The notes beneath the pieces were generated by a model. That model had not been told where the DNA came from. It made no database searches and saw only the letters and a list, made by a program, of their open reading frames with translations. DNA of 64,000 bases from Terriglobia bacterium (GTDB lineage: Bacteria > Acidobacteriota > Terriglobia > Terriglobales > Acidobacteriaceae): contig JAIQFP010000015.1 of assembly GCA_020073165.1 (NCBI GenBank), positions 1 to 64,000 of the forward strand. The letters are read 5' to 3'. The first letter of the stretch is position 1. Each line of letters begins with the position of its first letter. This document shows positions 1 to 64,000 of the stretch, in pieces. The position numbers and the translations under genes were made by a program.

Positions 1-194
1 ATCGTTGCTTTAGGTCCTTACGTCCTACTGTTTCGGAGTGCCTGGCGACAACCCGTAGATTCGAGGATTAGGAAGTTGTTTTATCGCTGGGCGGCAGCCT
101 GCTTTGTAGGATTGACGATCGCCCATTTCGTCGCTGATAGGGCGAGCTTCAGGTAGGCGCATCTACATGTACGACGCAAGCATCCTTCACGTAA

Positions 195-542
195 GATGGA
201 CGCACGTTTGTGGCCACGTTCACCGGCAAAGAACGGGATAGCGAATCTGGGTTGGACTATTTCGGGGCAAGATATCACGGAAGCTCCCTCGGGCGTTTCG
301 TGACTCCCGATCCGCTCTTGAGCAGCGGCCGTCCTTGGGCTCCTCAGACATGGAACCGATACGCGTATTCACAGAACAATCCGTTGAGGTATGTCGATCC
401 CAGCGGTCTATATGATTACGATGCGAACTGCAAGGAGGGCAGTGCTGGCAGTGCGTGCCGCCAAGACCAACAGCGGTTTGACAAGGTAGTCGCAAAGAGG
501 GAAATTCGGGGACAGACGGAACTGACCCCAATATCTGACTAG
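195..542 (+). pseudogene. Rhs/YD-repeat core C-terminal fragment
   Basis: The frame carries the hallmark end of Rhs-family proteins: FTGKERDSESGLDYFGARYH, then GRFVTPDP, then WNRYAYSQNNPLRYVDPSGL. In intact Rhs proteins this is the last part of the conserved shell before a variable C-terminal toxin. Here the frame is closed by a TAA at 192-194, so the several hundred preceding YD repeats are absent, and only about 40 residues follow the DPSG motif. The last codons run into intergenic-type sequence. A GTG at 210 could initiate translation, but no Shine-Dalgarno sequence is visible. Most likely a relic left by recombination; it may also continue a larger decayed Rhs locus to the left of the window. 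Confidence 0.8.
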
Positions 543-640
543 GGCGGGTGGCCCATCCTCGTTCTTGTTCTTGGGTTTGAAAAAGCATATCCCTCAACCA
601 CAAGGGGTGCCCCATCCTTGCGTTCTTTGCAAGGGTGGGA
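542..640. repeat. Palindromic intergenic repeat
   Basis: Two related stretches begin with a GGTGGCCCATCC-like or GGTGCCCCATCC-like core. The second folds into an 11-bp hairpin (611-621 paired with 629-639, one G-T pair, 7-nt loop). There is no U tract, so a terminator is unlikely; it looks like a dispersed REP-like element between the Rhs fragment and the tRNA. Confidence 0.5.
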
Positions 641-708
641 GGCAGCGGCACCGAATTCAGCGGCGATGGCACTCCTCTTGACCGTGGTAAACTGTACTTC
701 CGCACGCC

Positions 709-802
<94 letters not shown>

Positions 803-831
803 CTTACTCATAGAGTGGGACTTAGCTTTAA

Positions 832-1080
832 CTACTGCACCGTGCCCTTTGGGTTGCCCCCCTCATCTGGAGCACAAGTGGAGCACAATAAGGCTTCGGA
901 GAACTGCCTCATTGCTGCGATCGCATCGGGCGATGCGGTCTTGATGTAGTGGGTCTGAGTGGTTGCTACGTTGCTGTGCCGCAGAATTCGCTGGATCACC
1001 GAATCATCCACCCCCCAGGCGGTTCAGATTCGAAGCCAAGCCTCTGCGGAACCCGTGCCAGCCATGCCAGATTCAAGCGC
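832..1080 (-). pseudogene. Tyrosine recombinase (integrase) C-terminal remnant
   Basis: Translated on the minus strand, the segment shows the end of a phage-type integrase: WHGFRRGLASNLNRLG (box II H-x-x-R), then VDDSVIQRILRHSNVATTQ and THYIK with the nucleophile tyrosine, ending at a TAG (832-834). The box II part and the tyrosine part are in different frames, apparently through one extra G in a run of six. A second frame change lies just upstream near 1060, before the arm-binding and catalytic N-terminal parts, which are not recognisable. Catalytic arginine I is absent, so the gene is dead. Its position beside tRNA-Ser marks a degraded integrated element. Confidence 0.85.
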
Positions 1081-1380
1081 TTGCGGGGGCACCGCTAAGG
1101 AGGTTTTTGGGCAGGCCTGCCGCACTACGACAAATGCAGCGCGAACTAGAACTTCCCAGGGGTGAGCAGAGATCTCCGTCGGGAGTTTCAGGGCCAGAAA
1201 TTCATCGATGTGGTTGAACAAGCGCCCACGGTAAAACCCACTTCGTGTGACGCACGTCACAATCCCACGTGACCGTCGCCACTGCGTCCCCGTACATGAC
1301 TCCCCGAAAATGCCCGCCATCGGGTGTAGGGGCGCTTAGAAGCAAGCTGGATATTTAAGACTACTCAAGGAGGCGATGAG
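1081..1380. other. Intergenic region upstream of the electron-transfer locus
   Basis: No convincing gene is seen; the minus-strand open frame here is compositional and merges into the integrase remnant. The region contains the CRP/FNR-type palindrome at 1246-1261, a second inverted repeat GTCAC-N8-GTGAC overlapping it (about 1256-1273), and the strong Shine-Dalgarno AAGGAGG (1367-1373) of the next gene. Confidence 0.6.
1246..1261. promoter_or_regulatory. CRP/FNR-family operator-like palindrome
   Basis: TGTGA-CGCACG-TCACA matches the TGTGA-N6-TCACA consensus of CRP-type regulators at all ten core positions. It lies 120 bp before the start codon of the cytochrome-porin gene, a suitable distance for activation from upstream of a promoter. 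No CRP/FNR gene lies in the window, so the regulator is unknown. Confidence 0.5.
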
Positions 1381-2955
1381 ATGCACACGCGCCGTCGCGT
1401 TACCGCAAGTCTGTTTCTCCTGCTGGGGTTGTTTCTGCTCTCGGGCAGCAGCTACGCAATTCCCGCATTTTCCCGTCAATATGGCACCTCGTGCAGTACC
1501 TGCCATGTGGACTTTCCCAAGCTCAATGATTTTGGCAAGGCTTTCAAAGATGCCGGATTCAAGTTTCCCAAGGATGACGAAACTTTCATCAAGATTCCTC
1601 CAGTGATGCTGGGGGCGCCAGCGCAGAAGGATCTGTGGCCGCACACGATTTTCCCCGGGACCATCCCGGGCTTGCCGCCGATCGGGTTGCGCTTCAATAC
1701 GTTTTTCCAGGTAGTCGGCAACAACCGGAACAATTTCAACGCGCAACTTCCGGGAGATCCCACGGCGCCGTTCATTCCCCGCACCGACTTTCAGTCCGGT
1801 CTGTTCAGCATCTTCATGGCGGGCAACTTCGGCAGTGACATTGCCTTCTGGGTGGATGACGATCTCAGCGTAGGCGGTTCTGGCGCCGATGGTGGGCTGG
1901 GCGACGGGTACCTGAAGTTCGTCAACATCGGACGCTTCCTCAAACTGCCCACCGATGCCCTCAGTATGCGGATAGGACAGTTCGAACTGGATCTGCCGTT
2001 CAGCCCGGCGCGCAGCTGGAACCTGAGCGGGTGGGACATCTATGACCAGGCGAACATTGGCGCCATGAACGGGTTATTTGGAAGACAGGAGAACGTGAAT
2101 AACGCGTTTGCGTTGTCCAATGCAGCCCAGGGGGTGGAGTTCAGCGGGGGCCATCAATACCGCGGCTATCACTACTCGATCGCCTTCATAAACCAGAATA
2201 CTGGCGGCACCCCCGGCAGCGGGAACAATGTTCCACCGGAGGTGACCTATACCTCCGACTCCAACTTCAAGGACATCTACGCGCGCCTTTCCTATCGCTT
2301 CAACCTGGAACGCGATCCTGCCAGCCGCAATGAGATTCAGGCGGCGGGAGCGACCGGTCCTCGTGACCATACCTATCTGAGCGTCGGAGGCTTGTACTTC
2401 TATGGCCGTTCGGTGCAGCGGTTCCAGGGGCAGGACGCCGCGGGAGTGCCAGTGGTGCTGACGGCGCGCGAGCCTTTCTATCGCGTGGGTGGCGATTTCA
2501 GCTTCAACTACCGCACCTTCAACCTGTTCGGACAGTTCATTTACGGGCGCGACCAGAACCTGCTGCCGGTGCTGCCTCCGGAGTTTGAGTTTCCTTCGGG
2601 CTTTACCAAGGGAAGTCCGGCGCATTTCAGCGGCGGCTTTCTGGAAGCAGACTACCTGGCATACCCGTGGCTGATGTTGATCATGCGATGGGACCAGGTG
2701 AAGTCGACCGCCGACCTGCTCAACGGGGTGGGCACGACACCGGACGATTCCGTTGCACCATTCGCCTCGCCATTCCATTCCACGCGAAATCGCTTCACAC
2801 CGGGAGTACAATTCCTGGTTCACGCCAATATTAAGGCATCGTTTGAGTACCAGATTCGGCCACAGCAGATTGTGTTCGAACAGGGAAGCAATGTCCCGCT
2901 TACCAATCCATTTCGCACTAACTCGGCCGTCGCAGGATTGGAGTGGGTTTACTAG
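1381..2955 (+). CDS. Cyc2-like fused monohaem cytochrome c-porin
   Basis: A 524-residue exported protein. Residues 1-26 form a signal peptide ending in SSYA. A single c-type haem motif follows at once (C38-S-T-C41-H42) in the context RQYGTSCSTCHVDFPKLND, then FGKAFKDAGFKF. The remaining 450 residues alternate polar and aromatic residues with many Gly/Asn turns and end in GLEWVY, a typical outer-membrane barrel terminus with a final aromatic. Short N-terminal haem domain plus large porin is the architecture of Cyc2, the outer-membrane cytochrome of Fe(II) oxidisers, and 524 residues is close to that family. The start is fixed by AAGGAGG seven bases upstream. A terminator and a cupredoxin gene follow. 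Similar monohaem porins of unknown function also exist, so iron oxidation is inference; outer-membrane electron transfer is the safer claim. Confidence 0.75.
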   Translation: MHTRRRVTASLFLLLGLFLLSGSSYAIPAFSRQYGTSCSTCHVDFPKLNDFGKAFKDAGFKFPKDDETFIKIPPVMLGAPAQKDLWPHTIFPGTIPGLPPIGLRFNTFFQVVGNNRNNFNAQLPGDPTAPFIPRTDFQSGLFSIFMAGNFGSDIAFWVDDDLSVGGSGADGGLGDGYLKFVNIGRFLKLPTDALSMRIGQFELDLPFSPARSWNLSGWDIYDQANIGAMNGLFGRQENVNNAFALSNAAQGVEFSGGHQYRGYHYSIAFINQNTGGTPGSGNNVPPEVTYTSDSNFKDIYARLSYRFNLERDPASRNEIQAAGATGPRDHTYLSVGGLYFYGRSVQRFQGQDAAGVPVVLTAREPFYRVGGDFSFNYRTFNLFGQFIYGRDQNLLPVLPPEFEFPSGFTKGSPAHFSGGFLEADYLAYPWLMLIMRWDQVKSTADLLNGVGTTPDDSVAPFASPFHSTRNRFTPGVQFLVHANIKASFEYQIRPQQIVFEQGSNVPLTNPFRTNSAVAGLEWVY

Positions 2956-2957
2956 AT

Positions 2958-2981
2958 GGGGAGGCAACCCTCCCCTTTTTT
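2958..2981 (+). terminator. Rho-independent terminator
   Basis: A perfect 7-bp stem GGGGAGG/CCTCCCC (2958-2964, 2969-2975) with loop CAAC is followed by six T. It starts two bases after the cytochrome-porin stop codon. It may attenuate read-through into the cupredoxin gene rather than fully separate the two. Confidence 0.85.
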
Positions 2982-2999
2982 CTTAGAACAGGAGAGATG

Positions 3000-3581
3000 A
3001 TGAAACGCAATGTCCTGATTGCAATCGTAGTGGTGGCAGCACTCACGGTGGCAGCAAATGCCGGCACCATCAGTGGGAAGGTGTCCGGCGTAGCCGGAGA
3101 GTCGGTGGTGTATGTCGATACAATCGCTGGCAAGACCTTTCCCACGCCGGCCCAACATCCCCTCATAGACCAGAAAGGCCTGCTCTTCCAGCCACACATC
3201 ACGGTGATACAGGCAGGCACGACGGTAGATTTTCTGAATAGCGATGCCGTCGCCCACAATGTCTTCTGGCCCTCCGTTGGTGGCAACAAGAAACTGACCC
3301 ACAACCTGGGCACGTGGCCGAAAGGAGAGAAGCGCTCTTTCAAGTTCGACAATCCCGGAGCAGTCCCCCTGTTGTGCAACGTGCACCCGGAGATGGCGGG
3401 CTACGTCGTTGTCTCGCCAACCCCGTACTATGCCCTGACCGACAAGTCGGGAGCGTACAAGATCGAGAACGTTCCCGATGGCAGCTACAGCGTAACCGCG
3501 TGGCATGAAGGCGCCAAGAACCAGTCCAAGCCGTTGACGGTTTCTGGCGACACCAAGGCGGATTTCACCCTGAGCAAGTAA
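3000..3581 (+). CDS. Periplasmic cupredoxin with carboxypeptidase-regulatory-like domain
   Basis: A 193-residue protein with a signal peptide (residues 1-21, ending ANA). The central domain is a cupredoxin. H86 lies in AHNVFWP, and C126-N-V-H129-P-E-M132 gives the C-x2-H-x2-M ligand loop of amicyanin (compare C-x2-H-x4-M in plastocyanin), so a type 1 blue copper site is expected. Residues about 143-193 (LTDKSGAYKIENVPDGSY) resemble a carboxypeptidase-regulatory-like beta-sandwich. ATGs occur at 2997 and 3000; AGGAG at 2990-2994 fits 3000 better. Lying between a cytochrome-porin and a cytochrome bc-type cluster, it is a good candidate for a soluble periplasmic electron shuttle, a position analogous to rusticyanin in acidophilic iron oxidisers. 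The partner proteins are inferred from context only. Confidence 0.85.
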   Translation: MKRNVLIAIVVVAALTVAANAGTISGKVSGVAGESVVYVDTIAGKTFPTPAQHPLIDQKGLLFQPHITVIQAGTTVDFLNSDAVAHNVFWPSVGGNKKLTHNLGTWPKGEKRSFKFDNPGAVPLLCNVHPEMAGYVVVSPTPYYALTDKSGAYKIENVPDGSYSVTAWHEGAKNQSKPLTVSGDTKADFTLSK

Positions 3582-3584
3582 GGA

Positions 3585-3621
3585 GTGGGGGAGCGGTGGC
3601 CTCCTCCGCTCCCCACTTTTT
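3585..3621 (+). terminator. Rho-independent terminator
   Basis: GTGGGGGAGCGG (3585-3596) pairs with CCGCTCCCCAC (3606-3616) with one bulged G, then TTTTTC follows. It lies directly after the cupredoxin stop codon, so the downstream flavoprotein-bc cluster probably has its own promoter in 3622-3677. Confidence 0.8.
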
Positions 3622-3677
3622 CTCAACTGATCACAGACTTCCACACGGGTATGCGGTAAGAAACTGGCTCGACCTTC

Positions 3678-5663
3678 ATGCTCAAACGCTACAAAAACAA
3701 GAAAGTAGATCGGGATTGGTTGAACACCAACTTTCCCTGCATGATGGCGTGCCCGGCCCATACCAACGCCGGCCGCTATGTAGCGCTGATCGCAGAAGGC
3801 CGCTTCGAAGAGGCCTACAAGTTTGCCCGCGACCCCAATCCACTGGCCAGCATCTGCGGGCGGGTCTGCGCTCATCCTTGCGAAACCGCGTGCCGCCGTG
3901 GCGAAATCGACCGTCCCATCGCCATTCGCGCCCTCAAACGGTTCCTCACCGAGCGCTATGGCCCGGAATCCAAGCATCCGTTGGACATCAATGCCGGCCG
4001 CGGTCAACAAGAGCTCGGTTTCAAAGTGGCCGTGGTGGGTGGCGGGCCAGTGGGTTTAGCGGCTGCGCATGACCTGGCCCTCATGGGCTATTCAGTCACC
4101 ATCTTCGAAGCCGCTCCGGTGGCGGGCGGCATGCTGTACCTCGGCATCCCCGAATATCGTTTGCCGCGTGACGTGGTGGAAGCGCAAGTCCGGGAGATTC
4201 TCGAGACCGGCGACATCACTCTCAAGCTGAACCAGGCTGCCGGGCGTGACTTCATCATTTCTGACTTGCGGCGTCAGGGTTTCGACGCCGTGCTCCTGGC
4301 GGTGGGCGCACAACGCAGCCGTGATTTGACCATTCCTGGCGTGGACCTTGACGGAGTTCACAAGGGCATCGACTTTCTGCTCAACGTGAACCTGGGTTAC
4401 AAGTTCACCATCGGGAAGAAAGTGATTGTCATCGGCGGCGGCAACGTGGCCATGGACGTGGCGCGTTCGGCAGCGCGCGAGGTGGTGCGCCAGCACGTAG
4501 CTGGAGTGGAGGATGCGGAGCCATCGCTGGAAAACGTGAGCGCGGTCGCGGCGCGGGAAATGGTGGACGTCTCCCTCTCGGCTTTGCGGTTGGGAGCGCA
4601 GGAAGTGCATCTGGTCTGCCTGGAGAAACGGGACGAGATGCCGGCGGCGCTGGAAGAGATTGAAGAGGCGGAGGGGGAAGGCATCATCATGCATCCCGGC
4701 CTGGGCCCCAAGCGCATGATTGGCAAGGACGGCAGAGTCGTAGCGCTGGAGACGCTGACCACCAAGTGGGTGTTCGACCAGAACAAGCGCTTCAATCCGG
4801 CTTTCTACGAGGGCAGTGAAACCCAACTGGAATGCGACACCATCATCATGGCCATTGGTCAGGCGCCCCGGTTGGATTTTCTGAAGCCGGAAGATGGCGT
4901 GGAGATTTCGCCGCGCGGGCTGATTGCGGTGAATCCTCAAACCCTGATGACCTCAGCGGCCGGCATCTTTGCCGGAGGCGATTGCGTGTTCGGCCCGCGC
5001 TTGATTATCGACAGCGTGGCCGACGGCAAGCGCGCCGCCGTCGGAATCGATGAATTCCTTCGCGGTCACAAGCATCCCGAGCCGCTGGTTGAAGTGGAAG
5101 TCTTCAAGCGCCACAGCATGCCGCTGGAGTTGCTGGACCTGGTGCGCCCGCCGATCCCCATGGTGCCGCTCGAGCGCCGCACCGGCGTAACCGAGGTGGA
5201 AGTCGGCTACGACACGCAGACCGCGATGGCAGAAGCCCAGCGCTGCCTGCACTGCTGGGTGAACACGATTTTCGAGGGCAGTCCGGAAGACGGCAGCATG
5301 TGCATCCTGTGTGGGGGATGTGTGGACGTGTGTCCGGAGAACTGCCTGCAACTGGTTTCGCTCGACCGCATCGCCTTCGAACCGGAAACCGTACAGCAGA
5401 TCCGCGAAAACCAGGAATTATTCGGCGTGGAACTGGACGAGGTGAAAGCCGACGAACTCGGCGTGGTGACCGGCTCGGCCATGCTGAAGGATGAGACGCG
5501 CTGCATCCGCTGCGGCCTGTGCGCAGCCCGCTGCCCGGTCGGAACCATCACCATGGAGTCCTACAACCTGGTTCCCGCAGAGCCCACCGGACTGATTTCC
5601 GTCGAAGCCATTGATGCGGGCGTCAGAGCCAGAGTGCCGGTCGCAGGAGGGACCCCGAAGTAG
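3678..5663 (+). CDS. GltD-like NAD(P)H oxidoreductase with 4Fe-4S ferredoxin domain
   Basis: A 661-residue cytoplasmic flavoprotein of the glutamate-synthase-small-subunit type. The N-terminal Fe-S domain has cysteines C21, C25, C60, C64, C68 and C72. A FAD-binding motif VVGGGPVGLAAA lies at about 119-130 and a NAD(P)H-binding motif VIGGGNVAMD at about 251-260. The C-terminal third adds two 4Fe-4S motifs, CILCGGCVDVCPENC (about 541) and CIRCGLCAARCPVG (about 609), absent from ordinary GltD. It is followed after 2 bp by the Rieske gene, so it belongs to the bc operon rather than to ammonia assimilation. Comparable NAD(P) oxidoreductase-like subunits accompany Rieske/cytochrome b complexes in some other phyla, notably anammox planctomycetes. 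Probable role: moving electrons between NAD(P)H or ferredoxin and the quinone/bc complex, direction unknown. The SD before the ATG is weak. Confidence 0.8.
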   Translation: MLKRYKNKKVDRDWLNTNFPCMMACPAHTNAGRYVALIAEGRFEEAYKFARDPNPLASICGRVCAHPCETACRRGEIDRPIAIRALKRFLTERYGPESKHPLDINAGRGQQELGFKVAVVGGGPVGLAAAHDLALMGYSVTIFEAAPVAGGMLYLGIPEYRLPRDVVEAQVREILETGDITLKLNQAAGRDFIISDLRRQGFDAVLLAVGAQRSRDLTIPGVDLDGVHKGIDFLLNVNLGYKFTIGKKVIVIGGGNVAMDVARSAAREVVRQHVAGVEDAEPSLENVSAVAAREMVDVSLSALRLGAQEVHLVCLEKRDEMPAALEEIEEAEGEGIIMHPGLGPKRMIGKDGRVVALETLTTKWVFDQNKRFNPAFYEGSETQLECDTIIMAIGQAPRLDFLKPEDGVEISPRGLIAVNPQTLMTSAAGIFAGGDCVFGPRLIIDSVADGKRAAVGIDEFLRGHKHPEPLVEVEVFKRHSMPLELLDLVRPPIPMVPLERRTGVTEVEVGYDTQTAMAEAQRCLHCWVNTIFEGSPEDGSMCILCGGCVDVCPENCLQLVSLDRIAFEPETVQQIRENQELFGVELDEVKADELGVVTGSAMLKDETRCIRCGLCAARCPVGTITMESYNLVPAEPTGLISVEAIDAGVRARVPVAGGTPK

Positions 5664-5665
5664 CC

Positions 5666-6148
5666 ATGCCGGAAGAAAAACAAGTGATCGAATCCAACGA
5701 ATTCAATCGGCGCGAGTTCTTTGTCAAGCTGGGCCTCGGATCGCTGAGCATTGCTGCCTGTGGCACGGCGGTGTTTGCCTACCAGTTTCTATCGCCCAAC
5801 GTGCTGTTCGAGCCCTCCCCCATCGTCAATGCGGGCAAGCCGGGAAGTTATCCCGAGGACTCGGTCACGCTGGATGTGAACTCGGGCATTTATCTGATCC
5901 ACGCCAAGGAGGGATTCTTCGCCCTGAGTGCGGTGTGCACTCACCTCGGCTGCCTGACCGCATGGAAGCCGGAACTCGGCATCATTGCCTGCCCCTGCCA
6001 CGGCAGCAAATTCAAACGCGACGGAGAAAAGATCGAAGGTCCGGCCCCCAAGCCTCTGCCCTGGCTGAGGACCTGGGTCAGCGACGAGGGTGACCTGATG
6101 GTGGACCGTTCGGTGACGGTTCGTCCCATGGAGTTTGTGAGGGTTTGA
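5666..6148 (+). CDS. Rieske [2Fe-2S] protein of a cytochrome bc complex
   Basis: A 160-residue protein. Both Rieske boxes are intact: C91-T-H93-L-G-C96 and C109-P-C111-H112-G-S, giving two cysteine and two histidine ligands and the disulphide pair. The N terminus NRREFF followed by a hydrophobic stretch (about 20-42) is a Tat-type signal anchor, so the protein is probably exported folded and stays membrane-anchored; a tatA gene is present at 51.3 kb. It oxidises quinol at the Qo site and passes electrons to a cytochrome c. The start lies 2 bp after the flavoprotein stop, and its own stop nearly touches the cytochrome b start, so translational coupling is likely. Confidence 0.95.
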
Positions 6149-6150
6149 GC

Positions 6151-6942
6151 ATGGCCAAGACAATCGGCAACTATTTCGACGAGCTGCGCGGCACCCGGGT
6201 CTGGCGCTCGGTATTCCGCGGCGGGACTGGTTCCAGCACCTTGCGCCGTTCGCTGGCCATTCAACAGAACGTATTCCTGCATCTGTTCTCCACCAAGGTG
6301 CGGCGGCGCATGGTCGGCCTCAGCGCCACTTGGTATCTGGGTACGCTCACCTTCGGAACGTTTCTCATCCTGGTCGTTACCGGCATCCTGCTGATGCTCT
6401 ATTACCACCCTTCAGTGCCGCAAGCCTACGCCGACATGAAGGACCTGCAGTTCGTAGTTTCTTCGGGATTGTTCTTGCGCAACCTGCACCGCTGGTCGGC
6501 GCACGCCATGGTGTTCCTCGTGTTTGCGCACATGTTCAAGGTGTTCTACCGGGGGGCGTACCGTCCACCGCGCGAGTTCAACTGGGTGATTGGGATCATC
6601 CTGCTGCTGGTTACTTTGTTCTTGAGCTACACCGGCTACCTGCTGCCCTGGGACCAGCTGGCGTTCTGGGCTATCACCGTGGGATCGAACATTGCTTCAG
6701 CCGTGCCGCTGTTCGGAAACAAGATTCACTTCCTCATGCTGGGCGGAAACCTGGTCAACGCCAACGCCCTGCTGCGTTTTTATGTGCTGCACTGCATGAT
6801 TCTGCCACTGACAGCGATCCTGTTTATTGCCATCCATTTCTGGCGCATTCGCAAGGACGGCGGCTTGTACGCGCAACAGAGCGAGCCTAAGACTCTCGCA
6901 GCCCGAGCTGCGGGATCCGCAGCGGCGAAGGGGGCGCAATAG
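6151..6942 (+). CDS. Cytochrome b N-terminal (b6-type) subunit
   Basis: A 263-residue integral membrane protein with about four helices. The haem ligand pairs are visible: H-x13-H in [16 protein letters not shown], and a second pair with 14 residues between the histidines ending [13 protein letters not shown]. The x13/x14 spacing is that of b6f-type cytochromes b. TGYLLPWDQ is the usual motif of the cd-helix region. The C-terminal half lies in the next gene, so cytochrome b is split as in b6f complexes. ATG 6151 is chosen, with GAGGG at 6139-6143; a TTG at 6145 is possible. The Rieske gene ends 2 bp before and subunit IV starts 2 bp after. Confidence 0.93.
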
Positions 6943-6944
6943 CC

Positions 6945-7649
6945 ATGACCGACCCGAAGGATTTCATCGCCGGCACGGATTCCAACGCCCGCAAGTCGCC
7001 GACGCGAGTGGTGTTCGTCACCCGCCGCACCTCGGCGCAGGTCAAGGTGACCGACGAAGATCAGTTGCAGACCTATCCGGAAGTTTTGTTCCGTGCAGCG
7101 GTTGCCATCGAAGTGCTGGGCATCGTGCTGGTTTTGATCTCTCTGCTGTTCAATGCTCCCCTGGAGGGACTCGCTGATCCTTCGCACACTCCCAATCCCG
7201 CCAAGGCGCCGTGGTACTTCCTCGGTTTGCAGGAGATGCTGCACTACTTTCCCCCGGTGGTTGCCGGGGTGCTGATTCCGACGCTGGTCGTCATCGCTCT
7301 GGTCGTCATCCCGTATTTCAACATCAACGTTGAGGCCGAAGGATTGTTCCTGAAGGACCGCGCGCGCCGTCTGCGGATCTTTTATGCAGTAGCGATCGGT
7401 CTTTCCGTGTTTCTGTTGTTCTTTGACGTGTATGTGGCGCTGGTGCCGACGCTGGTGGTCGCGGCCGTCATGCTGGTGGCAGCGAATAGTTCGCCGGAGT
7501 CGTCCTCGGCATTCCGGCGGTACCTTGCTTCCAAACCGCTTTCTTACTGGATCATGACCTGGTTCCTGGTCGTGTTGTTTGTGCTCACTGCCGTTGGAAC
7601 ATTTTTCCGTGGCCCGGGCTGGTCCTGGGTTTGGCCCTGGAGGAGCTAG
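6945..7649 (+). CDS. Cytochrome b C-terminal (subunit IV-like) protein
   Basis: A 234-residue membrane protein with four predicted helices. It contains HTPNPAKAPWYFLGLQEML, the subunit IV counterpart of the Qo-site PEWY region. APWY here replaces the glutamate of PEWY, as in several bacterial bc complexes, so proton handling at Qo may differ from the mitochondrial enzyme. Hydrophobic segments lie at about 48-68, 108-126, 145-165 and 200-220. It completes the split cytochrome b encoded 2 bp upstream. The next gene begins directly after its TAG. Confidence 0.9.
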   Translation: MTDPKDFIAGTDSNARKSPTRVVFVTRRTSAQVKVTDEDQLQTYPEVLFRAAVAIEVLGIVLVLISLLFNAPLEGLADPSHTPNPAKAPWYFLGLQEMLHYFPPVVAGVLIPTLVVIALVVIPYFNINVEAEGLFLKDRARRLRIFYAVAIGLSVFLLFFDVYVALVPTLVVAAVMLVAANSSPESSSAFRRYLASKPLSYWIMTWFLVVLFVLTAVGTFFRGPGWSWVWPWRS

Positions 7650-9725
7650 GTGGAACCGTCCCAGAACAAGTCGTCCTCCCTGTGGCAGACGTTGTTCGGC
7701 CATCCCATCCGCGCCTTTGGCGTGGTGAGCTTGCTGTTTTTGATTTCGCTGGCCATCGCTCCCGCCAAGAATCATTTCAGCGAATGGCGCCACTATCAGA
7801 AGCAATACCTGGTGCTGATTCGCGGCCGCGGCGATGCCATCACGCTGCAACGCCACTTGCAGCCCGGCATCCAGCAGATCTGGCTCCCGGAACTGGGCGT
7901 GGTCGATCGGTGTACCAGTTGTCACGTCGGACTCAAGGAAGCCAGCCTGGCGGACGTCACCACCCAGCCCTTCCGCCGCCATCCGGTAATTCCGCACACC
8001 ATTGACCAGTTCGGGTGCGTGATGTGCCATCGCGGGCAGGGGGCGGCGACCACGGTCGAGGAAGCCCACAGCAGCACCTTGGCCTGGGAGGAGCCCTTGC
8101 TGCCCGCACGCTACGTGGAGTCTTCCTGCGGGCAATGCCACCGGGTTCCCTTGACGGGCACGCCACAGTTGAACCTGGGGCGTCAGCTTCTGGCTCGGAA
8201 TGGCTGCGTGCACTGCCATACCGTCAAGCTGCCCGATGGCACCACGATGAAGGCGACTGACGATCCGCCTTCGCTGGTGCACATTGCGGACAAGACCACT
8301 CGCGAATGGATCTACGCCTGGTTAAAGGACCCGGCGGCTTACGCGGTGTCCGCCACCATGCCGAACTTCAAGTTGAGCGATGACGATGCCCGCGATATCT
8401 CCGCCTTCCTCATCGCCAACAGCACGCCTCTGCCGGGCGACACGGCGCCCGTCGCGGCAACTCAGAAAGCGCCCGATCCAACCGCCGGAGCCAGCCTCTA
8501 CGGCGAATCGTTCTGCGCCTCCTGTCACGCGGTGCAGAACGCGGCGGGAAACCTGGTCGGCGGCGACGTAGGCCCCGAGCTGACTCGCGTGGGCAGCAAG
8601 GTGAAACCAGAGTGGCTGCAGGTGTGGCTGCGGAATGAGCGCATCTATGATCCCCCCACCGAGATGCCCCATTACCGCTTCAACGAACAGCAGGTCGCTC
8701 TGCTTCGTACTTTCCTCCTAAACAAGACAGACTCCGATCTGCTGGCCAACGTCCGCCTGGATGCGGCCACTCCGGAGCAGATTGCCCACGGCAAGACTCT
8801 GGTGACCGAGTACGGATGCGCGTCGTGCCACGAGGTTGGCGGAATCAAGAAGCCGGAGAATTTCGCTCCGGAGCTGACCCGCATCGGCAGCAAGCCGGTC
8901 GCGCAGCTGATTTTCCTTCCGGGCATGCAGCACACCCTGCCGGATTACATCGCGGCCAAGATCCGCAATCCACGTTCGTTCGGGTCGGCGCTCAAGATGC
9001 CGCAGTACACCTTTGCGCCGTCGCAGGTCGACGCGCTCACCACGGCGCTGCTCTCTCTTACGGAACGGGCGCGCACTCTGCCCGCGGCGCTGGCTGTGCC
9101 GGCTCCGTCGGCTTCGACTTACCAGCCCGCAGGCAGGGCGGGACAGTTGATGGCCGATCTGGGGTGCTTCAGTTGCCATGCCATCAATGGACGCGGCGGC
9201 GACATGGCTCCTGATCTCACTTGGGAAGGCAGTTCGGTGCAGCGGCCGTGGCTGGCAGAATTCCTCAAGAACCCCAACACGCTGCGCCCCGCGCTCATCC
9301 GCCGCATGCCCAGGTTCAACCTCAGCGATGGCGAGATCAACGAACTGACCAACTACATCATGACCGTTTACCAGAGTCCCGCCATCGACCGCGACTCCAT
9401 GCCGCTAAGCGGCTATCCGGCGGCACAGGTGGAGCAGGGCAGGCAACTCTTTTACTCGAAGTATGCCTGCCAGTCCTGCCACATCGTGGACACGAAAACT
9501 GACAAAGGCTACATCGGTCCCACGCTGACCCAGGTCGGCTCCCGCCTGACGCCAGCGTGGATTTACTCCTGGCTGAAGAACCCGCAGGCGCTGCGTCCCG
9601 GTACCATCGAGCCCAACCGCAACATGAGTGATGAAGATGCCCGCGCGCTGACCGCCTACCTGGCAACGCTGAAGAGTTCCGGCAAGCCGGGGACGAAAGT
9701 GGCCAGGCTGGAGGCGCGGCCATGA
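7650..9725 (+). CDS. Octahaem cytochrome c (bc-complex-associated)
   Basis: A 691-residue protein beginning with GTG. One N-terminal helix (about 25-45) anchors it with the bulk outside the cytoplasm. Eight CXXCH motifs are seen: CTSCH (about residue 88), CVMCH (123), CGQCH (160), CVHCH (186), CASCH (289), CASCH (390), CFSCH (506) and CQSCH (607). The last five domains each have the RxGSK..WL..WLKNP pattern and a methionine in a xMPxF/Y context, as in class I cytochromes c, so the protein looks like a tandem chain of monohaem domains after a compact haem-rich N terminus. It probably takes the place of cytochrome c1/f and extends the path across the periplasm. Coupled at both ends to its neighbours. 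Confidence 0.92.
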   Translation: MEPSQNKSSSLWQTLFGHPIRAFGVVSLLFLISLAIAPAKNHFSEWRHYQKQYLVLIRGRGDAITLQRHLQPGIQQIWLPELGVVDRCTSCHVGLKEASLADVTTQPFRRHPVIPHTIDQFGCVMCHRGQGAATTVEEAHSSTLAWEEPLLPARYVESSCGQCHRVPLTGTPQLNLGRQLLARNGCVHCHTVKLPDGTTMKATDDPPSLVHIADKTTREWIYAWLKDPAAYAVSATMPNFKLSDDDARDISAFLIANSTPLPGDTAPVAATQKAPDPTAGASLYGESFCASCHAVQNAAGNLVGGDVGPELTRVGSKVKPEWLQVWLRNERIYDPPTEMPHYRFNEQQVALLRTFLLNKTDSDLLANVRLDAATPEQIAHGKTLVTEYGCASCHEVGGIKKPENFAPELTRIGSKPVAQLIFLPGMQHTLPDYIAAKIRNPRSFGSALKMPQYTFAPSQVDALTTALLSLTERARTLPAALAVPAPSASTYQPAGRAGQLMADLGCFSCHAINGRGGDMAPDLTWEGSSVQRPWLAEFLKNPNTLRPALIRRMPRFNLSDGEINELTNYIMTVYQSPAIDRDSMPLSGYPAAQVEQGRQLFYSKYACQSCHIVDTKTDKGYIGPTLTQVGSRLTPAWIYSWLKNPQALRPGTIEPNRNMSDEDARALTAYLATLKSSGKPGTKVARLEARP

Positions 9726-10453
9726 CGCGACTCATCACCATCAGCGTAATAGCGTTTTCTATCGCCTTGACCGGCTGCGCGCGCAAAACCGCATCGGCTG
9801 GCGGTCCCAAGCCGACCGCATGGGGTGCAGCGATCGTCGAATCCAGCGGAGGCAAGCAGGCCGGTGCTGTGGGGTCGCTCCTGGAACAGCCAGTCGTGGT
9901 GCAGGTGAATGATGAGCAGGGAACCGCTATTCCCGGGGCGCCGGTTGAGTTCAGCGGTCCCAGCGGTGTCAGCTTCGACCCCCCCAGCGGACTGACAGAT
10001 TCCAGCGGCCAGTTCACTACCAATGTCATGCTGGGAGGTATGGCTGGACGCTACCAGATTACCGCCACCACGCTCACCAAGGCACAGAAGCGAGTCGATC
10101 TCAAACTGGAGGAGATTGCTCTGGGATACCAAGAGCAATTGGGATTTCAGCTCAACGACAAGTACTGCGCGCGCTGCCACAATCCCGAGTCCTCGCCGGA
10201 GCGGGTTTCCAACTACGACAACCTGGAAGTCAAGCCCCACGCCTTCACCGAGGGTGACACGCTGAACAAAATGAGTGACGCTGATCTCACCGCCATCATC
10301 AGTCACGGCGGGCCGGCACTAAGCAAGTCACCGTGGATGCCGCCTTACGGCTATACTCTCAGCAAGTCAGACATCCAGGCGCTGATCGCCTACATCCGCA
10401 TGGTGTCTGATCCGCCCTATCAAGCTTCCGGAACGGTGTATGCGCAAAAATAG
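9722..10453 (+). CDS. Lipoprotein with Ig-like domain and C-terminal cytochrome c
   Basis: A 243-residue lipoprotein. The signal peptide ends in the lipobox LTGC (acylated Cys at about residue 19). Residues about 55-125 form a bacterial Ig-like (Big_1-type) domain, recognised by QVNDEQGTAIPGAPVEFSG and LTDSSGQFTT. The last 100 residues hold a monohaem cytochrome c: CARCH at about 149 and a distal SPWMPPYG methionine. The start overlaps the octahaem gene by 4 bp (ATGA). A membrane-tethered haem on an Ig-like stalk suits a role as terminal electron donor or acceptor to the periplasmic chain. The Ig-cytochrome fusion is unusual. Confidence 0.75.
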   Translation: MTRLITISVIAFSIALTGCARKTASAGGPKPTAWGAAIVESSGGKQAGAVGSLLEQPVVVQVNDEQGTAIPGAPVEFSGPSGVSFDPPSGLTDSSGQFTTNVMLGGMAGRYQITATTLTKAQKRVDLKLEEIALGYQEQLGFQLNDKYCARCHNPESSPERVSNYDNLEVKPHAFTEGDTLNKMSDADLTAIISHGGPALSKSPWMPPYGYTLSKSDIQALIAYIRMVSDPPYQASGTVYAQK

Positions 10454-11744
10454 CGTTGTCGGTTTGGCTGTGGTTCTGTTGTTGGCTGGTGCTTCTCTTG
10501 CACAGGTCCTGTCACCCGCGGAGATTAAAGATACAGACCTCCGCGCCTTGCAGCAGCAGTATATGGACGACCTGAAGCAGGTCGGTCAGGACATTCTTGC
10601 CAATCAATTCGAGTATCCCTTCTACCTCAGCCGCAAGCTGGACCTCGACGAAGCCCAGCAGGCGCGGGCCGACCAGCGTTCCATCCGCTTCGATCGCTTC
10701 AACAGCCAGATTGTATTGGCGGTGACCGGGAACTACTATGCCAGCTATTCCGCCGATAAGATGAGCAAAGACCAGCGGGCGCGGGAAACGCTCTTGAAAG
10801 TGGTGATGCCGGTGCTGAAGGCCGAGGTTCCCCGTTTTCAGAGCAACCACCAGATCAGGGGATATGCCGTGGAGATTTCCCATCACATCATGGGCAAAGT
10901 GATGGGAGTGTCGATGGAACGGCCGGAGAACCTGATGGTGTACCTGCCGCAAGCCGCCGCGATCCGCCTGGTGGCCGCCAAAGACGACGCGACTCAGCAG
11001 GCAGCGCTCCTGCAGGGACAAGTATTCCTGAACGCGCAACCAATCACCATCTGGCTGAACGGCGAGGGCCCGCAACTCGCGGGCAACGCTCCCGCGGACG
11101 ACACGTCCAGTGCCAGCCAGACTCAAGCCTCCAAGGCCGGAGTTGAAATTGTGCACAGCGGCGACGGAAGCGGCGCGGAAGTAGCGGGAACAGCATCCGC
11201 TGTCCCAAGCTTCCCAAAGCCGAAAGAACCTCCACCGGCTCCGCCACGGGACACTTCGTCTCAGGCGCTAGCCGGGCTACAGGCTGCCAACCAGGAACTC
11301 ATCGGCCAGATCGTGAAAGAGCTGGATGCCCAGGCCCACTTTGTAACCTACACGACCCCGAGCTTTGTAGCCTTCCGCCAGGGAATTTATCTCGAACTCT
11401 CGATCAATACCAACCTGCCCGAATCCGCCGGCGGATCACGTTACAAGCTGGCAGCCGTGGCGTTCGATGATCACGTGGCCCACCTGGTCCGGCCGGCGCT
11501 GGCCTATTTCAAGGATGAGCCGAAGTTCGACGGCATCGGATTCAGTACCACGGTGCACGTGGCCGGAAAATCAGCGGCGGCCAGCACGTCGCAAGCGGTG
11601 GAATTCTTCTTTCCGTTCTCCGCTCTGCACTGCTATGAAAAGTACGATTGCACCGGCCAGCAGTTGATTGACGCCGGGACGGTGCTGGTCAACGGGGAAC
11701 GAGTCGGACTCGATCTCCAGGTAGCGGAGGCGGGCGGGCGGTAG
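10440..11744 (+). CDS. Exported protein of unknown function, end of bc operon
   Basis: A 434-residue protein with a clear signal peptide (residues 1-21, ASLAQ). No family is recognised. Residues 30-190 are rich in helix-forming and charged residues. A Pro/Ala/Ser-rich linker follows at about 215-280 (KPKEPPPAPPRD), then a beta-rich C-terminal domain with YEKYDCTGQQLID; its cysteines are few and it has no CXXCH. The start overlaps the lipoprotein gene by 14 bp, so it is co-translated with the electron-transfer operon and probably serves it, for example in assembly or as an accessory subunit. This role is inferred from coupling alone. Confidence 0.65.
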   Translation: MRKNSVVGLAVVLLLAGASLAQVLSPAEIKDTDLRALQQQYMDDLKQVGQDILANQFEYPFYLSRKLDLDEAQQARADQRSIRFDRFNSQIVLAVTGNYYASYSADKMSKDQRARETLLKVVMPVLKAEVPRFQSNHQIRGYAVEISHHIMGKVMGVSMERPENLMVYLPQAAAIRLVAAKDDATQQAALLQGQVFLNAQPITIWLNGEGPQLAGNAPADDTSSASQTQASKAGVEIVHSGDGSGAEVAGTASAVPSFPKPKEPPPAPPRDTSSQALAGLQAANQELIGQIVKELDAQAHFVTYTTPSFVAFRQGIYLELSINTNLPESAGGSRYKLAAVAFDDHVAHLVRPALAYFKDEPKFDGIGFSTTVHVAGKSAAASTSQAVEFFFPFSALHCYEKYDCTGQQLIDAGTVLVNGERVGLDLQVAEAGGR

Positions 11745-12088
11745 CCCAGGCTTGGCGAAGTTCGGCTTCGCCGGGCATCGCCCACGTTCCACTTGGTCTC
11801 ACAACTGTGCGGACTTCTTGACTCACCTGGGGTTAGGGGATCGTCGCCAGCGACCCGCAGCAGGTATCCCTACACGTAGTTGCGCAGTATCTGCCCGGCC
11901 GAAGCTGATGTCAAGATGCACGAGTTTGCATTTGATCTCAGTCGCGTGGCGCAAGCTTCGGTAGTCCGAACCCCTGGAATTCATTGACCTTTAATAATTC
12001 CGCAATACTCCTGCAACACCGGCGGTCCAGACTCGCCACCAGACAGGGATCGGTGTTTGTGTCTTTTCCCCGAGACAACCCCATCGCC
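11745..12088. other. Intergenic region with hairpin
   Basis: A 7-bp hairpin GGCGAAG-TTCGG-CTTCGCC (11754-11772) follows the operon but lacks a U tract. Further on, TTGACC with TACTCC 16 bases later (about 11983-12010) is a possible weak promoter for the regulator. No gene is recognised. Confidence 0.4.
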
Positions 12089-12835
12089 ATGAGCGCTCCT
12101 AGGTACCCAGCAGAACTCTTGACCGGGAAACCCCTCATCTTTGTGGTCGAGGACGATACCGATATTGCGCGCCTGGTCTGCCTTCACCTCGGCCTCTCCG
12201 GTTACACCACGCGCTGGTTTCCCGGTGCGTTGTCCGTCGTCGAGGAAGCGGTTAAGAACGTCCCATCCTTGTTTCTGCTGGACATCATGATCCCCGGCGA
12301 TGGTTTCGAACTCTGCCGTCATATCCGGCAGAGCAAGACCCTCGCCGGGGTGCACATCATTTTCCTGACCGCCAAGGCCAGCGAAGCTGATCGGGTGAGA
12401 GGATTAGAGCTCGGGGGCGATGATTACATCACCAAGCCCTTCAGCCCGCGCGAGCTCGTGGCCAGGGTACGGGCGGTTCTGCGCAGATCGCAGGGAGCCG
12501 AGCAGCCCAGTGCTCTCAAGCTAGGCCATATTGAGATCGACGCTGCTTCCATGATTGTGAGAGTCGGGGGTGCAACCGTGGCCACGACCACGCGCGAATT
12601 TCGCCTGTTGGAGTACCTGGCGCGCCATGCTGCCCGCGTCTTCACCCGCGATCAGCTTCTCGACGCTGTCTGGACGGAGGGCTCGTTCGTCACCCCGCGC
12701 TCCATCGATGTTTACGTGCGCCGCTTGCGGGAGAAAATCGAGCCTGACCCGGACCATCCCAGCTACCTGAAGACCGTGCGCGGGATCGGTTACCGCTTTG
12801 ATGTTCCCAAGGAAACCGGCAAAGAGGTCCGGTAG
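12089..12835 (+). CDS. OmpR/PhoB-type response regulator
   Basis: A 248-residue two-domain regulator. The receiver domain has the acidic pocket E21-D22-D23, phospho-acceptor D65 (LLDIMIPG), T94 (FLTAK) and K116 (KPFSP), so it should be phosphorylated normally. A winged-helix DNA-binding domain (about 148-240) shows TREFRLLEYLARHAARVFTR and the recognition region VYVRRLREKIE. No histidine kinase lies beside it, so it is an orphan in this window. ATG 12089 gives the usual family length; the frame remains open upstream to 11984. It lies between the respiratory operon and haem genes, but regulation of either is only a guess. Confidence 0.9.
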   Translation: MSAPRYPAELLTGKPLIFVVEDDTDIARLVCLHLGLSGYTTRWFPGALSVVEEAVKNVPSLFLLDIMIPGDGFELCRHIRQSKTLAGVHIIFLTAKASEADRVRGLELGGDDYITKPFSPRELVARVRAVLRRSQGAEQPSALKLGHIEIDAASMIVRVGGATVATTTREFRLLEYLARHAARVFTRDQLLDAVWTEGSFVTPRSIDVYVRRLREKIEPDPDHPSYLKTVRGIGYRFDVPKETGKEVR

Positions 12836-12880
12836 CTTAGGGAGACCGGATCAGACCTGCTATGCCGTTCGGCGATATTC

Positions 12881-13102
12881 CTAACGGGCGTGGTGCGTAG
12901 GAGTTCCGTGGGCGGCTCCACCCGGATCCAGAATGCCCTCGGTCGTGATTCGGCTGGCTTTCGAGATTTCTTCGGCAATCTTGACCAGAGCTGCGTTGCT
13001 GCGAACCGGTTCCTCCGCCGAAATCACGGAGCTGGCAGCCAGGGTAAACAGCAGGGCATCTTCCTGCTTGTCAAAGTAGAGGACAACCTGACTCGCTGCC
13101 AT
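12881..13102 (-). CDS. Small conserved-looking hypothetical protein
   Basis: A 73-residue soluble protein, acidic in the middle, with the sequence VVLYFDKQEDALLFTLAASS near its start. No family is recognised. ATG at 13102 is supported by a GGAGG eight bases upstream on the minus strand; a TTG at 13117 lies before that SD. It is divergent from hemE and convergent with the response regulator. The good ribosome binding site and ordinary amino-acid usage argue that it is real. Confidence 0.55.
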   Translation of the reverse strand: MAASQVVLYFDKQEDALLFTLAASSVISAEEPVRSNAALVKIAEEISKASRITTEGILDPGGAAHGTPTHHAR

Positions 13103-13262
13103 CCCGGGTACCTCCAATTCGTGTGAGGAAATGATAGGCCGATTCGGCGCACGCCGGGGGTACTCTCTTGGTGCCCCAATACTCAGAAGGGCAGGGCGGA
13201 TACCGGCGGCACACCGCGGCAGACCGCCGCCAAAGTATGAAAAATGCTACATTTAAAGATTC

Positions 13263-14303
13263 ATGTCCGCCCCGGAATCCCGCTTCGTGAAGGCCTGTAA
13301 GGCGCAACCCGTCGACCGGACGCCGGTCTGGTTCATGCGCCAGGCGGGGCGCTACATGGCCGAGTACCGCGCGGTCCGCAAGCAATATTCCCTGATCGAA
13401 ATCTGCAAAAAGCCTCAGGTCGCCGCGGAAGTCACCATCACTGCCGCCGAAGCTCTGGGCGTGGACGCGGCCATTGTCTTTGCGGATCTCCTCTTGCCTC
13501 TCGAAGTGATGGGTCTGCCGTTCCACTTTTCCGCCGGAGAAGGTCCCGTTATCGCCAAGCCGGTACGTGAGCAGGCAGATGTTACGCACCTGCGCACCGA
13601 CTGCGCTGCCGATCTCGGATACGTTGCCGAGGCAGTCCGCCTGGTCTGCAAGCATTTTGGAACAAGCCTCCCGGTGATCGGTTTCTGCGGCGCCCCCTTC
13701 ACCCTCGCCAGCTACATGATCGAGGGCGGCGGTTCGCGCAACTATGTTCACACCAAGAAGATGATGTACTCCTCGCCCGCAGCATGGGACGAACTGATGC
13801 GCAAGCTGGTCGCGGTCGTCTCGGTCTATGCCGCTGAGCAGGTGCGCGCCGGCGCGGATACCATTCAGATCTTCGATAGTTGGGTCGGCTGCCTCAGCGT
13901 GGAGGACTATCGTCGCCATGTGCTGCCCCGCACCACGGAATTGGTGAAGCTCCTGCAAGAAACAGGCGTGCCCATCATTTATTTCGGCACCGACAGCGCC
14001 ACACTTCTGCCCTCCATGAAAGAAACCGGTGCAGAGGTCGTCGGCCTGGATTGGCGCATTCCGCTCGACGAGGGCTGGCACAGCGTGGGTTCAGGAGCGG
14101 TGCAGGGTAACCTTGACCCGGTCCTGCTATTCGCCGATTGGAAGGAACTGAAATCGCGCGCGGAAGACATTTTGCGTCGTGCCGCTGGTCGGCCCGGGCA
14201 CATCTTTAATTTGGGTCACGGCATACTCCCGGAGACCCCGGTGGAGAATGTAAAAGCGCTGGCCAAATTCGTCCACGAATTTCAACTGAGAACCGGGAAC
14301 TGA
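13263..14303 (+). CDS. hemE: Uroporphyrinogen decarboxylase
   Basis: A 346-residue cytoplasmic enzyme that decarboxylates the four acetate side chains of uroporphyrinogen III to give coproporphyrinogen III. The family signature PVWFMRQAGRYMAEYR is complete near residue 21, and GFCGAPFTLASYMIEGG and FDSWVGCLS also match the family. Length is typical. It heads hemE-hemH-hemY, which makes haem and would support the haem-rich proteins upstream. Its last six codons (QLRTGN) and stop codon lie in a 7-bp repeat array, so the C terminus has been rewritten or extended by repeat sequence. Confidence 0.97.
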   Translation: MSAPESRFVKACKAQPVDRTPVWFMRQAGRYMAEYRAVRKQYSLIEICKKPQVAAEVTITAAEALGVDAAIVFADLLLPLEVMGLPFHFSAGEGPVIAKPVREQADVTHLRTDCAADLGYVAEAVRLVCKHFGTSLPVIGFCGAPFTLASYMIEGGGSRNYVHTKKMMYSSPAAWDELMRKLVAVVSVYAAEQVRAGADTIQIFDSWVGCLSVEDYRRHVLPRTTELVKLLQETGVPIIYFGTDSATLLPSMKETGAEVVGLDWRIPLDEGWHSVGSGAVQGNLDPVLLFADWKELKSRAEDILRRAAGRPGHIFNLGHGILPETPVENVKALAKFVHEFQLRTGN

Positions 14304-14318
14304 GAACTGGGAACCGAT
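14284..14318. repeat. Heptamer array at hemE 3' end
   Basis: Five consecutive 7-bp units: AACTGAG, AACCGGG, AACTGAG, AACTGGG, AACCGAT. The TGA stop of hemE (14301-14303) lies in the array. The units are the same family as those at 53579-53613. Confidence 0.75.
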
Positions 14319-14362
14319 TTTCCGATCAAGATCAGCCTGTACAAAATTGCTGAAAGCGGGAC

Positions 14363-15307
14363 ATGTTGCACGTGACACCCAAAACCGAGAAGACTGCGGT
14401 CCTGCTGCTGGCCCACGGAAGCCCTGATTCGGTGGACGAGGTCCCGGCCTTCTTGTTGCAGGTGACCGGCGGACGTCCGCTCCCGCCGCAGGTTGTTCAG
14501 GAAGTGCAGCATCGCTACGGCCTGATTGGGAAGTCGCCGCTGACCGAACTGACTTTGAAACAAGGGGAACTACTGGCACGGGAGTTGGGATTGCCGGTGT
14601 ACGTGGGCATGCGCAACTGGAAGCCCTTCGTTGCCGATGCCGTCCGCCAGATGACCACTGACGGAATCGAGCGTGCGGTCGTCATTTGCCTCGCTCCACA
14701 GAACTCGCGCACCAGCGTTGGCCTGTACCGCGTCGCCCTCAACAGTGCCAACAACAGTGCGTTCGCAACCGAGTTCGTTGAGTCCTGGCACGATCACCCG
14801 TTGCTGATCAAAGCATTTACCGAGAGGCTGCATGCCGGGTGGAAGCATGCCTGCAGCGATATGGGGGCCAAGGTTCCAGTTATCTTTACCGCGCACAGCG
14901 TTCCCCAGCGCACCATCGCCGAGGGAGATCCCTACGAAACTCAAGCCAAAGAGACCGCGGCGCTGGTGGCCGGCGAAGCCACTCTCGGCACTAACGACTG
15001 GGTCTTTGCCTTTCAGAGTCAGGGCATGTCCGGTGGTACGTGGCTCGGACCCACTGTGGAAGACACCATTCGGAGTTTCAAAGACAAAGGTCATCACGGC
15101 GTGTTCATTCAGCCCATCGGATTTCTCTGCGATCATGTCGAAGTGCTCTACGACATCGACATCGGCTTCAAGCAATTTGCGGAGAAGGAAGGAATGCGCC
15201 TGTGGCGCGCCCAGTCGCTGAACGACTCACCGCGGTTGGCCGCGGCGCTGGCTGATATCGCCAGATCAAGGCTTGGTTGGAAGAGCGGAGCTTCCGCCCC
15301 GCGTTAG
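14363..15307 (+). CDS. hemH: Ferrochelatase (haem or coprohaem type)
   Basis: A 314-residue enzyme inserting Fe(II) into a porphyrin. The N terminus has VLLLAHGSP, the catalytic histidine is in VIFTAHSVPQ (about residue 177), and the conserved glutamate is in FLCDHVEVLYDID (about 260). It has no membrane helix and no C-terminal 2Fe-2S extension. It lies between hemE and a HemY/CgoX-type oxidase, the set used both in the classical protoporphyrin route and in the coproporphyrin-dependent route (as CpfC); no hemQ/chdC is present here, so the route is undecided. ATG 14363; the intergenic gap to hemE carries the heptamer array. Confidence 0.93.
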   Translation: MLHVTPKTEKTAVLLLAHGSPDSVDEVPAFLLQVTGGRPLPPQVVQEVQHRYGLIGKSPLTELTLKQGELLARELGLPVYVGMRNWKPFVADAVRQMTTDGIERAVVICLAPQNSRTSVGLYRVALNSANNSAFATEFVESWHDHPLLIKAFTERLHAGWKHACSDMGAKVPVIFTAHSVPQRTIAEGDPYETQAKETAALVAGEATLGTNDWVFAFQSQGMSGGTWLGPTVEDTIRSFKDKGHHGVFIQPIGFLCDHVEVLYDIDIGFKQFAEKEGMRLWRAQSLNDSPRLAAALADIARSRLGWKSGASAPR

Positions 15308-15312
15308 GGTCC

Positions 15313-16740
15313 ATGAAGCGAATCGCCATCATCGGCAGCGGTATCTCCGGACTCTCCGCCGCTTTCACGCTTGAAGAGAAACGCCGCGCCGGCGTCCCGG
15401 TGGAATACGTCGTCTTTGAATCCAGCCCGCGGCTCGGCGGCGTCTTAGTCACCGACCACGTGGACGGCTGCCTGATCGAGGCCGGGCCCGATTCCTTCCT
15501 CACCGAGAAACCCTGGGCCGCTGATCTCTGCCGGCAGGTCGGACTTGCCGATCAACTCATCGGCTCCAACGACGCCGACCGCAAGACCTACATCCTCGTG
15601 AAGGGGAAACTGGTCGCCATCCCCGACGGGCTGATGTTCATGGTGCCAACCAAAATCCTGCCTACGGTGTTCTCGTCGCTTTTTTCTTTCAGCACCAAGC
15701 TGCACATGGCGCGCGAGTGGTTCCATCCTCCCCGCAAGGCGGATGCCGATGAAACCGTCGCTTCCATGGTTGAGCGCCACTACGGGTCCGAGATGGTGGA
15801 TCGGCTGGCTGATCCATTGCTCTCCGGCGTGTATGGCGGGGAGGCCTCCCAACTCAGCGTGCGTGCCGTGCTCCCGCGCTTTGCCGAAATGGAAGCCAAG
15901 CACGGCAGCCTGGGCCGCGCCCTGCTGGCCGCGCGCAGGAAAATGCCATCAGCTGCGAACGCGCCCGCGCGCCCCCTGTTCACTTCGCTGAAAGACGGAA
16001 TGCAGCAGTTGGTGGATGCCGTTGTCGCGCGTCTTTCTGCAGCTGCGCTGCGAACCAGCACGCCGGTGCAGTCGATTCAGCCCCAGACCGGAGGCTGGCT
16101 GGTCTCCGCCGGATACGCATCGGACCACTTCGATGCCGTCATCGTTGCCACCCCCGCGCAAGCCGCTGCCGCACTTCTGCAAAGCGCAAGCGCCAACCTG
16201 GCATCCGAGCTCGGCGCGATCCAGTACACTTCCTCGATCACCGTCAATCTCGGATACGACCAGCAGGTCCGTTCGTCCCTCCCACCAGGCTTCGGTTTCC
16301 TGGTGCCCCACAGCGAAGGCAAGCAGATGCTGGCCGCCACCTTCGTCCACAATAAGTTTCCCCATCGCGCTCCCGAAGATCGTGCTTTGCTTCGTTGCTT
16401 CGTTGGCGGCGCGCGCAACGAGCAGGCCTTACAGGCTCCGGACGAAGAAATTCTCCGCGTAGTGCGTGAGGAACTCCGTCAGATCATTGGCCTCACCGCC
16501 GAACCACGATTCGCGCGCGTATATAAATGGAGAGGCGCCATGGCCCAATACGGCGTCGGCCATCTCGATCGGCTGGAGCGAATCGAACGTCTACGCCAGC
16601 AACTCCCCGGTCTCGCCCTTGCCGGCAATGGATACCGCGGAATCGGCGTGCCTGATTGTGTGCGCTCCGGCGCCAACGCTGCAGGGGAAGCGCTGTCGGC
16701 CATCGGATTCGCGCAGTCGCCTCAAATCGTTGCTTCCTGA
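15313..16740 (+). CDS. hemY: Protoporphyrinogen/coproporphyrinogen III oxidase, HemY/CgoX family
   Basis: A 475-residue FAD enzyme that oxidises a porphyrinogen with oxygen. The N-terminal dinucleotide motif IIGSGISGLSAAFTLE is followed by FESSPRLGG, and the C terminus has the FAD-binding end LALAGNGYRGIGVPDCV, all standard for the HemY/CgoX family. GPDSFLTEKPW near residue 60 also matches. ATG 15313, 5 bp after hemH, is preferred over an in-frame ATG within the hemH end. The last gene of the hem cluster. Whether the substrate is proto- or coproporphyrinogen cannot be read from sequence. Confidence 0.92.
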   Translation: MKRIAIIGSGISGLSAAFTLEEKRRAGVPVEYVVFESSPRLGGVLVTDHVDGCLIEAGPDSFLTEKPWAADLCRQVGLADQLIGSNDADRKTYILVKGKLVAIPDGLMFMVPTKILPTVFSSLFSFSTKLHMAREWFHPPRKADADETVASMVERHYGSEMVDRLADPLLSGVYGGEASQLSVRAVLPRFAEMEAKHGSLGRALLAARRKMPSAANAPARPLFTSLKDGMQQLVDAVVARLSAAALRTSTPVQSIQPQTGGWLVSAGYASDHFDAVIVATPAQAAAALLQSASANLASELGAIQYTSSITVNLGYDQQVRSSLPPGFGFLVPHSEGKQMLAATFVHNKFPHRAPEDRALLRCFVGGARNEQALQAPDEEILRVVREELRQIIGLTAEPRFARVYKWRGAMAQYGVGHLDRLERIERLRQQLPGLALAGNGYRGIGVPDCVRSGANAAGEALSAIGFAQSPQIVAS

Positions 16741-16952
16741 CCGAGGGCTTACCTCAGCGGCTAAAGCCGATCAATAAGGTGCGAGATGGCACCCTTCGGC
16801 TCCGCTCAGGGCAGGCTTCGGAAGTCGTGCCCTTCCCGGTTTGCTGGTCCGCCGCTCGATTACTCCCGTAACCCCAGGTAACGTGACTCCAGTTGCAGAA
16901 ACAACTCGCTTCCTTCAGGGTTAATACCATCGTAGGTTGTGGGGGAACTGCC
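16741..16952. other. Intergenic region with dispersed repeat
   Basis: Contains CTTCGGCTCCGCTCAGGGCA (16796-16815) followed by GGCTTCGG, a repeat-like motif. No terminator or gene is seen. Confidence 0.4.
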
Positions 16953-17750
16953 ATGAGGAAACTACTTCTGGCCATTGGTTTGGCTGTACTGCTGTCGTCG
17001 CTCGCCTGGGGCCAGGAACAAAAATCACAGAACGACATGTCGAACATGGACATGTCCGGACACGACGCCAACGCATCCGAGATCCACGATATGCCCGGCA
17101 TGGGCAGCGACGGCAGCGCCCACGCCATGCAGTCCATGGAAGGCCACCACATGGACATGGGCCCGCACATGAAGATGACCGCCCTGCGCGATCCCCAGGC
17201 CGGCGATGAGGACAAAGCCAACCAAGTGGTGGAAGCCGCCCGCAGAGCGGCTGATCGATACAAGGACTACAAAGTTGCCCTGGCCGATGGCTACAAAATT
17301 TTCCTACCCAACCTGCCGCAGAAGCAGTATCACTTCACCAACTACTGGTACGGCTTCGAAGCCGGAATGCGTTTCAATCCCGACCATCCCACGTCGCTGC
17401 TTTACGAGAAGCACGGCGACGACTACAAGTTGATCGGCGTGATGTACACCGCCCCCAAGAAAGCCACCGAGGATGAGCTGAACTCCCGCATTCCCCTCAG
17501 CGTCGCCCAGTGGCACGCTCACATCAACATGTGTGTTCCGCCCGACGACAAGAAGAGAGAAATGTGGGGGCAACACGCGAAGTTCGGCCTGGCTGGTTCG
17601 ATCACCACTAAAGAGGAATGCGATGCCGCTGGTGGCCGCTTCGTGCCCCAGATCTTCGGCTGGATGGTGCACGTCTATCCCTTCGAGCAGAAGCCCGAAG
17701 ACATCTGGTCGGTTGAGCGCCAGATGCACGGTCACGATCACGGGGACTAG
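16953..17750 (+). CDS. Exported His/Met-rich protein
   Basis: A 265-residue protein with a signal peptide (residues 1-20, AWGQ). Residues about 25-75 are extraordinarily rich in Met, His and Asp (MSNMDMSGHD, MPGMGSDG, MEGHHMDMGPHMKM), a composition found in periplasmic copper-handling proteins. A folded C-terminal domain (about 80-265) contains YHFTNYWYGFEAGMRFN, AQWHAHINMCVPP, and a His-rich tail MHGHDHGD. ATG 16953 is chosen because the signal peptide follows at once. No family name is recognised. Copper binding is inferred from composition; the cupredoxin and copper-monooxygenase-like proteins in the window make it plausible. Confidence 0.75.
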   Translation: MRKLLLAIGLAVLLSSLAWGQEQKSQNDMSNMDMSGHDANASEIHDMPGMGSDGSAHAMQSMEGHHMDMGPHMKMTALRDPQAGDEDKANQVVEAARRAADRYKDYKVALADGYKIFLPNLPQKQYHFTNYWYGFEAGMRFNPDHPTSLLYEKHGDDYKLIGVMYTAPKKATEDELNSRIPLSVAQWHAHINMCVPPDDKKREMWGQHAKFGLAGSITTKEECDAAGGRFVPQIFGWMVHVYPFEQKPEDIWSVERQMHGHDHGD

Positions 17751-18062
17751 ACCTCAGCTCACAGACAGAGCGCTCTTGGGCAATGCTGGTTGTTGGTGTG
17801 ATGGCGATGTTTTGCCAATAACCCGCTATGCCCACTTTCACGGGCAGGTGTCTCCTCCCGGTCGAATCTGAAAATGCAAGTTGGCTCCCGTTTCGGGAAT
17901 TGTTGAGCCTGACTCCCGGCTGATTCCTGTTGTCGCTCAATCGTCCTGGATGAGAATGTTGATGCGGGGTAGTTTCGCGTCCCCAAAAGGCGGTTTCCGC
18001 CGGTCGACACGCAGCACCCCCAGAGGCGACCCTAGGATCTTCTCGGTTTCGATGGAGGCATT
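17751..18062. other. Intergenic region, no recognised feature
   Basis: About 310 bp with no gene, tRNA or clear terminator. It must hold the promoter of the next gene, but no confident -35/-10 pair was found. Confidence 0.4.
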
Positions 18063-19787
18063 ATGCCGCGGATACTGTGGGCCTTGCTTTTCGTACTTCT
18101 CCCCGGTTTGCCCCTCAACGCCCAGGAACCCAAGACCACTCCCGACAACCGTGCCCATGCCGTGTACGTGCTGGAAGAGAACGCTGTTGCGATCCTCAAC
18201 GATGAGGACATGACCGTACGAACGCGCGTTCCCTTCACCAAGCCGCCCAAAACCACCCGGTGGATGTCGTACTGGGGCTGCTTTGGATCGCTGTGTCCTC
18301 CCCCGTACTACATTCGGTGGCATGGCCACGATCCCGAGACCCTGGCGCTGATCTTTCGCGGGCGTTTGTTGACCATCGATATGGACGCCGAAACCGCGGT
18401 GGGCGAAGACGAGTTAGGTTGTGATGCGCGCTGGGCGGGACGTAACAGAAGCGGCCAACTGGCGGTTGCCATTTGCGAAGGGAACCTGCAGGAGCACCGT
18501 CCCAATGTGCTGCTCAGCTTCGATGCGCGCCACGGGAAAATCCTGCAACGCCGGGAAGTGGAGACCACGTCGAAGCTGTTCAGCTGGGTCGATGACCAGA
18601 CCATCCTGTTCCTCTATCCCGGCACGCCGTGGGAGAAACCGGCGAAGCGCAAGCCGGCGCGAGTGGAGGTGGTCGATTTTCCGTCGCTACAAGTGCGCAC
18701 GACGATTTCTCTGCCCGGCAGTATGGTGTATTACCAGTGGTGGGACGAAGGCGGGCTCCTTCTGGTCACGGATCCTGGGGTAAACGACAAGAACCCCGCC
18801 AAAATGGTGCCCGGCAAGCTTTACATCATTGATCCGAAGGCGGCAAAACTCACGGCTACCGTGGAACTAGGTCCAGGACCGGGTCCGCTGGCCTGGGATG
18901 CCGAACGCAAGGCCTTCTATTTCTTTTCGATTCCCAAGAAGGTGGACGCGGCCACTCCCGCCACCGTCAATCTGTTTGACGGAACCAGGATTACCACTCG
19001 CTTCAAACTGGAAGAACAGCCGCTCATGATAGTGGCCGCACCCGACCACTCGCGGATGTACGTGCTGACGACCGGGCAGATTCACCTGCTGAATCCTGAT
19101 CTGAGCGGCGAACAGGGCACGATCCCTCTATCGGATCCACCTTCGGGGATGGTTTTCATGGATCCGCCAACCCTGGCCTATGTGCTGCACTCCGCTTCTA
19201 GTGCGGTCTCGGCGGTGGATTTGTCCGGCAAGAAGGTAGTCGCGAAACTGACGACCGGGCGCGGCAGCGTCAAGTTCTGGCAGGACGTGGCGTCCGTCGC
19301 CAACACGAGGTACACGGCACCGGAGGCCAACACCGATGCGCTAGTCGGGCCCGACGGCAAAACCCTTTACGTGTACAACGACCAGACCAAGGACGTTACC
19401 ATCATCGACTCCGCGACCCAGGCCATACTGGCGAAAGTCCCCGGAAGCAATGGCCAACACCAGTGCGTTCCAGGAAAGAAGTACATGGTACTTGTCTATC
19501 CTGGCCTAACGGTGATCGACCTGAACAAGCGCGCCGTCCACGCCAAGTATCCGTCGAACGACATGGTCTTTCTTTGTCCCTGTGGCGAGCACGCCTACCT
19601 GAGCAACTTGAGCAATAAGGCCTACAAGGATCAAGGCTGGGTTGATCATGATCTGGTGAGGATTGACTTCGCGACAGGCAAGACCGTTACGGCAGCCGGG
19701 GTGAAAGGACTGCCCCTCCTTCCTCGTCCTGGGCTCGACCAAATATCCTCAGAGCCGGGGGTGGTGTTGGGAGGAGCGGTCGAGTAA
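18063..19787 (+). CDS. Exported beta-propeller-like protein
   Basis: A 574-residue protein with a signal peptide (1-20, PLNAQ). The body is made of repeated four-strand blades with the pattern of YVTN/NHL-type propellers: AVYVLEENAVAILN, KTLYVYNDQTKDVTIIDS, and TVIDLNKRAVHAKYPS. A local cysteine pair lies in WGCFGSLCPPPYY. No catalytic motif is recognised. Propellers of this class are usually binding scaffolds in the periplasm or outside the cell. It stands alone on the plus strand and is followed by a convergent methyltransferase gene 5 bp away. Confidence 0.7.
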   Translation: MPRILWALLFVLLPGLPLNAQEPKTTPDNRAHAVYVLEENAVAILNDEDMTVRTRVPFTKPPKTTRWMSYWGCFGSLCPPPYYIRWHGHDPETLALIFRGRLLTIDMDAETAVGEDELGCDARWAGRNRSGQLAVAICEGNLQEHRPNVLLSFDARHGKILQRREVETTSKLFSWVDDQTILFLYPGTPWEKPAKRKPARVEVVDFPSLQVRTTISLPGSMVYYQWWDEGGLLLVTDPGVNDKNPAKMVPGKLYIIDPKAAKLTATVELGPGPGPLAWDAERKAFYFFSIPKKVDAATPATVNLFDGTRITTRFKLEEQPLMIVAAPDHSRMYVLTTGQIHLLNPDLSGEQGTIPLSDPPSGMVFMDPPTLAYVLHSASSAVSAVDLSGKKVVAKLTTGRGSVKFWQDVASVANTRYTAPEANTDALVGPDGKTLYVYNDQTKDVTIIDSATQAILAKVPGSNGQHQCVPGKKYMVLVYPGLTVIDLNKRAVHAKYPSNDMVFLCPCGEHAYLSNLSNKAYKDQGWVDHDLVRIDFATGKTVTAAGVKGLPLLPRPGLDQISSEPGVVLGGAVE

Positions 19788-19792
19788 GGCAC

Positions 19793-20338
19793 CTATTGCG
19801 GCTTGTCCCAGCCTCGCGCGCGGGGCCACCAGCGGTGCACGTTCCGGCAATAGTCGGTGTTGTCCGCCCCGAACTTGTCGCGCAAGGTCGGCTCTTCGTA
19901 GAAGACCACAAACAGATGCACGCCGAGGGCAACCGCTGCCACGGCGGCGATCATCCCCGGGTCGGCATGTCCGAACACCACCCACAGCCCGATCCACCCG
20001 GTGGCAAAGCCCACGTACATCGGGTTCCGCACGTAGCGGTAGAAACCCACCACCACCAATCGCTGCGGCGGAGCGACCGGCGCGGGTGTGCCCAGCCCCG
20101 TCCACCCGAAGTCCCAAATGCAGCGTAGAGCCACGGCGAATCCCAGCCCCGACGGAACCAATGCCAGCCATCGCCAACGGGCCACGCCTGCGGTTTCCAC
20201 GCGGAGGCCGAGCCACCGCGGCAGCAGCCAGAACCACAAGCCGAGGAACGCCATGCCCACTACCAGAGCCACAACTGTCGTCAGCCATCGCTCCGCGCGC
20301 GCGACCGCCGGGGCACTCCCAGACTGTCCACCCGTCAT
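19793..20338 (-). CDS. Isoprenylcysteine carboxyl methyltransferase (ICMT)-like membrane protein
   Basis: A 181-residue protein with four or five hydrophobic segments. The C-terminal half carries the family motif GFYRYVRNPMYVGF, followed by EEPTLRDKFG and a Y-C-x-N-V-x-R-W-W-P-R end, typical of bacterial ICMT/PEMT-type methyltransferases that bind S-adenosylmethionine at the membrane face. Substrates of the bacterial members are mostly unknown; prenylcysteine is not implied. The start at 20338 is supported by AGGAG six bases upstream. Confidence 0.85.
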   Translation of the reverse strand: MTGGQSGSAPAVARAERWLTTVVALVVGMAFLGLWFWLLPRWLGLRVETAGVARWRWLALVPSGLGFAVALRCIWDFGWTGLGTPAPVAPPQRLVVVGFYRYVRNPMYVGFATGWIGLWVVFGHADPGMIAAVAAVALGVHLFVVFYEEPTLRDKFGADNTDYCRNVHRWWPRARGWDKPQ

Positions 20339-20551
20339 AGGCACTCCTGTCGTACATAGTATGTACGTGGGTGGGGTCAAGAGGGTTACGCGGATATTTC
20401 AACAATCCGTTAATAGTGCTGCTGAGTATGGGTAGCAAGCCTGAGTTAAATTGGTCAGGTCGATCACGGCGGTGCGCACCCCCGAGTGTCCGCTGCTGGA
20501 GTCCCAGGCGATCCGTCCTGTGAAACCATGTCAGACATTGGTTGATACGCA

Positions 20552-20573
20552 TGGGAACTCCGCGGAGTTCCCA
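20552..20573. repeat. Perfect 22-bp palindrome after the GtrA gene
   Basis: TGGGAACTCCG followed directly by its complement CGGAGTTCCCA. It lies 18 bp beyond the stop codon of the minus-strand GtrA gene. As RNA it could form a stable stem, but no U tract follows, so it is either a processing/termination hairpin or a protein-binding palindrome. Confidence 0.5.
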
Positions 20574-20590
20574 GAATGCGCGCTTCTCAA

Positions 20591-21022
20591 TCAGCTTTCG
20601 TCCGGGAGGTGTGGCGTTTTCGCGACAAACACAAAGCTGTCGCTCACCACGAAGTTCACCACCGAACACGCCGCAATGGTGATCACATTCGCCACCACGT
20701 AATTGAGTTTCCCCATCCCCACCAGGAGTTTCATCATCGCCAGGTTACCGAGAATGGAAAACGCTCCCGTGGTCAGATTGAATCTGAGAAACCGGACCAA
20801 GCTTGCCTCCGCCGCCCGATCCGCCCAGGTGAATCGCTCGTGCCATAGGAAGTTGTGGATGACAGCCGCCTCGACCGCGAGTCCCGTCGCGACCAGGTAG
20901 TCGAAATGCAGGCCGCTCTTGAGCGCCGTCAGCACCACCAGTTGCACCCCAATGCCGATTCCGCCGACGAAATTGAACTTCAGCCACCGCAGCCCGGTCG
21001 TGCGCCAGCTGTCTCCGGTCAT
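20591..21022 (-). CDS. GtrA-family membrane protein
   Basis: A 143-residue protein with four predicted helices. The pattern LKFNFVGGIGIGVQLVVL at the start, NFLWHERFTW in the first loop and VVNFVVSDSFVF near the end matches GtrA, a family thought to help move polyprenyl-linked sugars across the inner membrane. The start overlaps the end of the CDP-alcohol phosphatidyltransferase gene by 4 bp (ATGA), so the two are translationally coupled and probably act in one lipid or glycan pathway. Confidence 0.88.
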   Translation of the reverse strand: MTGDSWRTTGLRWLKFNFVGGIGIGVQLVVLTALKSGLHFDYLVATGLAVEAAVIHNFLWHERFTWADRAAEASLVRFLRFNLTTGAFSILGNLAMMKLLVGMGKLNYVVANVITIAACSVVNFVVSDSFVFVAKTPHLPDES

Positions 21023-21741
21023 TGAATTCGCTCCTCTACATACAGCCGGCGAGTGTTCCGCGCGGTGAAGAAGATCAACATCGCCGTCATCCCGACAAGC
21101 CCGACGATTCCTCCCACATCAAACAAGCGATGTCCCTTCAGCACCATCGGCCAACGCAACAGCGCCAGGTTGCCCACCGCGAGGAGCAGCCGCAGCTCCG
21201 TCGGCCCGAAGCTCCAGAACGAGAGCCGGAATTCCCCCAGCGCGTAAGCCGCGAGGTACGACTGGATGGAGAGCAGCAGAAACGCCACCAGCAATCCAAT
21301 CGCAATATAAGGATGCATGTACCCCGACAGCGCCAGCCCACCCATCAGCGCCAGCGACCCGAAACTGTCGATGATGTGGTCCACATAGAACCCGTAACGC
21401 GGACGCTGCCGCTGCCGTACCCGGGCCAGGGTTCCATCCAGGCTGTCGCCCAGCCAGTTCAGCGCGAGGAACACGATCCCGCCCAGCAACCAATAGCGGT
21501 TCCCTCGCGCCAGCGCATAGCTGCCCCCCGCCATCACCTGGGCCCCAAACCCCAGCGCGGTCAGGTGATCGGAGTTGATCCACGCCGGTGTACGCTCCGC
21601 CATCCACACCAACGCCCGCTTCTCAGCCGCCGCCAGAAAGCTTTGTTGCACCCGGTTGGTTTGCTTGAACCTCGCCTGCCGCAATTCCTCCAGGACAATG
21701 GGATTCTCCTGTTCGCAGAAGTCGATCATTGGACTCGCCAT
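21019..21741 (-). CDS. CDP-alcohol phosphatidyltransferase family protein
   Basis: A 240-residue membrane enzyme. The active-site signature DSLDGTLAR followed after nine residues by GFYVDHIID matches D-x2-D-G-x2-A-R-x(8-9)-G-x3-D-x3-D completely. Such enzymes transfer a phosphatidyl group from CDP-diacylglycerol to an alcohol; the specific alcohol cannot be told. About six helices are visible. The start at 21741 is set by AAGGAGG on the minus strand five bases upstream. First gene of a two-gene unit with the GtrA-type protein. Confidence 0.9.
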   Translation of the reverse strand: MASPMIDFCEQENPIVLEELRQARFKQTNRVQQSFLAAAEKRALVWMAERTPAWINSDHLTALGFGAQVMAGGSYALARGNRYWLLGGIVFLALNWLGDSLDGTLARVRQRQRPRYGFYVDHIIDSFGSLALMGGLALSGYMHPYIAIGLLVAFLLLSIQSYLAAYALGEFRLSFWSFGPTELRLLLAVGNLALLRWPMVLKGHRLFDVGGIVGLVGMTAMLIFFTARNTRRLYVEERIQ

Positions 21742-21884
21742 GGCTCCCTCCTTGCAGCTTCCGGGAGCTACTCTGGGGCAGAACTGTGCGGCCGACAATG
21801 CACGGGAGGTAAAGCGGAACTCAAACGAATCTAACTCGGGAAATTACTGAAAACAGGCAGGATGATATGTGAGATAAGCAGGAT

Positions 21885-21919
21885 GGATCAGCACTCAGCA
21901 GTCAGCGCTTAGCATTCAG
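21885..21919. repeat. Heptamer array, TCAG type
   Basis: Five 7-bp units: GGATCAG, CACTCAG, CAGTCAG, CGCTTAG, CATTCAG. The consensus CxxTCAG is shared with the array at 48391-48425. It lies between the aminotransferase stop and the divergent phosphatidyltransferase start. Confidence 0.7.
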
Positions 21920-21998
21920 CCGTGTTGCGGACCGGCGTCAGCCTGAACCCGTCCACGACGGGACCTCTCGCAAACCGGATCACGCAGACGGCTGAAGT

Positions 21999-23450
21999 TT
22001 ACCCCGACGCGTCCTCAATCGCCGCGCTCAACTGTCCCACCGCCCATGCAATCTGTTTCGCGGTAATCACCGCCGGCGGAGCAATTAGAAGATGATCGCC
22101 CGAAACCCCGTCCACGCATCCTTGCATGGGATAGAGCATCAGCCCGCGTTTGGCCGCCGCCTGGCCGACACGCCCGGCAAAATTCAGCTCAGGAGAAAAA
22201 GTCCGTTTGCTGGCCTTGTCCGCCACGAACTCCACGCCCCACAGCATCCCTATGCCGCGCACGTCTCCCACGCTTTTCAAATCCCGCAACCTACCGAGAG
22301 CCCGCCCCAGGTCCGCGCCCGTGGTGCCATCCCCACGAGAATCCGCCGCCTGCACCAGCTTGTCTCGTTTCACATGAGCCAGCACCGCCCGCCCGGCCGC
22401 CATAGCAATCGGGTGCGCATTGTAGGTGAACCCGTGCAGCAACGCTCCCGATCCCGAGGCGATGGCATCTACCACCTTCTTGGTCGCGATGACCGCTCCC
22501 AGCGGTGCGTATCCGCTGGCCAATCCCTTGGCCGCAATCAGAATGTCCGGCGTCACACCCCAATGCTCCACTGCAAAATTGCGCCCGGTGCGTCCCATGC
22601 CGGTCATGACCTCATCGGCAATCATGAGCACGCCGTGATGTTGGCAGATTTCCGCCACCTGTTCGAGATATCCCTCCGGGGGGACAGCCGCACCCAGGGT
22701 CGCACCGCTCACCGGCTCAAAAATAAACGCAGCTGCTTCTCCGCGAGCCAACTCAATCGCCCGTTCCACCTCGGCCGCATACTGCCGCGCACAATCCTTG
22801 CAGCCGTACGCACAGCGATAGCAGTAGGGCAGCCCGACGTGCGCGAACTCCCGCACCATGGGCAAGTAGATCTCGCGCCGGCGTTTGTTCCCGGAAACCG
22901 CCAGCGCCCCCAACGTGGCTCCGTGATAACTCTGCGTCCGGCTCAGCACCTGGTAGCGCGCGGTCTGCCCGACCTCCACCTGGTACTGTCGCACCAGTTT
23001 CAGCGCGGTCTCGGTTGCTTCCGAGCCACCGCAGGTGAAAAACACCCCTCCGCCACGAAAATTATCCCCGGCAAACGCCAGCAACTCCTGCGCGTAGGCT
23101 TCCGCCACCGGAGTGGTGAACTGGCTGCTATGCACGAACTCCAATTGCCGGGCCTGATCCACCATCGCCGCCGGAATCTCCGCCACCCCGTGTCCGATGA
23201 GGTTCACCGCCGCAGACCCGGAGAAATCCAGATAACGTTTGCCGTCCGCATCCCACAAATACACGCCTTCGCCCCGCACCGCCGATGGGAACGTCTTGCG
23301 ATACGACCGCCGCAGAATGGCGGAAGTGAGCGGAGGATGGACCACAGTGGAATCCTTCACACTCCGGATTATCCGGCGCAGCGCCGGACCTGTCAAAATG
23401 ATCGCTGCATGGGGACAAGTCTTTTCCGCTCCGATGTTGCACTCCCCCAT
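21999..23450 (-). CDS. Class III pyridoxal-phosphate aminotransferase
   Basis: An aminotransferase of about 483 residues. The PLP-binding lysine is in LIAAKGLASGYAPLGAVI, the conserved aspartate in MIADEVMTGMGRTG, and the phosphate-binding region in GGSEATETALKL. It resembles omega-amino acid or diaminobutyrate/glutamate-semialdehyde-type enzymes, but the substrate cannot be assigned. A cysteine cluster YCYRCAYGCKDCA lies mid-protein. The start is uncertain: ATG 23450 is used, but homologous sequence seems to begin near a GTG at 23360, and a TTG at 23474 also exists. No operon partner. Confidence 0.85.
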   Translation of the reverse strand: MGECNIGAEKTCPHAAIILTGPALRRIIRSVKDSTVVHPPLTSAILRRSYRKTFPSAVRGEGVYLWDADGKRYLDFSGSAAVNLIGHGVAEIPAAMVDQARQLEFVHSSQFTTPVAEAYAQELLAFAGDNFRGGGVFFTCGGSEATETALKLVRQYQVEVGQTARYQVLSRTQSYHGATLGALAVSGNKRRREIYLPMVREFAHVGLPYCYRCAYGCKDCARQYAAEVERAIELARGEAAAFIFEPVSGATLGAAVPPEGYLEQVAEICQHHGVLMIADEVMTGMGRTGRNFAVEHWGVTPDILIAAKGLASGYAPLGAVIATKKVVDAIASGSGALLHGFTYNAHPIAMAAGRAVLAHVKRDKLVQAADSRGDGTTGADLGRALGRLRDLKSVGDVRGIGMLWGVEFVADKASKRTFSPELNFAGRVGQAAAKRGLMLYPMQGCVDGVSGDHLLIAPPAVITAKQIAWAVGQLSAAIEDASG

Positions 23451-23503
23451 CGGCCGCGCCAAGCGAGCTGACAAACACTATGAGTGGTAGTAGGCTGACA
23501 GTT

Positions 23504-23533
23504 TTGAGAACCTTGAGATGCCTGCGGTATCAT
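23504..23533 (+). promoter_or_regulatory. Putative sigma-70 promoter of the TonB-dependent receptor gene
   Basis: TTGAGA (23504-23509) and TATCAT (23528-23533) are separated by 18 bp and lie 90 bp before the start codon. Both hexamers are close to consensus. Confidence 0.4.
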
Positions 23534-23622
23534 GGCTCGCAAAGCACCTTGGCTGCATGGGGCTAGTTCCTTTGGCCAGCGCCATCTGCACCTTTTAACA
23601 CTCACCCTTCAGGAGGAAATGC

Positions 23623-25983
23623 ATGAGGCGCCGTGGGCCGTCGCTATTCATCCTGGTTGCCTGCCTTTTGCTTGCGGGCGCGCACGGCCGAACCTCCGAC
23701 AACGGAGTCGTGCAGGGCACGGTGATGGATCCAACCGGGGCCATCATTCCCCAAGCGACCTTGAAGCTGGTCAGCCCTGGAACGGGATACGAGCGGACCG
23801 TATCCACCGATGAGGAGGGTCACTACCGCTTCGACCACGTGCCGGTGGCGCGGTTTACCCTGCACATCGAGGCACCCGGGTTTAAGCCCGCAGATTACGC
23901 CGGGGAACTGCGCAATGCCGCACCTTTGCTGGTAAACATCCAGTTCAAGGGTGTTTCTTCCGAACAGCAGATTACGGTGGTGGAAGGTATCCCGGACCTG
24001 GGTTCCTCCGCGACGCACTTTGAGTTGGACGATGACGTTCTGGAGAAGATGCCGCCCGCGCCGCCGGTTAGTGCTCTGGCGGCGGTGGTGGAGTCCGTTC
24101 CGGGCGTGGTTCCCGAAGAGAATGGACGGCTGCACATTCGTGGTTCGGAGGCGCAGCCCCAGTACGTGCTCGATGGCGTGCCCATGTTCGACAATTTCGA
24201 AGGCACATTTGCTACCGCGCCGGACACGGAGAACCTGCGTTCCACGCAGATCATCACCGGCAACTTGCCTGCCGAGTACGGTCAACGCGTAGCCGGCGTC
24301 ATCAACTTGAACAGCAAGTCAGGGTTGGACACCCCGTGGAATGGCAGTGTCTCGTTTTCCGGCGGATCGTTTGACAGCCAGGCTCTGGATGTCGAGTTCG
24401 GTGGACACATCAAGGACTTTGGGATCTTTGTCAGCGCAGATACCAGCCGTAGCAGCCGCTTCCTTGATCCGCCCGAGATCGAGAATTTCCACAATGAAGG
24501 CGGACTGGCCCACGGATTCACACGCTTTGACTGGTCGCCTTCGCGGAAGGACTCGTTACACCTGACCCTGGCCACCGATGGTACCGACTTTCAAGTCCCC
24601 AACCTGGCCGAGCAACAGGACGAGGGGCAGCACCAGCGGCAGGAGTTGCGCAGCGATTACGAGGCCTTAAGCTGGACCCATACGTTCGACAGCTATACCA
24701 CCGGCGACGTGGTGCTGTTCCGCCGTTCCTCCACTGCCCACCTGCTCGATCCGGGATTTACCGGGAAACCCTTCTACCTGGACCAGAACCGCCGGCTGCG
24801 CAATGAGGGCCTTCGTGCCAACCTGGCTCGTGACTGGAAATGGATCTCGCTGAAGGGTGGCATCGAAGCACGCCGCGTGCCCATCGCCGAACGCTTCACC
24901 TTGGCGGTCACGGACCCTGTGGACGTCAACCCTGAAGACCCAGTATCCGAGTTCACGCTCGATAACCCCTTCCGCTTCCGCGGAGCCAGCGCCGGGTCCC
25001 TGCTTTCCGCTTACGTCCAAGGCCGCATCCGCATTGGTGAGCATCTGACCGCGGACTTCGGCATCCGCTGGGACCATCCCGACCTCGTGGTGCATGATAA
25101 CGCCGTCAGTCCTCGAATTGGTCTGGCCTACCACATCGCCCGTACCAACACCACCTTGCACGCTTCCTACAACCGCTTGTATCAGATTCCTCCGCTGGAA
25201 AATCTTCTGCTGTCCACATCCCCCGAGGTGGCGGAATTGTCGACCGAACCAGAGGACCAGCACGCCCTGGTCGGCGAACGGCAAAATCATTACCAATTCG
25301 GTATTGAGCAGCAATTGGGCCGACATATTCAACTCGGAGTCGTGCGCTATGTGAAGAACATCAGGAACTCCGTAGATGACGAGCAGCTATTCGAAACCAG
25401 TGTCGTGTTTCCTGTGCAACTCACGGCCTCCGATATTCGCGGGACCGAAGTCCGCCTGGACTTCACGCCGGTGAATAGCTTGAAAGCCTACCTCAGCTAC
25501 GCCAATGCCAAGGCCACCGTGACCGGTCCCATCGTGGGCGGACTCTTCTTGGGAAACGACGAGGAAGATACTGGCGAGTTCACCGCGAGCCAATTTCCAG
25601 GTGATCAGGACGAACGCAACGAAGCGCAATTCGGCCTGACCTACACCCACAAGTCGGGACTCTGGGCCACCTTCGGCGGCCGCTATGACAGCGGGATCCC
25701 CGCGCACTTCGATCCCGAGGAATTCTCCTCGTACGACCCCAGGGTCCAATCCGCGCTCGACCCTATCCGCCAGCGGACAAAGCCGAGAACGGTCCTCGAT
25801 GCCGTGGCGGGCATGGATTTCTGGCGTGAGTCCACGCACCCCATCTCGGTGCAAGTTGGGGTCAACAATTTCACGGATAAATTCTATCTGTATAATTTCC
25901 GAAGTGTGTTTTCCGGAACCCACATCGGGCGGCCGCGCGAGGTCGTGGCCCGCATCGAATTCCACTTCACAGCGAAACACTAA
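23623..25983 (+). CDS. TonB-dependent receptor with carboxypeptidase-regulatory-like domain
   Basis: A 786-residue outer-membrane protein. A signal peptide (1-23) is followed by a carboxypeptidase-regulatory-like beta-sandwich (about 26-105: GTVMDPTGAIIPQATLKL, DEEGHYRFDHVP). The plug domain (about 115-230) includes HIRGSEAQPQYVLDGVPM and AEYGQRVAGVINLNSKSG. The rest is a 22-strand-type barrel ending with a C-terminal aromatic segment (RIEFHF). This layout is the typical oligomer- or metal-uptake receptor form of acidobacteria. Energised import would need TonB, such as the one encoded at 44540-45667. The start is fixed by AGGAGG at 23610-23615. The substrate is unknown. Confidence 0.9.
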   Translation: MRRRGPSLFILVACLLLAGAHGRTSDNGVVQGTVMDPTGAIIPQATLKLVSPGTGYERTVSTDEEGHYRFDHVPVARFTLHIEAPGFKPADYAGELRNAAPLLVNIQFKGVSSEQQITVVEGIPDLGSSATHFELDDDVLEKMPPAPPVSALAAVVESVPGVVPEENGRLHIRGSEAQPQYVLDGVPMFDNFEGTFATAPDTENLRSTQIITGNLPAEYGQRVAGVINLNSKSGLDTPWNGSVSFSGGSFDSQALDVEFGGHIKDFGIFVSADTSRSSRFLDPPEIENFHNEGGLAHGFTRFDWSPSRKDSLHLTLATDGTDFQVPNLAEQQDEGQHQRQELRSDYEALSWTHTFDSYTTGDVVLFRRSSTAHLLDPGFTGKPFYLDQNRRLRNEGLRANLARDWKWISLKGGIEARRVPIAERFTLAVTDPVDVNPEDPVSEFTLDNPFRFRGASAGSLLSAYVQGRIRIGEHLTADFGIRWDHPDLVVHDNAVSPRIGLAYHIARTNTTLHASYNRLYQIPPLENLLLSTSPEVAELSTEPEDQHALVGERQNHYQFGIEQQLGRHIQLGVVRYVKNIRNSVDDEQLFETSVVFPVQLTASDIRGTEVRLDFTPVNSLKAYLSYANAKATVTGPIVGGLFLGNDEEDTGEFTASQFPGDQDERNEAQFGLTYTHKSGLWATFGGRYDSGIPAHFDPEEFSSYDPRVQSALDPIRQRTKPRTVLDAVAGMDFWRESTHPISVQVGVNNFTDKFYLYNFRSVFSGTHIGRPREVVARIEFHFTAKH

Positions 25984-26059
25984 GCTAGAAGGCGACGCCG
26001 AGCGCACCACGAATCGGCGGGGAGCAAACGGTCTGCGTCCCACTCTGTCGACTCCAAGT

Positions 26060-26452
26060 CTATTTCTTGCCCGCTAGAGCCCAGTCGGAGGGCGGGTTCT
26101 CGATGCCCCAAAAATTCTCCGGGGTCTCAAACTCCAGGCCCACCAGATAGGCCTCCCGATTGGCTTCTGCCAACTGGACGCAGACCATGACCTTCGCCTT
26201 CTTGCTGCGTTCCTGCGCCAGGAGATCAATAAGGACAGGAATGCCGACCTTCAAGGGTTCCTGCATGATGACTCCACAGCCGTGAGCATTGATAGCCACC
26301 GTCCGGCACTCTTCGCAAATCTGGTTCCGCAGGTCCAGAGTCGTTACGAGAACTCCAACCTGCAAAGCAAGGCGAGTACTGCGGCGCATCGTATCGTGCT
26401 TCTCGGTGGCCAAGCCAACTGTCTCCCGTTCCGGCGTACCCCTTGGAAGCAT
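26060..26452 (-). CDS. PilZ-like domain protein
   Basis: About 130 residues. The core begins with RRSTRLALQVGVLV, resembling the RxxxR c-di-GMP motif of PilZ domains, followed by VAINAHGCGVIM in place of the second (D/N)xSxxG motif, and ends with VGLEFETPENFWGI. The second motif has His-Gly-Cys instead of Ser, so c-di-GMP binding may be weakened. The start is uncertain: ATG 26452 or 26389, with a TTG at 26497. It is divergent from murJ. Residues CEECRTVA could add a local thiol pair. Confidence 0.7.
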   Translation of the reverse strand: MLPRGTPERETVGLATEKHDTMRRSTRLALQVGVLVTTLDLRNQICEECRTVAINAHGCGVIMQEPLKVGIPVLIDLLAQERSKKAKVMVCVQLAEANREAYLVGLEFETPENFWGIENPPSDWALAGKK

Positions 26453-26559
26453 CCGTGATCCGGGAAGCGGCGCGCTAGTAGCTAATTGGTTTCTCAACCG
26501 CAGTGGGTTGTCACGGGCAACCCGGCAGGCCGGATCTTCCGTGTAGAATCGCCGTATTC

Positions 26560-28221
26560 ATGGATCGCCCAGGGGATTCTGCCGAGACAAACCCCAGCCG
26601 CGGCTATGCCCGCTGGCTGCGTTTCTTCCGCCCGTCACACCAGCACAGCGCACTGTCAGCCACCCTGTTGCTGATGACCGCATTGATGCTGTCGCGCGTG
26701 ATCGGCTACGTCCGCGAGGCGTACATTGCTTGGGCCTTCGGCGCCGGTCCCCAGACGGATGCTTACGTCGCGGGCTTCACCATCCCCGACTGGCTGAACT
26801 ACCTGGTCGCCGGCGGAACCGCCTCCATTACCTTCATTTCGATCTACACCCGCTTTCTGGCCGAGAAGAAGGAAGACGAGGCCCAGGAGGCGTTCTCGGT
26901 CATCATCACGGTGATGACCGCTGTGCTGGGAATAGGGGTGCTCCTGGCGGAGATCTTCACGCCCCAGATCGAGCGGCACCTGTTCAGCGGATTCACCCCG
27001 GAGCAGCTTGAGCTTTGCGTGCATCTGACCCGCATTCTTCTGCCGGCGCAGATCTTCTTCTACGTCGGTGGTGTGGTTTCGGCCGTGTTGCTGTCCCACC
27101 GGTTGTTCCTGTTTCCGGCCTTCGGGCCGCTGCTCTATAACGTCGCCATCATCTTAGGCGGGGTAGTGGCGTCCGGACGGATTGGCATTTCGTCCCTGGC
27201 CTATGGGGCGTTGATCGGCAGCTTCGTGGGGCCATTCCTGGTGAACGCCATTGGGACGGCGCGCATCGGGACCGGCTACAGCATCTCGTTCGACGTCCGC
27301 AATCCGGCGTTTCGCGAATGGGTGAAACTCTCAATTCCCCTCATGCTGGGGGTTTCCCTGGTCACGGCAGATGACTGGATCCTGCGCTACTTCGCCTCCG
27401 GCAGCGCGGGAGACATTACGCGCCTGAACTACGCCAAACGCCTGTTTGCAGTGCCGATCGCTGTGTTGGGGCAGGCCGCGGGCCAGGCCTCGCTGCCCTT
27501 CTTTGCCCGCCTGTTCGGCGCCCGGCAGATGCGCGAGTTTGCCGAGACCGTGAACGGCTCGGTGTATCGCATCACGGCAGCTTCGCTGCTGGCCACCAGT
27601 TTCATGATGGCGGCCTCACTGCCGCTGATTGACCTCGTGTACCGGCGTGGGCACTTCCTGTTTACCGACTCGCAGACGACCGCCATCTACTTCTTTTGGT
27701 TCTCGCTCTCGCTGGCATTTTGGTCGGCGCAGAGCCTGTACTCACGCGCGTTCTATGCGGCAGGGAACACCCTGACGCCTATGATCGCGAGCAGCTTGAT
27801 CACGGCGGCGTCACTGCCGATGTACGCGGCGCTCTATCACAGCCTGTCGACGGTCGGCCTGGCCATCGCATCCGACCTGGGAATTGCGGCCAACACCCTG
27901 GCTTTGGCGGTCCTGCTGCACTGGCGCAAACTGGTGCCTTTCGAGCAACTGCAATGGGGAGAGCTGGGAAAGGCCGGCATTACCGCGACGGTGTCGGGCA
28001 TCCTGAGTTACGAAGTTGCGCGCGTAGTCATGGTGAGCGGCAGTCGCATCGCGGATGTGAAGGCGTTGGGCTTAGTGACGATAACCTGGGCCGCAGCAGT
28101 GGCGGCGGGATTGTGGATCACGCGATCGCAGTTGCCCGGTGACCTGCGCCGCCGCAAGCCCACCGCCTATCCCCGAGTTGCGGAAGCAAGCGGGGAATTG
28201 AGCGGAGGCATAGAACCCTGA
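26560..28221 (+). CDS. murJ: MurJ-like lipid II flippase (MATE/MVF family)
   Basis: A 553-residue polytopic membrane protein with about 14 helices. Typical MurJ features are the N-terminal segment SRVIGYVREAYIAWAFGAG, the PDWLNYLVAGGTASITFISIY region, and basic residues within early helices. MurJ moves lipid II across the inner membrane for peptidoglycan synthesis. ATG 26560 is chosen; a TAGAAT -10-like element lies just upstream (26543-26548), so the leader would be very short. The bactofilin gene is convergent downstream. The stop codon merges into a short heptamer array. Confidence 0.88.
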   Translation: MDRPGDSAETNPSRGYARWLRFFRPSHQHSALSATLLLMTALMLSRVIGYVREAYIAWAFGAGPQTDAYVAGFTIPDWLNYLVAGGTASITFISIYTRFLAEKKEDEAQEAFSVIITVMTAVLGIGVLLAEIFTPQIERHLFSGFTPEQLELCVHLTRILLPAQIFFYVGGVVSAVLLSHRLFLFPAFGPLLYNVAIILGGVVASGRIGISSLAYGALIGSFVGPFLVNAIGTARIGTGYSISFDVRNPAFREWVKLSIPLMLGVSLVTADDWILRYFASGSAGDITRLNYAKRLFAVPIAVLGQAAGQASLPFFARLFGARQMREFAETVNGSVYRITAASLLATSFMMAASLPLIDLVYRRGHFLFTDSQTTAIYFFWFSLSLAFWSAQSLYSRAFYAAGNTLTPMIASSLITAASLPMYAALYHSLSTVGLAIASDLGIAANTLALAVLLHWRKLVPFEQLQWGELGKAGITATVSGILSYEVARVVMVSGSRIADVKALGLVTITWAAAVAAGLWITRSQLPGDLRRRKPTAYPRVAEASGELSGGIEP

Positions 28222-28240
28222 CCTCAGACCTCGGCCTCTC
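28220..28240. repeat. Short heptamer array at murJ stop
   Basis: GACCTCA, GACCTCG, GCCTCTC: two good 7-bp units and one degenerate. It starts within the TGA stop of murJ. Confidence 0.4.
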
Positions 28241-28268
28241 CAGATAATAGGCGCTTACAAGAAAGAAA

Positions 28269-28303
28269 TGGCGGACACCTTCTGTGATCGAAGGTATCCG
28301 CCA
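28269..28303 (-). terminator. Hairpin between convergent murJ and bactofilin
   Basis: A 14-bp stem (28269-28282 with 28290-28303, one mismatch, 7-nt loop). On the minus strand it is followed by ATTTCTTTCTT, so it can terminate bactofilin transcription; it may also slow read-through from murJ. Confidence 0.65.
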
Positions 28304-28342
28304 CTGATCTTGTCGAGGTCCGAAGTCTGACGTCAGTCCGCC

Positions 28343-28867
28343 TTACGCTCTGGCAGCCGTCGCCGTCTCGGTCGCGGTTGTGGCCGGCTTGGCTTCTTCG
28401 CCGTTGGGCTTCTGGCCGGCTTTGCGAATGTCGATGCCGCCTTTGAAGAAGGCGCCGTCTTCAATCGAAATGCGGGCCGCCACCACGTCGCCAGTGAGCG
28501 AGCCGTCACTGCGAATATCGACGCGGTCGCTGGCGGTCAGATTGCCTCGCACTTTGCCGAGCACTACGATTTCGCGCGCGTTAATGTTGGCCGAGACCAC
28601 GCCGTTGCGGCCCACGGTGACACGATTCCCGGAGAGGTTAATGGAGCCCTCCACCCGGCCGTCAATGTAAAGCGACTCCGAGCCGGTCACCTCGCCCTTG
28701 ATCACCAGCGATTTGCCGATGGTCGCCTGGTCCGCCGTGGTGGTGGTTACGGGACGCGGGGCGGCGGCAGGTTCGCTCATCGCAGGCGTCGTTGGCGTTG
28801 GCATGGCGGGGCGTTCCGGCTCACCTGGCCGGCCGGGGGTCGTGGGCTGATTTGTGGGCTTCCACAT
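28343..28867 (-). CDS. Bactofilin
   Basis: A 174-residue cytoskeletal protein. A flexible Pro/Thr/Ala-rich N terminus (1-50) precedes the bactofilin core (about 52-145), a right-handed beta-helix seen as short repeats: GEVTGSESLYIDGRVEG, NRVTVGRNGVVSANINAR, GKVRGNLTASDRVDIR and GDVVAARISIEDGAFFKGGI. The Ala/Thr-rich tail is disordered. Bactofilins polymerise without nucleotide and often help position cell-wall enzymes, so its place beside murJ (convergent) is sensible. The minus-strand hairpin at 28269-28303 is its likely terminator. Confidence 0.95.
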   Translation of the reverse strand: MWKPTNQPTTPGRPGEPERPAMPTPTTPAMSEPAAAPRPVTTTTADQATIGKSLVIKGEVTGSESLYIDGRVEGSINLSGNRVTVGRNGVVSANINAREIVVLGKVRGNLTASDRVDIRSDGSLTGDVVAARISIEDGAFFKGGIDIRKAGQKPNGEEAKPATTATETATAARA

Positions 28868-29097
28868 GGGGTAACAATTCCTTTCCTCGGTAATGGGTTA
28901 GAGGGTCACAGCCGCATTTCGGTGACCACTCGGCATTTTACCCCGCAAACGGCCTCCCGTCCTGTGGAAATTCTTTGAATTGGCGGAACTTAGGGTCGTG
29001 CCTTGACTGCCGAGGATCCCCGCGCCTTCCCCGGTCCCCCAATGTAATTCTTCCCGGCCTGGCGCACTTCTTATACCCGCGGGCATTGTCTGGTGAG

Positions 29098-29655
29098 ATG
29101 ATCTTGGAGACCCCGAGCGAGCTTCGCAGCACCGAAACAGCCATGACCCAGCGCATTCTAATCGAACTGCTTTATGGCAAATACGCCCACGCCAATCCGA
29201 TTGCTTGTGTGGAGGATGTGACCGCCGAATTGGCAGCCCGGCGTGCGGAAGGGTTTCCCCACTCCATCTGGGAGATCGTGTGGCATGTGAATTACTGGAT
29301 GGACTACGAGATCAAGAGAATCCACGGCGAGAACCCGGCTTATCCTGGACAGGCCGCCGAGAGTTGGCCGTCGGAAGCTTTCCCCGACGAATCCGCCTGG
29401 AATCGGGAAGTGGCGCGGTTCGCCGCCTTAATCGACGAACTGGCCGGGCTTGCCCAATCGGATGAGGAGACCCTGGACCGTCAAGTCAGGGCTCCGGCCG
29501 AGGTTGCCGATCCCTCGCACTCGCGCGAACCGGTGACGGTGTTGGATGTGCTCTGGCAGACCGCGGTGCACAACAGCTATCACGTAGGACAAGTGGCGCT
29601 GTTGCGCCGCGCCTTGGGCACCTGGCCGCCGCCGGGCGGAGGAGATACTTGGTGA
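29098..29655 (+). CDS. DinB-family protein
   Basis: A 185-residue four-helix-bundle protein. The metal-binding histidine pattern of the DinB/YfiT superfamily is seen: H at about residue 62 in IVWHVNYWMDYEI, and the C-terminal pair in TAVHNSYHVGQVALLRR. Many members act as thiol-dependent transferases; no substrate can be named. ATG 29098 is used; ATG 29143 is also possible. It ends 3 bp before rnr, so they probably share a transcript. Other superfamily members occur at 42209 and 47036. Confidence 0.88.
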   Translation: MILETPSELRSTETAMTQRILIELLYGKYAHANPIACVEDVTAELAARRAEGFPHSIWEIVWHVNYWMDYEIKRIHGENPAYPGQAAESWPSEAFPDESAWNREVARFAALIDELAGLAQSDEETLDRQVRAPAEVADPSHSREPVTVLDVLWQTAVHNSYHVGQVALLRRALGTWPPPGGGDTW

Positions 29656-29658
29656 ACC

Positions 29659-32187
29659 ATGGTCGTGGCTAAGATGACGGACGCCGCCATCCTGAAGAAG
29701 ATCGAGCGCCAGCCCAAGCGCACAGCGGGATTCAAGCAGTTGGTGCGCGAACTGGGATTGCACGGCGACGCCCGGCGCGAACTGGCGGAGCGCCTGCAGC
29801 GCCTGGTGGCCAGCGGCCAACTGCTGCAGATGGACCAGGAACGCTTCGCTCTACCCCAGGCTGCCGCCGGGCGGAACCTGGTGGTGGGACGACTGAGCAT
29901 GCACCGGGATGGCTTTGGGTTTGTCATCCCGGATACGTCTTCTCTGGACGAGCGGCTGAAGGCGCGGCTCAGCGGAGACATCTTCATTCCGCCGCCGGCC
30001 GTCGGTTCCGCGATGCATGGCGACCGCGTGCTGGTGGAAATCGGCACCATCCGCCCGGATGGCCGCGCCGAGGGACGCATCGTGCGCCCCGTGGGCCGCG
30101 CCCACACGACCATCGTCGGAACCTTTCATTACAGCGGCCGCCGCAACTATGTAACGCCCTTCGACCAGAAGATCACGCAAGAAATCATTATTCCACCGGG
30201 GATGGAATTCCCCGCAGATCCTGGCGCCGCACCCGAAGGCTGTAGCGCCGGCGTCTCGCGCCCCCGGCACCGCGTCCTCGGCTCGGAAGCCGCCCGCCGC
30301 GAGTGGACCGACCTGGAAGGCGTGGTGGTGGACGCCGAGATCACCGACTGGCCCACCGCCACCCAGAATCCCCGCGGACGCGTCGTCGAAATCCTCGGCT
30401 ATGCCGACGATTTCGGCGTGGATGTGGAGATCATCATCCGCAAGTTTCACTTGCCCCACCGTTTTCCGGCGGAGGTACTGGACGAGGCGCAGGACGCGGA
30501 ATCGACCATTGCAGCCCGCGAACTCCACCGACGCCGCGATTTCCGTGCGCTTCCCATCGTTACCATCGACGGCAAAACCGCGCGTGACTTCGACGACGCA
30601 GTCACCGTCCGCAAGCTGGAAAACGGCAAGTTCGAGTTGCAGGTTCACATTGCCGACGTGGCCCACTACGTCACTGAGGGATCTGCGCTTGATCAGGAAG
30701 CCCGGCTGCGGGGCACTAGCGTCTACTTTCCCGACCGCGCTGTGCCCATGTTGCCGCTCGAACTTTCGACCGACATTTGCAGTTTGCGCCCACACGTGGA
30801 GCGCCTGGTGATGTCCTGCGTGATGGAGATTGACCATCGCGGCGAGATTCTCGGCTATGAACTCTGCGACGGCATCATCCGCTCCGCCGAACGCATGACC
30901 TACACCGACGTGAATGCGGTGCTGGAAGGCGATCCCGCGACCCGCAAGCGATACGCAGCACTGGTGGAGTTGTTCGAAACCATGCGCGAGCTGGCCATGA
31001 TCCTGAACCGCAAGCGCGAGCGGCGGGGCTCGATTGACTTTGATCTGCCCGAGCCGGTGATCGAGTTTGATGAGAATGGTCTGATGAAGAGCATCACCCG
31101 CTCGGAGCGAAACATCGCCAACCGCATCATCGAGGAGTTCATGCTCTCGGCCAACGAATGCGTGGCCGATTACCTGGAGAGCAAGCGGGTCGGTTCGCTC
31201 TACCGCATTCACGAGAAGCCCGATGCCAAGCGGGTGTACGACTTCGAAGTGATCGCGGCGACGTTCGGCTATTCGCTGGGCGTGGGAGCCCTGCCTATCC
31301 AGCGCATGCAACTCAAGGGCGACCGCCGCGCCAGCTATGGCACGGGCAGGCAGGCGCGTGGAATCGAAATTCCGAAGGAAGTTCACATTACCCCGCGCAT
31401 GTACCAGAAGCTCACAGAGAAGATCGCGGGCAAGCCGGAGGAGCGGATCCTTTCCTACTTGATGTTGCGCTCTCTGAAGCAGGCGCGCTACTCGGAAGAG
31501 AACCTTGGGCACTTTGCTTTGGCGGCAACGACCTATACGCATTTCACCTCGCCGATACGGCGCTATCCGGATCTGATCGTGCACCGCATTTTGAAAGAGG
31601 TATTGCGGAGCTCGGCGGACAGACTGGATGGGGAAGTGGCTGTCGGAGCGAGCGCTGCAGTCCAACCAGGGCCCGAAGAGCACGGTGGCCGGCGGGACGC
31701 CGCCACGGCTTCGCCCTGGTCTAAGCGGCGCGACCATGAGGAGCACCGTCGCCATCTCGAGCCAATCGGCGGACCGATCTCTTTGGAAGAACTCCACGAC
31801 ATCGCCGAAGAGTCCAGCCAGGCAGAGCGCCGCGCCGACGACGCAGAACGCGAACTGATGGAATGGAAGAAAGTAAAGTTCATGCAGGAGCGCGTGGGTG
31901 AAGATTTCGACGGCTTGATCATCAGCGTGACCAAGTTTGGCTTCTTTGTGGAGCTGGCCGACCTGTTTGTGGAAGGGCTGGTGCCGCTCTCTACTCTCAC
32001 CGACGATCGTTACACCTATCACGAAAACACGCGCGAGATCATCGGACAGCGCAGTCGCAGGATCTACAGCCTCGGGCAAAAGGTACGTGTGGTCGTGGAT
32101 CGCATCGATCCGGTAGAGAAGAAAATCCAGTTCGCGGTACTGGAACCAGAAGAGCAACGCACGCGGAAGCGTCGGGATAAGCGCTAA
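29659..32187 (+). CDS. rnr: Ribonuclease R
   Basis: An 842-residue 3'-to-5' exoribonuclease. Order: N-terminal helix-turn-helix (about 5-60), cold-shock domains (65-240), the RNB catalytic domain (about 285-650, with IDGKTARDFDDAV carrying the metal-binding aspartates), and a C-terminal S1 domain (about 740-820, FDGLIISVTKFGFFVEL). Two low-complexity segments do not fit the family: residues about 186-216 between IIIPPG and LEGVVV, and about 660-704 after ILKEVLR and before ELHDIAEESSQAERRADDAE. Both are encoded by palindromic repeat-like DNA, in frame. It degrades structured RNA and takes part in RNA quality control. Confidence 0.96.
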   Translation: MVVAKMTDAAILKKIERQPKRTAGFKQLVRELGLHGDARRELAERLQRLVASGQLLQMDQERFALPQAAAGRNLVVGRLSMHRDGFGFVIPDTSSLDERLKARLSGDIFIPPPAVGSAMHGDRVLVEIGTIRPDGRAEGRIVRPVGRAHTTIVGTFHYSGRRNYVTPFDQKITQEIIIPPGMEFPADPGAAPEGCSAGVSRPRHRVLGSEAARREWTDLEGVVVDAEITDWPTATQNPRGRVVEILGYADDFGVDVEIIIRKFHLPHRFPAEVLDEAQDAESTIAARELHRRRDFRALPIVTIDGKTARDFDDAVTVRKLENGKFELQVHIADVAHYVTEGSALDQEARLRGTSVYFPDRAVPMLPLELSTDICSLRPHVERLVMSCVMEIDHRGEILGYELCDGIIRSAERMTYTDVNAVLEGDPATRKRYAALVELFETMRELAMILNRKRERRGSIDFDLPEPVIEFDENGLMKSITRSERNIANRIIEEFMLSANECVADYLESKRVGSLYRIHEKPDAKRVYDFEVIAATFGYSLGVGALPIQRMQLKGDRRASYGTGRQARGIEIPKEVHITPRMYQKLTEKIAGKPEERILSYLMLRSLKQARYSEENLGHFALAATTYTHFTSPIRRYPDLIVHRILKEVLRSSADRLDGEVAVGASAAVQPGPEEHGGRRDAATASPWSKRRDHEEHRRHLEPIGGPISLEELHDIAEESSQAERRADDAERELMEWKKVKFMQERVGEDFDGLIISVTKFGFFVELADLFVEGLVPLSTLTDDRYTYHENTREIIGQRSRRIYSLGQKVRVVVDRIDPVEKKIQFAVLEPEEQRTRKRRDKR
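30241..30259. repeat. Repeat-like insertion inside rnr (first)
   Basis: TGTAGCGCCGGCGTCTCGC, flanked by GC-rich palindromic sequence, encodes part of an extra segment of RNase R. A related motif (GTAGCGCCGGTGT on the minus strand) lies at the tonB stop near 44525-44546, supporting a dispersed repeat. Confidence 0.5.
31685..31706. repeat. Palindromic insertion inside rnr (second)
   Basis: A hairpin with nine base pairs, one bulge and a 3-nt loop (GTGG-C-CGGCG / CGCCG-CCAC) sits in the coding sequence between the RNB and S1 domains. It encodes part of a Gly/Arg/Ala-rich stretch absent from ordinary RNase R. Confidence 0.5.
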
Positions 32188-32257
32188 GCGAAACCGCCGT
32201 CGCTGGTGTAAAATTCTTGAGTCAACCCCAGGTCGCAACCTGCGACCTTCCTGCCGT

Positions 32258-32334
32258 CGGGACGTGGCTCAGCCTGGTAGAGCACTCGCTTGGGGTGCGA
32301 GGGGTCGGCAGTTCAAATCTGCCCGTCCCGACCA
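32258..32334 (+). tRNA. tRNA-Pro (anticodon GGG)
   Basis: Acceptor stem CGGGACG (32258-32264) pairs with CGTCCCG (32324-32330), then A and an encoded CCA. The anticodon loop TTGGGGT between CTCGC and GCGAG shows GGG; the T arm has GTTCAAATC. Length 77 nt. A perfect 8-bp hairpin AGGTCGCA/TGCGACCT (32230-32248) lies between rnr and the tRNA. Confidence 0.97.
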
Positions 32335-32431
32335 TTTCTTTCACCGCTCAGTATCTCAACTCGGCCGCAGGTGTACACTACCGCGTCCCAGGAAGCGGTA
32401 TCGAATCCTGCGACTACAAGGGGAGACAATC

Positions 32432-33214
32432 ATGAACAGGAAATTGGGGTGGGCTCTTGCAGGGTTGTGTGCGCTTGTGATGGCTGTTGTTGCGGCGATA
32501 CCGGCGTGCGCACAGACCTCCGAAGTGAAAGAGAAGCCACCCATGTACTCGTACATTGGGAATTGGGCCATCCCTCGCGCGCAGTGGGCCGAGTGGGACA
32601 AACAAACCGCGGCGAATCAGAAGATGATGGAGAAGGCTATTGCCGACGGAACCATCATCGCGTACGGCGCCGACACGATTCTGATTCACGAGTCGGATGG
32701 GGTAACGCACGACAACTGGTGGTCGTCCATGTCCATGGCGGGTCTACTCAGTGTGCTGGACCAGAGCTACAAGTCCGGCAGTGCGACGGCTCCTGTCCTG
32801 GTCAGCGCCACCAAGCACTGGGATAACCTCTACGTCAGCCGGTATTACAACTGGCATCCCGGGTCCTGGACAGGTGTGTACACCCGCGTGGCGTCCTATC
32901 AGTTAAAGACGGACGCGCCGAACGACGCGCTAGACATGGTCAGCAAGAACCTCTTCGTGCCGATGCTGGAAAAACTACTGGCCGACGGAGCCATCCGCGA
33001 GTACGAGATTGATACCCAGGCGATCCACACCGACACGCCGGGCATGTTTCTGGTGGTTATTATCGCGGCGGACGGCGCAGGACTGGATAAGTTCAACGCG
33101 GCCGTGCGGGACAACATGAAGTCGAGTCCGCTAGCTGGTCCGGCCCTGGGTTCGATGGTGGATTTCAGCGTCCACCGCGACGAATTAGCCCGTACCAACG
33201 CCACGTACAAATAG
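32432..33214 (+). CDS. Exported protein of unknown function
   Basis: A 260-residue protein. Residues 1-27 form a signal peptide (AIPACAQ). The mature part has two similar halves, each resembling an alpha/beta-barrel dimer fold (YIGNWAIPRAQWAEWD and AIHTDTPGMFLVVIIAAD), but no family is recognised with confidence. ATG 32432 follows GGGGAGA at about 32420-32426, a suitable ribosome binding site; longer frames starting in the tRNA gene are not real. No partner gene is close on the same strand. Confidence 0.7.
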   Translation: MNRKLGWALAGLCALVMAVVAAIPACAQTSEVKEKPPMYSYIGNWAIPRAQWAEWDKQTAANQKMMEKAIADGTIIAYGADTILIHESDGVTHDNWWSSMSMAGLLSVLDQSYKSGSATAPVLVSATKHWDNLYVSRYYNWHPGSWTGVYTRVASYQLKTDAPNDALDMVSKNLFVPMLEKLLADGAIREYEIDTQAIHTDTPGMFLVVIIAADGAGLDKFNAAVRDNMKSSPLAGPALGSMVDFSVHRDELARTNATYK

Positions 33215-33513
33215 GCCTTGGGTTTGACCATCGCCTTGCCGGTCCGCGGGTGGCCCGAGCTTTTCAGGGAGCCGCTCGCGGGCTGATCTTACGGCTTCCC
33301 GCTTGCCTCCCGCTAAGGGCTTCTCGAGAACCGGCGGCGATGTTCGATTTGAGCGACCCCAGAGTAGCTTCGGATAGTCATCCTGAGCTGATGAAAAAGA
33401 TAGGGGCGGCGGGCCGGCACTAGTCAGTTTCGATTCGCACAGTCATCCTGCGGGAAACCAAACTGTCCGCTCCAGCGCGCCGCCCTCTTGTTTCTAAGTG
33501 TGCGCGATTTCAC
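33215..33513. other. Intergenic region between convergent genes
   Basis: Contains two short AGTCATCCTG motifs (near 33377 and 33440), part of a dispersed intergenic repeat also seen inside dnaG. No gene or clear terminator is seen. Confidence 0.4.
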
Positions 33514-35079
33514 CTACGGCAATGGAACCGCGGCAAAAACCACGTCCTGCACATGGTGACCTGAAACTGAACGCCGTCCGTCCGTCCAGGTAATGAAGGC
33601 ATTTCCGTTTAGAGTCGTGTTGTAATCGTAATCGCCCGCGTAGCAAGCCTGGACCCCGGGGTCCGGCTGTTCTGGCTGGGCCATCAAGGGGCTGACGGGA
33701 ACCGGCGGCATGAAGCTGGCGCCATTGTCGGTGGAGATGCGCGCAATGCGTTCGTACTGACATCCCGGGTCAGTGGCATTGTGGCATGCGGCAGTAGCCT
33801 TGCGACGATCGTACCAGGCGGCCGTCACCCTGCCATTCGCATCGGCAGAAAGGGAGGGCATCCACTGCGATTTGAATTGCGCGTCCGCCGTACCCTGTAG
33901 TTTCTTAGGTGTGGACCAGGTCACGCCATTGTCGGTCGAACGAACGTAATAGATGTCCCCGGGGTCGCTATTCGCCGTCCCCAATCCGGCGTAGGCATAA
34001 TGCACGACGCCGTTGGGGCCCACGGCCGGCTCTCCCCAGCCCATGTGCCGGATGATGGGATTAATTTTTGCGAAGTACGGGTTGTCGCACAGCCCGTCGC
34101 AGACCGGCTTGAATCGCGGACCCATGGTGGACGAAGTCCAGGTAACGCCGCCATCCAGCGATTTGTACATCACATTCTGGCGGGTAGCGCAACCTCCTCC
34201 ACCCTCATCCATGCCGGCGACAAACACTGTGCTATTCGCGCCTTCAAACCTCGGCGCGCCCACCGGCGAGCCGGTGATCTGCACGTCGCGAATGAAGGTG
34301 CTGCCGTTGGCGATCCGCACTGGAGCGCTCCAGCTGGTGCCGTTGTCGGAGTGAGTTACCGAAGTGGCTCCGACGCCGACCGCGAAGTCATTCCAGGAGA
34401 CGTACATGCGTCCGTAGGTTCCGCTGGTCGGTTCGTTGTCCACCCACATCGATTCGCGATCGTCGCTGCCGCCGTTATGAGCGCATGCCCCGACGGTCCA
34501 AGTGATGCCATCGTTCGAGGTCCACAAACCAATGCCCTGCCCACCGCAGCCGGTTGCCAGGTCGCCCGCAAACCACATGCCCAACTTGGCGTTAAAGACC
34601 ACGATCGGATCTCCGAAATTAGTCCCATGCCCGCTCCCAAACGGCGGCGGCAAGATTTCCGTGAAGGTGGTGCCCCCATCGGTAGAGTAGGAGGTGCCCG
34701 AATACTGGTTGGCGTTGTGGTCGTTATAGTTGACCACGATGGTTGGGTCCACGCTGCTGGCCCACACCATGCTTTCGCTCTTCGTACAATTCTGAGCGTT
34801 GCTGCAAGCGCGGCTGCTCACACGGATATTCGGGGGAGCCGGGGGTCTGCTGTCGGCCGTTCCCGGCCGCCCGCCTTGCACTAATCCGCAGTCAATCAGG
34901 ACCCGTCCCGCCCGCATGTTGTCCTGCTTGAGGATTCCCAGGGCCTGAATCTGAGAGCAATCGATACCCACCGATGTCATCTGAGCTTGCGCTGACGTCG
35001 GCTGAAGCATGCATGCCGCCAGCAACAGGGCTGGAAGCGCAAAATAGCAAAGTGTTCTACTTCTGCCGTACATCTTCAT
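33514..35079 (-). CDS. Exported BNR/Asp-box beta-propeller (sialidase-like fold)
   Basis: A 521-residue protein with a signal peptide (about 1-33, AQAQ). Asp-box motifs S-x-D-x-G-x-x-W/F recur: STDGGTTF, TSNDGITW, KSLDGGVTW, RSTDNGVTW and STDNGASF, marking successive blades of a six- or seven-bladed propeller. The sialidase arginine triad and Asp/Glu/Tyr set are not evident, so enzymatic sialidase activity is not claimed. Cysteines occur in likely disulphide pairs (CDGLCDN). The stop lies in intergenic space; its start overlaps the parvulin gene stop by 4 bp. Confidence 0.82.
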   Translation of the reverse strand: MKMYGRSRTLCYFALPALLLAACMLQPTSAQAQMTSVGIDCSQIQALGILKQDNMRAGRVLIDCGLVQGGRPGTADSRPPAPPNIRVSSRACSNAQNCTKSESMVWASSVDPTIVVNYNDHNANQYSGTSYSTDGGTTFTEILPPPFGSGHGTNFGDPIVVFNAKLGMWFAGDLATGCGGQGIGLWTSNDGITWTVGACAHNGGSDDRESMWVDNEPTSGTYGRMYVSWNDFAVGVGATSVTHSDNGTSWSAPVRIANGSTFIRDVQITGSPVGAPRFEGANSTVFVAGMDEGGGGCATRQNVMYKSLDGGVTWTSSTMGPRFKPVCDGLCDNPYFAKINPIIRHMGWGEPAVGPNGVVHYAYAGLGTANSDPGDIYYVRSTDNGVTWSTPKKLQGTADAQFKSQWMPSLSADANGRVTAAWYDRRKATAACHNATDPGCQYERIARISTDNGASFMPPVPVSPLMAQPEQPDPGVQACYAGDYDYNTTLNGNAFITWTDGRRSVSGHHVQDVVFAAVPLP

Positions 35080-36089
35080 TGGTTGTCTCCTGTTTTTTCT
35101 GCAGATTTTTGAAGCTTAGAAGGTGGGTTGGAATCAGGCCGCTGCTCCCGTGAACCAGCCACCGCTTTCCCGAAGTAGTCCTCGTCCATCCAAATACCGG
35201 CTTTCTTTTTCAGTTCATCCAACTTGCCTTGCATCTTCTGACCCTGCACTCGCTGCTCGATAATCGACGAAACCTCTGCCAGTGGCCGCCGGTCGCGCTC
35301 CACCAAATGAAGCAGGATTAGCTTGTCCGGCGTGTCTTCTCCCTCGGCCCACTGGCCTTTCTGGAGCGCAAACGCCACCTTCTCCAGGTTGGCTGGCAAC
35401 GCCCCGCGCGTAAAGGGGATAGGTTCGGCATCCAACAGGCCCTCATCGGAGCCTTGGAACGATTCCGCCAGTTTTTCGGGGTCGCCTCCTGAGGCCGAAG
35501 CCTGAAGGATCGCATCAGCCCGGGCCCGGGCGGCCTCGGGAGCCAAACCATGCATATTGGCGGCGCCTGCTCCCGTCTTCCAGATGAAGAGTCTGCGGAC
35601 TTGCACTCGGTCGAATTCTGCCAGGTGGGAAGAATAGTATTCCCTGACTTCCTCAGCGCTGGGTTTTGACTGACGCATCAGGCTGGCGAATTGAGCGTCG
35701 GACAATATCTGCAAGCGATCGACGGCCAGCTGGCGGCGAATCTCGGGGGAAGCGTCCAGGTGATCGGCCACCGCCTGCTGGGAAAGCATCAGCACCGAGG
35801 CGTAGTCGTCGCCGAGGCGGCGCCGGTCCTTCTCGTCAGCCTCGGGTTTGTCGGCGTCACTCTTTGGCTCGATATCGCCGATCATCGACTCGAACTCCGC
35901 CCGCGTAACCTGCACTCCGCCAACTTTGAGAACCACGTGGTTGGCGGCAGGCGCTGCTTTTTTCGCGGGTGTGGAGGTCGAAGCCGCCGGTGTGCTAGCG
36001 GAGTTTTGGCTGTGAGAATCTTGCGCCTGGCCAACACCAGCCACGACGCATACCAACAAAAGGTGAAGGGCAATGCGTGCGCTAGTCAA
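35076..36089 (-). CDS. Parvulin/SurA-like exported peptidyl-prolyl isomerase
   Basis: A 337-residue protein. The TTG at 36089 is chosen because AGAGGAG lies ten bases upstream and a signal peptide (TSARIALHLLLVCVVAGVGQAQ) follows. A Ser/Thr/Ala-rich linker leads to a SurA-type N-terminal domain (VLKVGGVQVTRAEFESMI) and a parvulin-like core (about 150-280, RRLFIWKTGAG and PFTRGALPANLEKVAFAL). It probably folds exported proteins in the periplasm. Its stop codon overlaps the start of the BNR propeller gene (ATGA), suggesting a dedicated chaperone-client pair. Confidence 0.8.
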   Translation of the reverse strand: MTSARIALHLLLVCVVAGVGQAQDSHSQNSASTPAASTSTPAKKAAPAANHVVLKVGGVQVTRAEFESMIGDIEPKSDADKPEADEKDRRRLGDDYASVLMLSQQAVADHLDASPEIRRQLAVDRLQILSDAQFASLMRQSKPSAEEVREYYSSHLAEFDRVQVRRLFIWKTGAGAANMHGLAPEAARARADAILQASASGGDPEKLAESFQGSDEGLLDAEPIPFTRGALPANLEKVAFALQKGQWAEGEDTPDKLILLHLVERDRRPLAEVSSIIEQRVQGQKMQGKLDELKKKAGIWMDEDYFGKAVAGSREQRPDSNPPSKLQKSAEKTGDNQ

Positions 36090-36873
36090 GCCCCGGCTCT
36101 CCTCTGGGATAAACACCTTTATGAAGTGCAAACCCAAGTAATCTCAATTCACGTGTGATGACCTCATCACCAACCGTCGCCGCAGTCAGACCCTGTCCTC
36201 AGTCGCTTCCGGGAGACAAAGGTGATGAGCAGAAAGACCCTTATTTATCAAGTTACTACGAGCAATAGTAACCGCGGGCTTAACCTAGATCATCAACGTG
36301 GTCGCTGTCAATGTGCAAGACAATGCACACTTCGGAGGCGCAAATTTGCGCTTTTTGCAAAAGTGCGGTGTGTCTCTGCCGGCAAATTCTTTCGGCATCG
36401 TTTCTTCCTACTGTGCGTGAGTCGCAATCGCCCAACCGCCTTCGCCCCGAATGCGTTCACGCTCTGGTCACGAACGCCACGGCTTGCATGCACTAGTCTA
36501 TAGGGGCGTATCGGTGTGTAGGGGTTTGATTGTTGGATCCACTACCCGGAAAGCACAGCAGCTCAAGCAGATGTACGACACTCCAGCGATCAATGTAGCC
36601 ATGACGTTCATGGAGGTTTTTCCGACCGGCCTCGTCGTCACCGCACTCTCTGCCGGGGTTCTCCGGAAGAAGGTGCGCGAACCCTGAGAACGGGACGCGC
36701 AAGCATGTTTGTAGCCAGGGCACAGGGCGTGGACCTTTGTGCGAAGATATGTTTTGATCGCCAGATTGTGGCACCTATTACGGGGCTTCCCAGGCCAGGG
36801 CATAGATCTGCTGATTTCCGGTATTGCGCAACAACAGAGGAGCGTCAGCAGACAAACCTATCCTTAGCGGCAT
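36090..36873. other. Long intergenic stretch with relics
   Basis: About 780 bp of lower GC than the neighbours. It contains a self-complementary GCGCAAATTTGCGC followed by TTTTT (36338-36356), which could terminate a plus-strand transcript, and a membrane-protein fragment at 36541-36687. Short open frames such as a Cys-rich one near 36311 lack ribosome binding sites and are not called. Confidence 0.4.
36541..36687 (+). pseudogene. DUF4199-like membrane protein C-terminal fragment
   Basis: The frame ends MYDTPAINVAMTFMEVFPTG then LVVTALSAGVLRKK, resembling the last helix and basic tail of DUF4199 proteins. The earlier helices are not found upstream, where the sequence is non-coding in character. 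Probably a truncated relic, though a very small membrane protein cannot be excluded. Confidence 0.4.
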
Positions 36874-37554
36874 TCAGGATTTCAATCTCTTCTCTGCCAG
36901 TTCGGCGGCATCCCGCACCGCTTTTTCCACCCGGCGGGCGCGTGATTCAGGATCGCGGTAATAGAAGATGCCCAGCAGGTGGCCGCGCCGGCGGGACGGA
37001 GACATGAGTGCCCATCCCTGGCGGGCGCGGGGATCTTGTGCAAACGCTACCTGCAGGATGGGAGGCAGCTCGCGTTCGGCCTCCATGGTGGCCAGCAAGC
37101 GCTCCGCGATCTGCTCGGCGCGGCGGGTGCGAGCCTCGGCACTCTTTACATCTGATACCCACTTGCTGATTTCATTGCGTGTGGAGTGGTTCAGCCGGTC
37201 GAACCAGCGGCGCAGCGAGCGGTCCTCCGCCAGCGCGCGCTTCAGTTCGTCGGGCATAGTGACGATGCGGACTTCGGTATCGGGTTCCAGGAGGAATTGC
37301 GCAGTACTGCCGGGAGCAACTTTGCCGCCGGCCTGCATGCGCTTGTTTACGATCATAATGTGTCCGCCCTTGCGGGTGGGAAACAGCGAGCTGCGAAAGG
37401 CGAAACCATTGATTTCTCCTCGCACCCGCAGTTGCCCGCGCTTTCCCCAGAGCTTGGCCACATCCAGCGGAATGTGGATGAGCACCCAGTTCAGACGCGA
37501 GGCGGCGCGTTCCAGGGTGGCGCGGAACGACTTGGCCTTGGGTTTGGTCACCAC
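36874..37554 (-). CDS. YdeI/OmdA-like protein with DUF1905 domain
   Basis: A 226-residue soluble protein. The N-terminal DUF1905 domain (about 5-95) shows NWVLIHIPLDVAKLWGKRG and a following RGEINGFAFRSSL. The C-terminal part (about 105-190) is YdeI/OmdA-like: TMPDELKRALAEDRSLRRWF and LNHSTRNEISKWV. Members are small conserved proteins implicated in resistance to bacteriocins or peptides in enterobacteria; function here is unknown. GTG 37554 is chosen with GGAAG seven bases upstream. It starts 17 bp after the end of the upstream minus-strand gene, so they may form one transcript. Confidence 0.82.
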   Translation of the reverse strand: MVTKPKAKSFRATLERAASRLNWVLIHIPLDVAKLWGKRGQLRVRGEINGFAFRSSLFPTRKGGHIMIVNKRMQAGGKVAPGSTAQFLLEPDTEVRIVTMPDELKRALAEDRSLRRWFDRLNHSTRNEISKWVSDVKSAEARTRRAEQIAERLLATMEAERELPPILQVAFAQDPRARQGWALMSPSRRRGHLLGIFYYRDPESRARRVEKAVRDAAELAEKRLKS

Positions 37555-37570
37555 GGTTGTGCTTCCACCC

Positions 37571-38281
37571 TCATTTTGGTTGTGAATCTTCGGGCATGAT
37601 GCCGTGGATCGTGCTGGGCATCGCTGGTGGTGTAATCGCTGCCGGAAGATTCCAATTCGAGTACTGCACCCGCAACGCCCCGAAGCGCAGCTCATATGGA
37701 AGGTGCGTGGCTTCGTCCACACACATGGTTCCGAGCGGCCCGCTAGGTGCAATGATTTCCCACACGCGGCACGCGCCTCCCTGAAACTGCAACAGGCTGC
37801 CTTGCCGGAGTCTCGCGGACTGCTTCAGGCTGTCCAGTGTGGCCAGCAGGGTTGCCGGCCCGGCCATTGGACCTCCACGGCATTTGTCAGTAGCAGGCCG
37901 GGGCTGGGACGCCCAGGGATCGGTGCCCTCCCGGGCATAAAACATGTCTTTGGTCTCGACCGATTCTTCGGCCATAGTCGTCTGTCCAGAAGCCGAGGAA
38001 GTGTGGGTGACGGTGTGAGAATCAAAAGGACAGACCACATCCTGGTCGGTCTGGAAAGCCTGGCCGTGCATGGTGCCCAGGGTGGTCACCCGCCATGCCC
38101 GGGCATTCTGCACGGCGTACGCGATGCGATCCAACTCGCCCGGCGGAGAAAAGGTCTCAGCCGGGGACGCCATCCTGGGTCTTGAAGGCCACACCCACCA
38201 GATTACAAACGCCAGCAGGAATCCGGCGGCCAGGGCGATGCTGTTCCTGCCACCGGGCAAAGATCTGAGAGGATTCAGCAT
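37571..38281 (-). CDS. Membrane-anchored hypothetical protein
   Basis: A 236-residue protein with one N-terminal helix (about 16-34, IALAAGFLLAFVIWWVW) and a large extracytoplasmic part. Cysteine residues occur in VVCPFDSH, KCRGGP, ACRVWE and MCVDEA, probably paired. LPYELRFGALRVQYSNWN near the end resembles the last strands of a beta-sheet outer-membrane-lipoprotein carrier fold, but I do not claim the family. Four genes on this strand (36874-39620) lie close together and could be co-transcribed. Confidence 0.65.
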   Translation of the reverse strand: MLNPLRSLPGGRNSIALAAGFLLAFVIWWVWPSRPRMASPAETFSPPGELDRIAYAVQNARAWRVTTLGTMHGQAFQTDQDVVCPFDSHTVTHTSSASGQTTMAEESVETKDMFYAREGTDPWASQPRPATDKCRGGPMAGPATLLATLDSLKQSARLRQGSLLQFQGGACRVWEIIAPSGPLGTMCVDEATHLPYELRFGALRVQYSNWNLPAAITPPAMPSTIHGIMPEDSQPK

Positions 38282-38293
38282 CAAGCTCGCATT

Positions 38294-38635
38294 CTACCGT
38301 CTCGAGACGTTGAGCTCGGTAATTACGACGCGCGTCTTGTTGGGCAGGAGGATAGTCAGGGCCGAGGAGAACTTTTGTGCCAGGGCCTCCCGCAGGGGCT
38401 CGGGGGCCTCACGCGTGTCGCCGTACTCAAAACGCGCACCTTCAAATTGGATATTCATGGCGCAGGATAACTTGAAACGTGGCGGGATCATGAGCAGCAC
38501 TTCGTCGTCAGAAACATCCGTGACGAAGCCCTCGAAGGCAAACTTCAATGAAGGCGCCGCCAGGGTAACGCGGATCAGGGAAGTCTTGTCCTTCCAACCT
38601 TTGAGCAGCAGCACGGCTTCGGCGGGAGAGATCAT
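38294..38635 (-). CDS. Small hypothetical protein
   Basis: A 113-residue soluble protein with an alternating strand pattern (SLIRVTLAAPSLKFAFEG, DEVLLMIPPRF). No family is recognised. The ATG at 38635 is used; a GTG at 38656 would overlap the upstream copper-protein gene. It starts 8 bp after that gene's stop and is probably co-transcribed. Confidence 0.65.
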   Translation of the reverse strand: MISPAEAVLLLKGWKDKTSLIRVTLAAPSLKFAFEGFVTDVSDDEVLLMIPPRFKLSCAMNIQFEGARFEYGDTREAPEPLREALAQKFSSALTILLPNKTRVVITELNVSRR

Positions 38636-38642
38636 TGCGTCG

Positions 38643-39620
38643 CTACCGTTTACCACGCACCAGGCTTTGCCACATGTCGGCATCGCTGTCCGGCATGAAA
38701 TAGCCGACCACCATGCCCATAGCGCCTCCGGGCAGGTCGTGCCCACTATCGTTCTGGTACGTTGCGGTGACCTTGACCATCTCGCCTTTGCCGAGATGGT
38801 AGCCGCCGCGGTCCATGAAGTAGACGACCGGCATGGATTGCAGCCGTCCCTGGGCATCCAGCTTGGAGTCGAGGGTCGCGATGTTGTCGTTGCGAGTGAG
38901 ATTCTGGAAAACGAGTTGGCGGCCGTAGTTGTGCATGTGGCCACCCACTCCCAGCAAAATGCCTGAATGCTCCATCTTGAGAGTACCCGAGGTGACGTTG
39001 GGTCCGGGTTTGAGGTCGTATTCAGATTCCGTCGCGCACTGCCGGACATCGAACCACGCGGGATAAACACTTTTCAACTGGGCGCCGCTCGCCAGTCGGT
39101 ACTCCATCTTTACTTCGAGATAGGTCTGCGCGTGGCCAGTGTCCGTGGGATTGTAGAACATGCTGCTCACACGCATGCGGTCGCGGGCATGGACGCGATA
39201 TCCGATGCCGGGGATCGCCGGCCAATCATTCAGCTCGCTGCCCGCGCCGAAGATGTGCTCCTCGTGGGTGGGGCAGATGAAGTCCGAACGTCCGGTATTC
39301 CAGAACGCCACGTGATGCAGCAAGGGAGCGGGCAGAGTGTTGCCAGCCTCGTCGGTCAGGCGCGGGTGATACGCGACCAACCACCCGTCAAAAGGAATAC
39401 GGAAAAAAAGATCTGCGGGTTGCGCCACGGCTATGTGATCGGCGTGTGCGGGCAGATGAATGGGGCCAAGGCGAACGGTGAGGACCTGAGCGGCGGGATC
39501 GTCGTGAATTTCCAGCTTGGCCGCAGGATCGTGGTGCATCGCCATGTGATGCTCGTGCTGGGCAAGAGCGGAAGTCGCAGTCCAGAGCAGGAGCAGGCAA
39601 GGGATAAGAAATCTTGTCAT
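38643..39620 (-). CDS. Exported protein resembling copper type II monooxygenases (PHM/DBH fold)
   Basis: A 325-residue protein with a signal peptide (MTRFLIPCLLLLWTATSALA). The mature N terminus is His/Met-rich (QHEHHMAMHHD). The pattern of two domains with a histidine pair LLHHVAFWN in the first and GVGGHMHNYGRQLVF (H-x-H) in the second is that of peptidylglycine/dopamine-type copper monooxygenases, whose second copper is bound by H, H and M. A candidate Met ligand lies in GGAMGMVVGYFM. The hydroxylating reaction is not certain, since several exported relatives are uncharacterised. ATG 39620 is preferred to a TTG at 39638. Confidence 0.6.
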   Translation of the reverse strand: MTRFLIPCLLLLWTATSALAQHEHHMAMHHDPAAKLEIHDDPAAQVLTVRLGPIHLPAHADHIAVAQPADLFFRIPFDGWLVAYHPRLTDEAGNTLPAPLLHHVAFWNTGRSDFICPTHEEHIFGAGSELNDWPAIPGIGYRVHARDRMRVSSMFYNPTDTGHAQTYLEVKMEYRLASGAQLKSVYPAWFDVRQCATESEYDLKPGPNVTSGTLKMEHSGILLGVGGHMHNYGRQLVFQNLTRNDNIATLDSKLDAQGRLQSMPVVYFMDRGGYHLGKGEMVKVTATYQNDSGHDLPGGAMGMVVGYFMPDSDADMWQSLVRGKR

Positions 39621-39671
39621 AGCCGGCGTCGCTTCCAAGAAGTGTATCGCGGACGGCGTGCGCGCGTACGC

Positions 39672-40073
39672 TCAGTGCCGGGCGGAAAGCATGGTGAGGA
39701 TTTCACGTAGCCCCTGGCGGATACGTTGCAGATCCGCCGGAGAGCGACCCGGGAAGGGGAGCGGCGACTGTTTCTTATCGCCTTTGACCTCCGAACGGAT
39801 TTGCTGGCGCGCTCCGGCAATGGTGAAGCCTTCCTCATATAGGAGCTTCTTGATATGCAGGACGTTTTCAACGTCCTTGTGGCGATACATGCGCTGACCG
39901 GTGCTGCTCTTGACAGGCTTGAGTTGAGGGAATTCGGTTTCCCAGAAGCGCAGAACATAGGCCGGAAGACGGCAAAGTCGGGCGACTTCTCCGATGCGGA
40001 AGTAAAGCTTTTCCGGGATGACGACTTCGGCGGTTCTGCCGGACTTGGCCGTCGCTTTGACTCGCGGGCTCAT
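39672..40073 (-). CDS. MerR-family transcriptional regulator
   Basis: A 133-residue regulator. The N-terminal winged helix (about 22-90) contains [31 protein letters not shown] and [20 protein letters not shown], matching MerR proteins. The C-terminal coiled segment is short ([19 protein letters not shown]) and lacks metal-binding cysteines, so this is a HspR/CueR-unlike, effector-less type common in acidobacteria and Myxococcota. ATG 40073 is chosen by family length; the frame is open further upstream. Confidence 0.88.
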
Positions 40074-40215
40074 GGTAGATCGGGAAGTGACGTCTGTCGC
40101 GTCAAGGAGTTCGCCCTTCCTACCCCGCGTTTCTAGCACGACCCGGGCTCCGCGACAACCCCGATTTTGCGGGTATGGCACTTTTGGGTGGGGCGGGCGA
40201 AATCGGGCTAATGCG

Positions 40216-40249
40216 AAAAAACCTCTCAAGAGGTGCTTCTCTTGAGAGG
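40216..40249 (-). terminator. Strong Rho-independent terminator of the small lysine-rich gene
   Basis: An 11-bp perfect stem (40222-40232 with 40239-40249) and a 6-nt loop, followed on the minus strand by six T (40216-40221). It ends about 50 nt after the small peptide gene. Confidence 0.9.
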
Positions 40250-40296
40250 CTCTTCAGAACTTTCTAGTCCGGTGCGAGGTATCGTCTCGCTGACGG

Positions 40297-40341
40297 TTAG
40301 TGTTTCTTTTTCTTCTTCGCTGCCTTTTTCTTTGCTGGCAT
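40297..40341 (-). CDS. 14-residue lysine-rich peptide gene
   Basis: ATG (40341) to TAA encodes MPAKKKAAKKKKKH: nine Lys, three Ala, one Pro, one His after the initiator Met. A ribosome binding site GGAGGG lies six bases before the ATG on the minus strand. A promoter-like TTGACA/CAATAT pair lies 90-120 bp upstream, and a strong intrinsic terminator follows, so this peptide is the sole product of a short transcript of about 200 nt. Such a peptide could bind nucleic acid or anionic lipid, as with histone H1-like tails; function is unknown. The alternative is that the transcript is a regulatory RNA and the peptide incidental, but the well-placed SD argues for translation. Confidence 0.6.
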   Translation of the reverse strand: MPAKKKAAKKKKKH

Positions 40342-40432
40342 GAAGTTCCCTCCGTGAACGATTTTCCCTTGCAAGGGGCCTAAATCCAAAATCCTGCCCA
40401 ATTCCTAGCATGGGCAAGGCCATTACCCCAAG

Positions 40433-40461
40433 ATATTGCGGGGTCTTATCTCTGTTGTCAA
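40433..40461 (-). promoter_or_regulatory. Putative sigma-70 promoter for the lysine-rich peptide gene
   Basis: On the minus strand a consensus TTGACA (40456-40461) is followed after exactly 17 bp by CAATAT (40433-40438), a weak -10. The 5' leader would be about 85 nt. Confidence 0.5.
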
Positions 40462-40532
40462 CACAATTCTTCGCTGCAAGGTTGGCTTCAAGACGACCGG
40501 TGACGTAACCAGTGGCGTACACTTTGTGCGGC

Positions 40533-42167
40533 ATGAAGCGACGCGACCCTATCGAGCTGGAGATCTTCAAGAACATTTATCACTCCATTGCGGAAGAAAT
40601 GGGCGCTGCGCTGCGCCGGACCGCGTTTTCACCCAACATCAAGGAGCGGCGCGATTATTCCTGCGCCTTGTTCGACGCGCGCGGTGAAGTCATCGCCATG
40701 GGCGATCACATGCCGGTGCACCTCGGGTCGATGCCCATGTCGGTGCGGGCGGCGATTGATCGTTTCGAGCTTCTGCCGGGAGACATGGTGATGCTCAATG
40801 ATCCCTTCTGCGGAGGAACGCACCTGCCGGACATCACCCTGGTAGCGCCATTTTATTTTTCCCGCAAGAGCCGGCGGCCGGATTTCTACGTGGCCTCGCG
40901 CGCCCACCATGCCGATGTGGGCGGTTCCTATCCCGGCTCGATGGGGCTGTGCCGCGAGATCTACCAGGAAGGCGTGCGCATTCCCCCGGTAAAGCTCATG
41001 CGCGGCGGTGCGATGCAGGGAGATGTCCTGGCGCTACTGTTGAACAATGTGCGTACACCTAATGAGCGGGAGGGCGACCTGGGCGCACAGATCGCCGCCT
41101 GTCACACCGGCGCAGAGCGCTTGCGGGAAGTCTGCCGTCGCTATGGTCTGGGGCGCGCGACCCGCGCCGCGCGGGAGTTGCTGGAGTATTCCGAGGAGAT
41201 GATGCGCGCGTTCCTGGAGCGCGTACCGCCGGGGACCTACCGGGCGGAAGACTTTCTCGACAATGATGGAATCAGCGAACAGCCGGTGAAGATTGTGGCG
41301 GCGATCACATTTGCGGACAAGGTGCGGCGCCGGATCTCGGATCCGGCCAGGCCGGGTCGGAGACTCCTCTCCAGTCCACCGGCGGTCACGGTGGACTTCA
41401 GCGGCAGTGATCCACAGGTCGAGGGCAGCGTGAATGCGGTGGAGGCCATCACCTATTCCGCTTGTTTCTACGTCTTTCGTTGCCTGCTGGCGGAAGATGT
41501 GCCCGCCACCTCGGGATTGATGCGGCCCATCCGTGTGATTGCGCCGGAGGGCACCGTGGTGAATGCGCGCCCACCGGCCGCGGTGGCCGGGGGAAACGTG
41601 GAGACCTCGCAGCGCATCGTGGACGTGCTGCTGCGGGCCTTGGCACGCGCGATTCCTGCAAGCATTCCAGCCGCCGCATCGGGAACCATGAACAATCTCA
41701 CCATCGGTGGGATCGATCCGCGAACCCATGAACCGTTTGCGTACTATGAGACCATTGCGGGTGGGATGGGGGCGCGTCCCACCAAGCCCGGGGTATCCGG
41801 CGTACACACGCACATGACGAATTCGTTGAACACGCCAGCCGAGGCCTTGGAGTATGCCTACCCACTGCGGGTGCGGCGCTATTCCCTGCGGCCGCACAGC
41901 GGAGGGCAGGGCAAGTATCGCGGCGGAGATGGCATCGTACGCGAAGTCGAAGTGCTGACCGATGCGGAGGTCACGCTGCTGGCCGAGCGGCGGACGCGAG
42001 GGCCGTACGGATTGAGGGGCGGAAAAGACGGTGCGCCGGGCAAGGCGACCGTGATTCGAGGAGACGGCTCATCGCAGGAACTGCCGGGCAAGTTCAATGT
42101 CCGGCTCCGCAAAGGCGAACGCATTCGGATCGAAACTCCGGGCGGGGGCGGGTTTGAGACAACTTGA
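40533..42167 (+). CDS. Hydantoinase B/oxoprolinase family protein (HyuB)
   Basis: A 544-residue protein of the HyuB family. Key regions: RRDPIELEIFKNIYHSIAEE, the ERRDYSCALFDARGEVIAMG region, MVMLNDPFCGGTHLPDITL, RPPAAVAGGNVETSQRIVDV and the Gly-rich C terminus with EIRIETPGGGG-type sequence (IRIETPGGGGFE). HyuB normally pairs with HyuA, an ASKHA-fold ATPase, to hydrolyse hydantoins, 5-oxoproline or carboxylate acetone. No hyuA is present nearby; the neighbours are unrelated. It may use a distant HyuA. ATG 40533 is chosen. Confidence 0.9.
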   Translation: MKRRDPIELEIFKNIYHSIAEEMGAALRRTAFSPNIKERRDYSCALFDARGEVIAMGDHMPVHLGSMPMSVRAAIDRFELLPGDMVMLNDPFCGGTHLPDITLVAPFYFSRKSRRPDFYVASRAHHADVGGSYPGSMGLCREIYQEGVRIPPVKLMRGGAMQGDVLALLLNNVRTPNEREGDLGAQIAACHTGAERLREVCRRYGLGRATRAARELLEYSEEMMRAFLERVPPGTYRAEDFLDNDGISEQPVKIVAAITFADKVRRRISDPARPGRRLLSSPPAVTVDFSGSDPQVEGSVNAVEAITYSACFYVFRCLLAEDVPATSGLMRPIRVIAPEGTVVNARPPAAVAGGNVETSQRIVDVLLRALARAIPASIPAAASGTMNNLTIGGIDPRTHEPFAYYETIAGGMGARPTKPGVSGVHTHMTNSLNTPAEALEYAYPLRVRRYSLRPHSGGQGKYRGGDGIVREVEVLTDAEVTLLAERRTRGPYGLRGGKDGAPGKATVIRGDGSSQELPGKFNVRLRKGERIRIETPGGGGFETT

Positions 42168-42208
42168 GGCCATGATATCCGTGTCCTCAGAAGAAGGAGC
42201 GGTGGGTG

Positions 42209-42778
42209 ATGAGCGGAGAAGTGGGCGCCGCATACCTCGACGAAGTCCGTCGTCAGTTTCGCGGATATAAGCGAATGGCTGAAGGCGCGCTCGCGCAGGT
42301 CAAGGATGATGAGCTGTTCGTGATGCTGGATCCGGAGTCCAACTCTATTGCCGTCATCATCAAGCACCTGGTGGGCAACATGCGCTCGCGGTTTACGGAT
42401 TTTCTGACCACCGACGGTGAGAAGCCGGACCGGCATAGGGACCAGGAGTTCGAAATGAACTCAAACCCCACCCGCGCCGAAGTTATGCGCTGGTGGGAGG
42501 AAGGCTGGGCGCGGGTGTTCTCCACCATCGAGGCCCTGAAACCCGAGGACTTGCTGCGCACGGTCACGATCCGCGGCGAAACCCATACCGTCATGCAGGC
42601 CGTGGGCAGGCAATTGGCGCACTACGCCTACCACATCGGGCAGATAGTTTTCCTCGCTAAACATCTCCGCTCGCAGGAGTGGAAGCCGCTCAGCATTCCG
42701 CGCGGCAAGTCGGAGGAGTACAACCGGAAGGCGGTCGCCGAGCGGAAGCCAGGACCGTCCGGGCCACGGGCAGGATGA
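42209..42778 (+). CDS. DUF1572/DinB-superfamily protein
   Basis: A 189-residue helix-bundle protein. H at about 53 in IIKHLVGNMRSR and the C-terminal HYAYHIGQIVFLAKHL pattern give the three-histidine metal site of the DinB superfamily; SRFTDFLTTDGEKPDR is typical of DUF1572. ATG 42209 with GGAG upstream. Function is unknown; a role in thiol-linked detoxification has been proposed for relatives. It lies 41 bp after hyuB on the same strand. Confidence 0.9.
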   Translation: MSGEVGAAYLDEVRRQFRGYKRMAEGALAQVKDDELFVMLDPESNSIAVIIKHLVGNMRSRFTDFLTTDGEKPDRHRDQEFEMNSNPTRAEVMRWWEEGWARVFSTIEALKPEDLLRTVTIRGETHTVMQAVGRQLAHYAYHIGQIVFLAKHLRSQEWKPLSIPRGKSEEYNRKAVAERKPGPSGPRAG

Positions 42779-42829
42779 GTTGCAAGTGCAGCGCTCTGCA
42801 AGCTGATCGAGATTGGGGGGACAACTCGG

Positions 42830-43291
42830 ATGCGAAAGACAATCCTTGCAATGCTGGCGGTCGCCCTTTTGGCGTTGCCTGTGCTGGGGCAGGCCCCTGG
42901 AGTGAAGGCCGACGCAGATCCAGCGGCCGAAGCGGAGATCATGAAGTTGGAGACGGAATTGACCCGGTTGATCCTGCAAGGCAACTGGGACGAGTACTCG
43001 TCTCACCTGACCGAAGACTACGTTCGTACCTACGCCAATGGAGCCTTGCAGAGTAAGCAGCAGGTTCTGTCGGAATTCCGCGCCCCCGAACGCAAAGTGC
43101 TGGACCTGATTCCGGAGGAACTGAACGTTCGGGTCTACGGCGATGCCGCGATTCTCACCGGGCATCTCACCATGCTCTCCCGGCAGAATGGCCGGGTTAC
43201 GACTTTCTTTTTTCAGTTCACGAAGTTCTTGCTGAAACGCGATGGCCGATGGCTGATGGCCGGTATGCAGCTCACCACCGTGTTGAAATGA
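42830..43291 (+). CDS. Exported NTF2/SnoaL-like protein
   Basis: A 153-residue protein with a signal peptide (1-20, LPVLGQ) and one NTF2-like domain. EIMKLETELTRLILQGNWDE, YVRTYANGALQSKQQVLSEF and AILTGHLTMLSRQNGRVTTF follow the DUF4440/SnoaL pattern: helices then a curved sheet forming a pocket. Such proteins bind small molecules or act as isomerases; nothing specific is visible. It starts 51 bp after the DUF1572 gene. Confidence 0.8.
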   Translation: MRKTILAMLAVALLALPVLGQAPGVKADADPAAEAEIMKLETELTRLILQGNWDEYSSHLTEDYVRTYANGALQSKQQVLSEFRAPERKVLDLIPEELNVRVYGDAAILTGHLTMLSRQNGRVTTFFFQFTKFLLKRDGRWLMAGMQLTTVLK

Positions 43292-43313
43292 GCTAAGGCC
43301 CGTCAACCAGAAT

Positions 43314-43342
43314 CTGACGTCGGTTTCTGCCGGTGCTAGAAT
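43314..43342 (+). promoter_or_regulatory. Putative sigma-70 promoter of tdh
   Basis: CTGACG and TAGAAT are separated by exactly 17 bp, 87 bp before the tdh start. TAGAAT also occurs as -10 before tatA, murJ and lepA in this window. Confidence 0.4.
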
Positions 43343-43429
43343 CGGGAGTCTGCTCGCTGAAGCCAGCGCGCAGTATGTGATTGTTGCCTGCTCCTGACCC
43401 GCCTTCGTGCGAGAGAAAGGGACTCATCG

Positions 43430-44482
43430 ATGCCCCACACCATGATGGCCGTCGTCAAGCCGCAAGCCGCGCCGGGTGCGGAGATTCGCGAGGTCAAAGT
43501 TCCAGGCTTTGGCCGGACTGACGTACTGGTCAAGGTAAGGGTCGCCTCCATCTGTGGTACCGACCTGCACATCTACAACTGGGACCGCTGGGCGCAGAAC
43601 CGGATTCATCCCCCGCTCATTCCCGGTCACGAGTTCTGCGGCGAGGTGGTGGCTTATGGCGATGAAGTCACCAGCGTGAAAGAGGGCGATTTCGTTTCCG
43701 CCGAGATGCACGTGGCCTGCGGCAAGTGCCTGCAGTGCCGCACCGGCGAGGCCCACATCTGCCAGAACGTGAAGATCATCGGTGTGGATACGGACGGGGC
43801 ATTCGCCGAATACGTGGTGATTCCCGAGTCGAATATCTGGAAGCTCGATCCCGCCATCCCGCTGGAGTACGCCTCGATCCTCGATCCGCTGGGGAATGCG
43901 GTTCACACCGTGCTGGCGGGCGAGATCGCAGCCAAAACCGTGGCGATTACCGGATGCGGGCCCATCGGTCTGTTCTCGATCGCAGTCGCGCGTGCCGTAG
44001 GCGCCACGACGATTTTCGCCATCGAAGTGAATGATCACCGCCGCGGGCTGGCCAAAGAGATGAAGGCGGATTTTGCCCTCGATCCCACAAAAGACGATGT
44101 TCGTGCCATTGTGGCCGAGCAGACAGGCGGTCTGGGCGCCGACGTGGTTCTCGAGATGGCAGGCCATCCGGACGCGATTCGAACAGCTTTTGACATCGTG
44201 CGCCACGGCGGGCGCATCTCCCTCCTGGGCCTTACTTCCAAGCCCGTCTCCGTCAATTTCTCCGAAGACATCATTTTCAAGGGCCTTACCATCCAGGGCA
44301 TCAACGGGCGTCGCATGTACCAGACCTGGTATCAGATGACGGCACTGCTCAAGGCCGGAAAGCTCGATCTCCATCCTGCCATTACGGACCGCATCGCCAT
44401 GAAAGACTTCTCCAAGGGTATGGAGCGGCTGAAAACCGGGGAAGCCAGCAAGATCTTGGTCTATCCGAACGGCGCGAAGTGA
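43430..44482 (+). CDS. tdh: L-threonine 3-dehydrogenase
   Basis: A 350-residue zinc-dependent medium-chain dehydrogenase oxidising threonine to 2-amino-3-oxobutyrate with NAD+. The catalytic zinc region is ICGTDLHIYNWD and PLIPGHEFCGEVV; the structural zinc cysteines are in CGKCLQCRTGEAHIC. The nucleotide-binding motif is GCGPIGLFSIAVARAVG. NGRRMYQTWYQMTALLKAGK is characteristic of Tdh. No kbl gene follows, so the next enzyme of the pathway is elsewhere. It may degrade threonine for glycine/acetyl-CoA. Confidence 0.93.
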   Translation: MPHTMMAVVKPQAAPGAEIREVKVPGFGRTDVLVKVRVASICGTDLHIYNWDRWAQNRIHPPLIPGHEFCGEVVAYGDEVTSVKEGDFVSAEMHVACGKCLQCRTGEAHICQNVKIIGVDTDGAFAEYVVIPESNIWKLDPAIPLEYASILDPLGNAVHTVLAGEIAAKTVAITGCGPIGLFSIAVARAVGATTIFAIEVNDHRRGLAKEMKADFALDPTKDDVRAIVAEQTGGLGADVVLEMAGHPDAIRTAFDIVRHGGRISLLGLTSKPVSVNFSEDIIFKGLTIQGINGRRMYQTWYQMTALLKAGKLDLHPAITDRIAMKDFSKGMERLKTGEASKILVYPNGAK

Positions 44483-44524
44483 CGCGCATCGGAATCTGCT
44501 CTCACCTTTGCACTCACAGTGGCC

Positions 44525-44546
44525 GGTGGTACACCGGCGCTACTGC
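44525..44546. repeat. Dispersed GTAGCGCCGG repeat at the tonB stop
   Basis: The minus strand reads GTAGCGCCGGTGT then ACCACCGG; the TAG stop of tonB is part of it. It is related to the sequence inserted in rnr at 30241-30259. Confidence 0.45.
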
Positions 44547-45667
44547 AGGTCATTCTTGTCTGGGTTGTAAAAGAAATGAAACCGTAAGGCGAGATACTGC
44601 CCGTTGAACTCGGCGGGCAAGGGCGGAAACGGATTGGACCCAGTGATGCCGCCATAAGCGGCGCGATCGAGCGAAACGTCGCCCGAGCTGCTGACATAGC
44701 GCAGACCTGCTACGCGGCCATCTTTCAAGATAGCGAACTCGATCGAGACTTTTCCCCTCTTCATAATCGGGGCGCGCGCGACCTCGGGGATGATGTTGTA
44801 CCAGTTCTCCCGTACGTCGTGCAGCACGCGCGACAGATAAGGGCCGAAGTCGACGCCCATGGTATCGCTGAGCACGTCGAGCGGGCCGATGGCGCCAGCG
44901 GCTTTAGCGCCTTGACCGAGACCATAATCCCCGCCATCCCCCCCATAGCCACCGCGATTGGCTAAGGAGGCGCGTGCGGCCTGCTGGATCTGCGAACCGG
45001 CAGACAGGCTTGGTGTCTTGAAGCTGGGCTTGCCTTCGGAGGGAGTAGTCAATTTTGCGACGCGGTCTTGATTCGGGAACGGGAACGGCGCTGTTGACTG
45101 GTTTGGTTGTTGCTGCTCCGGTGTGGCTTGTGCCATTGCCTGGGCCGGGGGTTGCCCGGGCTGCGGTGGTTGCTCGAGCGGAGGCCCGCCTGGTCCCGGC
45201 GCACCCGGACGTCCGCTGTCGAGAATGTGCTTCATCTCTTCACGATTCAGTTGTGGCGCGCGCGACGTCGCGACCCGGTCTTTGTCGGAGATGTTGTTGG
45301 TGTCGGGACGCTTGGTCAGTTTCTGCTCGTCCGGAGGCAACTCCAAATACGTGAGTTCCTTCTCGTGGAGCATGTCGCCCGGCGCTACGACGATCACGGA
45401 GCGCCTGGGCAGAAAATTCGCTAACCGGTCGGAATTTACGAACAGAATCACGATCATCAGGTGGACGACCACCGACATCCACAGCGCCTCGCGGCGGCGG
45501 GAGCGCGAGAGATCATCCTGCAGTTGAATCAGCAGGGCGGGGACGTCGTGCATCTCGCGGTAAGCCGATTCCCAGTGCTGCGCGTCGTACAGGCCGCCAC
45601 CCTCTGGGCCGGGTGCTTGCGGCGACGGAGAGGCTGGATTTCCCGTCGGAATTTGGGTTGTCGACAT
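44540..45667 (-). CDS. tonB: TonB-family energy transducer
   Basis: A 375-residue protein. A single helix (about 58-77, EALWMSVVVHLMIVILFVN) anchors it in the inner membrane. A long Pro/Gln/Gly-rich periplasmic linker (PQPGQPPAQAMAQ) is followed by a TonB C-terminal domain (about 290-375: VSIEFAILKDGRVAGLRYV, SGDVSLDRAAYGGI). It would couple the proton-motive force to receptors such as that at 23623. No exbB/exbD is adjacent. The N-terminal 55 residues before the helix are unusually long and polar. The stop codon is contained in a dispersed repeat. Confidence 0.88.
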   Translation of the reverse strand: MSTTQIPTGNPASPSPQAPGPEGGGLYDAQHWESAYREMHDVPALLIQLQDDLSRSRRREALWMSVVVHLMIVILFVNSDRLANFLPRRSVIVVAPGDMLHEKELTYLELPPDEQKLTKRPDTNNISDKDRVATSRAPQLNREEMKHILDSGRPGAPGPGGPPLEQPPQPGQPPAQAMAQATPEQQQPNQSTAPFPFPNQDRVAKLTTPSEGKPSFKTPSLSAGSQIQQAARASLANRGGYGGDGGDYGLGQGAKAAGAIGPLDVLSDTMGVDFGPYLSRVLHDVRENWYNIIPEVARAPIMKRGKVSIEFAILKDGRVAGLRYVSSSGDVSLDRAAYGGITGSNPFPPLPAEFNGQYLALRFHFFYNPDKNDLQ

Positions 45668-45924
45668 CGAGCGGCTTGCCTGTTAGTTAGACACGAACGG
45701 CGGCCGCTGGTTGCATGAGCGCGAAACTTGCCCAAACCTCTGAGCCAGATCTCGTCACGAGCGGTGGAAACCGCCGGCCCACGGCCAAGTACCTCTATTT
45801 TCGCACCTTTTCCTGGAATCCGCGAAACGCGAATGGCGCAAAGCACCTAGTTGATTACAAATCTTTACGTTGCAGGTGCCCCTTTGGCAGTAGTCCCCGA
45901 TGGGGCAGGACGGGACGTGGAAGG

Positions 45925-46992
45925 CTAGTGCGCGCCCAGTTGGTCGAGGCGGACTTTTCTGCCGTGCTCCCCGATTGCCGCCACGATGTCAAGCGCCACG
46001 GCCAACGCGCGACGGCCGTCTTCCAGAGAAACCAGCGGCCGGGAACGACGGCGGACACAATCAAGGAAGGACTTCAGCTCCGCGTGCAGAGGTTCTTCCG
46101 CGGTGATCGCGGCCTTGGCCACCTTGATCTGCGGGTTCACAGAAGGTGTGCCGGTGAACCCGGGACCTCGGCCCACGCTGAAGACAAGAACGTCCTGGCG
46201 GCCATAGTCGAGGGAAATGTACTGTTCGGGCTGAAAGAAACGCAATTTGCGAACCCGCTCGGTGGAGACGCGGCTGGCCGTGAAATTGGCCACGCACCCG
46301 GATTCAAACTCCAGGCGCACATTGGCAATGTCCACCTTGCCGGAGAGGATGGGGAGGCCAACCGCACGAATCTCCTTTACCTGAGAATTCGTGAATGCCA
46401 GCACTACATCCAGATCATGGATCATCAGGTCGAGAACGACATCCACGTCGAGCGAGCGCGGCGTGAATACGCTGAGGCGATGGACTTCGAAGAACATCGG
46501 CCGGGTGATGAGCGGCAGGGTGGCACACACCGCCGGGTTGAACCGCTCCAGGTGACCTGTCTGGCCCACTCGGCCGAGTTGTCCTGCCAACCGGATCAGT
46601 TCGTCGGCCTCGGCAAGCGACGCAGCCAGTGGCTTTTCGATCAGAACGTCAACTCCGACCTCCATCAGCGTGCGGGCCACCTCCAGGTGGTGCACGGTCG
46701 GAACCGCGATCGAGGCGGCCTGGATCTCGCGGCGGGTACCGATGAGTTGCTCGACCGAGCCGAAGGCGCGCGTACCGTATTCCCGGGCGATGGCGTCGGC
46801 GCGGGCTACGTCAGTATCCACCACCGCGGCCAGGTTCACGGCTTCGCCCTGCTGGGCGAGTTGGTGATAGACGCGCGCATGGTTGCGTCCGAAAGCGCCA
46901 GCGCCAATCACCGCGACGTCGATGCAGTTGTCAGTGGCCAGGTGTCCGTTGCCTGCCGGCGGGTTGCCGGGAAAGAGTTGATTTAACCACAA
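45925..46992 (-). CDS. Gfo/Idh/MocA-family NAD(P)-dependent oxidoreductase
   Basis: A 355-residue oxidoreductase. The Rossmann motif is VAVIGAGAFGRNHARVY (about 27-43), and EKPLAAS near residue 118 holds the conserved lysine of the family. The C-terminal sheet domain is present (VNPQIKVAKAAITAEEPLHA). It usually acts on sugars or sugar nucleotides. It is the last gene of the minus-strand run fabZ-lpxA-lpxI-DinB, so a UDP-sugar substrate in lipid A synthesis (as for GnnA) is conceivable, but no GnnB-type aminotransferase is adjacent. The start is uncertain; a TTG at 46992 is used. Confidence 0.87.
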   Translation of the reverse strand: MWLNQLFPGNPPAGNGHLATDNCIDVAVIGAGAFGRNHARVYHQLAQQGEAVNLAAVVDTDVARADAIAREYGTRAFGSVEQLIGTRREIQAASIAVPTVHHLEVARTLMEVGVDVLIEKPLAASLAEADELIRLAGQLGRVGQTGHLERFNPAVCATLPLITRPMFFEVHRLSVFTPRSLDVDVVLDLMIHDLDVVLAFTNSQVKEIRAVGLPILSGKVDIANVRLEFESGCVANFTASRVSTERVRKLRFFQPEQYISLDYGRQDVLVFSVGRGPGFTGTPSVNPQIKVAKAAITAEEPLHAELKSFLDCVRRRSRPLVSLEDGRRALAVALDIVAAIGEHGRKVRLDQLGAH

Positions 46993-47035
46993 AGGTCGCG
47001 ACGGTACACGAGGGAACCCGAGTGTGGCCCCGTGG

Positions 47036-47506
47036 CTAGTGCAGCGCCTTCTTCAGCAGAGCTATCTGTCCTGCGTGATAAAGCTCATGCTGCACGATCC
47101 CGCTGAACATGTAATAAAAGTTGTAGTAACTCTGGGTCTTGCCCGGGACTTGCTCCTGCAGGCGCGCATCGGGGAAGGCGGCAACGGCTTCGACCAGCTC
47201 CTCGTGCGTGTGCTTCAAGTGCTCGACGGTTTTCCGCCACGAGGCCTCACTGGTGTCCTTCACTGGTGGAAAATTCTGTGTATCGGTGAGAGCCACGGCG
47301 GTTCCCCCCGTGCGGCGAAGGACAGCATCGTCCCAGGCGTTGATATGGAGAACCAGTTCCCAAATGGTGTGAGCGTTCTTGATCGGTTTGGCTGCGGCCG
47401 TGGCGGCGTCGACATTGGCAAGAAGTTCAAGCATGCTGTCGCCGTGCCAGGCGTCTCCCTCGAAGGCACGGCGAATCTGGTCGGCAAGGAGAGCAGTTTC
47501 GGACAT
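47036..47506 (-). CDS. DinB-family protein
   Basis: A 156-residue helix-bundle protein. The histidine triad is ELVLHINAWDDAV and the C-terminal QHELYHAGQIALLKKAL. GGAGG lies six bases before the ATG at 47506. Similar to YfiT-like putative metal-dependent transferases. It lies 29 bp after lpxI and 43 bp before the Gfo/Idh gene, so it is probably part of the same transcript although its role in lipid A synthesis is not obvious. Confidence 0.9.
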   Translation of the reverse strand: MSETALLADQIRRAFEGDAWHGDSMLELLANVDAATAAAKPIKNAHTIWELVLHINAWDDAVLRRTGGTAVALTDTQNFPPVKDTSEASWRKTVEHLKHTHEELVEAVAAFPDARLQEQVPGKTQSYYNFYYMFSGIVQHELYHAGQIALLKKALH

Positions 47507-47535
47507 GGATTGCCTCCGATGGCCCGGGCCTGATG

Positions 47536-48381
47536 TCAGTCGGCTAGGACGGCAATCTCGTTGTCGTCGGCCGCGTGAATCATCGCAGCCCCGTCCAGTA
47601 GCAAACACCGTCCCGCGTCCACTGCCAGGCAGGTGGCGCCCGCCTGGCGCATGACCTCGATCGTCTTCACACCGACCACGGGCACATCGAAACGCATGTC
47701 CTGGTTGGGCTTGGCGATCTTCACCACCGTGAGGTCGCGGCTCAGGGTCGAGGCCTCGGATTCGAGCGAGGCCATGATCTGACCCGCACGCTCGATGGTG
47801 GCGTCGGTTCCCTCCATGGCTTCAACCGCCACACAGGCTGTTTCGGCGACAACCACCGTCTGCCCGATGTCATATTGTGCCAGATGATGGGCCACAGCGC
47901 GTCCGTAGTCGATGTTCTTTTTTTCTTGATCGCTGGGTGCGCGCTTGGTCAGCGTGCCCGGCCTGGCCAGCAGCGGCTCCAGCAACGCAGTTGAGTTTTC
48001 CAGCATGATGCCTTCGTCAGACAGCACTTTGGCCACCGCTCCCAGCAAAGAATCAGTATTTCGTGTACCCAGTGAGAGCAGCACCTTAGCCAGGCGCCAG
48101 TCCGGCTTGATGCTGGAGAAAATCTGCTTGTGCTTGACCTGTCCCGCCATGACGGCGCGATGCACGTCCTCGCGCTGGAATGTCTCAATCAGCTTGGAAA
48201 GGTCCCCCAGGGACAGCCAGTGGACCGAAGTGGCTCCACGGGACTCGATCTCCGGGAACGCCTCCTCTTTGATGGCAGCGACAATAACCTCAAGTCCCTG
48301 CGCGCGCGCGGCATCTAGCACCAGGAAAGGGAACTTACCGTTGCCAGCGATGAGGCCAAGTTTTTCTTTGGGGCCAGGCAT
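47536..48381 (-). CDS. lpxI: UDP-2,3-diacylglucosamine pyrophosphatase LpxI
   Basis: A 281-residue enzyme of the LpxI (DUF1009) family, which hydrolyses UDP-2,3-diacylglucosamine to lipid X, replacing LpxH in many non-enterobacterial Gram-negatives. The N terminus GLIAGNGKFPFLVLDAARAQG and the C-terminal region VVAETACVAVEAMEGTDATI with DVPVVGVKTIEVMRQAGA are family hallmarks. The gene lies downstream of lpxA, consistent with lipid A synthesis. Confidence 0.93.
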   Translation of the reverse strand: MPGPKEKLGLIAGNGKFPFLVLDAARAQGLEVIVAAIKEEAFPEIESRGATSVHWLSLGDLSKLIETFQREDVHRAVMAGQVKHKQIFSSIKPDWRLAKVLLSLGTRNTDSLLGAVAKVLSDEGIMLENSTALLEPLLARPGTLTKRAPSDQEKKNIDYGRAVAHHLAQYDIGQTVVVAETACVAVEAMEGTDATIERAGQIMASLESEASTLSRDLTVVKIAKPNQDMRFDVPVVGVKTIEVMRQAGATCLAVDAGRCLLLDGAAMIHAADDNEIAVLAD

Positions 48382-48390
48382 GCGGAGTAC

Positions 48391-48425
48391 AGTCTAGCAT
48401 TCAGCCGTCAGCGGTCAGGTTTCAG
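48391..48425. repeat. Heptamer array, TCAG type
   Basis: AGTCTAG, CATTCAG, CCGTCAG, CGGTCAG, GTTTCAG: five 7-bp units with consensus CxxTCAG, the same as at 21885-21919. It sits between lpxI and lpxA and thus inside the putative operon. Confidence 0.75.
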
Positions 48426-48500
48426 CTTGAACCAGCGACAGTCCGAATAGTTTCTTTGACGAATCTTACTTGCTTGATCCTGAGGGCTGACGTCGGGCGG

Positions 48501-49277
48501 CTACTTGATCACTCCACGCTCCGAGGCCTCGATGAATCTTATCAGCGCGTCCACGTCTTCTCCCCGCTCTGGCTCAGACTTGAGTCTTTCCAGTGCCTGC
48601 GTGGTATTCAGCTTTGATGCAAGAAGAATCTTGTACGCGTGATGGATCTTGCTGATGCGCTCCTTGCTGAAGCCACGGCGTTCAAGCCCGACGGCGTTTA
48701 GGCCATAGGCGTGAGTGTCGCGTGCCGCGGCGGTCTTCGAGAAGGGCAGCACGTCGCGGGTGATGGTGGTTCCTCCACCGACAAACGCGTATGCTCCAAT
48801 GCGCACGAAGTGATGTACCGGGCAGAGCGCACCCACCGTCGCCCAATCCTCCACGGTCACGTGCCCGCCGAGCGTGGCGGCATTGGCCAGGATCACATGG
48901 TCTCCGATGGCGCAGTCGTGGGCGATGTGAGTATAGGCCATGACCAGCGTGTGGTTGCCGACCCGCGTCAACCCGCCGCCTTTCACCGTGCCGCGATTGA
49001 TGGTGACGAATTCGCGAATTTCATTGTGATCGCCAATTTCCAGACGCGTGGGCTCGCCCCGATAACTCAAGTCCTGGGGGGCCATGCCAATCGAACAGAA
49101 CGGGAAAAAGCCGTTTTCGGCCCCGATTTTCGTCGGCCCTTCAATGGCGACGTGCGAAACCAGGTGGCACCCCTCGCCCAGTTCCACGTCCGCCCCGACC
49201 ACGCAGTAGGGACCGATTTTGCAGGAAGGGTGGACGCGCGCTTTTGGGTCGATGATGGCTGTGGGGTGAATGCTCAT
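48501..49277 (-). CDS. lpxA: UDP-N-acetylglucosamine acyltransferase LpxA
   Basis: A 258-residue trimeric left-handed beta-helix enzyme. Hexapeptide repeats run through residues 1-190 (IHPTAIIDPKARVHPSCKIG, VGADVELGEGCHL). The catalytic histidine is in VMAYTHIAHDCAIGDHV; VGALCPVHHFVRIGAYAFVGG corresponds to the substrate-binding region. The helical C terminus has LNAVGLERRGFSKERI. It transfers a hydroxyacyl chain from ACP to UDP-GlcNAc, the first step of lipid A synthesis. ATG 49277 is chosen at the start of the first hexapeptide. Confidence 0.94.
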   Translation of the reverse strand: MSIHPTAIIDPKARVHPSCKIGPYCVVGADVELGEGCHLVSHVAIEGPTKIGAENGFFPFCSIGMAPQDLSYRGEPTRLEIGDHNEIREFVTINRGTVKGGGLTRVGNHTLVMAYTHIAHDCAIGDHVILANAATLGGHVTVEDWATVGALCPVHHFVRIGAYAFVGGGTTITRDVLPFSKTAAARDTHAYGLNAVGLERRGFSKERISKIHHAYKILLASKLNTTQALERLKSEPERGEDVDALIRFIEASERGVIK

Positions 49278-49347
49278 GAAATGCGAAGACCGGGTACCGG
49301 GCAGCGAGTTGTGTCCCTGAATCTCATGATCCGCCTGACTGACGTCC

Positions 49348-49860
49348 CTATTCGGCAGCCTGGCCCGGCGCCGTGCGTGAGCGGTCCACAAGGCGGCAGC
49401 TTACGTTGGCTTCGGCCACCAGTTTGTCGCCGACATACGCCTTGCCCTCCATGCGCCCGGCGGTACCCCGCCATACCTTTACTTGCACTTCGATGCGCAA
49501 CTGGTCCCCCGGCACGACCGGGCGGCGGAAACGCGCGCGCTCGATCCCGGTGAACAATACCAGCTTCTCATTGCGGTCCTCGTACTCGGTCAGCAGCAAT
49601 ACTCCACCTGCCTGGGCCATGGCTTCCACGATCAGCACACCGGGCATGATAGGCATGTTGGGGAAGTGTCCGGCAAAAAAGGGCTCATTGATACTGACGT
49701 TCTTGATGGCAACGATGCGCTGCTTGCGCACAAGGTCAATCACGCGGTCGATCAGCAGGAAGGGGAAGCGGTGCGGCAGAATATGGAGGATATCGTTGAT
49801 ATCCAGCGTAGTCTTGGCTGTCGCTGGCGCTTCGGTTACAAGGTGAGTGGAATCGGTCAT
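49348..49860 (-). CDS. fabZ: 3-hydroxyacyl-ACP dehydratase FabZ
   Basis: A 170-residue hot-dog-fold enzyme. ILPHRFPFLLIDRV holds the catalytic histidine, and FPNMPIMPGVLIVEAMAQ the catalytic glutamate. The product feeds fatty acid elongation and shares the hydroxyacyl-ACP pool with LpxA; fabZ-lpxA adjacency is a classic arrangement. It is first in the minus-strand lipid A group. Confidence 0.96.
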   Translation of the reverse strand: MTDSTHLVTEAPATAKTTLDINDILHILPHRFPFLLIDRVIDLVRKQRIVAIKNVSINEPFFAGHFPNMPIMPGVLIVEAMAQAGGVLLLTEYEDRNEKLVLFTGIERARFRRPVVPGDQLRIEVQVKVWRGTAGRMEGKAYVGDKLVAEANVSCRLVDRSRTAPGQAAE

Positions 49861-49964
49861 GCTGGTCTCATCAGGCGCGAAGATTATACTGTATCGCCGC
49901 TGGGATCAGTCGTCAGCTAGCGCTCTTTCGTCGCCAGCGATAAGACCCCGTGAGAAGAGAATTC

Positions 49965-51155
49965 ATGGTCAAGCGAGTTCAACCCAGCAAGGACGCGGTT
50001 TCACTCCCTGCAAACGGCACGGTAGCCAGCCATTTGCGCCACTTCGAGGAACGCAAGGATGAGATTGTCCAGACCATCCGTAACTTGGTGGAGATCGAGT
50101 CGCCCAGCGACAACAAGCAGGCTGTGGACCGCGTCGGAACGCTGCTCGCCGGTCGTTTCGAGGGGATCGGAGGCCACGCCAAGTTTCATCGCGTGCAGGA
50201 CTTCGGCGACCATCTGCAGGTGGATTTCGCCGGCAAACGCGGAAAGCCGGTACTCCTGCTGGGCCACTATGACACCGTATATCCGTTGGGAACCCTGGCC
50301 AGCATGCCCTGCCGCACGACCGATGGCCGGCTCTGCGGACCAGGCGTGCTGGACATGAAATCTGGCATTGCCATGATGCTGGCGGTCATCGAGGGCCTGC
50401 TCGCGTGGCACGGAGAACTCCCCAGGCCACTTACTGTTCTGCTGGTTTCCGACGAGGAAGTGGGCAGCGATTCTTCCCGGCATATCACTGAAAGCCTGGC
50501 AAAGAAGTCAGAGGCCGTCCTGGTGCTCGAACCCTCGTATGGCTTGCAGGGAGCGGTCAAGACTGCTCGCAAAGGTGTTGGCGAGTACACCCTCAAAGTT
50601 ACTGGCAAGGCCGCCCATTCGGGACTGGATTTCGAAAAAGGTCAGAGCGCGGTTCTGGAACTGGCCCGGCAAATCCCGGTGATCGCGAAGCTGACCGCCC
50701 TGAAGCGTGGCATCACGCTGAACGTGGGCCTGGTGCAGGGTGGCACGAGGGTGAATGTTATTCCCGCTGAGGCCACGGCCACGCTGGACGTGCGGATTGC
50801 GCACATGAAAGACGCCGCTGCGATTGATCGCAAGCTGCGCCGCCTGAAGCCCTTCAACCGCAAGTGCAAGCTTGAGATCAAGGGAGGCGTGAATCGTCCA
50901 CCCATGGAGCGCACCGCCGGCGTTGCTGCCCTCTACAAGAAAGCGGCGGAGATTGCCAAACAGTTGGGTTGGAAGCTGGGTGAAGCGGCGGTGGGCGGCG
51001 GCTCGGACGGGAACTTTACTGCCGGCCTGGGGATCCCCACGCTGGACGGCCTGGGCGGCGTGGGCGACGGTGCCCATGCCCCTCACGAGTTCATCGTGAT
51101 TTCCGAGTTACCGCGGCGGGCGGCGCTGGTGGCGGCTCTGATCGAGGCGGTATAG
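49965..51155 (+). CDS. M20-family metallopeptidase (glutamate carboxypeptidase-like)
   Basis: A 396-residue di-zinc hydrolase. The metal and catalytic residues are visible: LLGHYDTVYP (H, D), GVLDMKSGIAMM (bridging D), VSDEEVGSDS (catalytic E, E), VLEPS (E), and DGAHAPHEFI (H). A dimerisation domain lies in the middle (TGKAAHSGLDFEKGQSAV). Substrate could be a glutamyl peptide or N-acyl amino acid. No signal peptide. A GTG at 49950 is an alternative start. Confidence 0.92.
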   Translation: MVKRVQPSKDAVSLPANGTVASHLRHFEERKDEIVQTIRNLVEIESPSDNKQAVDRVGTLLAGRFEGIGGHAKFHRVQDFGDHLQVDFAGKRGKPVLLLGHYDTVYPLGTLASMPCRTTDGRLCGPGVLDMKSGIAMMLAVIEGLLAWHGELPRPLTVLLVSDEEVGSDSSRHITESLAKKSEAVLVLEPSYGLQGAVKTARKGVGEYTLKVTGKAAHSGLDFEKGQSAVLELARQIPVIAKLTALKRGITLNVGLVQGGTRVNVIPAEATATLDVRIAHMKDAAAIDRKLRRLKPFNRKCKLEIKGGVNRPPMERTAGVAALYKKAAEIAKQLGWKLGEAAVGGGSDGNFTAGLGIPTLDGLGGVGDGAHAPHEFIVISELPRRAALVAALIEAV

Positions 51156-51184
51156 GCCCCACGTGCCGCGCGATTAGCAATTCT

Positions 51185-51213
51185 TTGACTCCGGCGGTCG
51201 AGTGGCCTAGAAT
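51185..51213 (+). promoter_or_regulatory. Putative sigma-70 promoter of tatA
   Basis: TTGACT (51185-51190) and TAGAAT (51208-51213) are separated by exactly 17 bp, 70 bp before the tatA start. Both hexamers match consensus in five of six and four of six positions. Confidence 0.55.
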
Positions 51214-51283
51214 TTCCACCGGGGTATCTGCAAGTTTGCATGCTCAGCGGAGCGCCTGGCGAACCCCGCGGGGAGGTTACAAA

Positions 51284-51451
51284 ATGTTAGGCAAATTGGG
51301 TTTGCCGGAGATCCTGCTGCTCTTGGCCATTGCGCTTCTGATCTTCGGGCCGAGCAAGCTAGCCGACCTGGGCAAGGGCCTGGGCGAAGGCATCAAGAAC
51401 TTCAAGTCAGCTGTAAAGGACGGCGAAGAAGGAACGGACAAGAAGTCGTAA
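51284..51451 (+). CDS. tatA: Twin-arginine translocase subunit TatA
   Basis: A 55-residue protein: one N-terminal helix (GLPEILLLLAIALLIFGPSK), the FGPSKL hinge, an amphipathic helix (LADLGKGLGEGIKNFKSAVK) and a charged tail. This is the standard TatA/TatE form. It polymerises to pass folded Tat substrates, which here would include the Rieske protein. The start is set by GGGAGG at 51270-51275; no tatB or tatC is adjacent. Confidence 0.93.
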   Translation: MLGKLGLPEILLLLAIALLIFGPSKLADLGKGLGEGIKNFKSAVKDGEEGTDKKS

Positions 51452-51499
51452 CCCGTTACTTGGGCAGTTCTCCCTCCGTAGAGACGCGGTTTGCTGCCT

Positions 51500-52099
51500 C
51501 TAAAGCATCCCCCGCTCCCGCAGCATCCGGCACACCAGGGGCACAGGCAATCCCACTACATTAAAGTAGTCACCTTCGATGCGTGAGATCCAGCGGGAAG
51601 CGATTCCCTGGATGGCGTAGGCACCAGCCTTGTCCATGGGTTCGCCCGTAGCAACGTAAGCGCGAACGTCGTCTTCTGTGAGTGGCTGCATGGTGACCAG
51701 CGTGGTCTCCGAGCGGATGTCTCCACCTCCAGTTGTCAGGTGCCGGTTCCCGGTTCGCAGCGCACTCGGACCGACCAGACATACTCCAGTCGTTACCTGA
51801 TGGGTCTTGCCTGCAAGCAATCGCAGCATGCGGGCCGCATCTTTGGCATCGCGCGGCTTACCCAGCATTTCGTCGTCGATCACAACGATCGTGTCCGCAC
51901 CAAGAATCAGATCCTCAGGTCGTTCGCGAAACACCGCGAACGCCTTCTCGCCCGCCAGACGTTCGGCGCAAGCTCTCGGTGATTCACCGACTCGGGGGAT
52001 TTCCGGAATATCCGTGGGCTGCACGACGAACGGAATCCCGGCATTACGCAGCAGATCCTGGCGTCGCGGTGAGGCGGAGGCAAGAACCAGGTCCTTCAC
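51500..52099 (-). CDS. maf: Maf-family nucleoside triphosphate pyrophosphatase
   Basis: A 199-residue enzyme. The start LVLASASPRRQDLLRNAG is the Maf signature, LGADTIVVIDDEMLGKP holds catalytic residues, and AYAIQGIASRWISRIEGDYF is the conserved C-terminal region. It hydrolyses non-canonical or specific pyrimidine nucleotides (dTTP/UTP type). The start overlaps the amidohydrolase stop by 4 bp. Confidence 0.94.
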   Translation of the reverse strand: MKDLVLASASPRRQDLLRNAGIPFVVQPTDIPEIPRVGESPRACAERLAGEKAFAVFRERPEDLILGADTIVVIDDEMLGKPRDAKDAARMLRLLAGKTHQVTTGVCLVGPSALRTGNRHLTTGGGDIRSETTLVTMQPLTEDDVRAYVATGEPMDKAGAYAIQGIASRWISRIEGDYFNVVGLPVPLVCRMLRERGML

Positions 52100-53529
52100 C
52101 GGCTCCCCACCACGCCGCGAACGGACTCAATCAACTTGGCGGAGTCGTAGCCGACGCCGTCCTTAAACACCGTCTCCACATTCTCAATGTCCTCGATCCT
52201 AGTCGAGGGATCCCCTTTGATCACCACCAGGTCAGCCTGCTTGCCGGGAGAGATAGTGCCGATCCGGTCGGATTCTCCCAGGAATTGCGCGCCGTTGGCC
52301 GTGGCAACATGAATGGCCTCCAGCGGAGTAAATCCAGCTTCAACCAGCAGTTCTACTTCACGTTGGTCGCCATAACCGGCAACCACGCCTCCCATTCCGG
52401 TCGGGTCGAGTCCAGCGAGCAGCAGGCCGCCAGCCTTGGCGAACGCCAGTTCGAATTCCATCTCCTTCTTGAAGGCGGCGGGCCAGGGCGACGCATCGCT
52501 GCCGTACCGCTGCTTGATGAACTTGGCATCGGACGCCCGGACTTTGTTGGCCAGGACGGCACTGCGGGCGTCCGGTGCAAGCGCGTCGAGAACTCGCTGC
52601 TGGAGGGCAGGCCGGCCAGGAACGAACATCTCAAACACCGGCAGTGTTGAGGTGACGGCGACATGGTGCTGGATGAGATCGACGATGGTATCGTGCAGCG
52701 GCCCAGTCTGCACATCCAGCTTGGAGATGAAGTCCATGTCTTCCGGCCGCGACGGACACTCACCCGGCTTCTTCCAGGGAAAAAATTCCGTATCCACCAC
52801 CAGTCCGTGCTCGAGATCGTCGATACCGAGGCCGGCAGCTTCGCGGAATCCGATCGAGCACAGGTGTCCGGTAACCTTGGCTCCGCGCTTGTGCGCCGCT
52901 GTAGTCGCGGCAGAGAGCTCGGCAGGCGTGATGAACATGTAGGCTTTGAAGTTGTCCACGCCTTGATCCAGCCAGAAGTTGACCGTCTTGGTGGCGTCGT
53001 CGGGCCCGGCCAGCTGGTGCATCTGCAGGGCCCAGGAGCCCGCGCCTTCCAGATACGGCCCGGTCACGTGAATTTTGGGGCCGGGCACTTTCCCGCCGTC
53101 AATCTGCTTCTTGATTTCCAGATCGGTGTAGGGCTCGAGAGAGCCAGTGGTGCGAATCGTAGTGACTCCTCCAGCCAGGTAGAGTCGCGAAAAACTGAAG
53201 CCCATCTCGCCAAAGATGCCATTGCCCATGGGATAAAACAGATGGTCATGCATGCCTACCAGGCCGGGGATCACGCTGTATCCGTGCAAGTCCAGGACCT
53301 GAGCATCGTGGGGAATGTTTGCTGATGCTGCCGGGGAGACTGATTGAATCTTTCCGTTGGCGAACAGTACTGTCTGATCTTCTTGCGCTGGAGCGCCGGT
53401 GCCGTCAATTACCCGTGCGTGTGTCAGCGCCACCACGGGCGCGTCTACCTTCACGAACTCGCGCGCCTGTTGCCCGAACCCAAGCAAGGGAGCAAGCAAG
53501 CCAACCAATGCGATCAAGAACCTGCGCAT
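52096..53529 (-). CDS. Exported amidohydrolase
   Basis: A 477-residue protein with a signal peptide (1-20, FGQQ). Amidohydrolase features: DLHGYSVIPGLVGMHDHLFY with the metal-binding H-x-H, a TGHLC histidine mid-barrel, and a typical C-terminal SPGKQADLVVIKGDPS. Probably an imidazolonepropionase/prolidase-like enzyme acting in the periplasm on a cyclic amide or peptide. It is coupled to maf by a 4-bp overlap, which looks incidental in function. Confidence 0.9.
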   Translation of the reverse strand: MRRFLIALVGLLAPLLGFGQQAREFVKVDAPVVALTHARVIDGTGAPAQEDQTVLFANGKIQSVSPAASANIPHDAQVLDLHGYSVIPGLVGMHDHLFYPMGNGIFGEMGFSFSRLYLAGGVTTIRTTGSLEPYTDLEIKKQIDGGKVPGPKIHVTGPYLEGAGSWALQMHQLAGPDDATKTVNFWLDQGVDNFKAYMFITPAELSAATTAAHKRGAKVTGHLCSIGFREAAGLGIDDLEHGLVVDTEFFPWKKPGECPSRPEDMDFISKLDVQTGPLHDTIVDLIQHHVAVTSTLPVFEMFVPGRPALQQRVLDALAPDARSAVLANKVRASDAKFIKQRYGSDASPWPAAFKKEMEFELAFAKAGGLLLAGLDPTGMGGVVAGYGDQREVELLVEAGFTPLEAIHVATANGAQFLGESDRIGTISPGKQADLVVIKGDPSTRIEDIENVETVFKDGVGYDSAKLIESVRGVVGSR

Positions 53530-53578
53530 GTGCTCCTCCGATAAGGCAGTTGGATTGTACCGAAAAGCCGCATCGCTG

Positions 53579-53613
53579 AGCTGAGATCTAGGAACCGGGA
53601 ACTGAGAACCGCT
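53579..53613. repeat. Heptamer array upstream of lepA
   Basis: AGCTGAG, ATCTAGG, AACCGGG, AACTGAG, AACCGCT: five 7-bp units of the same AACxGxG family as at the hemE end. It runs into the likely -35 region of lepA (TAGAAT -10 at 53624-53629). Confidence 0.7.
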
Positions 53614-53650
53614 TCTCCCCTGTTAGAATCAAAGCTTAAGCCCTTTCGCC

Positions 53651-55459
<1,809 letters not shown>

Positions 55460-55472
55460 CCTGCTTGGGACT

Positions 55473-55925
55473 ATGATGCAGCGTTTCATCGACAGCCATC
55501 CGTTCATTCCCTTCCTGATCTTCCCGCTCTTCTGGTGCGCGATCTTGTGGCTGATTGGCAAATTCAGCGGGTGGTCGGCGCTCGCCCAGAGGTTTCGCTT
55601 GACTTCGTCCTTCCTCGGCCAGAGGTCGAGTTTTCAGAGTGCTCGCATGCGTTGGGGAGCGAACTATGGGAGTTGTCTGACCGTCGGGGCTGACGCCTCG
55701 GGACTCTATTTGGCGGTCATGTTCATCTTTCGCACCGGGCATCCGTCCCTGCTGTTGCCCTGGCACGAAGTCTCGGTCCAAAGGCGTTGGAAAATGGTTT
55801 TCTTCCGCTACGTCGAACTGACGCTGGGCCGGGAGGAGCAGATTCCCTTTCGGATTAGTGGACGTCTGGCAGACCGAATCCAGGCTGCAGCCGGGGCAAA
55901 CTGGCCAGTTGAAGCGGTTACCTAG
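55473..55925 (+). CDS. Small membrane-anchored hypothetical protein
   Basis: A 150-residue protein with one hydrophobic segment (FIPFLIFPLFWCAILWLIG, about 12-30) and a basic, beta-rich cytoplasmic part (HEVSVQRRWKMVFFRYVELT). No family is recognised. Close spacing with lepA suggests co-transcription; the role is unknown. Confidence 0.6.
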   Translation: MMQRFIDSHPFIPFLIFPLFWCAILWLIGKFSGWSALAQRFRLTSSFLGQRSSFQSARMRWGANYGSCLTVGADASGLYLAVMFIFRTGHPSLLLPWHEVSVQRRWKMVFFRYVELTLGREEQIPFRISGRLADRIQAAAGANWPVEAVT

Positions 55926-56197
55926 AGCCTTCGCGCGACGGGACAGGTTTCGTCATGTGTGCAAATCTCAAAGGTTGCACGGAATTCTCGCCGACCGTAC
56001 TAGCCCCAGCCAGATGTTGCTGAGACCGTTAACTCCTTTTTAACTGGTATCTTAGGCCTTCCTGCGAACGGGGATCCCGCTATCCTCGCAGTCCGTGCAA
56101 GTCAAGCCTGGCGGAGCAGTCTTCAATTCCACAACCTTTTCCACAAGGAAGGCAGCCTCTAGGTGATGCTGATCACCGCCCCGATGTCAACCGCCCT

Positions 56198-57565
56198 TCA
56201 CTCCTCCGGCGCCCCCATCCCACCGGCCAGCGACTCGAACCGGGTGGAGTTCTTGAGGAAGGCCATCTTGAGCCGCCCAGTCGGACCGTTGCGTTGTTTA
56301 GCAATAATGATTTCGGCAATACCATCCAACTCCGGCTCGTCCGGCTTATAAATTTCTTCGCGAAAGATGAAGGCCACCACGTCGGCGTCTTGCTCGATCG
56401 ATCCCGACTCGCGCAGGTCAGCGAGCTGCGGGCGATGGTCGCCGCCACGGCTCTCTGGCGCGCGGCTCAACTGGGAGAGCGCAACCACGGGGACATTCAA
56501 TTCCTTTGCCAACCCTTTAAGGCCACGAGAAATCGCCGACACTTCCTGGGTACGGTTCTCGTAGCGTCGCCCGCCGCCGGACATCAGCTGCAGGTAATCC
56601 ACGATAATCAGGTCGAGCGCTCCCTGGGACTGGTACAGGCGTTTGGCCTTGGCGCGCATTTCGCTGAGCGCGATACCCGGAGTGTCGTCGATGAAGATGG
56701 GTGCATGCGCCAGTTGCTCCATGGCGTGCACCACCTTGTCCATGTCCTCGCGCCACAGCGAGCCGGTGCGCATCCGGTGTGAGTCCACTTTGGCCTTGGA
56801 ACACAGCAGGCGCAAGAGCAGCGCCTCGCGCGACATTTCCAGGGAGAACATCCCCACCGTTTTATTGTCTTCGATGGCTGCGTTCTCCGCGATGTTCATG
56901 GCGAGCGCCGTCTTGCCCATGGAGGGGCGCGCCGCGATAATGATTAGGTCAGCGCGTTGCAATCCGCTGGTCATCTCGTCGAAGTCGGCGTAATGGGTGG
57001 CCAGGCCAGTGATGCGCTGGCCGCGCTGTAACAGGGCGTCCACCGAGCCGAACGATTCCTTGACGATCTCCTGCACGCCCATGAACCCGCGCCCGATACG
57101 CTTCTCCGACAACTGGAAGATGGCGGCTTCGGCGTCGTTGAGAATCTCTTCGGCAGCATCGCTCTGCTCGCTGGCGCGCGCAATGGCGGCATTTGAGGCG
57201 TGGATCAGCCCGCGCAGCAACGCCTTGTCGCGGACAATCTTGATGTAATGCTCGATGCTGGGGCGGTCGGGAACGCCGTCGAGCAATCCCGAGATGTAGC
57301 CCACATCGCCGATGGCCTCCAGTTCTTTCCGGCGATCCAGTTCCTCGACCAGCGTGATGAGATCAATGGCCCGCGAGGACTCCGCCAGATCCACCATGCG
57401 CGTGTAGATGCGGCGATGAGAGTCGAGCGAGAAGTCCTCGGGCTTCAGATGCTCAGCCGCCTGGTTGTAGGCCAGGTTGTCGAGGAGAATCGCGCCCAGG
57501 ATCGAGCGCTCGGCTTCAACATTTGCCGGGAGACTATGCGCGAGACTGTAATCGGTGGTTGCCAA
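56198..57565 (-). CDS. dnaB: Replicative DNA helicase DnaB
   Basis: A 455-residue hexameric helicase. The N-terminal helical domain (1-100: NVEAERSILGAILLDN) is followed by the RecA-like motor: Walker A ARPSMGKTALAMNIAENAA, DTPGIALSEMRAKAKRL with the following DLIIVDYLQLMSGGG (Walker B), and the arginine finger region SRGLKGLAKELNVPV. The start is TTG at 57565. The leader (57566-57790) is lower in GC than its surroundings. It unwinds DNA at the replication fork and recruits DnaG, encoded at 61.4 kb. Confidence 0.96.
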   Translation of the reverse strand: MATTDYSLAHSLPANVEAERSILGAILLDNLAYNQAAEHLKPEDFSLDSHRRIYTRMVDLAESSRAIDLITLVEELDRRKELEAIGDVGYISGLLDGVPDRPSIEHYIKIVRDKALLRGLIHASNAAIARASEQSDAAEEILNDAEAAIFQLSEKRIGRGFMGVQEIVKESFGSVDALLQRGQRITGLATHYADFDEMTSGLQRADLIIIAARPSMGKTALAMNIAENAAIEDNKTVGMFSLEMSREALLLRLLCSKAKVDSHRMRTGSLWREDMDKVVHAMEQLAHAPIFIDDTPGIALSEMRAKAKRLYQSQGALDLIIVDYLQLMSGGGRRYENRTQEVSAISRGLKGLAKELNVPVVALSQLSRAPESRGGDHRPQLADLRESGSIEQDADVVAFIFREEIYKPDEPELDGIAEIIIAKQRNGPTGRLKMAFLKNSTRFESLAGGMGAPEE

Positions 57566-57768
57566 GGGCCCTTTTTATCCGTTGCAGAGAAAGTTTGGAG
57601 AGTGCGAGCGTGATAGTAACGATGAACGAGTTGTGAATGTGAAGTACTTCTTTGGAAAACGAAGAACAAACCAATTTTTTTTCGGTTGCATAAATGCTCG
57701 CCAGCAATGCGTCAGTTGTAATCGGAAGTATAGGCAAACAAAAAGCGAATATCAAGCGGGGAAGCGCA

Positions 57769-57792
57769 GACTCCTGACTCCTGACTCCTGAG
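57769..57792. repeat. Heptamer array (GACTCCT)3
   Basis: Three perfect copies of GACTCCT and a partial fourth unit (GAG). It borders the minus-strand terminator at 57795. Confidence 0.8.
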
Positions 57793-57794
57793 AC

Positions 57795-57831
57795 CAAAAT
57801 TAAAGCGGCCCAGGCCAGCCACCCGGGCCGC
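57795..57831 (-). terminator. Rho-independent terminator, minus strand
   Basis: GCGGCCC (57825-57831 on the minus strand) pairs with GGGCCGC (57805-57811), followed by TTTAATTTTG. It would end minus-strand transcripts that come from the 58385-59197 gene or from a small RNA in between. Confidence 0.65.
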
Positions 57832-58384
57832 ATTGCTCGTGGATGTCTCGGCGCCCGCGTTCTCACCGCCAGAGGCGGCGCGGTATGCGCTCACTCAACG
57901 GTATCCCCGAAGGAACCCGTTCGCGGCGCACGCCGCAGATCAGAGATCCACGGCGATTGCGTGGGTTGGTGGCCCAGTCCTGCCATGTGGAAGGACTTTC
58001 CGAGAAGGCCGCAACGCCCGGGTGTCCGGAACCGCGCCGGAACGCGTTTCCTGAAAACCCTCCCGGCAATTCACCCTCGAGAACCGCCGGGAACCACCAA
58101 CTCTGCCGCACTCTCCAGCAGGGCCTCAGACATCTCACGTATGCAGTGCGAGCACTTTGCAAGAAGGGGTACGAGAGCGCAACTGAAAACTGGTGCTCTT
58201 TTGTGCGAAAACTGTGGACGGCGGGAATTGTTTGTGGACGGGACTGGAAAACAGGGAAGAAACTGGCACGGGGGCACAGGGGAAGAGAAGAATTTCAGCG
58301 AGTATCCCCGCTGGACAGTGGAGGGCGGCTGTTCCCACGTGATCTCCAGGGGCGGGTGGGCACACCGCCCCCATGTGAGCCGGC

Positions 58385-59197
58385 TTAGTTTTTGTCGCTG
58401 GGTTGCTTGGTCTTAGGCCAGACCTGCAGCCGCACGGCGGGCTCGGCGGAGGATGGCGGGAGGGTAGTGGTCGAGACCCCGGTGACAGTATTGAGCATGA
58501 ACCAGGCTCCGCCTCCGTCGCCCACGCCCGACCCGTCAGGTCCGAATATGTAGTTGCCACTCTCACCGCCGGTGAAGCCTCCAAAAGTCACGGTGACGTA
58601 ACCATACTTGTCAGCGGTGATCGAAGTGACGTTGATAGGTGGGGAAAATCCTCCAACCAGGAGAGTGCTCAGGTTGTTCTTCTGCACCCTGACGGCCTGC
58701 GGGCTTTGATCGGTTCCGATGAAAATGAACCTGTTGTTGGCCGCCATGGAACACAGTGCCGTGCTGCCACCAGTAAGAGGCAGGTTAACGGTTCTGAGCA
58801 ATGTGACGGTGACCGTGTCGCTTGAGGTAGTCACCGTGTCGGTCTTCTTATAGACGTAGAGAGTCACACCGTTGCCGGTGCTTCCGCTGGCAATGTCCAC
58901 AACATAGATGGCCCGCGTGACAGTGTTTCCGTTCGTGCTGGGATTGCCTTCCATCAAGGCGCCCCCTCTGCCGAACGGTCCCAGACTGCCCGCGCCATAA
59001 CAGCCCGAGCTGTCTTGCGTGGAACCGCACACAATCCACGTGAAGTTCTGGTAGCCAGCGCCGGTAAAGTAGTTGGTGTAGAGGGTGGAATCTGGCGGGG
59101 CGGGCGGGGTAGTTGTGTTGCGTCCATAAGCCGGAGCGACCAGGCTAATGGCCAGCACAGATACCGAGAACGCGAGGGCGAATTGGAGCTTTGACAT
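58385..59197 (-). CDS. Exported hypothetical protein
   Basis: A 270-residue protein. The ATG 59197 is fixed by AGGAG seven bases upstream and by the signal peptide (LQFALAFSVSVLAISLVAPA). The mature protein is low in charge and rich in Thr, Gly and Ser, with NYFTGAGYQNFTWIVCGST, CGSTQDSSGCYG (possible disulphide) and repeated short strands (GVTLYVYKKTDTVTTSSD). Probably an extracytoplasmic beta-rich protein. No family is recognised. Confidence 0.7.
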   Translation of the reverse strand: MSKLQFALAFSVSVLAISLVAPAYGRNTTTPPAPPDSTLYTNYFTGAGYQNFTWIVCGSTQDSSGCYGAGSLGPFGRGGALMEGNPSTNGNTVTRAIYVVDIASGSTGNGVTLYVYKKTDTVTTSSDTVTVTLLRTVNLPLTGGSTALCSMAANNRFIFIGTDQSPQAVRVQKNNLSTLLVGGFSPPINVTSITADKYGYVTVTFGGFTGGESGNYIFGPDGSGVGDGGGAWFMLNTVTGVSTTTLPPSSAEPAVRLQVWPKTKQPSDKN

Positions 59198-59395
59198 TCG
59201 ACTTCTCCTGGGGAATCCAGTACATCCACGGATTCTCAAAAATCTCGTGCAGATAAGCACAGCGTAAGGCGGCACTTTTCCCGACTGGCTGTGAAAAGCG
59301 CGGATTATTCTGTGCGCAATTGATTCGGCTGTCAATATGGGATGTGGGCTTCCCGTCTGACGCGAGGTTTCTCCAAGATCGTAACCTGCGGGCGC

Positions 59396-59422
59396 AAGAA
59401 AGGGCGCGATTGCTCGCGCCCT
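59396..59422 (-). terminator. Rho-independent terminator after rpoD
   Basis: A perfect 9-bp stem AGGGCGCGA/TCGCGCCCT (59401-59409, 59414-59422) with 4-nt loop; on the minus strand TTCTTG follows. It lies about 37 bp after the rpoD stop, beyond a heptamer array. Confidence 0.75.
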
Positions 59423-59430
59423 GATTCTCC

Positions 59431-59458
59431 GATCTAGAATCTGCAATCTGAAATCCGG
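59431..59458. repeat. Heptamer array at rpoD stop
   Basis: GATCTAG, AATCTGC, AATCTGA, AATCCGG: four 7-bp units ending directly at the rpoD stop codon (59459-59461). Confidence 0.75.
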
Positions 59459-61153
<1,695 letters not shown>

Positions 61154-61375
61154 AACGGATTATCCTCTGTCGTCCGTCGGAGCGGACGTTCTCAGCGTTA
61201 TGAGCGGGTGGGACGTGAAGTTGCGGAATGGTGCGACTGCACAAACTTTCAGAGTATAGCACGAGGGTCCCACCCCCGCCATGCGAAACTTAACGTGATC
61301 TGGTGCCATTCCGCCCTATGTTACTCCATGCTAATAACTTAGATGGCATCTGAGCCTGTTTAGTTTCAGGGTTCT

Positions 61376-63340
61376 TTACCCCGCCTTCCTCTGGCCGTCT
61401 TCCGCCAATCCTGGATCCATCAAGGCCCGTTTGAGCCTCTCTTTTTCCTGCGCCAGGGCGATTTTTTGCTTTAAGTCCAGGCCGGGCGACCCCGCCTTTT
61501 GCTCGATTAGTTCCAATCGGCGCCGGAGAGATTTCCGCCGCAAGCCGCGCACAGCTCCTTCCAGCAGCTCAGCGGTCAAGGGCTCATCTTCCTTCATCAG
61601 GATGGCGGCAAGCAGGTTCCGGTCTCCTTCGGGCAGCGGTAGCTGCATGACATCGGCACTTTCGGGGGCGGCGCTCAGCAGGGCCTCGATCAGCGACTCC
61701 GTGGCCAGGCCGGCATGTAGAGGTTCGCTCTTGAGGGCAAATTGCGCCTGGCGGGCCGGATCGAACTCCTCCTCGGCGCCATCCCGCGAGGAAAGATGCT
61801 CCTCGGCAGTTTGCATCTCGGAAGCCGACGCCAGCGCGCGGATGAGGATGCGCTCGGCATCGGTAACCTGCGTCTCCACCGGAGCCTTCACGCTGGAAGC
61901 GGCTCGGCTGGTGGCGGCGTGCTTCAACTCCTGCCGCAGGACAGCCGAGTCGATCCCCAGCTTCTGGGCAATCTCGCGGGCCAATTCGTCACGGACAATC
62001 CGGCTGGGCACGCGCTGAATGTGCGGCAGCAGGTAGTTCACCGCCTTAACCTTGCCTTCGGCGCTGCGCACCGGGAACTGCCCCCGCGCCCGGTCGATCA
62101 GGTAATCAAAGTAGCGCTGCGAGTGCCCCAGCTCCTCTTTGTAAGCGTCTCTCCCCTTGCGGCGGATGAACAAATCGGGATCAAACCCCGGCTCCAGCGT
62201 CAGAACCTTGATCTGGAATTCCTCCTCGACCAGCAAACCCAAGGTGCGCTCCGTGGCCTTTGCCCCTGCCGTGTCAGGGTCGAAGTTGACGACCACATTC
62301 TTGGCATAGCGGCCCAGCAACTTGGCTTGCAGTTCGGTAAAGGCCGTGCCCGAGCTGGCAATCACATTGTGAAAGTCCGCCGCAAAGACCGAGATGCAGT
62401 CCATCTGGCCCTCGACCAGGATGGCGTAGCCAAACTTGCGGATCGCCTCCTTGGCCTGATCAAGATTGAACAGCACCCGCGACTTGGAATAGATGGCTGT
62501 CTCCGGCGAGTTGAGATACTTGGGGCCAGCCTTCTCGTCACTGGCCAGCGTTCGCCCAGTGAAAGCAATCACCCGCCCCGTCTCGTTGGCGATGGGAAAC
62601 ATCACCCGGTTGCGGAACTTGGAATACATGGAAGCGGTCGCTGGTCGCTGGTCGCTGGTTGTTGGCTTGACCTCGTTGACTGCGTCCGATTCCCTTTCTA
62701 CCCTGTCATCCCGAGCGAGGGCGTCAGCCCGAGTCGAGGGACCTTGTGTTTTCTCCGCACTGTCGGGCTGTTTCCAGGAAAAGAGCCCCGAAGCTCGGAG
62801 CACTTCCTCGTCGTACTCTCCCCGCAGCCGATCGCGCAGCAGAAATCCGGAGTCGGGCGCATACCCGATGCGAAAGCGCTTGATGATCTCTTCGTTGAGT
62901 CCACGCCCAGTCAGATACTCGCGCGCCCGAGCGCCCTCAGGCCGTCTCAGACATTCCTGGAAGAAAGCACAAGCCCGCTCGTGGACCTCGAGCAGCACGG
63001 TGCGCAGCTTGGCTTCCTGGGCCTCGGCCGGGCTGGAGTAGCTGACCTTGGGCAGCGCAATCCCCAGCTTCTGGGCCACCGCGCGCACCGCTTCCGGGAA
63101 AGTGATGTTCTCAATCTTCTGGACGAAGCTGAACACGTCGCCCGACTCGCCGCATCCGAAGCAGTGATAGAACTGCCGGGTGGCATGCACCGAAAAAGAC
63201 GGCGTCTTCTCGCTATGAAATGGGCAAAGCCCCGAGTAGTTCTGCGCCCCAGCCTTCTTCAGCTTGACGTAGTCCCCCACCACGCGGACGATGTCCGCCT
63301 GCTGCTTGACGGTGTACGCGAAGTCGCCGGGGTTGGCCAT
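61376..63340 (-). CDS. dnaG: DNA primase DnaG with repeat-encoded insertion
   Basis: A 654-residue primase. The zinc-binding domain (1-100) has C39-P-F-H-S and YHCFGCGESGDV. The catalytic core has FRNRVMFPIANETGRVIAF and the TOPRIM region (GYAILVEGQMDCIS). A helicase-binding C terminus follows. Residues about 195-240, between ASGLFSWK and MYSKFRNRVMF, are low-complexity and unlike the family; they are encoded by a dispersed repeat (62701-62743) and a heptamer array (62636-62670) in frame. The loop position probably tolerates it. dnaG precedes rpoD by about 220 bp. Confidence 0.95.
   Translation of the reverse strand: MANPGDFAYTVKQQADIVRVVGDYVKLKKAGAQNYSGLCPFHSEKTPSFSVHATRQFYHCFGCGESGDVFSFVQKIENITFPEAVRAVAQKLGIALPKVSYSSPAEAQEAKLRTVLLEVHERACAFFQECLRRPEGARAREYLTGRGLNEEIIKRFRIGYAPDSGFLLRDRLRGEYDEEVLRASGLFSWKQPDSAEKTQGPSTRADALARDDRVERESDAVNEVKPTTSDQRPATASMYSKFRNRVMFPIANETGRVIAFTGRTLASDEKAGPKYLNSPETAIYSKSRVLFNLDQAKEAIRKFGYAILVEGQMDCISVFAADFHNVIASSGTAFTELQAKLLGRYAKNVVVNFDPDTAGAKATERTLGLLVEEEFQIKVLTLEPGFDPDLFIRRKGRDAYKEELGHSQRYFDYLIDRARGQFPVRSAEGKVKAVNYLLPHIQRVPSRIVRDELAREIAQKLGIDSAVLRQELKHAATSRAASSVKAPVETQVTDAERILIRALASASEMQTAEEHLSSRDGAEEEFDPARQAQFALKSEPLHAGLATESLIEALLSAAPESADVMQLPLPEGDRNLLAAILMKEDEPLTAELLEGAVRGLRRKSLRRRLELIEQKAGSPGLDLKQKIALAQEKERLKRALMDPGLAEDGQRKAG
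62636..62670. repeat. Heptamer array inside dnaG
   Basis: GGTCGCT three times, then GGTTGTT and GGCTTGA: five 7-bp units. Read on the minus strand they encode part of the insert (QRPATA). 35 bp is not a multiple of three, so the frame is kept only with the flanking insert. Confidence 0.8.
62701..62743. repeat. Dispersed repeat inside dnaG
   Basis: TGTCATCCCGAGCGAGGGCG and then CCCGAGTCGAGGGACC are the typical form of an intergenic GTCATCC(C/T)GAGC repeat, also hinted at 33377. Here it is translated as part of the DnaG insert. Confidence 0.6.
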
Positions 63341-63473
63341 AGATGGTTGGAAAGAGCCCGTCCGGTGGAATTGTGAGGCAAGAGGCGCTGAGTTGAATAT
63401 ACAGGAGGCGAATTATTGTGGAGAAGCTGTGGAATTCAGATTTTATCCGTTGAAGCCCCCGGAAAACCCAGCA

Positions 63474-63794
63474 CTAGTGCGCAAGTCCCGGCAGGGCCTC
63501 CACTGTCTGCCTGCACCACTCATCCCGGCAGTCGCGGCGGGTTCCTTTGCGCGGCGCCTTCTCTAGGAAGAGGCTCATGACCAGCCCTTGGGTATCTTTA
63601 GCGAGTACGCGCAGCCCGTCTCCTTCCGGACGAAAGCTGGCTTCCTCGACCTTCATCGGACCAAGTTGGATTTCAATCGCGCCCCTCAGTCCGGGCAGAG
63701 AATAAACGAAGCTCTTGGAAGGCGCTGTCTGGGCCAACGCAATAACCGGCAGGACGAGAAACAAGATGAAAAGAAACCTGGTTCCAAGGCTCAT
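63474..63794 (-). CDS. Small exported protein
   Basis: A 106-residue protein with a signal peptide (LGTRFLFILFLVLPVIALAQ). The mature part is beta-rich (IEIQLGPMKVEEASFRPEGD) with a C-terminal CRDEWC pair. No family is recognised. It starts 20 bp after the mutS2 stop and ends 134 bp before dnaG, so it may be co-transcribed with mutS2. Confidence 0.65.
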   Translation of the reverse strand: MSLGTRFLFILFLVLPVIALAQTAPSKSFVYSLPGLRGAIEIQLGPMKVEEASFRPEGDGLRVLAKDTQGLVMSLFLEKAPRKGTRRDCRDEWCRQTVEALPGLAH

Positions 63795-63813
63795 AGACAC
63801 TTCGCCCAGAAGT

Positions 63814-64000
63814 CTATACCCGCAACTCCACCACCGTAGCCCCGCCGCCGCCCTCGTTCTGTGGGGGTTCGCTGACCGCCGCCACATGCGGGTGCTTCTG
63901 CAGATACTGCCGCAGGGCTTTGCGCAGGATGCCCATGCCGCTGCCGTGAACCACGCGCACCCGCGATAGCCCAGCCAGGAAGGCACGGTCGACGAATTTC
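63814..64000 (-). CDS. mutS2: MutS2 C-terminal Smr domain (partial)
   Basis: The last 62 codons of a gene continuing beyond the window. AFLAGLSRVRVVHGSGMG then ILRKALRQYLQKHPHV is the Smr nuclease domain with its conserved HGxGxGxLR, and the tail GGGGATVVELRV is the usual MutS2 ending. MutS2 acts in ribosome rescue/recombination control. The 5' part is missing only because of the window edge. Confidence 0.9.
   Translation of the reverse strand, partial: KFVDRAFLAGLSRVRVVHGSGMGILRKALRQYLQKHPHVAAVSEPPQNEGGGGATVVELRV

Follow-up and report, generated by a model that had tools for sequence, protein, structure and literature searches.

A Cyc2-like cytochrome-porin and a cupredoxin at the head of a conserved operon with a Rieske/cytochrome b complex in Acidobacteria

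Cyc2 is in use as a marker of iron oxidation, and rusticyanin, a copper protein considered below, has a copper loop of the form C-x4-H-x4-M; the Ext selenite/tellurite operon is known from Geobacter. Those fused monohaem cytochrome-porins whose function has been tested act in Fe(II) oxidation, and Keffer et al. (2021), who liken Cyc2 to the porins OprP and OprO, give its motif as AXPXFAR[QK][TY] (PMC8406198). The order of the rus operon of Acidithiobacillus is cyc2-cyc1-cup-cox-rus (PMC10654088). The anammox complexes of Kuenenia stuttgartiensis (Kuste4569-4574 and Kustd1480-1485), which contain a b6-like cytochrome b, a subunit-IV-like protein, a hexa- or octahaem cytochrome c and an NAD(P) oxidoreductase, are proposed to make NAD(P)H (PMC12954380). 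Cyc2 homologues are mentioned in Acidobacteriota MAGs (PMC9769843), and a similarity network places proteins from Acidobacteria next to Leptospirillum Cyt572 (PMC10654088), so that occurrence in Acidobacteria alone is not new, as a preliminary description of the DNA studied here had supposed it might be.

The window analysed in the present work, a stretch of 64,000 nucleotides from a host which is an acidobacterium, as had been thought probable, carries a cytochrome-porin gene (cyc) and a cupredoxin gene (cup) that together head an operon of nine genes at 1381-11744 (Table 1), a unit which was absent as a whole from the preliminary description. The Cyc2 architecture, its haem signature slightly altered, here stands at the start of another conserved operon of respiratory type in Acidobacteria of peat and soil, with relatives in green sulfur bacteria, and this makes two questions testable: whether a Cyc2-like match is a sign of Fe(II) oxidation, and whether electrons from outside the cell can be coupled to a Rieske complex with an NAD(P) link. 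No paper recognised as describing the cyc-headed operon was found in the open-licence literature.

Table 1. Genes of the cyc-headed operon, with positions in the window.
Product (gene)	Position	Strand	Length (aa)	Domains and motifs
Cyc2-like fused monohaem cytochrome-porin (cyc)	1381..2955	+	524	CSTCH at residues 38-42; 16-strand barrel at ~101-523
Secreted-type cupredoxin (cup)	3000..3581	+	193	PF00127, PF13620; amicyanin-like C-x2-H-x2-M loop; C-terminal carboxypeptidase-regulatory-like domain
GltD/Nfn-type NAD(P)-FAD oxidoreductase with Fe-S domains (gltD)	3678..5663	+	661	Pyr_redox_2, Fer4_20, Fer4_7
Rieske [2Fe-2S] protein	5666..6148	+	160	CTHLGC...CPCHGS; PF00355
b6-type cytochrome b (cytb)	6145..6942	+	265	PF00033, 150 bits
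Subunit-IV-like cytochrome b C-terminal half (cytbC)	6945..7649	+		PF00032, 23.9 bits (cut-off 20.7)
Octahaem cytochrome c	7650..9725	+	691	8 CXXCH; PF00034 and PF13442 repeats; N-terminal membrane anchor (by eye)
Monohaem cytochrome c lipoprotein	9722..10453	+	243	1 CXXCH; PF13442; Ig-like domain PF02369; LTGC lipobox (by eye)
Secreted-type protein	10440..11744	+	434	Two alpha/beta domain copies (read from the model, mean pLDDT 85.3)

The cyc reading frame begins with ATG, with AGGAGG just upstream, and the hydrophobic N-terminus of its product, which by inspection ends in SYA, forms a helix over residues 2-19 in the AlphaFold2 model; the single CXXCH lies at C38, residue 12 past the apparent signal cleavage site SYA|IPAFSRQYGTSCSTCHVDFPKL, and the C-terminal residues are LEWVY, the last of them aromatic. 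Seven other genomes of the same family have orthologues, at 67-73% identity. The best 80 of 322 relatives were taken as the named set, which therefore leans to close relatives; 79 of these 80 loci were read, L120 yielding no ORF by the motif used. Exactly one CXXCH is present in every one of the 79 orthologue ORFs, and a PXL motif stands four residues after it in all 79 as it does in the window (CSTCH-VDF-PKL). The last residue is aromatic in 74 of the 77 ORFs counted as complete, the other three being frame-broken or truncated, and 76 of the 77 have, like the window protein, the length of at least 365 residues expected of Cyc2. The initial outline of the protein, 524 residues with CSTCH after a signal-like N-terminus, a barrel and an aromatic end, is thus borne out by the reading frame, the sequence and the model.

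In that model (mean pLDDT 72.8) there are 16 main strands, a count which omits two short strands at 394-397 and 407-410, and the nearest folds detected by Foldseek and VIA are porins, the top of the VIA list being occupied by OprP (Z 24.2, with an rmsd of 3.0 over 308 aligned residues) and OprO (Z 24.1 and 23.8). Together with the one CXXCH of the orthologues, these results support the proposed fusion of a monohaem cytochrome to a porin. The structure prediction that had been suggested as a check accordingly yields a barrel, but the further expectation that the haem domain plugs the pore is not supported by the model, because residues 22-96, which contain the haem site, have pLDDT <50. Substrate-specific porins are among the fold matches of the barrel, and this resemblance would also suit a protein which takes no part in long-range electron transfer and acts instead as a redox sensor, or as an importer of metal or small molecules whose haem regulates the pore; a further point in favour of such a role is that the last protein of the operon remains near cyc in short operons. 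That protein has nothing above the Pfam cut-off, and its confident model has no PDB fold match at E <= 0.001. The octahaem cytochrome, Rieske protein, cytochrome b and NAD(P) oxidoreductase of the conserved operon nevertheless point to electron transfer, so a sensor or importer is highly unlikely, and the electron transfer at the outer membrane that was originally proposed is very probable.

The assignment of the cytochrome-porin within the known families requires separate consideration. Searches of Pfam and NCBIfam gave no match to it (no NCBIfam model matched the window protein, four relatives or two of the RQT anchors introduced below), and the PDB sequence search returned four chance-level matches with the window protein as query and none with a profile, so that no solved Cyc2 is available as a reference. 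A plasmid search gave zero matches with the window protein and four weak ones with the distant member L050, of which three were used as named anchors of the RQT branch, the branch of Cyc2-type proteins adjoining small c-type cytochrome genes. In a tree of 51 rows, built by a quick method with hand-picked rows for other groups, with some long branches and with omission of seven of the ten Acidobacteria paralogue loci, which had no motif ORF (L021, L022, L023, L025, L026, L028 and L030), six RQT anchors are split from the other 45 rows with support 99, and the window family lies outside the RQT branch. The tree does not group the cytochrome-porin with a family of other known function, a grouping that the preliminary description would have taken as evidence against its proposal.

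The likeness to Cyc2 of Mariprofundus and Acidithiobacillus (PMC8406198) comprises the signal-like N-terminus, the one CXXCH near it, the upstream A-x-P-x-F-x-R, the downstream P-x-L and a 16-strand barrel likened to OprO/OprP, while the differences are FSR for FAR, the position outside the RQT branch and the other partner genes. The window has AIPAFSRQY, with one deviation from the Cyc2 motif; among the 79 orthologue ORFs the strict motif is found in 21, the A-to-S form (FSR) in 45 and other forms in 13, and the haem consensus of the family is A-I-P-A-F-[AS]-R-[QK]-Y-x-T-S-C-x-T-C-H-x3-P-x-L-N. Because of the FSR and the position outside the RQT branch, the protein is called Cyc2-like rather than Cyc2, and it is a member of a broad Cyc2-like superfamily. 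The single CXXCH, the PXL motif, the length, the OprO/OprP-like barrel and the Acidobacteria neighbours of Cyt572 (PMC10654088) would all be expected of a strict Cyc2 acting as the Fe(II) oxidase of a lithotrophic acidobacterium, but the departure from the diagnostic motif, in the window and in most orthologues, the placement in the tree, the lack of RuBisCO and the presence of relatives in many FMO-positive genomes (see below) make that identity improbable.

The gene following cyc does encode a cupredoxin with C-x2-H-x2-M ligands, as was first described: the copper ligands of the cup product read H...C-N-V-H-P-E-M, and its Pfam scores are 29.2 bits for Copper-bind PF00127 (cut-off 21.2) and 35.5 bits for PF13620. 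In a 100-locus set, whose counts are slightly inflated because some genomes are included twice (e.g. L031/L063, L032/L069 and L033/L067), the ligand pattern is kept in 92 of the 94 loci with a cup match, the other two having CxxHxxM alone. The label of amicyanin type is correct for the ligand loop and for PF00127, but not for the family, since with the amicyanin model TIGR02657 of NCBIfam, whose cut-off is 110.2, cup scores 32.6 bits, and it has an extra C-terminal domain. No methylamine dehydrogenase gene is found among the nine operon genes. The C-x2-H-x2-M loop does not match that of rusticyanin. The locus resembles the Acidithiobacillus rus operon in combining a cytochrome-porin with a periplasmic copper protein and cytochromes, and differs from it in the spacing of the copper loop and in having no cox genes and a Rieske/NAD(P) complex instead. 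The comparison with cyc2 and rusticyanin made at the outset therefore holds loosely: a copper-protein partner is present, but the rusticyanin loop is absent and the genes after cup are those of an NAD(P)-linked Rieske/cytochrome b complex, not cyc1-cox-rus.

The association of cyc with cup is more than chance, because orthologues occur in the seven other genomes and, of the 76 named loci with >700 nt downstream, 75 have cup directly after cyc. All seven further genes are present in the same order and on the same strand in 52 of the 55 named loci with at least 8.3 kb downstream, and the operon also occurs in eight distant acidobacterial loci whose cyc is 26-28% identical. The operon is taken to begin at cyc because, across 66 loci with >3 kb upstream, no upstream ORF cluster occurs in more than eight. 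No gltD follows in 3 of the 55 loci, nor in 7 of the 19 whose downstream sequence measures 1.5-8.3 kb, and the distant loci L041 and L047 show cyc and cup only, with no gltD following. The parts need not work together, and the loci in which gltD is missing after cyc and cup count against a single line.

The product of gltD has no signal, and NfnA, NfnI subunit alpha and GltD are among the PDB sequences that it matches; its score against PRK12771 is 455 bits, below the cut-off of 516, and that family name is therefore not claimed. The best PDB match of cytb is cytochrome b6 (1vf5, 1.7e-43), with a tyrosine at the position of b6 Cys35. At the cytochrome b site where PEWY is usual, cytbC has APWY, as do 71 of the 74 loci with a match in the 100-locus set, and in the same set all 70 octahaem cytochrome matches of >600 aa have 8 CXXCH. 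The top matches of the Rieske protein among 80 from the PDB are 9rk4 (8e-23) and 9rk3 (2e-18), both Rieske proteins of anammox complexes. The components of an anammox-type complex are all found in the window operon, which resembles the Kuenenia complexes (PMC12954380) in its Rieske protein, the closest among PDB sequences, in the split b6/subunit-IV cytochrome b, in the octahaem cytochrome c and in the NAD(P) oxidoreductase; it differs in having no HAO-like gene, in its linkage to a cytochrome-porin and a cupredoxin, in APWY for PEWY and in the tyrosine in place of Cys35. Among the NCBIfam models cytb matches ExtP best and cytbC matches ExtQ best, and ExtS is second to SoxX for the octahaem cytochrome, all with scores below the cut-offs (257.3/290, 55/150 and 94.2/100 bits for ExtP, ExtQ and ExtS). 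An NAD(P)-coupled Rieske complex runs at least as easily outward, as in the anammox proposal, which counts against uptake.

RuBisCO is missing from 19 of 20 genomes carrying cyc, the window genome included, and for 17 of these 20 the operon was observed in full. Calvin-cycle iron autotrophy is therefore not supported, and this reading was dropped after the RuBisCO search. COX1 is present in all 18 genomes tested, and the window genome encodes a decahaem protein of MtrA type, which scores above the family cut-off and whose neighbour is an 801-aa ORF that looks barrel-like by eye; the decahaem and COX1 searches show only that other electron pathways exist in these genomes. The absence of RuBisCO, the position of cyc outside the RQT branch and the low confidence of the modelled haem domain also count against uptake.

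These genomes thus look heterotrophic, and the operon might serve export, in which case the Rieske/cytochrome b complex would oxidise menaquinol and split its electrons, passing one to NAD(P)+ and the other through the octahaem cytochrome, the cupredoxin and the cytochrome-porin to an external acceptor, for example Fe(III), Mn(IV) or humics. The related anammox complexes are proposed to work in this direction (PMC12954380), Acidobacteria in peat are suspected of reducing Fe (PMC3669403), and both the decahaem protein with its barrel-like neighbour and the below-cut-off names from a selenite/tellurite reduction operon would fit. Export nonetheless appears rather doubtful, because the tested fused monohaem cytochrome-porins act in Fe(II) oxidation (PMC8406198), because green sulfur genomes carry this gene set too, which is hard to explain in this way, and because one haem in a narrow barrel would probably make a poor mineral reductase.

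Green sulfur bacteria require electron donors, and Cyc2-like relatives, scored with at most three candidates per genome, occur in many FMO-positive (green sulfur) genomes, the FMO test having covered 77 of the 106 matching genomes, selected by size up to 3.3 Mb; the Cyc2-like architecture alone therefore does not imply Fe(II) oxidation. In three of them, G411, G418 and G329, Cyc2-like, Rieske, cytochrome b and octahaem genes lie together, in a comparison in which the Cyc2-like genes of L182 and L185 were not recovered. Uptake is favoured here because green sulfur genomes with this gene set need donors and because an electrode or a partner cell can supply electrons to one green sulfur species (PMC5227917), and uptake seems likelier than export. 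The locus may accordingly be read, at slightly short of an even chance, as a trans-envelope electron line which runs in the direction of uptake, is used mixotrophically and is linked to menaquinone and NAD(P). An extracellular donor, perhaps Fe(II) or another soluble reductant, would feed electrons inward; the haem domain at the barrel would relay them between the partner outside and the cupredoxin, which together with the octahaem cytochrome would exchange them with the Rieske complex; from this complex there would be a link to menaquinone and, in the Acidobacteria, also to NAD(P). Part of the incoming electrons would go to the oxidases of the genomes, and the complex would drive another part to quinone or NAD(P), in a mixotrophic rather than a Calvin-cycle autotrophic use. 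Both Fe(II) as the donor and the inward direction are inferences.

A broader and more speculative possibility, which we regard as somewhat unlikely, is that the genes form a widespread self-contained uptake module, in which the one-haem barrel would accept electrons from outside and the cupredoxin and octahaem cytochrome would carry them. Its Rieske complex would deliver them to quinone and directly to NAD(P) in the Acidobacteria of soils, whereas the green sulfur version, lacking the NAD(P) subunit, would feed the photosynthetic chain. The module is a candidate route by which green sulfur bacteria could take up electrons and, if this possibility is true, would be the missing conduit for their known uptake from electrodes and partner cells. 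The gene groups of G411 and G418 also contain cup.

The feature is real and conserved, and it extends beyond what the preliminary description could see. The gene pair reported there is present, the cytochrome-porin gene (cyc) encoding 524 residues with one CXXCH and being followed by the cupredoxin gene (cup), but the pair is only the start of a nine-gene operon ending at 11744, for which the name of a Cyc2-like electron conduit linked to a Rieske/NAD(P) complex of the anammox type is justified. Among the open-licence papers listed in literature searches, none was recognised as a description of this operon. PMC9769843 mentions homologues of Cyc2 in MAGs of Acidobacteriota, and Acidobacteria appear as neighbours of Cyt572 in PMC10654088.

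Coordinates of the operon genes and of other features discussed
Feature	Sequence	Position	Strand
Rhs/YD-repeat-like ORF	window	210-542	
cyc, cytochrome-porin	window	1381-2955	+
cup, cupredoxin	window	3000-3581	+
gltD, NAD(P)-FAD oxidoreductase	window	3678-5663	+
Rieske protein	window	5666-6148	+
cytb, b6-type	window	6145-6942	+
cytbC, subunit-IV-like	window	6945-7649	+
Octahaem cytochrome	window	7650-9725	+
Lipo-cytochrome	window	9722-10453	+
Last gene	window	10440-11744	+
MtrA-type decahaem gene and barrel-like ORF	L211 (own genome, C19:52000-71900)	7552-10900	
Apparent second Rieske/cytochrome b/nine-haem cluster (by eye)	L211	14860-17657	-
RQT gene and small cytochrome gene	L180	7769-9416	
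RQT gene and small cytochrome gene	L181	7605-9332	
Oxidase subunit II-like ORF	L098	6820-7797	-

A single scan of genome contigs yielded 322 relatives, and the best 80, kept as named loci, are all acidobacterial except one 'Ignavibacteria' MAG contig. Among the named loci with more than 700 nt downstream, cup adjoins cyc in 75 of 76, and where at least 8.3 kb is available the order from cup through lipo-cytochrome is kept on the same strand in 52 of 55, the exceptions being L092, L097 and L098. Where only 1.5-8.3 kb is available downstream, 12 of 19 loci continue with gltD and 7 do not; the complex is therefore usual, not universal. The full order is also found in distant Acidobacteria whose cyc is 26-28% identical (L040, L042-L046, L048 and L049), and at L041 and L047, where the sequence goes on for 2.5 and about 10 kb, nothing but cyc and cup was found. 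Within the window's own family, gltD was detected at E <= 1e-100 in 15/60 genomes, including the 4.6 Mb source genome, whose contig C6 contains the window, and was absent at that threshold from the sole same-genus genome drawn (91% complete). Beside the short, opposite-strand cyc-cup operon of L098 lies, by eye, an oxidase subunit II-like ORF with CXXCH.

For the cytochrome-porin, neither Pfam nor NCBIfam gives a match up to E 1, and PDB sequence searches found nothing relevant. Its AlphaFold2 model, built from a 54-sequence alignment (the window's sequence and 53 from named loci), has a mean pLDDT of 72.8 and a pTM of 0.70, with 16 main strands across residues 101-523 and pLDDT below 50 at residues 22-96, haem site included. 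Foldseek returned 303 PDB matches at E <= 0.001, outer-membrane porin titles making up most of the 50 listed, and the VIA ranking was headed by OprP (Z 24.2, 308 residues, 3.0 A) and OprO (Z 24.1 and 23.8), with further porins at about Z 23, rows within 1 of Z being treated as tied. The same two porins are those with which Cyc2 was compared by Keffer et al. (PMC8406198). The Cyc2 signature given there is AXPXFAR[QK][TY] ahead of CXXCH and PXL behind it; the window protein reads AIPAFSRQY-GTS-CSTCH-VDF-PKL. Because it misses one defining letter, it is filed as Cyc2-like, and the label 'Cyc2' or iron oxidase is not justified. Among 79 orthologue ORFs the strict form occurs in 21, the A-to-S form in 45 and other changes in 13, PXL being kept in all 79; FARKY is the usual form in distant relatives.

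The closest matches of the Rieske protein, 9rk4 and 9rk3 (top two of 80 in the PDB), are the Kuste4569 and Kustd1480 chains of Kuenenia stuttgartiensis. The Kuenenia complexes, for which PMC12954380 proposes NAD(P)H generation, combine a b6-like cytochrome b, a subunit-IV-like protein, a hexa-/octahaem cytochrome c and an NAD(P) oxidoreductase, and all of these parts are present in the window operon. The closest PDB relative of its cytochrome b is b6, from which it differs in carrying tyrosine at the residue aligned with Cys35, and subunit IV was identified too. Rieske ligands are intact in 76/77 hits, eight CXXCH occur in 70/70 long octahaem hits, and in 71/74 cytbC hits APWY stands in for PEWY, the usual quinol-site motif. 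The octahaem protein exceeds the NCBIfam cut-off for SoxX, a single-domain cytochrome model (132.4 against 61 bits), and matches of operon proteins to ExtP, ExtQ and ExtS fall below theirs. Since the same genome seems, by eye, to have a second Rieske/cytochrome b cluster, the operon's complex is probably not the only one there.

The probable acidobacterial origin proposed earlier was right, same-family genomes including Acidobacteriaceae and Granulicella MAGs. Across the phylum, 80/297 Acidobacteriota genomes match, many over the haem region only; in the phylum of the Ignavibacteria MAG, 106/395 drawn genomes match, and the green-sulfur marker FMO is over cut-off in 58 of 77 matching genomes tested. 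In the phylum of G297, L175 has the whole set from cyc to lipo-cytochrome, gltD included, and at L174, L183, L197, L198 and L201 Rieske through lipo-cytochrome accompany Cyc2-like genes with no gltD match; of the genomes of the last four loci (G411, G418, G329 and G384), the first three entered the FMO test and carry FMO. In a quick tree of 51 rows, six RQT rows (Cyc2-type proteins adjoining small c-type cytochrome genes) split with support 99 from the other 45, which include the window family. Three are plasmid proteins, from Caballeronia, Ideonella and Methylocystis, adjoining two-haem cytochrome genes; the others are two proteins of FMO-positive genomes adjoining a small monohaem cytochrome gene, plus one. 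The RQT anchors are read as putative Cyc2 from motif and gene context. The gene pairs at L180 and L181, both in FMO-positive genomes, resemble the arrangement of photoferrotrophs.

Electron uptake is tentatively proposed as the direction of the line, given the Cyc2-like conduit, the green-sulfur operons and, by analogy, the uptake reported for one green sulfur bacterium in PMC5227917. COX1 is present in 18/18 genomes tested. Export is the less likely direction; it would agree with the direction proposed for the related anammox complexes, with the absence of RuBisCO from 19/20 genomes and with the other multihaem proteins of the own genome. Were uptake the direction, Fe(II) would be one candidate donor among others. 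Cluster 3 Cyc2 assignments are described as uncertain evidence of iron oxidation in PMC13264449.

The last gene encodes a secreted-type protein of 434 residues, with two apparent copies of an alpha/beta domain in a confident model that no fold in the PDB matches at E <= 0.001. The gene remains near cyc even where no bc/NAD genes follow, lying within 0.2-1.8 kb downstream in the short operons L053, L056, L064, L065, L100, L111 and L118, and in L053 and L056 a two-haem cytochrome gene precedes it. Upstream of the operon, an ORF with no Pfam match resembles, by eye, the C-terminal end of an Rhs/YD-repeat core. Elsewhere in the genome, L211 encodes an MtrA-type decahaem protein (TIGR03508, 277.6 bits); the 801-aa ORF after it resembles a barrel by eye, other multihaem proteins accompany the two, and the locus is a second possible outer-membrane conduit.
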